From IMG/VR virus record IMGVR_UViG_3300002460_000154, positions 1 through 25,131 of that record: a stretch of 25,131 bases of DNA; one strand, given 5' to 3'. A program made the position numbers and the translations under genes. Origin of the DNA: a virus. Within the stretch, counting starts at the first letter, position 1. Every line of letters begins with the position of its first letter. Of this stretch, positions 1 through 25,131 are shown piece after piece. The notes under the pieces were generated by a model. The model saw only the letters and a list, made by a program, of their open reading frames with translations, was not told the DNA's origin and did not search any database.

Positions 1-71
1 CCGTCATTAAGTGGATTGCCATCGACGTCAGTAAAAACTGGGTAGGGCGGATTGACAGACAAAGTAGACAT
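1..71 (-). CDS. Tailspike protein, N-terminal head-binding domain (partial)
   Basis: Only the first 23 codons lie in the window; the gene runs off the left end. The start ATG follows a good AGGAG ribosome site. The visible peptide contains NPPYPVFTDVDGNPLNDG, the opening of the head-binding domain of P22-type tailspikes, which plugs the spike onto the tail machine and is followed by a glycan-binding or depolymerase beta-helix. It begins 19 bases after the gp16-like ejection gene, the same order as gp16 then gp9 in P22-like phages. Seen: the start, ribosome site and motif. Inferred: the rest of the protein, whose receptor specificity cannot be judged here. Confidence 0.75.
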   Translation of the reverse strand, partial: MSTLSVNPPYPVFTDVDGNPLND

Positions 72-90
72 GTGATTCTCCTATAAAAAG

Positions 91-1989
91 TTACTCGCCC
101 AGGGCCTTGCGGACCTTAGCTCTTGTTTTCGCATCTTTGATGCCTTTAGTCATCAGACGGAAACTTGTCATGATGGGTGCAGGTACTCCTGCCGTGCCGC
201 TGATAGCAATGTCCATCATGCCAGCTAAGACGCTGGCGGTGTTGCTTGTGTTGACGCTACCAGGTGGTGCAACAAGCACATCCTTGGCCACATCATTGAT
301 AATACGAAGTTGCTCTGCGCCCTTCTTGCCAAACACAAAATCAAGTTTGCCAGACTTGTCCAGCTGACTGACCACACGGTCAAGTTGGCCTGGCGACAAG
401 ATGGGGTTCCCAAGTTCGTCACGACCAACTCCTTTAGTGGCCTCATCACGCAAGAACTTAAGCGTGCCGCCTTGCAATTCCTTCCAGGCTTGTTGGCCAT
501 TAGGACCCTCAGTCTGAAGCAAACGACGAACTTGCCGAACGGTATCAAGAGAGGTAGATGGGTCAATGACTGAGCGGCGTAGAACATCTTCCATGGCGAT
601 GGCGCGATCATTTGAACCACGCTTCTGGCCAAGCAGGTTCTTTACCAAACCAATGTTCTCGTAATCACTGCCAAACCGGGCTCGTGCTGCACGGGCTTGC
701 TTGTACATGTTGCCACCAAGGCCGTCAGTTGAGGCATCAATGAGGCTGCGCATCTGCGAAGCTTGCATGATGTTGGTTGGCTCAGTGTTGGTAGCTCCAC
801 CAATAGACCGGCGGAATAACTCGGCCGTCTTGAGAGCCACAGGTTGGGCAACCAATGTTCCATCAGGCGCTTCAGTGGCCACGCCGAGCTGTAGCGCTTT
901 GGCACGAGTTGCCTTGAGCACGTTGGCCACCTCAGCCTCAGGTGCGTTGTCAACCAAATGCTGAACCACGGTGTCGAGCTTGACAGGGGCTTCCATCTCG
1001 CCGGCCTTCTCGGCCTCCTTGTACAAGGTGCGGATGCGTGTCTTGTCACGAGCAGCCCGGTCACGAAGCGCCTTGTCTACGGTCAGGCCAATGGAACGCA
1101 AATCAGGTGCCTCAGCTCCAGTCATGTCGATGAAGGTCTCAAGGTTTTGTTGGAGCTGCTTGTTCTGAGTGGCGAAACGCTCACGAATGGGTGCACCTAC
1201 TTCAGGCAACTTGGCTGTTTCGCGTTCAAAGCGTTGCTGCTCAAACTGGCGTGTCTTTTGACCTTCGGTCAACTTGATGGGCACTGGCAATTCTTCGGCT
1301 TTGGCTTGGCGCAGGGTGGCCAAATCAACACCAGCGGCCCCACCGGAACCAGGCGTGCCAGGAGTGGGCTTCTTAGAAGTTGCACCAGGCAGTATCTCAG
1401 TGATTGGCTCAGCAACTTTGGCTACAGCTTGACCAGCACGCTTTGTGGCAGCAACGACGGGAGCCGCAACACGACCTGCAGTTGCTGCCACAGCTGGCAT
1501 TGCGGCTTTTACACCTGAGGACACTGCACCAATAGGACCAACAACTGGGATGACAGGAGGGACATTCTGAAGCACTTCACCGACGGCTTGTACCTGCTCC
1601 TGGCCTGACTGAGTGCGAGGCGCGTAGGTCAATGCCTGAGCTCCCTGCATGGCTGACTTCTGGACCAGGTCAGCCGCTTGCTGGCTACCAAACTGGCCAG
1701 ACAGGATCTGCTCAGCCAGACCCTTCAGCGTGCCGCCAATAAGACCGGCTGCTCCTCCAATTGCACCAGTGCCAATGGTCAATGCTGCCTCGCCAGCCCC
1801 AACAATCTTCTCACCAACAGATGGTTCAACGTACTCCTGAGTTGTGCCAGGCACAATCGTGTCTGGGATCTGGTTTGTGGTATCTTGGCGTGCCTTGACA
1901 AGCACGGCAGCCAAGCGCCGAGCGGCATCAAGGTCACCCGCCTTGTCGGCGTTGACCAAGGCCAGCTCAAGTTCTTGGAGTGTTGCCAT
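91..1989 (-). CDS. Ejection (DNA transfer) protein, P22 gp16-like
   Basis: This 632-residue protein is close in length to P22 gp16 (609 residues) and is the third of three ejection-type genes, directly before the tailspike. Such proteins are packed in the virion and pass into the host envelope to let the DNA cross. A small-residue stretch rich in Gly, Ala and Ile lies at about residues 70-95 and could insert in a membrane; a Pro/Val/Ala-rich part follows at about 135-205. The remainder is charged and helical. The ATG overlaps the upstream stop as TAATG, with an AAGGAG site inside the upstream gene, so translation is coupled. Assignment rests on position, size and composition rather than a catalytic motif. 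Confidence 0.7.
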   Translation of the reverse strand: MATLQELELALVNADKAGDLDAARRLAAVLVKARQDTTNQIPDTIVPGTTQEYVEPSVGEKIVGAGEAALTIGTGAIGGAAGLIGGTLKGLAEQILSGQFGSQQAADLVQKSAMQGAQALTYAPRTQSGQEQVQAVGEVLQNVPPVIPVVGPIGAVSSGVKAAMPAVAATAGRVAAPVVAATKRAGQAVAKVAEPITEILPGATSKKPTPGTPGSGGAAGVDLATLRQAKAEELPVPIKLTEGQKTRQFEQQRFERETAKLPEVGAPIRERFATQNKQLQQNLETFIDMTGAEAPDLRSIGLTVDKALRDRAARDKTRIRTLYKEAEKAGEMEAPVKLDTVVQHLVDNAPEAEVANVLKATRAKALQLGVATEAPDGTLVAQPVALKTAELFRRSIGGATNTEPTNIMQASQMRSLIDASTDGLGGNMYKQARAARARFGSDYENIGLVKNLLGQKRGSNDRAIAMEDVLRRSVIDPSTSLDTVRQVRRLLQTEGPNGQQAWKELQGGTLKFLRDEATKGVGRDELGNPILSPGQLDRVVSQLDKSGKLDFVFGKKGAEQLRIINDVAKDVLVAPPGSVNTSNTASVLAGMMDIAISGTAGVPAPIMTSFRLMTKGIKDAKTRAKVRKALGE

Positions 1990-3284
1990 TAACGTGCTCC
2001 TTGGGTATACTTCTTCACAAGCGCATCGATGTCGCCACCAGACGTGCTCACGGCCGGTGTGTCAGGGATGGTCTCAGGCAGGCCTGCACGAGCAGTCATG
2101 TTCTTGCGAGCCTTCATGACCAAGCGCTGAGCTTCCTTGACGTTCTCGAGCAGACGCTCAGGAGACTGCTTCAAACTGAAGTTCTGCAAAGCTGCTTGAA
2201 GCTTCTCGCCTTCGGCGTTGGACAATGCGCCCATGCCCTTGATGTTGGGGATCTGGGCCATGAATGACTGTGAACCAAGCGTCTCAACCAGAGCCTCGAA
2301 GTCGGCCGTGTCTTGGCTGAGAGTGGGCATGCGCGACGACACCGGACCGGCAGCTGAACCAATCACACCAATCGGCGTCTTCAGGATGCGATCAGCCGTG
2401 TTAAGCATATTGTCCATGTTGGTTCGAGCAGACTCAAGGTCTGCGGCCTTGGCGCGCACCGCATCATCACGTTTTTGCACCATATCCTGCAACTTAAGTT
2501 GGTTTTCTTCACGCTTGATCTGGTTACCCTCGCGAGCAATCTGAGCATTCATGGCTGCAATGCCAGCATTTTGCTTGGCAATCTTGATGTCCTCTTGGAT
2601 CTTCGTGATGTCCCAACCTTTCTTCTGCAGGTCAAGCACCGCACCAGACTCAGCGAACTTGGCCTCAACAGCGGCTTTCTGGGCCTTGGCCTGAGACTCA
2701 GTCAGCTTCGATGGTTGAAGTTCTGCATCGCGCTGCTCGCCCTGAAGCTTTGTGAAGGTTTCAGTAAACTTGTCAGGCCCCATGGCCGACGCCAGAAAGA
2801 GGCCGGTGGAAGTCTTGGCCGTTTCAGGACTAGTCTTGATCAACACGCCCAGGTCTTCAAGTGTCTTGGCTTCGCGCTCTTGACCTGAGTTGCGGTAGGC
2901 GGTAGCCTGCTCAGTCAATAACTGTTGGGCAATCTCTGGATTGCCAGATTGAAGCGCAGCATAGACCTGCGTGGCTTGACCCAGGCGTGAGTCCTTCTGC
3001 TCAGTGCTGAGCACGTCGTAGGTCCGCTTGAAGTTCTCGCTCAGACTTGGATACTTGACCATCATGCTGGCCAAAGCTGAGGGCGTCGGATTTTGAGATA
3101 GCGTACCAAGATCAGCTTCCATCTTTGCTTGGGTCTCACGCGCCTTTTGGAGGTCGAGAGCTTTTTGCTCGGCCAAGTTACGCTGGGACATCATGTTGGA
3201 GATGTTGAGTGCGTTTTGAACTCCACCCATGACCGACTGTGTCGGATCTGGGACGTTGAGCATGTAGTTGAATGGTTGTGCCAT
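1989..3284 (-). CDS. Ejection (DNA transfer) protein, P22 gp20-like
   Basis: This 431-residue protein is very rich in Gln, Ala, Lys and Glu, with a long predicted coiled coil at about residues 200-300 and no Cys-based or catalytic motifs. It sits between the gp7-like and gp16-like genes, matching the 7-20-16 order of P22-like ejection genes; P22 gp20 is 471 residues. It probably forms part of the tube or plug released ahead of the genome. The ATG follows AAAGGTG with normal spacing and lies one base after the upstream stop. The N terminus (NYMLNVPDPTQSVMGG) resembles openings common in podovirus internal virion proteins. The name is inferred from order and composition. Confidence 0.65.
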   Translation of the reverse strand: MAQPFNYMLNVPDPTQSVMGGVQNALNISNMMSQRNLAEQKALDLQKARETQAKMEADLGTLSQNPTPSALASMMVKYPSLSENFKRTYDVLSTEQKDSRLGQATQVYAALQSGNPEIAQQLLTEQATAYRNSGQEREAKTLEDLGVLIKTSPETAKTSTGLFLASAMGPDKFTETFTKLQGEQRDAELQPSKLTESQAKAQKAAVEAKFAESGAVLDLQKKGWDITKIQEDIKIAKQNAGIAAMNAQIAREGNQIKREENQLKLQDMVQKRDDAVRAKAADLESARTNMDNMLNTADRILKTPIGVIGSAAGPVSSRMPTLSQDTADFEALVETLGSQSFMAQIPNIKGMGALSNAEGEKLQAALQNFSLKQSPERLLENVKEAQRLVMKARKNMTARAGLPETIPDTPAVSTSGGDIDALVKKYTQGAR

Positions 3285-3285
3285 G

Positions 3286-3930
3286 TTAGAACACCTTTAG
3301 AGCTTTGAGCGTGGCAACATTGCCGATGGTCCCGCCGATGTTTCCCCACATCTGGGCTTGAGCCTGACCTTGAGCCAGAGCTGCACCGGCGGCCGCCTGT
3401 CCTTGTTGTGTCAATGCATTGCCAATGTTGGCGCCAGTTTGCTGGGCGGCAGCTGCCTGGCCTGCGGCCGATGCTTGGCCCAAGCCTGAGATGGTACCAA
3501 GCTTACTGAACTGCGACTCAATCAACTGGCTTAAAAGCTGTGGGCGAAACTGAGCAAGAGTAGCCTGCACGTTGCCGCCACGAAGTCCGCCAGTTGCTGA
3601 CGCGTTTTGCAAGATGGCGTTCTCACCTTGCTGCATCATTGATTGAAACTGAGGCGATGATTCGATGCCGGCAATTGCTTGTTGCTGGGCTGCCGGTCCT
3701 GCAAGGCCAAGTAGACCTTGTTGGCCACCGATGGCCTGCTCACCAGCTCCTACGTAAGGAGCCAGCAACTTTTGAACGGCGTCGAACTGACGCCGCTGCT
3801 CCTCAATTGATGCTTGGCTTGCTGCAGTCTGGGCACCAGCAGCTGATTCTGCAGCACTAGACTGCGCGTTGCTGGACATCACGCCAGTGATGACTGATCC
3901 GGCCACGACAGCCGTTGCGATTCCGCTCAT
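3286..3930 (-). CDS. Ejection (DNA transfer) protein, P22 gp7-like
   Basis: This 214-residue protein starts with a hydrophobic segment (about residues 3-18) and is otherwise dominated by Ala, Gly and Gln. That low-complexity style is typical of the gp7/p32 group of DNA transfer proteins (P22 gp7 is about 229 residues). A recognisable part is the central PYVGAGEQA ... GLRGGN region found in many podovirus homologues. The start overlaps the stop of the cupin-SET gene as ATGA, with GGAG upstream, and the next ejection gene starts one base after its stop. It is likely co-translated with both and packaged in the head. Confidence 0.7.
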   Translation of the reverse strand: MSGIATAVVAGSVITGVMSSNAQSSAAESAAGAQTAASQASIEEQRRQFDAVQKLLAPYVGAGEQAIGGQQGLLGLAGPAAQQQAIAGIESSPQFQSMMQQGENAILQNASATGGLRGGNVQATLAQFRPQLLSQLIESQFSKLGTISGLGQASAAGQAAAAQQTGANIGNALTQQGQAAAGAALAQGQAQAQMWGNIGGTIGNVATLKALKVF

Positions 3931-4793
3931 TGGGATTCTCCTTCAATTAGATTGACGCCCGAGAGGGCGAGGGCTTGGCGGTAGTCAACTGTCACCTCCT
4001 CACCTTGATTGCCACCGGCGCATCCAGCAATGCGCTTCAAGGCTACAAGCCAGATGTCACCACTTTCGTCCTTGACAAACTTAGCGTTGGGGTTCTTAGC
4101 GTGGTTGGTGTAGCGACCTGCTGGTGTGCGCATGCCATCGATGCGCGCTGGTGCGATGACCTCACCTTGCTCAACTGAAGAGCTGAGGAAAACACCTTTG
4201 CCCTCAATGGCCGAGTCACGCACGGTGAACTTAGGTGCAAAACCACTTGGCATCTTGATTTGGTCATGCGGATTCTCAGACTGAGCGCGGACTGCAGCAG
4301 GCGTGAAACCTGCAAGGCGCACAACAAGTTCAAAGTCTTCACGGTCTTCACGGCGGTGATAGGTCTCAAGTTGCTTAGCAACCTCAGCGTGCGCTTGCCA
4401 CGTGGCGCTCTTGTCGAGGAACATGGCCTCAAGCTTATCGATGTCGCGCTCGTCAGTGGAGTAGACATTCTGCCAGATGCAGGTCTCAAGCACGTAGCCA
4501 AGTTTGCGGCCAGGCTTGCCAACAAAGATCATGGGTGCTCGCAGCACTTTGGTCTGACCATCGTCACCTACCATGGCAACTGCACCAGTCAACATGATGT
4601 TGAGGTGCTCAAACCGCTGGGCGTGGCCGATGGCGAGAGTGCCAGCCGGCAGAGTGACTTCGCGGATGTAGATACCCGGGCCGAAGTGGTGGACAACTGG
4701 GCACTCGACTTGAGGCAGGTCCAAAAGGTGTGATTCAACCTGCTCGATTTTAGCAGGGTCCACAATACTGTGGGATTTGGCTTCAGCCAGCAT
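3927..4793 (-). CDS. Cupin-SET fusion protein, predicted protein-lysine methyltransferase
   Basis: Two parts are visible in 288 residues. Residues 35-115 look like a cupin barrel, with His57 and His63 in the metal-motif region and a run of short beta strands. Residues 190-275 carry the hallmarks of a SET domain: GKGVF (198-202), RYTNHAKNPNA (227-237, the RFxNHxxxPN-like signature) and GEEVTVDY (264-271, ending in the DY pair). SET enzymes transfer methyl from S-adenosylmethionine to lysine; the substrate here is unknown. The middle (115-185) is helical and charged. The ATG has an AAGGAG site, and the stop overlaps the gp7-like start (ATGA). The gene follows a 118-base gap with a dyad and a probable promoter. 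Domain calls come from motifs; activity is inferred. Confidence 0.7.
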   Translation of the reverse strand: MLAEAKSHSIVDPAKIEQVESHLLDLPQVECPVVHHFGPGIYIREVTLPAGTLAIGHAQRFEHLNIMLTGAVAMVGDDGQTKVLRAPMIFVGKPGRKLGYVLETCIWQNVYSTDERDIDKLEAMFLDKSATWQAHAEVAKQLETYHRREDREDFELVVRLAGFTPAAVRAQSENPHDQIKMPSGFAPKFTVRDSAIEGKGVFLSSSVEQGEVIAPARIDGMRTPAGRYTNHAKNPNAKFVKDESGDIWLVALKRIAGCAGGNQGEEVTVDYRQALALSGVNLIEGESQ

Positions 4794-4849
4794 TCAAACT
4801 CTCCTTTTCAGGGTGGTATGAGCTGCTGGCTGCTCGTTAGGCTCAGCTA

Positions 4850-4902
4850 CTGTGGTCTCTAGTACCACAGGTGGTCAGATACTAACACGCATCTGACCAC
4901 CT
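4850..4902 (-). promoter_or_regulatory. Overlapping dyads (7-bp and 12-bp arms) in the gap before cupin-SET
   Basis: Two inverted repeats share bases. The larger pairs AGGTGGTCAGAT (4869-4880) with ATCTGACCACCT (4891-4902), a perfect 12 bp with a 10-base spacer. The smaller pairs CTGTGGT (4850-4856) with ACCACAG (4864-4870). No run of T follows on either strand, so a standard terminator is unlikely. As DNA the larger dyad spans the spacer and -10 of the candidate promoter listed next, as an operator would. As RNA, the shared ACCAC/GTGGT core allows alternative pairings. Confidence 0.6.
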
Positions 4903-4908
4903 TGTAAA
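4879..4908 (-). promoter_or_regulatory. Candidate internal late promoter (TTTACA-18-TAGTAT)
   Basis: On the minus strand TTTACA (4908-4903) and TAGTAT (4884-4879) are 18 bases apart. The -35 is identical to that of the three plus-strand promoters of this phage, and the -10 differs from their TAGAAT at one position. It would give separate transcription of cupin-SET, the ejection proteins and the tailspike. Its spacer and -10 lie inside a perfect dyad. Function is inferred from sequence only. Confidence 0.4.
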
Positions 4909-4911
4909 CCA

Positions 4912-5247
4912 TCAGGTTATTTCACGACCGGAGGCGACAATAGTAAGTGAGTTGGCCGCGCTTGCAATTGTGGAGATGATACCGCCGTCGCCCAAAGATT
5001 GACCAACAAGTTCAGGAAATGTGTATGTCTCTCCTGGAGCCACAAACCGAGTTTTCACCACAAGGTTATTTGTACCAGCAACTCCACCTTGGGCAATTAA
5101 ATTTACAGACAGCGCCACATTTGCAGCAGACGTGTTTGTGGCAGTGAATTTGTCAATGATAACTTTACACCCATTGGCTGTGTATTGGGCGGTTTGTAAT
5201 GCCTCAGCTTGCTTTGCTGGGATCAGATTCTTTACTGTGACAGTCAT
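4912..5247 (-). CDS. Small beta-rich virion-associated protein, unknown function
   Basis: The protein has 111 residues. The ATG at 5247 is chosen over a TTG 18 bases upstream because a strong AAGGAG site, which lies within the last codons of the fibre gene, is placed correctly for it. The sequence is mostly predicted beta strand, with a characteristic APGETYTFPELVGQ segment and a C-terminal ASGREIT. Proteins of this style recur after fibre genes in phages of aquatic bacteria and have no settled function. Lying between fibre and cupin-SET, it may be a fibre accessory, tip or head-decoration protein; that is inference. No signal peptide or membrane segment is visible. Confidence 0.7.
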   Translation of the reverse strand: MTVTVKNLIPAKQAEALQTAQYTANGCKVIIDKFTATNTSAANVALSVNLIAQGGVAGTNNLVVKTRFVAPGETYTFPELVGQSLGDGGIISTIASAANSLTIVASGREIT

Positions 5248-5248
5248 T

Positions 5249-7984
5249 TTAGACTCCTTGTTCAATTAGTGAAAGGCGCTCCTCAAATCCTCGAGATATG
5301 AACGCCAAGAGTTGATCCATACGGAACCCGTACTTATTACCAGCCTGCTGAATTTCAGTCCAAGCCTCTTTAACAACAACCTCTTTGTAGATCTGGTTGC
5401 CATCTTTGTCTAACAACCCAGTGTCAACTTGGTCAACTTGGGCGTTGTGAGTTGTGATCTTTTCATCCCACTCATCGTAACATATAAAACCATAGGACAT
5501 GGCATCAAGTCCACATGACGTCATTATTTCAATGGCTCTTTGCACGGTCATGCCGATGTGCTTCCGAGCCAAATCGCCCTTACTGTTGACTGCCTCGATG
5601 AATTTGTAAGTGCCAATTTCCTTAGACAGTTGCTTTGCCGCAGCCAGTTCACCAGAAGTAAAGGCGGATACTTGTGTCTTATCCCTCGCATCTGATGTAT
5701 TGATCAACGCCGTGCCGGCATAAATCACAGACCAGCGCAGTGCTGCCGTTCCGCAGCTCCTGGTGTTATCAGCACTTGGTCTGAAGTTGCCTCCTGAGTC
5801 AAACCGCGCAACCTCTGTGGCTGTTACTGCACCGGAAGTCAGACTGACGCCAAATGCAAGTTCACTGACGCCGCTCGAGCCTCCGCCGATGCCCTTGACA
5901 TACGACTGACTTGTACCGCTGAAGTTGTTTGCCACCTCGAACAACACGGTTGCGTCTGATGCTGTTGCAGTGGTAGTCTTAAGTCTGATTGCGGTCGCTG
6001 TTGACTGCTTGGCGTCGATGGTGTAACTGGCGCTGGTATCTCCAATTGCAAGACGCGTGTTTGCGTTGTCAAACAGGAAGTTAGCATTAGTTGCAATGGC
6101 GCTGGCGCTGTTTCCAAACAATATGCGACCGTTGCCGAATGTTGTGTTGCCAGTACCGCCATTTGGCACGCCGAGAGTGCCTGCCAACGTCAATGTACCA
6201 GAGCCAGTGACTGGTCCGCCAGAAAATGACAAACCCGTCGTGCCGCCAGAAGCATTCACAGATGTCACAGTTCCTGTACCGTAAGCTGTCGTGTCCAGAG
6301 CCCAAGTATTTGCGGCTGTTTTCTTTAGCAGACCTGTAGTGCCAGCAAGAGCAGCAATGGCATCTAGATCAGCATCCCAAGCTTGGACATTGCTGCCTAT
6401 GGCAACACCAAGATTTGTCCTAGCTGTTGATGTGTTAGTCAGGTCGCTTAGGTTATTACCGGCGAGAAGTACGCCGACAAGGTTGTGCTCTAAAACAAAC
6501 CAAGACGAACCCACTGCAGCCTGGGTACCACCTGCGTTGTCAGCGGACGCAACCACCATGTCACCAACATCAACATTTACACCAGATGCCCCACCGATCT
6601 TGCCAGCAACTGAAACTGCATATGTGTCACCTTTCAAGGCCGCTGGATAATTTGGGTTGGTACTGCAGTTGATGTTACCTTTGAAATCCAACAACCCAGT
6701 CACTGCGTTATCGACGTAAGTTTTCACAGCTTTTTGCGTTGCCACGCGCAAGTCGCTGTTGGCAGCCAAAGTTCCGTCAGCGTCACTGGTAAGCGTTGAG
6801 ACGGTCCCAAGTCCGTGCACTGACGTACCAGTTGCTCCGGTGTGCGCATCCAACTCTGCTTGGGTTGCCATGTCTACGGCGAATCCAGGATTAGGATAGG
6901 TCCCAGAAAGAACACCGCCAGCCGACCCTGTTGGGGCAGCTCCAGCCACGGCAATGGTGATTGCGCCATCAGCATTAGTGATGGTGACATTGGTTCCGGG
7001 CGTTAAAGAAGCAGCTTCCCATCTTTTTTGCGTGGCATCATAGATCAGGACATTTCCGGCCGCCGGTGTGGGAGCATACACGTCATTGAGGTGCCCTAAA
7101 TCTTCGCCGGTCTTCATGCGCACAAAGATGGAACCAGCTCCGCCTGAAGCCGCATTGATCACAATGGCTACAGGCGCCCGTAGTTTCGGGGCGTCTGGTG
7201 CAATTTTGGTCAGGCCTCCGGCAATTGTTGGATTGAAATAGAGCAGGTCGCCATCAACCCAAACCTCGCCGTACGGCGTGCCCGAGGTATTGATTCCTCG
7301 CACCAGTCCAAAACTGGTAACATATCCAAAGGCGTTGTTTGCAATATCTTGTGTTGCCACGCCAAGCATGTACTCGCCAGAAATAGTTCCATCTGCGACG
7401 GCTGGGGCACAAGTGATTTTGCCAGATGCGCCAATAGCGCCAGTAGCCATCACAGAACTTCCATCGGTGATGGTCGCACCTGAAGTATTCTTCACGTAGA
7501 AGTGGGTTTCCTGTCCAACTTGAAGCACAACACCGTTGAACAGTCCTACGTCGATGGTCCCGTCATCAGCATTCCATTGAACACGGCGCTCTTGAGTAAC
7601 GTGCGGTCCGTTGACAGGAAAGTCAATGTAGTCACCAGACAAAAATGTGTCTTGGCGAATCACTGGTTCCATGGCCAACAACTCAAGAGATTGCGCTATT
7701 TTGTTAAGCAGGTCCAAAGCTTGCGTGGCTTTGTCATCGGCCGACCCGGCATTGATAGCCGCATCTTGGACAACTTGCCCAAGTTGATCAAGAGCAGACT
7801 GGGCCGTTGACTGGGCCGTCGAGGCGTCAATTGAGGCTTCTTGTATGAGTGAGACTAATGTTGCAATTTCAGCTGGGGTCAATTCACCAGCCACGTAGAA
7901 AAGACGTTCAAACCTTCTTATTGATTCAGGGTCTGGAAGGAATTTAGCCAGAGCATCTCTGGTTAGTGGACGTGGATCTGCCAT
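5249..7984 (-). CDS. Tail fibre with C-terminal S74 intramolecular chaperone domain
   Basis: The protein has 911 residues. The N-terminal 110 residues are helical, with an Ala/Gln heptad stretch, likely the trimeric anchor. The middle is a long beta-rich shaft with repeats typical of fibres (SAGGVLSGTYPNPGF, NNLSDLTNTSTARTNLGV, GVPNGGTGNTTF). The last 148 residues form an S74-type chaperone: TSDARDK holds the expected catalytic Ser764 and Lys769, and such domains trimerise the shaft and then cleave themselves off before that Ser. The ATG lies two bases after the gp10-like stop with only a weak GGCGG site, implying coupled translation. It occupies the place where P22 has its tail needle gene. 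Self-cleavage is predicted from the motif. Confidence 0.88.
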   Translation of the reverse strand: MADPRPLTRDALAKFLPDPESIRRFERLFYVAGELTPAEIATLVSLIQEASIDASTAQSTAQSALDQLGQVVQDAAINAGSADDKATQALDLLNKIAQSLELLAMEPVIRQDTFLSGDYIDFPVNGPHVTQERRVQWNADDGTIDVGLFNGVVLQVGQETHFYVKNTSGATITDGSSVMATGAIGASGKITCAPAVADGTISGEYMLGVATQDIANNAFGYVTSFGLVRGINTSGTPYGEVWVDGDLLYFNPTIAGGLTKIAPDAPKLRAPVAIVINAASGGAGSIFVRMKTGEDLGHLNDVYAPTPAAGNVLIYDATQKRWEAASLTPGTNVTITNADGAITIAVAGAAPTGSAGGVLSGTYPNPGFAVDMATQAELDAHTGATGTSVHGLGTVSTLTSDADGTLAANSDLRVATQKAVKTYVDNAVTGLLDFKGNINCSTNPNYPAALKGDTYAVSVAGKIGGASGVNVDVGDMVVASADNAGGTQAAVGSSWFVLEHNLVGVLLAGNNLSDLTNTSTARTNLGVAIGSNVQAWDADLDAIAALAGTTGLLKKTAANTWALDTTAYGTGTVTSVNASGGTTGLSFSGGPVTGSGTLTLAGTLGVPNGGTGNTTFGNGRILFGNSASAIATNANFLFDNANTRLAIGDTSASYTIDAKQSTATAIRLKTTTATASDATVLFEVANNFSGTSQSYVKGIGGGSSGVSELAFGVSLTSGAVTATEVARFDSGGNFRPSADNTRSCGTAALRWSVIYAGTALINTSDARDKTQVSAFTSGELAAAKQLSKEIGTYKFIEAVNSKGDLARKHIGMTVQRAIEIMTSCGLDAMSYGFICYDEWDEKITTHNAQVDQVDTGLLDKDGNQIYKEVVVKEAWTEIQQAGNKYGFRMDQLLAFISRGFEERLSLIEQGV

Positions 7985-7986
7985 TG

Positions 7987-9387
7987 TTACACCGCCAAAG
8001 GTTCAAGACGCGCCTCAAGGCGCGCAACTGAGATGAATGATCTGCTGTCGCCACGAAAACGTTGGACGCGCCAGTTTCTCATGTGGCCTTGCTGCAACCA
8101 AACTATGCGCTTAGATCTGTCACCTCGCTTGCCGATCTTCACTGACTTTTCTTGGCTCCATGTTTCTCCGTCAACTGAATAAGATGTGCTGATCTGAGGA
8201 TCTTCACCAAACGCAACGCGACCGGTCAAACATACGAGTTCAAGCTCATGGAAAATAGCGCCACGCCCCTCGTTGTAGACTACAAGGGTACCAAACTCCC
8301 ATCGTACATCTTGATCGAAATGCGTGGAGATTGAGTCATCAAGGTAGCCAACAATGCTAGAAGACGGGTGGCCTACTAACCACTTGTTGTAGCACCAAAC
8401 TAGGTCTTTGGCCAGGTACTCTGAAAACCCGACAATGGAACTAGTTAAATGATACCAAACAGGTTCTTGCAATGTTTGAGATGCGGCCGCGTCATACACC
8501 AGAGTTTGATCTGGAAGGCGCACCCAAAGATGCTGGTGCGCTTTGTTGACACGCGACTCCAAAATGGCTTGGGATAATTCTGTCTCAGTGTACGTCTGAA
8601 GTATCTCGTCTATCTCTTGAGTGCTGATTTTTATTGCAGATGCATTGGCGCCAATGTAAATAGACGGGGCTTCATTGCGCCCACTACCCAAGAAAGCCAC
8701 GGCATCAACAAAGGTGCAGGCGCAGTAAGTGCCAAGAGCTCCTTTTGGTACCTGTGCTCCATCGATGCGCTGGAACGGAAAGAAGTCTCCACCAATGTTG
8801 TCAAAGACCTCAATGGTATAACGGTTGATGGCGTAGACCTCGTTGCGAATTTTGACAACGCCAACAATTGGGTCTGGATCAACTTCAGAGCTCCCGTACT
8901 TTAAGGGGTTGACAGAAAATGGATTGTTCAACTCTGTGACAACAAGATTTTCGCCATCGGTGGTCATAAAATAACCATCCACCCAAACAAAATCTACAAC
9001 AGTTCCAAGATCTGGGTCGGTAACTTGCTGAAGAGACGCTCCATTCCAATAGTAAAGTCTTCCGCCTGAGGAGATACCAAGTCTGTCAAATGAGTAGTCA
9101 AGCGTACACTGCCCTCCTTGACCGACGTCACCCAATATGTTTACCGAACCATCACTTGTGATGGACACAAATTTTGTCCCCATCACTCGGTAACAAATAC
9201 CATTCCAGTTTATTGCGCCGCGGCTTGGTCCAGGCCCTACGCCATTTTGTGTCAGTCCATCAGCTGGTCTCAGATACCCATTGGAAATTCCCTGTTCTTT
9301 TGGAACAGGGACCATGTTCACGGGATATGAGGTGCGGAAGTCCGCGACCCCGTCCGTGTAAACTCCGTTCAGAACAGGGATTTGCAT
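7987..9387 (-). CDS. Packaged DNA stabilisation protein, P22 gp10-like
   Basis: The protein has 466 residues against 472 for P22 gp10. I chose ATG 9387 (MQIPVLNGVYTDG) over a TTG at 9429 inside the upstream gene, because the shorter form lines up with the N terminus of gp10 and its conserved FRxxYPVNM and GYLRPADG segments. The body is a beta-propeller-like run of short strands (WVDGYF, KIRNEVYAINRYTIEVF, GALGTYCACTFVDAVAFLG), as in the gp10 hub. Gp10 joins gp4 to the needle and closes the portal after packaging. The start lies four bases after the upstream stop, with a poor GAGTGG site, so coupling is likely. Confidence 0.88.
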   Translation of the reverse strand: MQIPVLNGVYTDGVADFRTSYPVNMVPVPKEQGISNGYLRPADGLTQNGVGPGPSRGAINWNGICYRVMGTKFVSITSDGSVNILGDVGQGGQCTLDYSFDRLGISSGGRLYYWNGASLQQVTDPDLGTVVDFVWVDGYFMTTDGENLVVTELNNPFSVNPLKYGSSEVDPDPIVGVVKIRNEVYAINRYTIEVFDNIGGDFFPFQRIDGAQVPKGALGTYCACTFVDAVAFLGSGRNEAPSIYIGANASAIKISTQEIDEILQTYTETELSQAILESRVNKAHQHLWVRLPDQTLVYDAAASQTLQEPVWYHLTSSIVGFSEYLAKDLVWCYNKWLVGHPSSSIVGYLDDSISTHFDQDVRWEFGTLVVYNEGRGAIFHELELVCLTGRVAFGEDPQISTSYSVDGETWSQEKSVKIGKRGDRSKRIVWLQQGHMRNWRVQRFRGDSRSFISVARLEARLEPLAV

Positions 9388-9391
9388 ATCA

Positions 9392-9859
9392 TTAGCCCAC
9401 TCGGTACCAAGTTTGAGTAGCGATGTCAAACTTCAGTCGGAAGAAGTCATCGGCTCCAAGAGATGCTGGCTCACCAGTCACAGACACGGCCCCATTGCCG
9501 TTGACCGTCAATGTTGTGACCTGTTGAGTGCAATTGACAAGTATTTCCTGCTTGTCCACGCAGTTGGCCAACGTAGGCAGAGTGATCGTGCCGGCAGCAA
9601 GACCTGCAGTGGGAGTCAAGATCAGGTGGGTGTTATTTCCGTTGTCGGTGATTTGGACATTGAAGCCAGTTGATGACGGAGCCGCGTACTGGGTCTCAAA
9701 CTGCTGAACACCAGTGGCTGACGGTACCTGTGCCAAAATGTATTGGGTCAACACGCTGAGCGCAACTTTGCGGGCATCACCATTAGCTTGACTGTAAACA
9801 GGAAACTGGTCACCTGCTGCCAGTTGGTCCAAGGCGGACAATTGATTGATTTGCGGCAT
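9392..9859 (-). CDS. Small beta-rich neck-region protein, unknown function
   Basis: The protein has 155 residues; the ATG at 9859 (MPQINQLSALDQLAAGDQF) has a strong AAGGAG site 9 bases upstream, and the longer open frame to 10087 overlaps the gp4-like gene and is rejected. The N-terminal 45 residues (GDQFPVYSQANGDARKVAL) resemble short adaptor modules often found at the front of phage tail, needle or fibre proteins. The rest is predicted beta strand ending in FRLKFDIATQTWYRVG. It has no counterpart in P22 between gp4 and gp10. It may be a decoration or tail-tip adaptor, but this is not shown by any catalytic or structural motif. Confidence 0.75.
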   Translation of the reverse strand: MPQINQLSALDQLAAGDQFPVYSQANGDARKVALSVLTQYILAQVPSATGVQQFETQYAAPSSTGFNVQITDNGNNTHLILTPTAGLAAGTITLPTLANCVDKQEILVNCTQQVTTLTVNGNGAVSVTGEPASLGADDFFRLKFDIATQTWYRVG

Positions 9860-9872
9860 GGCAAAGTTCTCC

Positions 9873-10355
9873 TTAGTTAAATTCGATTGGGCCGTCTTCA
9901 CCGGCCAGCAGCGGATCCACCGGCTTATCCAAGAACGGATTGTCATATGTTCTCCATGGCTTGTTGCCAGCACCAGCAGGCATCGTGCCTGGAAACTGTT
10001 GCTGAGGAGGCATGGCGGCGCGTGATAGCAATGTGTCGTAGGCCATCTTGGCAGACGCCTTGGTCTCAGTTGCCACGACCTTGCCAAACCCGGGGGCGAG
10101 TTTAATGCCCAAGTTCAGGTAGATGGCCTCATTGGCTGAGTCAGGCACGTTGGTCTCTTGGTCAAGTTCACTGTTTTGTGGACTTGACGGAATTGGGTAG
10201 CCGAGTCGGATGCCTTTGGCGTTCCATGCAGCCATCATGGCATCCAATCGGCGGAGTGCACTCTCAAGCTGTTCTGGAGTCAGGTCGAAGACGTAAGCCG
10301 CCAACCCGATTTCCTCGAAGGCCTGTGTGACGAATTGGCGCTTAGTCCAGCCCAT
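9873..10355 (-). CDS. Head-to-tail connector / tail accessory factor, P22 gp4-like
   Basis: The protein has 160 residues against 166 for P22 gp4. The helical start WTKRQFVTQAFEEIGLAAY, then QLESALRRLDAMMAAW and a later YLNLGIKLAPGFGK are the classic pattern of the gp4 family, which binds under the portal ring and extends the channel. The ATG follows AAGGAG, and the site overlaps the stop of the upstream gene two bases away. The C-terminal 40 residues are Pro-rich and probably extended. Some gp4 proteins also cut peptidoglycan; no such activity can be read here. Confidence 0.85.
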   Translation of the reverse strand: MGWTKRQFVTQAFEEIGLAAYVFDLTPEQLESALRRLDAMMAAWNAKGIRLGYPIPSSPQNSELDQETNVPDSANEAIYLNLGIKLAPGFGKVVATETKASAKMAYDTLLSRAAMPPQQQFPGTMPAGAGNKPWRTYDNPFLDKPVDPLLAGEDGPIEFN

Positions 10356-10357
10356 GA

Positions 10358-10687
10358 TTACTCCTTGGCGAGTGCGGCGGTGATCGCGTCGCTGAGTTCA
10401 GCGTCGGTCGTCTTTTTGTCGAACTTGATACCCAGTTCTTTGGCCTTGGTCTCGAGCTCCTTGCGGGTCGGAGGATCATTGTCCTCAGACTTCACGACAG
10501 GTTTGTCGTGGGCGTCAATGGCTTCAGGCAGCGTGGTAAACCAACCATCAGCCAGTTTGGTATCGAACTCCTCCTTGTCATTGGCGGCCGCGTAGTCGTA
10601 GGTGCCACCAGCACGGGAGTGAGGGCCATGACCTTTGTAGACGAGCGTAGGGAACTGGTCGTCGGCAGTTTGAACTTGTTCAGTCAT
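10358..10687 (-). CDS. Head-region protein with C-terminal HeH/LEM-like motif
   Basis: The protein has 109 residues in two parts. Residues 10-60 ([20 protein letters not shown] ... [13 protein letters not shown]) match a short conserved element common in phage head genes of unknown role. Residues 70-108 ([20 protein letters not shown]) look like a small helix-extended-helix (HeH/LEM or SAP-like) fold, often used for nucleic-acid or protein binding. The ATG overlaps the upstream stop as ATGA, and GGT is spaced correctly. Between coat and gp4, it may help complete the head; no experiment can be cited for that. Confidence 0.75.
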
Positions 10688-10836
10688 TTCTTGTTACCTT
10701 TCTTGGTTGCGGCTTTGGCTTTCTTTGCCACGCTCAGAGCAATTGCAACTGCTTGCTTCTGAGGTTTGCCGGATTTCATTTCGCGGCGGATGTTCTCCGA
10801 CACGGACTTTTTGCTGTAACCTTGTTTGAGTGGCAT
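10684..10836 (-). CDS. Small basic protein (50 residues), unknown function
   Basis: The start at 10836 has a very good CAGGAG site; the longer frame to 10884 would run through the hairpin that follows the coat gene and is rejected. The protein is highly basic, with [20 protein letters not shown], then an [13 protein letters not shown] helix and a KKGNKK tail. It resembles the small family in which a [11 protein letters not shown] motif is conserved (DUF6496-like). Such proteins are frequent beside phage head genes. A nucleic-acid-binding or packaged role is possible from charge alone. The stop overlaps the next start (ATGA). Confidence 0.7.
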
Positions 10837-10859
10837 GTCAGTCTCCTGGAGGTTGAAGA

Positions 10860-10877
10860 AAGGGGCCGAAGCCCCTT
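10860..10877 (-). terminator. UUCG hairpin after the coat gene, weak terminator
   Basis: A 7-bp perfect stem (AAGGGGC / GCCCCTT) closes a TTCG loop 12 bases after the coat stop codon and is followed by TTCTTC rather than a clean T run. It is probably a leaky terminator or an mRNA-stabilising end that keeps coat levels above those of the downstream genes. Confidence 0.6.
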
Positions 10878-10889
10878 CCCTCAATCAGC

Positions 10890-12164
10890 TTAGGTTTGGC
10901 TGAACATCATCAAGCCGGCCATCTCAGGCTGCTTGCAGACCACACCAAAGAGAGTGTCCAAGCGGTACTTGGTCTTCATCGTGTCAATGTCGTAGAACTT
11001 CTGCATGACCAGTTCGATACCCTGATCGGTGGAGGCGCGCATCACTGCGGTGCCAGCATCGGACGGGACGGCGTAGCGGCCAGGCAGAATTTCCAGCGCG
11101 TCCTTCTGCCAGAACGGGTTGACGTAGCCGGCAACGGTGTTCAGGAACACGATGGCCGAGGTCGCAGACTTGGTGTTCACCACGCAGTTCTGGTACTGTG
11201 CTGCCGCGTCGTTGGCCACCTGGTTGCTGATGATTGGCGGGCTGATCGTCATGGTCGTGCCGCTGTCCACCGAGATGACACGGAAGGTCTTCAGCTGGCC
11301 GGTGTCGCCCTTGGTGATGTGATGCACGGCGTTGACGGCAGCGATCGTGAAGGCGTCGCCCGCAGCCACCGAGGCGGTGCTGGAAACGGTCACGGTCTGA
11401 TAGCGGTTGTCAACGTTGATCTTGCCGCCCACGGAGGTGCTCGTGGCCTTGGGGATGTAGTAGTTGACAGCAGCGTCCAGAGTGCTGATCGTCAGACCGG
11501 CGCCACCAGCTGCAGCAGCTTGGCGATTGGCGTAGTCCAACTTGTACGTGTCGAAGGACGCGATCATGCCGACGTAGGCGCGGCGGTAAGCTTCCTTGGG
11601 CAGGTCAGTCATGTTCTGACGACCGGCCAGGTTGCTTGCCATGCCGTTGTAGTCACGCGTGCTCAGAGCGAGGTAGCGGTCGTACGAGGGCACGCCTTGT
11701 TCGTTGAAGATCGCTTCAGCTTGTGCCACGTCATCGAAGCCGGAAGCAGCAGCGGTGCGCTTCACAAACAGGGTACCTTGCGCAGATGCCACGTTCATGA
11801 GTGCCACGTTGATGTCGCTCGCCAGTTTCTGCTTGGCGCTGTCACCCAGACGGTTTTCTTGCAGTGCGTCGCGCAACTCCTTGGCGTTCAAGGTCCACGG
11901 CACAGTCTTGCTGAAGCCGATGGTGGCCGGCACAGACAGTTGAGTCATGTTCTTGTACGATGCGGAGATGTCCGTACCAGGCGCACCATCAATGGACGTG
12001 GCGATGTACGGTTGTGGACGCCAGATGATGTCGTTGGTGCGCTCCATCATCGTGGAGTCGGTAGAGTAAGTCGCGACGTTGCGGCTCAGGACCAAGGCGT
12101 CATTAAAGCCTTCGAGGATGTCTTCGAACGCGACGCGTTCTTCTTTGGAAAATGCATTTGCCAT
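10890..12164 (-). CDS. Major coat protein, P22 gp5-like
   Basis: The protein has 424 residues against 430 for P22 gp5. It carries the family layout: helical N-arm, TIGFSKTVPWTLNAKELRD region, spine helix (SAKQKLASDINVALMNVAS), EAYRRAYVG, and an inserted beta domain opened by GGKINVDNRYQTVTVSSTA, which aligns with the VNVDNRFATVTLSA segment of gp5. It forms the icosahedral shell with scaffold and portal. A strong TAGGAG site precedes the ATG. The gene is followed by a UUCG hairpin. The base composition is more strongly G/C at third positions than that of the fibre gene, as expected for a highly expressed gene. Confidence 0.92.
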   Translation of the reverse strand: MANAFSKEERVAFEDILEGFNDALVLSRNVATYSTDSTMMERTNDIIWRPQPYIATSIDGAPGTDISASYKNMTQLSVPATIGFSKTVPWTLNAKELRDALQENRLGDSAKQKLASDINVALMNVASAQGTLFVKRTAAASGFDDVAQAEAIFNEQGVPSYDRYLALSTRDYNGMASNLAGRQNMTDLPKEAYRRAYVGMIASFDTYKLDYANRQAAAAGGAGLTISTLDAAVNYYIPKATSTSVGGKINVDNRYQTVTVSSTASVAAGDAFTIAAVNAVHHITKGDTGQLKTFRVISVDSGTTMTISPPIISNQVANDAAAQYQNCVVNTKSATSAIVFLNTVAGYVNPFWQKDALEILPGRYAVPSDAGTAVMRASTDQGIELVMQKFYDIDTMKTKYRLDTLFGVVCKQPEMAGLMMFSQT

Positions 12165-12188
12165 GATTGGCTCCTATTTCAATGTGGT

Positions 12189-13094
12189 TTACTTGGCTGT
12201 TTGCTTCGACTTCTTGTACTGGATGACTTTGGTGAAGTCACCAGACTTTGCCGCCTCAGTGCGCAGCCGCTCGAGGGTTGAGTCCACAGTTCCAGACTTG
12301 TTGCCAGTTCCCTGGACAGTGCGTTCCGGTGCTGTGGCTGCTTTGCGTTGCGTAACTTTCAATTGAGTCTCCAGTTTAGCCACCGCGAAAGCAAATTTCA
12401 CGGGGTCGGTGATGGTCGAGATTTCCTTCGCCTTCTTCGGGTTCTTGCCCAGCGCGTAGATAACCAATGCGGGGTTCTCAGCTCCTTGAAGCACGATGCC
12501 TTGCTGGGTAACGTTGAAGACATCTTGGGCTACTGCCTCGGCGTCATCAAAGTCCTTCACCTTCAGTGCGGTTTTTGCCGCGCCATAGGCATCCAGTTTG
12601 GCTTGCCAAGCTTTCTGCTGCTCTTTCTGAGCGGCTTCGGCTTGGACGGCAGCTTGATCGGCTTCCCGTTTCCGGTCGTACCAGGCTGTCAGTGCTTGCT
12701 CGAACTTCTCAGTGTCATAGTCGTGGTCTTCAAGAGTGGGTTTCTTGCCCAGGGCTGCCGGCTTGGTCTCAGCTGCCTTGGTGGCTGTCAACTTCTCTTC
12801 AAGTTCACGGATGCGACGCTTGTCCTCGCGGTTGGTCTTGCGCAGTTCACGTACCCATTCAGGCGCATGAGCCTCTTCCTCGGTGGGTGGCGCTTCCTCA
12901 CCAATGGTCACGACAACGTCGTCAGACTCAGCGGTAGTTTCCTGGTTGCCTTCACCTTCGTTGTCATCGGACTGGGTTTCGTCTGTGGTCTGTTCACCAC
13001 CTTCTTCGCCCTCGCCGTCCACAACCGTGGTTTCGTCGTCCAAGGTTACCACTTCATCGTCTGTCGTTGCCTGACCGTCTGCCTTTTTGTTCAT
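12189..13094 (-). CDS. Scaffold protein
   Basis: This 301-residue protein lies between portal and coat, the usual scaffold position. The first 90 residues are extremely acidic (Asp/Glu/Thr runs), followed by a long charged coiled coil (residues about 95-200, with AAQKEQQKAWQAKLDAYGAA) and a basic C terminus ending in VIQYKKSKQTAK. A basic helical C terminus is what P22 gp8 uses to bind coat. The ATG at 13094 is preferred; a TTG six codons upstream is also open, and neither has a strong ribosome site. It should leave the procapsid during packaging. Confidence 0.8.
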   Translation of the reverse strand: MNKKADGQATTDDEVVTLDDETTVVDGEGEEGGEQTTDETQSDDNEGEGNQETTAESDDVVVTIGEEAPPTEEEAHAPEWVRELRKTNREDKRRIRELEEKLTATKAAETKPAALGKKPTLEDHDYDTEKFEQALTAWYDRKREADQAAVQAEAAQKEQQKAWQAKLDAYGAAKTALKVKDFDDAEAVAQDVFNVTQQGIVLQGAENPALVIYALGKNPKKAKEISTITDPVKFAFAVAKLETQLKVTQRKAATAPERTVQGTGNKSGTVDSTLERLRTEAAKSGDFTKVIQYKKSKQTAK

Positions 13095-13159
13095 TTCAAT
13101 GACCCCATTCAAAACTCACCCATTAAAGCGGCTGGGTGGGAACCGCATAAACAAAGATC

Positions 13160-15238
13160 TTACAGTGGAATGCCAGTCTGTGATACAGTTTCTGCCCCTT
13201 GTGGCTGGACTTGGCCCAAACCACCGAACTTTTCAATGACCTCCATGGCCTGGCGCTGTTCTGACGAGTCCACATCGGCCAAGGTCTTCATGGTTTTGGC
13301 CTTCGTTTCGTCAGCCTGAGCCACCGTGAGGATGGTCTTGGCTCGCGCTTGAGTGGCGTTAGCTGTGGCTTCGTCGGCCGCCGCCTGCAGGTACTGGGTA
13401 TTTGGGTCAGGCTGTTGATTGGCCTGCTCCTCAGCCATGGTCCGCTGTTCTTCCTCTGTGGGTTTGACAACTCCCATACGAAGCAGCTTCTTGCGGAAGT
13501 AATCTCGCACTTCAGTGATGCCCTCACCTTCCATGTTCATCATGGCCATAGCACCCAAGACCTGCTTGGTCTCAGCGTCATCGGTCAGGGAAGCCATGCC
13601 AGTTAGGGCTCGGACCGTGGCAGCACGCTTACTTGAAGACGACGGACCAACGTCCACATTGACGTCGAACTCGGCTTCAGACAGGTCGTTCTCGGTCTCA
13701 ATCTCGCCCTTCTCGTTGACCATGGGCTTGGCCAACTCGACTGACTGCATCTCGCCTTGTGGACCAATGGACTTCATCTTGCGACCTTCTTCGACCAGCA
13801 CGTCCTTGGCCATGCTCAACCAAATTTCACCCGATCGCTTGACGGCTTTACTCATGTTGCTCATGTAGATGAAGGTCTGCATGTCAAGTTTGTTCTGCAC
13901 GAGTTCAACTGCCTTGCCACTGATGTTCGGCTGCAGTTCTTCACCGGCTTGCTGGTTGCCCAAGAGATCTTGCATGTCCTGCTCGGTGATCTGCAACAGA
14001 GCAGCCAAGGCCTGAGGGATCTGAGGCGGCTTGGTGTAGCCGATCGGGCCTGAGATGGCTTGGTTACCGTTGGCATCGGTGATGGGATTCACCAGCAGGT
14101 AGGGAAAGTTCTTGATGTTGTCATCAGCCCACATCATCTGGTGGCCAGCAACTTGTTCAGGTGTCAGGATCGGTTTCTCAACCGAGGACAGAGCACTGAT
14201 TTCACCAAGCTTCGACAGCTGCATGTTCTTCAGGCGCTGAGCATCCTTGGCCAAGCGGACATGGCCCATGCAGCGTTCCACGTTGTCGACGAACCAGCGC
14301 TTGCCGTACATGGGCACGATGGGGATGCACTTGCCAGCGATGTAGCCGCAGTCCTCGAGGATCTTGGCGCCTGACAGGATGTACTTGCGGACACGGCGAC
14401 GCTTGATGTTCTTCTGGCGAACCTCCTTGCTGCCCACTGCCAACAAGCGTTCTTCCAAGGTCTCATCATCCTCGAAGTCAGCGTCCTTGTAGCGTTCTTC
14501 CTCACCGTCAATGGTCTCCCAGACGTAAACGGTCTCGCGAGTTTCCTCGACGCGGTAGTACTCAGCCACGAAGACGACGTCAGGCGTCAGCCAGTCGAAC
14601 TCGTACTGATGGACTTCCTTCGGCCACGAAGCAGGATCATCGCCCCATTCATCCTTGTAGGCTTGGCGCGTCATGGACGTGATGACGAAGCAGCGCTTGG
14701 AGTCTGCCTTGTCTTGGCGTTTGGCGTTCAGGTCAAAGAACACAGACGAATCGGCATCAAAGATTGGCTCAATGCGGATCCGTTGCTTCTCGTCTTCCTC
14801 ATCCTCTTCATTCTCGTACACGGTGCGCAGACGCCAGGCTCCAAAGCCACCGGCCACACCTTCCTCAAAGGCGTTGTCGTAAGCTTCCTCAGCACCACTG
14901 TCCTGCTCATCGGCGCGGTACAGGCCGTCGCACGTGTCAGCCAGCTTGTCGTACTCCTTGCCTTCCTTGCTCACGAAGTCGACGGTGATGCGGTTGTTGC
15001 GGTACTCGTTGATGATGCGGATGACGGCCAAGTGGATCTTGTTGACCTCAAACTTGGGTTTGTTCTCAAACTGCTCGCCCAGCGGACCTTCCCACTGAGC
15101 ACCTGCGATTGAGTAGAAGCGCCGGTCTTGGAGGCACTGCAGTCGCTCGTCGCGCAGGGCAGATTGGATGTTGTCAAACTCAGTGAGCGCCTCCTGGTGG
15201 ATGGCAGCAAGTCGTTGCTCTTTGGATGGTCGGGCCAT
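13160..15238 (-). CDS. Portal protein, P22 gp1-like
   Basis: The protein has 692 residues (P22 gp1: 725). The helical start, the FYSIAGAQWEGP segment, FEVNKIHLAVIRIINEYRNN and DGLYRADEQDSGAEEAYDNA are typical of the P22-type portal group. A long Gln/Ala-rich C-terminal helix (residues about 600-665) corresponds to the barrel that runs into the capsid. Twelve copies form the entry vertex where terminase docks. The ATG has an AAGGA site and lies nine bases after the large terminase stop. A short hairpin-forming gap of 65 bases separates it from the scaffold gene. Confidence 0.9.
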   Translation of the reverse strand: MARPSKEQRLAAIHQEALTEFDNIQSALRDERLQCLQDRRFYSIAGAQWEGPLGEQFENKPKFEVNKIHLAVIRIINEYRNNRITVDFVSKEGKEYDKLADTCDGLYRADEQDSGAEEAYDNAFEEGVAGGFGAWRLRTVYENEEDEEDEKQRIRIEPIFDADSSVFFDLNAKRQDKADSKRCFVITSMTRQAYKDEWGDDPASWPKEVHQYEFDWLTPDVVFVAEYYRVEETRETVYVWETIDGEEERYKDADFEDDETLEERLLAVGSKEVRQKNIKRRRVRKYILSGAKILEDCGYIAGKCIPIVPMYGKRWFVDNVERCMGHVRLAKDAQRLKNMQLSKLGEISALSSVEKPILTPEQVAGHQMMWADDNIKNFPYLLVNPITDANGNQAISGPIGYTKPPQIPQALAALLQITEQDMQDLLGNQQAGEELQPNISGKAVELVQNKLDMQTFIYMSNMSKAVKRSGEIWLSMAKDVLVEEGRKMKSIGPQGEMQSVELAKPMVNEKGEIETENDLSEAEFDVNVDVGPSSSSKRAATVRALTGMASLTDDAETKQVLGAMAMMNMEGEGITEVRDYFRKKLLRMGVVKPTEEEQRTMAEEQANQQPDPNTQYLQAAADEATANATQARAKTILTVAQADETKAKTMKTLADVDSSEQRQAMEVIEKFGGLGQVQPQGAETVSQTGIPL

Positions 15239-15247
15239 GGTGGTTCC

Positions 15248-16573
15248 TTAACGGTTGAAATGATTGGTGGACGCGATCGGCTCGACCTTGACGTCCTTTT
15301 TGAAGTTGATCGGCCATTCGTAGTCGACGCAGTAGCCGACTGCAGTGGTGATGTGCTGGTACTCGCTGTCCTCCTCGAGGAAGGTGCTGCCCTTCTTGAT
15401 CTGCACGGTGGCAAAACCCTTGTGAACGTACTTGGCCTTCTCAATGTTCACGAACAGACTGACTTCGCCCTTGGCATTCTTGATCTTGGCTCGCACAGCG
15501 TTCTGCCGGTCCTTGATGGCTGGTGCCGCGTTCTTTACCTTACGGGTCACGGTCCAGTTGTTGGCACGAAGCACCTGTTCCATCTCGGTGTAGTCTGAGG
15601 CGTGCCCATGCTTCTCACCGGCTCGGCCTGCAGGGTCACCGTAGATGATGACGCTGCGGTTGGTGTGGTTCTTGTACTTCTCAACGAACTCGAGTGACGA
15701 CTGCCGAGCCACTGCGGACTGGAGGACAATCTCGTCAAGGATGTAGAAGTCATTGCCACGACGCACACCGACGCCTGAGCTCATGGGCGTGAAGTTGAAG
15801 TCATGGTGCCACATCAGTTGCTCATTGGGCTTGATGACCTCAGTCGTGTAGTTGTCTGGGCTGTAGTCCTCGTACACACGGCCCGATGCAGTCTCGAAGC
15901 TGGCCTCATACTCTTGCCGGTACTGACGAGGCGACATGCGGCGCTTGGCAGCATCGATCACGTCCTTGGGCAGAATGTCTGAGCTCTTCCACGTGTACAG
16001 CTTCCAATCAGGGTCACCTGAGGACCGAGCATACTCAGCCATCTCGAAGTAGTGGTTCAAGCCGTCAGGGACACCGATCAGCCAGCACCATGGGCGGTAG
16101 TCAGGCTTCAGCGGGTTGAACGTGTCGAGTGCCGGGCTGATGTTCTCTTGCCATGCACCTTCACGCACGTCGGCAATCTCATCGATGACGCCTCCGATCC
16201 AGAGCACACCTTCCATGCGCTGAGGCTGATCAAGGCCGATGAGGCTGATCGTGCTGCCGTTAGGAAGACGAATCTGAAGCTCGGACTCACTGACTGAGCG
16301 GTCACCAAGGACCGAGGTGAAGCAGAGGCGCTTGAGGTCTTGCCAGTAGATCCGCTTGACCTGGTCCCGAGTAGGAGCGGCGACGAAGTAGGGTCCTGGT
16401 TCTCTCATGGCCTCACGCACCACAAAGCGCTTGGCTCGCTCAGTCTTGCCTGACCGTCGCCCTGCTGGGACCACCTTGAACCGCACCTTGTCATTGACGA
16501 GGTCGGTTTGAACGGAGTGCTCAGTCAGCGGGTACCAGCGCTCCATGTCCTTCTGATGGGCAAGTTCAATCAT
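15248..16573 (-). CDS. Terminase large subunit
   Basis: The protein has 441 residues. The ATPase half has a Walker A (GRRSGKT, residues 38-44) and a Walker B (VIDE, 129-132) followed by the expected coupling region. The nuclease half has acidic motifs in WHHDFNF, IIYGDPAGR and the C-terminal HITTAVGYCVDYEWP. It drives DNA into the procapsid and cuts concatemers; the likely partner is the product of the upstream gene. The ATG overlaps the small subunit stop (ATGA), so the two are made together. No insertion or frameshift is seen. Confidence 0.92.
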   Translation of the reverse strand: MIELAHQKDMERWYPLTEHSVQTDLVNDKVRFKVVPAGRRSGKTERAKRFVVREAMREPGPYFVAAPTRDQVKRIYWQDLKRLCFTSVLGDRSVSESELQIRLPNGSTISLIGLDQPQRMEGVLWIGGVIDEIADVREGAWQENISPALDTFNPLKPDYRPWCWLIGVPDGLNHYFEMAEYARSSGDPDWKLYTWKSSDILPKDVIDAAKRRMSPRQYRQEYEASFETASGRVYEDYSPDNYTTEVIKPNEQLMWHHDFNFTPMSSGVGVRRGNDFYILDEIVLQSAVARQSSLEFVEKYKNHTNRSVIIYGDPAGRAGEKHGHASDYTEMEQVLRANNWTVTRKVKNAAPAIKDRQNAVRAKIKNAKGEVSLFVNIEKAKYVHKGFATVQIKKGSTFLEEDSEYQHITTAVGYCVDYEWPINFKKDVKVEPIASTNHFNR

Positions 16574-16938
16574 ACTGGAAGCTTCTCCGCGATCGACTTG
16601 AGTGTCTCGGACACGGCGTCTGAGTTGCCGCTGACGGAAACAGTTTGCACAGCAAGGCGTGGTGCATAGAACGGAGCAGCTGCTTTCGCAGCATCGATGC
16701 GAGTAGGAAAGTCTGCGTAGACTTCTTCCTCCACAAGTTCCTTGCTCTTCTCATTGCCCTTGGCGTCGTACTTGACGACCCAGCGTTTATGCACGATGCC
16801 TTCACCACGGCTGACCTTCAACAACCACTCATGTGGGAGCAATCCGGTCTCCATGGCGGCTTCGCGGGCCTTGGCAGTGACCTTTGTCACCGAGCCTTTC
16901 GGCCGTCCACTGCCTGGTCTTGGTCCACCAACTGCCAT
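16570..16938 (-). CDS. Terminase small subunit (probable)
   Basis: The protein has 122 residues and lies directly upstream of and overlapping the large subunit, as small terminases usually do. The Gly/Pro/Arg-rich start (GGPRPGSGRPKGSVTK) is a common opening of phage small-terminase and DUF5681-like proteins; a helical DNA-recognition part and an oligomerising part follow. It would choose the packaging site. A GGAG site lies 9 bases before the ATG. This is the first gene of the late block, so its 5' leader reaches into the control region. It is assigned by position and N-terminal style. Confidence 0.75.
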   Translation of the reverse strand: MAVGGPRPGSGRPKGSVTKVTAKAREAAMETGLLPHEWLLKVSRGEGIVHKRWVVKYDAKGNEKSKELVEEEVYADFPTRIDAAKAAAPFYAPRLAVQTVSVSGNSDAVSETLKSIAEKLPV

Positions 16939-16967
16939 AATCTAATCTCCACAAAGGTTTTCTGGTT

Positions 16968-17017
16968 GTTTACCACGATGGAAGTGGATCGTAAACTGTT
17001 TCCACGCCGGCGTAAAC
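16968..17017. repeat. GTTTAC/GTAAAC repeats and ACGCCGGCGT palindrome
   Basis: GTTTAC (16968-16973) faces GTAAAC at 16991-16996, and a second GTAAAC lies at 17012-17017, exactly 21 bases from the first, that is two helical turns. The perfect 10-bp palindrome ACGCCGGCGT is at 17004-17013. The block lies 30 bases upstream of the small terminase start, so it may bind a late regulator or terminase. Function is inferred. Confidence 0.5.
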
Positions 17018-17086
17018 CGCTCTAACACATGTGGGAAACCTCGTACACCCTCTAAATGGGCGAACACTCACTCTGATGGAGCGGCC

Positions 17087-17128
17087 TGTGTAGCGAGTTG
17101 TGTAGCAACCTAAGTTGTTGATTTATAA
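17087..17128. repeat. Box module copy 1 (GTGTAGC boxes and a 20-base box)
   Basis: In order: TGTGTAGCGA (17087-17096), GTTGTGTAGCA (17097-17107) and CCTAAGTTGTTGATTTATAA (17109-17128). The same three boxes recur in the same order at 17231-17301 with wider spacing. Such arrays mark replication origins or regulator-binding regions. Confidence 0.6.
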
Positions 17129-17170
17129 GACAAACTACAGATACTACTTCTACTATAGTCTCTTTTTAAT

Positions 17171-17196
17171 AGAAGAAGAAGAAGAAGAAGAAGAAG
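17171..17196. repeat. Trinucleotide (AGA)n tract, 26 bases
   Basis: Eight full AGA units and two more bases form a pure repeat in a purine-rich stretch that runs on to about 17219, preceded by a T-rich segment. It lies between the two box modules in the most AT-rich part of the gap. It is not inside a gene. It could vary in length by slippage or help strand opening. Confidence 0.8.
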
Positions 17197-17230
17197 TATA
17201 GAGAGAAGAGAGAATAGGGTTTGGCGTAGC

Positions 17231-17301
17231 GTGTAGCGACCGCTTTGTTGTGTAGCAGAGCGCAAAGAGCCAAGTTCTGAGCCTAAGTGGTTGATCTATA
17301 A
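17231..17301. repeat. Box module copy 2
   Basis: GTGTAGCGA (17231-17239), GTTGTGTAGCA (17247-17257) and CCTAAGTGGTTGATCTATAA (17282-17301, 18 of 20 bases identical to the first copy). Near matches to the short box also occur at 17224 (GCGTAGC) and 17439 (ATGTAGC). Confidence 0.6.
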
Positions 17302-17323
17302 CAGCTTTTCACCCTACTGGTAA
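17295..17323 (-). promoter_or_regulatory. Candidate late promoter (TTACCA-17-TATAGA)
   Basis: On the minus strand TTACCA (17323-17318) and TATAGA (17300-17295) are 17 bases apart, back to back with the rightward primase promoter, whose -35 begins at 17331. Each hexamer matches the sigma70 consensus at four of six positions. Its -10 is part of the second 20-base box. It would leave a leader of about 350 bases before the small terminase. This is a weak prediction. Confidence 0.25.
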
Positions 17324-17330
17324 CCCATTG

Positions 17331-17359
17331 TTTACAGCTCATCCGCTACAGATTAGAAT
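17331..17359 (+). promoter_or_regulatory. Early promoter P1 for the primase gene (TTTACA-17-TAGAAT)
   Basis: TTTACA (17331-17336) and TAGAAT (17354-17359) are 17 bases apart. The extended start TGTTTACAGC is shared exactly with P2 at 19641 and P3 at 23319. The expected start of transcription is near 17366, at the first base of the leader stem. Confidence 0.75.
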
Positions 17360-17365
17360 CTCGAC

Positions 17366-17461
17366 TGTTCGCCCTGCTGTGTCGTGTCTCCTTCGGTTGC
17401 CCACAACCTTGGTCCGCGTCGATCGCCCTCAGCAAGTGATGTAGCAGGGCGAACACCTTTT
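17366..17461 (+). ncRNA. Structured leader RNA / candidate attenuator of the primase transcript
   Basis: Arms TGTTCGCCCTGCT (17366-17378) and AGCAGGGCGAACA (17443-17455) are perfect complements over 13 bp and enclose 64 bases. They are followed by CC and four T, like a terminator tail. Inside, GGTTG-CCCA-CAACC (about 17395-17408) makes a small hairpin. The 3' arm has a second partner: TCGCCCT (17423-17429) pairs with AGGGCGA (17446-17452). The two forms exclude each other. The first arm begins where P1 transcription should start. It may be a short RNA, an attenuator or a stability element. Confidence 0.55.
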
Positions 17462-17530
17462 CATGCGGCTGAGCGCATGGTTGGCCGATGCTGAGGCGGC
17501 TATGATCGACGAATTGAGGACCGAAACAAG

Positions 17531-19633
17531 ATGGCAACCACAAAAAAGAAGACCGCACCCGCGGCCGACCACAAAGCACTTTCTCTAGGGGAAACCAAGC
17601 TCAAGTCCAGCGGGCTCACGCTCGAAGACGCCAAGCTGCTTAGTATGCACTGCTTGGGCCAGCAACAGACTGCGGCTCAGCACCAAGCATTCAAGCAGCT
17701 TTGTAGCTTGCGCATCGATTACATTGGACCTGACGGTAAGCCGATTGGCGACTGGCCAGGATCCAAACCGTTTTACCGCATCAGGTACCTTGAGACGCCA
17801 TCTGACTTCTCCAGCCTGACTGACAAGAAGCCTGTGCGCTACGTGCAGGAACCCAATACCGCTCCGGTCGCCTACTACCCAGCCAATCAGGACTGGGAAG
17901 GTTTGCTTCACGATACAGACCAGCCGCTGATTCTGACTGAGGGCGAGCTCAAAGCTGCCAAGGCCTGCAAGGAAGGCTTCCCCACCATCGGGCTGGGTGG
18001 CGTGTACAACTGGCGCAGCCACAAGCTGGGACTCGATTGGCTGCCCAGTCTCGACCTTGTCAAGTGGGCCAAACGCAACGTCTACATCTGCTTCGACTCT
18101 GACTACAAGACCAACCCCATGGTGTGCGCCGCCCTTCGGGAGCTTGGAGAGGAGCTGCACCGCCGCGGCTGCTTCGTGCATCTCGTCTCGCTGCCTCAGC
18201 TGCCTGGTCTTGAGAAGGTCGGCCTTGACGACTTCCTTGTGCACGCCGGGCCCTCAGCCGTCTCGATGTTTCGCGGTCTCCTCACAGAAGCCGAGCCGCT
18301 GGGCCTGACCGCGCCGCTTTGGGGACTCAATGAGAAGTACGTCTACGTCCAAGACCCTGGTCTCATCGTCGACCAAGACACTCGGTTCAAGGCTTCACCA
18401 TCTGCGTTCAAGGAACACTTGCAGGCGCCTCTGAACTACCATGAGCGCAGTCTCAAGCAAGACGGCACGGTCAGCTTCAAGGCAGTCTCAGCTGCTGCTG
18501 CTTGGCTCAAGTGGCCGCTGCGCACCGAGGTCACAAAGATCACGTACAAGCCAGGCGATGGCCGCTTCATCCAAGACCCTCGCCCCATGTTCAACATCTG
18601 GCCGGGCTGGGGTGTCGAGCCGGTTGAGGACGAGGTTGAGCCGTTCTTGGAATTGGTCGCTCACATCTTCAAGGGCTCCGAGCCTCAGGCCATGGAGTGG
18701 TTCCTCAACTGGTGCGCGTATCCTTTGCAACATCCCGGCACGAAGCTGTTCAGCTCAGCAGTTCTACACGGTATCCGCCACGGCACAGGTAAGTCGCTGA
18801 TCGGCTACACCTTGGGCAGGATCTACGGGCAGAACTTCACTGAGATTAGCCAGATGGACTTGCACAACAGCTTCAACGAATGGGCTGAGGGCAAGCAGTT
18901 TGTCATGGGCGACGACGTGACTGGGTCCAACAAGCGGGCCGATGCTGACTTCTTGAAGAAGCTCATCACACAGCGCGAGCTCCGAGTCAATGGCAAGTAC
19001 GTGCCAACCTACGTCGTGCCTGACTGCATCAACTACTTCTTCACAGCCAACCATCCAGACTCGTTCTTCCTTGAAGACGACGACCGCCGCTTCTTCATCC
19101 ACGAGGTGCAGGTTGGTCCCATGGACGAAGAGTTCTACATGAACTATGACCTGTGGCTGGACACTGGTGGCAGCAAGGCGGTCTTCCACTATCTGCTGAA
19201 CCGTGACACAGGCGACTTCAACCCAGCAGCTCCTGCCTTCAAGACAGCGGCCAAGGAACGCATGATCGCCAACGTGCAGAGTGACCTGGCCGGTTGGGTG
19301 CGCCAGCTCTTGGCCACACCGAACCACGTCCTCAAGGTGGGGGAAATTGTGGTGGATAAGGACCTGTTCACGTCAAAGGAGCTGCTGCAGTTCTACGATC
19401 CGTCAGGCAAGACCGGCACGACAGCCAACGGGCTGGGTCGCGAGCTGGCAAGGGCCGGAGTCCGTCAGATTTGCGGTGGCAAGCCGATTCGCTTAGCCGA
19501 CGGTGGGCAAGGTCGCTTGTACGCACTGCGCAACATCGAGTTCTGGATGACCGAAGCCGCTCCGCAAGCTGCCGTGAAGCACTTGGAAGACTGGTCGAAG
19601 AAACAATCTGGCGCAAAAGCCGCAAAATATTGA
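17531..19633 (+). CDS. Primase-helicase: TOPRIM (DUF3854) domain plus SF3-type helicase
   Basis: The protein has 700 residues. Residues 60-250 form a DUF3854/TOPRIM-like domain with ILTEGELKAAKAC (Glu137) and VYICFDSDY (Asp189, Asp191), the acidic residues expected to bind metal for primer synthesis. Residues 370-560 form an SF3-like helicase: Walker A GIRHGTGKS (414-422), Walker B FVMGDDV (457-463), sensor region FFTANHPDSFFLEDDDRRFF (503-522) with likely Arg fingers at 519-520. It should unwind DNA and prime replication of the phage genome. The ATG has only a distant GAGG, and the gene follows P1 and the structured leader. It is the first gene of the rightward block. Confidence 0.88.
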   Translation: MATTKKKTAPAADHKALSLGETKLKSSGLTLEDAKLLSMHCLGQQQTAAQHQAFKQLCSLRIDYIGPDGKPIGDWPGSKPFYRIRYLETPSDFSSLTDKKPVRYVQEPNTAPVAYYPANQDWEGLLHDTDQPLILTEGELKAAKACKEGFPTIGLGGVYNWRSHKLGLDWLPSLDLVKWAKRNVYICFDSDYKTNPMVCAALRELGEELHRRGCFVHLVSLPQLPGLEKVGLDDFLVHAGPSAVSMFRGLLTEAEPLGLTAPLWGLNEKYVYVQDPGLIVDQDTRFKASPSAFKEHLQAPLNYHERSLKQDGTVSFKAVSAAAAWLKWPLRTEVTKITYKPGDGRFIQDPRPMFNIWPGWGVEPVEDEVEPFLELVAHIFKGSEPQAMEWFLNWCAYPLQHPGTKLFSSAVLHGIRHGTGKSLIGYTLGRIYGQNFTEISQMDLHNSFNEWAEGKQFVMGDDVTGSNKRADADFLKKLITQRELRVNGKYVPTYVVPDCINYFFTANHPDSFFLEDDDRRFFIHEVQVGPMDEEFYMNYDLWLDTGGSKAVFHYLLNRDTGDFNPAAPAFKTAAKERMIANVQSDLAGWVRQLLATPNHVLKVGEIVVDKDLFTSKELLQFYDPSGKTGTTANGLGRELARAGVRQICGGKPIRLADGGQGRLYALRNIEFWMTEAAPQAAVKHLEDWSKKQSGAKAAKY

Positions 19634-19642
19634 AACCACATG

Positions 19643-19672
19643 TTTACAGCTGCGCAAGCAGAGCTGTAGAAT
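19643..19672 (+). promoter_or_regulatory. Promoter P2 (TTTACA-18-TAGAAT) with spacer dyad
   Basis: TTTACA (19643-19648) and TAGAAT (19667-19672) are 18 bases apart, ten bases after the primase stop. ACAGCT (19646-19651) and AGCTGT (19662-19667) form an inverted repeat that touches both hexamers, a layout suited to a repressor or activator. It drives the 67-residue gene. Confidence 0.75.
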
Positions 19673-19728
19673 ACAACCTGCTGAGGGAATTCTCCCAACG
19701 CGTTATCAACCACTTGAAGGAGTGAATC

Positions 19729-19932
19729 ATGAGCAAATTGCTGGAAGATCCGAAGGTCGCCGCCCTGGTCACCAAGTCCGAAACCGCTGCCACCAAGGCC
19801 GCAACGAAAGCCCACCTCGAAGTGGTCAAGTCCGCGATCGAAGCCAACAAGGAAACCGAAGACAAGGCCGTCAAGAAGGCCGTGGCTGAAGTCCTCAAGG
19901 GCATCGTGGCCGGCATCAAGGAAGCTGCGTAA
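19729..19932 (+). CDS. Small Ala/Lys-rich helical protein, unknown function
   Basis: The protein has 67 residues, about half of them Ala, Lys or Glu; it is predicted to be entirely helical, with no Cys, Trp or aromatic residues, and resembles no family I recognise. The strong GAAGGAG site and its own promoter P2 and terminator (19948-19975) suggest it is made in large amounts early in infection. Third-position bases are strongly G/C. It could bind DNA or a host protein, but this is not shown. The gene is separate from the following overlapping run. Confidence 0.8.
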   Translation: MSKLLEDPKVAALVTKSETAATKAATKAHLEVVKSAIEANKETEDKAVKKAVAEVLKGIVAGIKEAA

Positions 19933-19947
19933 GCAAGCTGTCCAGTG

Positions 19948-19975
19948 GATAGGAGACTTCGGTCTCCTATCTTTT
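19948..19975 (+). terminator. Strong intrinsic terminator
   Basis: A perfect 10-bp stem (GATAGGAGAC / GTCTCCTATC) closes a TTCG tetraloop and is followed directly by TTTT. It lies 16 bases after the 67-residue gene. No promoter is visible between it and the next gene (20003), so that operon may depend on readthrough. Confidence 0.92.
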
Positions 19976-20002
19976 CATCCAAATGTAAGTAAGGAGTTTC
20001 GC

Positions 20003-20233
20003 ATGGAAACTGGTATTCACGTCGGCAACAAGGTCGACCAAAACACGGCAGATAATTTGAAGGACATCATCTCAACGATCTTCAAGGTTGGCGCAGAAAC
20101 TCGCATGGACCAAAGCACGATCGTTGAAGCACTGCGCCTTGTTGGCAACGTGACTGAGGTCAAGCAGATTACCATCACGAACTCGTCGATCAACGGCGAC
20201 AAAGTCATCAACGTAACTAATGGAGCAGCATAA
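20003..20233 (+). CDS. Small protein (76 residues), unknown function
   Basis: The ATG follows AAGGAG at good spacing. The first 50 residues look helical (NTADNLKDIISTIFKVGAE ... STIVEALRLVGNVTEV) and the last 25 are beta-like with Asn/Thr/Ile repeats (ITITNSSINGDKVINVTNG). No Cys and no membrane segment. I do not recognise the family. It opens the run of small genes ending with ligase and lies two bases before the next ATG. Confidence 0.75.
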   Translation: METGIHVGNKVDQNTADNLKDIISTIFKVGAETRMDQSTIVEALRLVGNVTEVKQITITNSSINGDKVINVTNGAA

Positions 20234-20235
20234 TC

Positions 20236-20451
20236 ATGCGTTGCTACCTCGTCATTGGCCCTGGTGCCAAGCGCTATGCCGCCACGAATGCCGATGCTCG
20301 CGCCACTCGCGATGCATTGGTTGAGCAGCTCGACTGCAAGAAGAAGGACGTCGAGATTGAGCAGACCGACATACCGGTTGCGAAGGCCGAGCTGCTCGAG
20401 TTCATCAACACCTTGTGCGCCGAGACCGACGCGAAGGATGCAGAAGAATGA
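20236..20451 (+). CDS. Small protein (71 residues), unknown function
   Basis: The protein begins MRCYLVIGPGAKRYAATNAD and looks like a small alpha/beta fold (strand, helix with ARATRDALVEQL, strand, helix), acidic at the C terminus. The ATG lies two bases after the upstream stop and its own stop overlaps the thyX start (ATGA). No catalytic motif is visible. It is probably co-translated with ThyX, without other evidence of joint function. Confidence 0.75.
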   Translation: MRCYLVIGPGAKRYAATNADARATRDALVEQLDCKKKDVEIEQTDIPVAKAELLEFINTLCAETDAKDAEE

Positions 20452-21116
20452 GCCAAGTCCGTCTGATCGCATTCACCCAGCCGATTGAGCTGGAAGGTGT
20501 TCAGACGGGCGAGGAGCTGGTGGCCTACTGCGCACGGGTCTCGAACCCTGCCAACCAGGCCAACCATGAAACGGCTCCTCGTCTGCTCAACTACCTGGTC
20601 CGCAACCACCACTGGTCTCCCTTCGAGATGGCGCATGCAGTCATCGAGATTCAGACGACCCGCGACATCGCCCGGCAGATTCTCCGCCATCGGTCGTTCA
20701 GCTTCCAAGAGTTCAGCCAGCGCTACGCTGCTGTGGTCGACGATGCTGTGATCCGCGAGGCTCGCATGCAAGACACCACGAACCGCCAGAACAGCTTGGC
20801 CATCGAGGACGACGACATGCGGAAGTGGTGGGCGTACAAGCAAGAGGAGATTGCCCATGCTACCAGTGAGGCGTACAAGTCTGCCCTCAAGATGGGTATC
20901 GCCAAGGAGGTTGCTCGTGCAGTTCTGCCTGAAGGCCTGACACCATCGCGCCTCTACATGTCCGGCTCAGTTCGCAGCTGGATCCACTACATCCAACTCC
21001 GTGCCGGCAACGGTACTCAGAAGGAGCACCGCGAGATTGCCGTCATGTGCAAGCTGGCTCTGCTCCACGTCATGCCCTCAATCAAGGAGATTCTCGATGC
21101 AACGCAAGACCACTAA
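20448..21116 (+). CDS. thyX: Flavin-dependent thymidylate synthase (ThyX)
   Basis: The protein has 222 residues from the ATG that overlaps the previous stop; a longer open frame to 20415 adds an unlikely basic leader. The diagnostic motif RHRSFSFQEFSQRY (80-93; RHR, then S and R at the required spacing) is intact. Other conserved parts are NHHWSPFEMA (53-62), ARAVLPEG (156-163) and LRAGNGTQKEHREIA (184-198). It makes dTMP from dUMP with methylene-tetrahydrofolate, FAD and NADPH. Phages carry it to supply dTTP during replication. All catalytic-region residues I expect are present. Confidence 0.95.
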   Translation: MSQVRLIAFTQPIELEGVQTGEELVAYCARVSNPANQANHETAPRLLNYLVRNHHWSPFEMAHAVIEIQTTRDIARQILRHRSFSFQEFSQRYAAVVDDAVIREARMQDTTNRQNSLAIEDDDMRKWWAYKQEEIAHATSEAYKSALKMGIAKEVARAVLPEGLTPSRLYMSGSVRSWIHYIQLRAGNGTQKEHREIAVMCKLALLHVMPSIKEILDATQDH

Positions 21117-21432
21117 AGCCACCGAGCCGACCAAGGCCGAGATCATTGAAGAACGTGCCAAGGAGCATCCGCTCTACCCGATCTTCATGGCAGCCATTGA
21201 GCAAGCCATGTACGGCAAGGGCGAACGCCATGGTGGCAACGTCACGCCGTTCCTCGACCAACCATGGGTCCACTACGCCAAGATGCATGGCCGCGGCTTC
21301 CTGACTGGCCAGGCCACTAAGAAGTTGGAAGAGGCAGCGCATCAACGTGAAGGTGAAGCATTCGAGACCGAGGTGCTTGGCGCCATCGTCTACGCCGGCA
21401 TGTCAGTCCTCAAAGAGCGGGGCGAAGCATGA
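21097..21432 (+). CDS. Conserved helical protein (111 residues), unknown function
   Basis: The ATG at 21097 has AAGGAGA seven bases upstream and overlaps the last 20 bases of thyX; a longer frame to 21001 is rejected. The striking part is YGKGERHGG ... PFLDQPWVHYAKMHGRGFLTGQATKKLEEA (about residues 37-78), full of His, Gly and acidic residues and probably the family's core. The final helix is EVLGAIVYAGMSVL. It looks like an enzyme or metal-binding fold acting with nucleotides, since it sits beside ThyX, but I cannot name the reaction. The stop overlaps the next ATG. Confidence 0.8.
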   Translation: MQRKTTKATEPTKAEIIEERAKEHPLYPIFMAAIEQAMYGKGERHGGNVTPFLDQPWVHYAKMHGRGFLTGQATKKLEEAAHQREGEAFETEVLGAIVYAGMSVLKERGEA

Positions 21433-21590
21433 AGCGTAGTCGTTACCTCTACACCTGGATCGACTGGGTCAAGGAGATTTTGGGCTGGGGTCTTGGTCTG
21501 GTCATCGGGTTCATCCTGCTGCCAGTCCTGGGCTTCATCCTGAAGCTTCTCTGGGTCTTCTTCATGATCGGCTGGGACTTAATCAAATGA
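21429..21590 (+). CDS. Membrane microprotein (53 residues)
   Basis: It starts in the ATGA overlap with the upstream stop and ends in an ATGA overlap with the J-domain gene. Residues 17-53 are almost all hydrophobic (ILGWGLGLVIGFILLPVLGF, then a second half ILKLLWVFFMIGWDLIK), enough for one long or two short membrane segments. The N terminus is basic (MKRSRY), so it should stay in the cytoplasm. It has four Trp and no Cys. Possible roles are an inner-membrane anchor for partners, superinfection control or a small holin; the last is unlikely to be provable here as no lysin gene is in view. Confidence 0.75.
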   Translation: MKRSRYLYTWIDWVKEILGWGLGLVIGFILLPVLGFILKLLWVFFMIGWDLIK

Positions 21591-21865
21591 GCAAAGCTTT
21601 CGCGACTCTGGGCCTTCCTGATACCGCGACGCCTGACGAGGTCAAGGCGAAATGGCGGGAACTCTGCATGATTCACCACCCAGACCGCGGAGGCAACTCC
21701 GTGGAGTTCAACACGATCCGCAAGGCCTACAAGGCGGCCATGGAAGAAGCCAGTGAGCCCAAGCCCTGCACCCAATGCAACGGCGAAGGCAAGGTCAAGG
21801 TCAACAGTGGTTGGTCCTCGATCGATATGCCATGCCAAGCGTGTGAGGGTTCTGGCCATGGCTAA
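21587..21865 (+). CDS. Mini J-domain protein with a DnaJ-type zinc motif
   Basis: The protein has 92 residues. A J-domain occupies about residues 3-55 with the essential HPD at 31-33 (MIHHPDRGG) and a final helix FNTIRKAYKAAM. It is followed by two CxxCxGxG motifs (Cys61, Cys64 and Cys83, Cys86), enough for one zinc centre in place of the two of full DnaJ. J-domain proteins switch on DnaK ATPase; phage versions may bring host DnaK to replication or virion parts. It has no substrate-binding C-terminal domain. The ATG overlaps the membrane microprotein stop. Confidence 0.88.
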   Translation: MSKAFATLGLPDTATPDEVKAKWRELCMIHHPDRGGNSVEFNTIRKAYKAAMEEASEPKPCTQCNGEGKVKVNSGWSSIDMPCQACEGSGHG

Positions 21866-22103
21866 GAAGCCCAAGACCGTGCAGGTTGGCAGCCGTGAGT
21901 ACTTTGAGTCGTTGCTGGTCTACTATACGAACCGCTCGACGGCCATTGTGCGTGGACGTGGCAACCTGAGCCGCGAGGATCTGGAGTATGTTGCCCAAGC
22001 GGCTGAGAAGCTGAAGGACAACCGACTGCAGGAATGCATCGCTGAGCTGATCGGTTGGGGCGATGAGGGTCAGTTTGAAATACTACATGTAGAAGGAATT
22101 TAG
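21858..22103 (+). CDS. Small protein (81 residues), unknown function
   Basis: The ATG lies eight bases inside the J-domain gene (GCCATGG context); a longer frame to 21753 lies wholly within the J-domain gene and is rejected. The sequence is helical with a central RSTAIVRGRGNLSREDLEY and a final IAELIGWGDEGQFEILHVEGI. No catalytic motif or Cys cluster is recognised (one Cys). It belongs to the same coupled run. Confidence 0.7.
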   Translation: MAKKPKTVQVGSREYFESLLVYYTNRSTAIVRGRGNLSREDLEYVAQAAEKLKDNRLQECIAELIGWGDEGQFEILHVEGI

Positions 22104-22105
22104 TC

Positions 22106-22267
22106 ATGCCCAAGAATCAATCGACCACGCAACTGGTCGCGTATCTAGTGCCGAAACAACTGCCGGTCATTCTGGCGAAGGTGCTTCGGTACCGGCCGCC
22201 TCCATGTCTGGCAGTGTTCAAGGACAAAGCCACCAAGCAAATTAGCATCGTCGACGTGCCGCTATGA
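22106..22267 (+). CDS. Small protein (53 residues), unknown function
   Basis: It starts two bases after the upstream stop with GAAGGAAT upstream, and its stop overlaps the following ATG (ATGA). The start MPKNQSTTQLVAYLVPKQLP and the Pro/Arg-rich middle (RYRPPPC) are followed by a short strand-like KQISIVDVPL. No known family. Coding is supported by spacing and overlap on both sides rather than by homology. Confidence 0.6.
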   Translation: MPKNQSTTQLVAYLVPKQLPVILAKVLRYRPPPCLAVFKDKATKQISIVDVPL

Positions 22268-22434
22268 ACTATCCTAATCGTTGGCATGTGATACCTGTTG
22301 GCGATCTGCGTGAGCATGAACCTCTGCCAACGTGTTGGTGCAAACCAACTCCAGATGAAGACCACGACATCTTTGTCCACCACTCACTAGATGGCCGCGA
22401 GGCCTTTGAAACAGGCGAAAGGAAGCCATCATGA
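22264..22434 (+). CDS. Small conserved phage protein with CxC and HHSLDGRE motifs
   Basis: The protein has 56 residues and ATGA overlaps at both ends. It contains RWHVIPVGDLREHE, then TCWCKPTPDEDHD and FVHHSLDGREAFE. A short protein with exactly this order of motifs recurs in phages of proteobacteria; it has no assigned role. The paired Cys and several His suggest metal binding with an unknown partner. Confidence 0.7.
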   Translation: MNYPNRWHVIPVGDLREHEPLPTCWCKPTPDEDHDIFVHHSLDGREAFETGERKPS

Positions 22435-23306
22435 AACCTATGCTTGCATCATCGGCTGGACCGGTCATCCCATTCCCAATGCTGCTCAGCCCCAAGCTGG
22501 ACGGCATTCGTTGCTTGGTGATTGATGGGGTCGCTGTTGGTCGTTCGTTGAAGCCAATACCCAACAAGTACGTGCAGTTGCTGTTTGGCCACCATGAGTT
22601 TAATGGCCTCGATGGGGAGCTGATCGTCGATTCGCCTATTGCCAAGGAGGTGTTCCAAGTGACCTCGTCAGGCGTCATGAGCATCGAGGGTCAGCCCAAA
22701 GTGAAGTTCTATGTGTTTGACGACTTCAGCCACGAGGCTGGGTTCGCCAAGCGCTTGGACATAGCCTTCAAGCGGACCAAACGTCATACCCACTTCGTGC
22801 AGGTGCAGCATGACAAGGTGAACCGTGAAGCTGCCATCCTGACCTGGGAGGAGAGCTACCTTGCTGCTGGCTACGAAGGCGTGATGCTGCGCCATCCTGA
22901 CGGCCCGTACAAGCATGGTCGCTCGACTGCCAAGGAGGCATGGCTGCTGAAGGTCAAGCGCTTTGTCGACGCTGAAGCCAAGGTCATCGGCTACTCTGAA
23001 GCTCAGCACAATGCCAATGAGGCGAAGCGAAATGAACTGGGCCAGCTGGAACGTTCAAGCCATAAAGCAGGCAAGGTCGGCAAGCAGACACTTGGGGCCC
23101 TCATGGTCAAGGACTTGAAGACCGGCGTGGAGTTTGACATCGGCACTGGGTTCACCGAGTCTCAGCGCCAGTTGCTGTGGGCACAGGGCGACAATCTGAT
23201 CGGCAAAGTTGTGAAGTACAAATCGCAACCGACTGGCGTCAAGGACAAGCCGCGCTTCCCAGTGTTCCTCGGCTTCCGCGACAAGGTGGATATGGACTCA
23301 AAATAA
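22431..23306 (+). CDS. ATP-dependent DNA ligase, T7-like
   Basis: The protein has 291 residues, smaller than T7 ligase (359). Motif I is KLDGIR with Lys22 as the likely AMP-bearing residue, motif III GLDGEL (59-64), motif IV EGVMLR (149-154) and motif V WLLKVKRF (171-178). An oligonucleotide-binding domain follows (about 195-285). It seals nicks from lagging-strand synthesis and repair. The ATG overlaps the upstream stop, making this the last gene of the coupled run; P3 follows 15 bases after its stop. Confidence 0.93.
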   Translation: MKPMLASSAGPVIPFPMLLSPKLDGIRCLVIDGVAVGRSLKPIPNKYVQLLFGHHEFNGLDGELIVDSPIAKEVFQVTSSGVMSIEGQPKVKFYVFDDFSHEAGFAKRLDIAFKRTKRHTHFVQVQHDKVNREAAILTWEESYLAAGYEGVMLRHPDGPYKHGRSTAKEAWLLKVKRFVDAEAKVIGYSEAQHNANEAKRNELGQLERSSHKAGKVGKQTLGALMVKDLKTGVEFDIGTGFTESQRQLLWAQGDNLIGKVVKYKSQPTGVKDKPRFPVFLGFRDKVDMDSK

Positions 23307-23320
23307 TTTGAAATTACCTG

Positions 23321-23349
23321 TTTACAGCACGGCAATTTCACTCTAGAAT
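23321..23349 (+). promoter_or_regulatory. Promoter P3 (TTTACA-17-TAGAAT)
   Basis: TTTACA (23321-23326) and TAGAAT (23344-23349) are 17 bases apart, just after the ligase stop. The upstream bases give TGTTTACAGC as in P1 and P2. The leader has a 5-bp hairpin (CGGTC / GACCG, 23357-23373) and TGCTGAGG (23384-23391), also seen in the other two leaders. Confidence 0.75.
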
Positions 23350-23400
23350 CTAATCACGGTCAAACAACGACCGCAACCAAACTTGCTGAGGAGTTATCAA

Positions 23401-23796
23401 ATGGCAACTGAAGTCAAATACAAGTTCCCCAAGGCGCTCGGCGCCTGTGCGGATAAACTGTTCGAGCTGCGCAACAAGCGCTTGGCCGAGCAAAAGAAGG
23501 TCGACGAGATTGCAGCTGAAGAGACTGCGCTCAAGAACCACATCATCGAGAACCTGCCCAAGTCCGAGGCGTCTGGCGTGGCTGGCAAGCTGGCCCGAGT
23601 CACTGTCGTGACCAAACAGGTTCCTCAGGTCAAGGACTGGGACGCCTTCTACAAATACGTGAAGAAGACCGGCAGCTTTGACCTCATGCAGAAACGCCTG
23701 ACTGATGCGGCCATCAAGGAGCGTTGGGAAGCAGGCAAGGAAGTTCCGGGTGTTGAACACTTCAACGCCGTGTCTGTCTCCATCAACAAGGTCTGA
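23401..23796 (+). CDS. Conserved coiled-coil protein (131 residues), unknown function
   Basis: The ATG has GAGGAG upstream. The first 60 residues form a charged coiled coil (KLFELRNKRLAEQKKVDEIA ... EETALKNHIIENLPKSEA), then SGVAGKLARVTVVTK and a globular end with WDAFYKYVKKTGSFDLMQKRL and FNAVSVSINKV. This layout is conserved in phage early regions, without an agreed function. It is first in the P3 operon, with denV and a likely single-strand-binding protein, so a role in recombination or repair is plausible but not shown. Confidence 0.85.
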   Translation: MATEVKYKFPKALGACADKLFELRNKRLAEQKKVDEIAAEETALKNHIIENLPKSEASGVAGKLARVTVVTKQVPQVKDWDAFYKYVKKTGSFDLMQKRLTDAAIKERWEAGKEVPGVEHFNAVSVSINKV

Positions 23797-23798
23797 CC

Positions 23799-24161
23799 AT
23801 GACCCGCATCAACTGCGTGCCCGTTGAAGAGCTCCATCAAAAGCATCTGGTGGCCGAGTATCGTGAGCTGCCACGTGTGTTCAAGTTGGCTGAAGCTGCC
23901 GCCAAGCGTGGTGGCGTCACGGCTCCTGATACGTACACCCTTGGTGCTGGTCATGTGAAGTTTTTCTACAGTCGTCTCAACTACTGCCAACAACGCTTCA
24001 AGCAACTTGTGGCTGAGATGATTCGTCGCGGCTACAACCCGCAGCACACCGAGTGCCCAGCAGTCTCAGTGCCTGTTGGCTGGTTGCAAAGTTGGTCGCC
24101 CACTGAGGCAGACCTGCTGATCAATCGCCAGCGCATTGCAGACCGCATGCCAAAAAGTTGA
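23799..24161 (+). CDS. denV: Pyrimidine-dimer DNA glycosylase, T4 DenV-like
   Basis: The protein has 120 residues and starts MTRINCVPVEELHQKHLVAE, parallel to T4 endonuclease V. After Met removal Thr2 would be the nucleophile; Glu23, Arg22, Arg3 and Arg26 are in the known active-site positions, and YRELPRVF and LGAGHVKFFY are conserved. It cuts the glycosyl bond at UV dimers and nicks DNA. The T4 protein is 138 residues; this one stops before the aromatic WYKYYG tail that helps bind the dimer, and no other frame supplies it. The ATG lies two bases after the upstream stop. Confidence 0.93.
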   Translation: MTRINCVPVEELHQKHLVAEYRELPRVFKLAEAAAKRGGVTAPDTYTLGAGHVKFFYSRLNYCQQRFKQLVAEMIRRGYNPQHTECPAVSVPVGWLQSWSPTEADLLINRQRIADRMPKS

Positions 24162-24166
24162 CGTCA

Positions 24167-24205
24167 ATCAGGATCTTGGGGCGCTGCCCAAGGTTCTGAT
24201 CTTTT
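24167..24205 (+). terminator. Strong intrinsic terminator after denV
   Basis: A 14-bp stem (24167-24180 with 24187-24200, including two G-U pairs) closes a six-base loop GCGCTG and is followed by CTTTT. It separates the denV operon from the last gene in the window. Confidence 0.88.
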
Positions 24206-24251
24206 CAACCAGCGCAGTGCTAGTACACAAACAACCTAAGGAACCATGATC

Positions 24252-25073
24252 ATGGCTACAAAGAAAACCCAAACCACCGCTCTCGTCAAATGGGATGAGG
24301 AACTTGCCAAGCAAGCTGAAGTTGCTGCAGGCATGGAAGCCAACACTGGCGGCGGACAGTTCTTCAGCACCAAAGGCGGCATTCTGTCTTGGCAAGATGC
24401 TCCGCTCCCCGGCAACCAGATGGCCGTCGTCATCTTGGACTCGGTCCTCGAGAACGTGTTCTATGAAGGTCGCTACGATCCGGACGTGCCTCAAGGCCCG
24501 ACCTGCTTCGCCTTCGCTCGCGAAGAAAAGACCATGGCACCTCACACCATCGTTGTTGAAGCAGGCAATGCTCAGCACGATCAGTGCGCCGGCTGCCCCA
24601 TGAACGAGTTTGGCACGGCTGAGGTCGGCAAGGGCAAAGCATGTCGCAACACGCGTCGTCTGGGCATGATCCCTGCTGGCACGTTCAACGCAGCAGGCAA
24701 GTTCGAGCTGAATGAAGACGAGGACCACTACGAGACCACGGCTGTCGGCTTCATGAAGCTGCCTGTCACGTCCGTCAAGGGCTACGCCAGCTTCGTCAAG
24801 CAGGTGGCCGGTGCTCTGCGCCGTCCTCCGTTCGGCATCGTGACTAAGGTCAAGGTGGTACCGGATCCTAAGAGCCAGTTCAAGGTCGTCTTTGAGCCGA
24901 TCATGAACTTGCCTGACGAGCTGATGGGCGCCATCATGAAGCGTCACGAAGAAGTCAAGTCCACCATCGACTTCCCCTACCAACCGGCTGAGGAAGAAAC
25001 TGCACCGGCTCCGAAGCGTGGTAGTCGTGCTGCAGCAAAACCTGTGGCCAAGCGCGGCGCCCGCAAGTACTGA
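24252..25073 (+). CDS. Zinc-ribbon protein, candidate single-stranded-DNA-binding protein
   Basis: The protein has 273 residues. ATG 24252 fits AAGGA better than the ATG at 24246. Four Cys (85, 112, 115, 131) in PTCFAF, QCAGCPMN and KGKACRNTRRL can form a zinc site within a beta-rich core (about residues 55-220). The tail (225-273) is acidic, then Pro/Ala/Lys/Arg-rich, ending RGARKY. Its place beside ligase and primase, and its general style, suggest a phage single-strand-binding or replication protein, but no fold can be proven here. A possible extended -10 (TGCTAGTAC, 24218-24226) without a clear -35 lies upstream. Confidence 0.75.
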   Translation: MATKKTQTTALVKWDEELAKQAEVAAGMEANTGGGQFFSTKGGILSWQDAPLPGNQMAVVILDSVLENVFYEGRYDPDVPQGPTCFAFAREEKTMAPHTIVVEAGNAQHDQCAGCPMNEFGTAEVGKGKACRNTRRLGMIPAGTFNAAGKFELNEDEDHYETTAVGFMKLPVTSVKGYASFVKQVAGALRRPPFGIVTKVKVVPDPKSQFKVVFEPIMNLPDELMGAIMKRHEEVKSTIDFPYQPAEEETAPAPKRGSRAAAKPVAKRGARKY

Positions 25074-25091
25074 TCCTTTGCAGGAGCCTTT

Positions 25092-25131
25092 GCCCGACGT
25101 GCTGAACTACCCTTTGGCCGTCGGGCCTTTT
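25092..25131 (+). terminator. Intrinsic terminator at the right edge
   Basis: GCCCGACG (25092-25099) pairs with CGTCGGGC (25119-25126) across a 19-base loop, followed by CTTTT at the window edge, 18 bases after the zinc-ribbon gene stop. The loop is longer than usual, so strength is uncertain. Confidence 0.7.

Follow-up and report, generated by a model that had tools for sequence, protein, structure and literature searches.

A probable short-form DenV-type pyrimidine dimer glycosylase in a P22-like virus

Known DenV-type enzymes and the gene at 23799-24161

The roles of single residues in the mechanism of pyrimidine dimer removal are known from T4 endonuclease V (DenV, T4-pdg; PDB 2end). T4-type enzymes such as the DenV of phage RB59 (L272; 138 aa) carry an aromatic WYKYYG tail at residues 128-133. 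Changes in this segment reportedly lower dimer-specific binding, so that an enzyme lacking it might be weaker or differ in its substrate; the importance of the tail for dimer binding is said to rest on work with one enzyme. The pyrimidine dimer glycosylase of Chlorella virus PBCV-1 belongs to the same enzyme class and is likened here by function alone; it cleaves the 5' pyrimidine's glycosidic bond first and the phosphodiester second (PMC4918129). A further relative is the annotated endonuclease V of Roseobacter phage RDJL Phi 1 (ADK73457.1), which has three residues after its last conserved Arg and is 57% identical to the protein described below, although phage and host differ. The string WYKYYG had no match in the literature searched, which took in few subscription papers. 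Likewise, no discussion of short DenV forms was found in passages of PMC8265664, PMC1821046, PMC4918129, PMC11288001 and PMC8096240, but one may well have been published among the subscription papers, few of which were covered.

The window, i.e., the whole stretch of DNA that was analysed, is a virus record of 25,131 bases. On its plus strand, an open reading frame with an ATG start and 120 codons plus a stop lies exactly at 23799-24161. The following features of the gene are used below, the counts referring to distinct proteins with the window included:

23799..24161, plus strand: DenV-type pyrimidine dimer glycosylase/AP lyase, short form (PF03013, PHROG 1183, PDB 2end; model Z 17.9 against T4 endonuclease V)
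23802..23804, plus strand: Thr2 codon (translation; Thr in 161/162)
23862..23867, plus strand: Arg22-Glu23 codons, with the catalytic Glu (Glu in 162/162, Arg22 in 147/162)
23874..23876, plus strand: Arg26 codon (Arg in 153/162)
24132..24161, plus strand: conserved R112-xxx-R116 followed by the last four residues, MPKS, and the stop (alignments, tail survey)

The window protein matches PF03013 (Pyr_excise) with 57.8 bits (E 1.4e-15; curated cut-off 23), the 81 positions of the profile being matched at residues 1-83. PHROG 1183 ("endonuclease V N-glycosylase UV repair enzyme") is hit with 138.5 bits (E 2.6e-40) and, in PDB, T4 endonuclease V 2end with an E of 9.6e-21; all three scores are far above chance. 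No NCBIfam family was matched by the window protein, by a T4-type DenV or by a Bordetella homolog (zero for each of the three). An AlphaFold2 model based on 26 related sequences reached a mean pLDDT of 92.4. When compared with the T4 crystal structure using VIA-align, 119 residues were aligned (model 2-120 on T4 2-125; Z 17.9, 1.5 A), and the runner-up fold in the list scored a Z of 5.2. The Foldseek TM score against T4 endonuclease V is 0.90 by query length and 0.80 by target length. These matches and the predicted fold bear out the initial annotation of the gene as encoding a DenV-type enzyme.

Identity to T4 endonuclease V is 39%. Translation and pairwise alignment place T2, R3, H16, Y21, R22, E23 and R26 at the T4 positions, and the two proteins share two C-terminal basic positions (window R112 = T4 R117, window R116 = T4 K121). 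Two markers of family membership, Glu23 and a Thr2 that follows the initiator Met, are present, and the active site was rightly described as intact, since Thr2, Arg22, Glu23 and Arg26 are all found where T4 has them. If the protein works like T4 endonuclease V and the Chlorella virus enzyme, Thr2, which from its role in T4 we take to be the N-terminal nucleophile after removal of Met, would attack the 5' pyrimidine of a cyclobutane dimer at C1' with assistance from Glu23. An imine would then form, beta-elimination would nick the strand, and a polymerase and a ligase would finish the repair. In contrast to T4 endonuclease V, the window protein lacks WYKYYG and is encoded in a P22-like genome.

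C-terminal ends of the window protein and its relatives

T4 endonuclease V continues for 17 residues after K121, the residue aligned with R116 of the window protein. The pairwise match to the RB59 DenV (39% identity) ends at T4 residue 124 and the structural alignment at T4 residue 125, both before W128, and nothing in the window protein corresponds to W128-G133. The absence of the aromatic tail, as initially noted, is thus confirmed. Since the model aligns over 119 residues to T4 residues 2-125, the fold would be complete without T4 residues 126-138. The part past the last helix (T4 residues 126-138) is read as a variable appendage, with fold and active site complete without it. The WYKYYG tail is a trait of the T4-type DenV subtype and not a defining feature of the Pyr_excise family. 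In the two other forward frames, the region around the stop and beyond it shows no tail motif. Three relatives on other contigs (L001, L002, L003) have their stop at the identical codon position, which makes a sequencing or assembly slip unlikely. Loss of the end by a frameshift or a premature stop was considered and is rejected in view of this shared stop, the strong selection (see below) and the lack of a tail motif in the other forward frames.

The ends of related proteins were compared in a survey of 208 loci, consisting of viral contigs (47 loci and the best 80 of 581 confirmed candidates), genome contigs (best 80 of 165) and the window locus itself (L048). Some contigs occur twice due to the two viral scans, and 162 distinct proteins, including that of the window, were obtained. 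Tail length was counted as the residues following the arginine aligned with R116. Three of the distinct proteins (L202, L203, L206) are short of the tail region as read and were left out; L206 has an early stop, as probably have others of the three. This sample was drawn by similarity to the window; it therefore favours the window's own type and does not give the frequency of short ends across the family. Of the 159 distinct proteins that reach the region, the window's among them, 96 end within 8 residues, 22 have 9-12 residues and 41 at least 13. Ends of up to 8 residues are found in 54/87 viral and 42/72 genome rows (17/72 genome rows have at least 13), and in 16/37 if the first, more varied viral scan is taken alone. 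An aromatic cluster, i.e., at least three W/Y/F within six residues among the first 25 of the end, occurs in 9/162 proteins and two W/Y/F in 6/162.

In addition, 22 phage records were picked by hand for variety from 1045 matches (12 from the best 60, 10 from an evenly spread 60). Eight have up to 8 residues, two have 11-12, six a longer end unlike that of T4 and six a T4-type tail. Named isolates with short forms are Roseobacter phage RDJL Phi 1, Rhodobacter phage RcSimone-Hastad, Oceanospirillum phage PD0307 and Vibrio phage 393E50-1. Even among six records labeled Straboviridae, the family of T4, three have the T4-type tail (L268, L272, L281) and three are without it (L275, L276, L278). As judged from these sequences, the T4-type tail is a minority in every sample taken, and its absence from the window protein appears ordinary. 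The short end had been singled out as an anomaly, a view that does not hold given how common tail-less ends are in viral and bacterial relatives. That most family members share such an end applies to the similarity-drawn sample (96/159), but neither to the first, varied scan (16/37) nor to the hand-picked records (8/22). The suggestion that the tail may be dispensable in this lineage gains indirect support because tail-less forms are widespread and conserved.

PF03013 was also sampled in two phyla, with matches in 47/398 and 14/199 genomes. Among the matches listed were 43 new loci, of which 19 matched a profile made for this analysis and 24 did not. All 19 (genome loci L217-L230, L247-L249, L258, L259) represent a divergent bacterial group of 110-246 aa as read, which starts with MRIWD or similar and lacks Thr2. 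Consequently, this group cannot use the T4 nucleophile as placed, and the Pfam name may be misleading for it. As all profile matches are of this type, the sampling says little about T4-like tails.

Selection, tail types and rival readings

For an estimate of selection, 116 codons of the window gene were compared with those of its relatives. Against the short form L002, 27 synonymous and 2 nonsynonymous differences were counted (dN/dS 0.017, dS 0.44), and against the short form L003 44 and 5, respectively (dN/dS 0.020, dS 0.94). L004 and L005, whose proteins are 85% and 73% identical to that of the window and have 20-residue ends unlike T4's, gave dN/dS values of 0.10 and 0.11. A dN/dS of about 0.02 points to strong purifying selection on the short form; the core is tightly constrained, and the end varies.

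A tree was calculated from 130 representatives with the tail columns removed. Before that, 51 of 181 rows had been taken out because they shared at least 80% identity with another row in their tail class. The tree comes from a quick search on few columns. Of 14 T4-type tails, 13 fall in one part of 38 rows, together with 12 short and 9 otherwise-tailed rows; the motif rule had counted L039 (KPHLYKD) as T4-type for the tree, although it belongs with four KPHLY rows. The window is located in the other part of 92 rows, which comprises 68 short rows, 23 with other ends and a single T4-type tail (L032) on a very long branch. The T4-type label changes 6 times on the tree versus 13.5 times for shuffled labels, and the dividing forks have moderate support (84, not starred). 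Within these limits and on a tree with no fixed root, a gain in the T4 part and a loss in the other part are indistinguishable.

On the best reading, the 23799-24161 protein would be a pyrimidine-dimer glycosylase/AP lyase of the ordinary kind, with a variable appendage as its C-terminal end. We assign a probability of roughly 0.9 to its being a functional DenV-type enzyme (pyrimidine-dimer DNA glycosylase/AP lyase) encoded by a P22-like virus, with a short C-terminal form common in its branch. The analysis establishes homology and a predicted fold, the conservation of the catalytic residues, purifying selection, the commonness of tail-less ends and the neighbouring genes; the chemistry, the dimer specificity and the use in repair are what we infer.

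T4-like function might be retained with the tail replaced by an equivalent surface of the core, e.g., the W95-W99 segment, which refines the best explanation and is compatible with it. We regard this as a tentative option. Position 95 is aromatic in 84/116 representatives without a T4-type tail compared to 7/14 with one, and position 99 is Trp in 101/116 compared to 6/14, the rest being Tyr or Phe. However, the contrast at position 95 is not significant on the tree, where it comes down to three independent pairs on supported branches. W95 as a compensation for the tail is not supported, due to too few independent contrasts.

It appears unlikely that the tail-less branch, found in small phages as well as bacterial genomes, forms a subfamily of distinct function which recognizes lesions without the T4 tail and acts on a broader or different range of substrates. 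Quite unlikely, too, is a shift of the window enzyme itself toward mainly abasic sites or oxidised purines (e.g., formamidopyrimidines) with little activity on dimers. The missing aromatic tail would fit such a shift, as would the several core positions, 34, 81, 83 and 96 among them, at which tail-less and tailed rows differ; moreover, formamidopyrimidine and oxazolone lesions are also substrates of the Chlorella virus enzyme (PMC4918129). On the other hand, the T4 catalytic residues are kept, and at position 95, the one compared on the tree, three independent contrasts on supported branches are too few for significance. Finally, a truncated or decaying denV copy without its 3' end, for which a length 18 residues below that of T4-type DenV might speak, is highly improbable and seems largely refuted by the selection signal among short forms, the stop position common to L001, L002 and L003 and the spread of short ends across phages and bacterial genomes.

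Neighbouring genes, bacterial copies and meaning

The virus record encodes P22-like coat, portal and stabilisation proteins on the minus strand. Its plus-strand replication arm comprises primase-like, ThyX, DnaJ-like, ATP-dependent ligase, Gam-like and DenV-type genes and a conserved unknown. Closest to the DenV-type gene are:

22431..23306, plus strand: ATP-dependent DNA ligase (PF14743, PF01068; phrog_114, 2.3e-65)
23401..23796, plus strand: Gam-like/minor-head-like small protein, directly upstream (phrog_13900 "minor head protein", 1.3e-20; phrog_253 "Mu Gam-like", 8.7e-5)
24246..25073, plus strand: conserved downstream protein, function not assigned (phrog_27714, 2.7e-18; neighbour in L001-L005)

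The stop of the Gam-like gene is 2 bases ahead of the DenV-type start. Both this gene and the downstream neighbour are kept in all five nearest relatives (L001-L005), and the ligase is found just upstream in three of them. No ligase match was detected in L005 within 3,000 bases upstream nor in L003, for which 656 bases upstream are available; given the result for L005, the ligase is not a constant neighbour. In all five nearest records, a family A DNA polymerase gene (PF00476, PolA) follows the DenV-type gene at a distance of about 2 kb, as calculated from coordinates in the relatives' records, which reach beyond the window. The ligase could possibly serve a later step of repair. Since ligase and polymerase are replication genes as well, they fit repair but prove nothing. 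For alterophage R7M, a comparable set of PDG, DNA polymerase I and ligase has been discussed (PMC8265664). No photolyase was found in 13 virus records of relatives, all of which are classed as linear and are possibly fragments.

Three observations were made on other genes of the window. The L002 ligase (1444-2310) is only 66% identical to window 22431-23303, while for the Gam-like, downstream and ThyX proteins of L002 identity over the matched parts reaches 94-99%; the ligase gene alone may thus have been exchanged. In the virion arm, 3927-4793 on the minus strand encodes 288 aa with a C-terminal SET-domain match at residues 213-271 (23.5 bits, Pfam cut-off 22.4), possibly a phage-borne SET-type protein. 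The 92 aa protein of 21587-21865 on the plus strand has a J domain (PF00226) over the cut-off, followed by a stretch resembling the DnaJ zinc finger (PF00684, 26.7 bits, below the cut-off of 32.7).

DenV-type genes are also present in Alcaligenaceae, Rhizobiales and other genomes, where they are 38-59% identical to the window protein (best 80 of 165). Many of these copies share the short end but, unlike the window, are located on bacterial contigs. In Lampropedia cohaerens (L133 980-2366), a short DenV-type gene directly follows ybaB and recR. Of 208 loci, most of them searched with flanks of 2-3 kb, this is the only one with such an arrangement, which is thus not a general neighbourhood. A Bordetella copy adjoins a porin gene. 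The gene had initially been said to suit a virus exposed to sunlight; this inference is not borne out, as the same kind of gene in bacterial genomes means that it is no marker of a virus's exposure to sunlight.

In conclusion, the DenV-type gene of the window is an ordinary phage repair gene for an enzyme of a common short form. The T4 tail is not general in DenV-type enzymes, as natural tail-less versions are common and at least the window's is strongly conserved. Natural tail-less forms are ready test proteins for the role of the tail, a modest point for enzymology.
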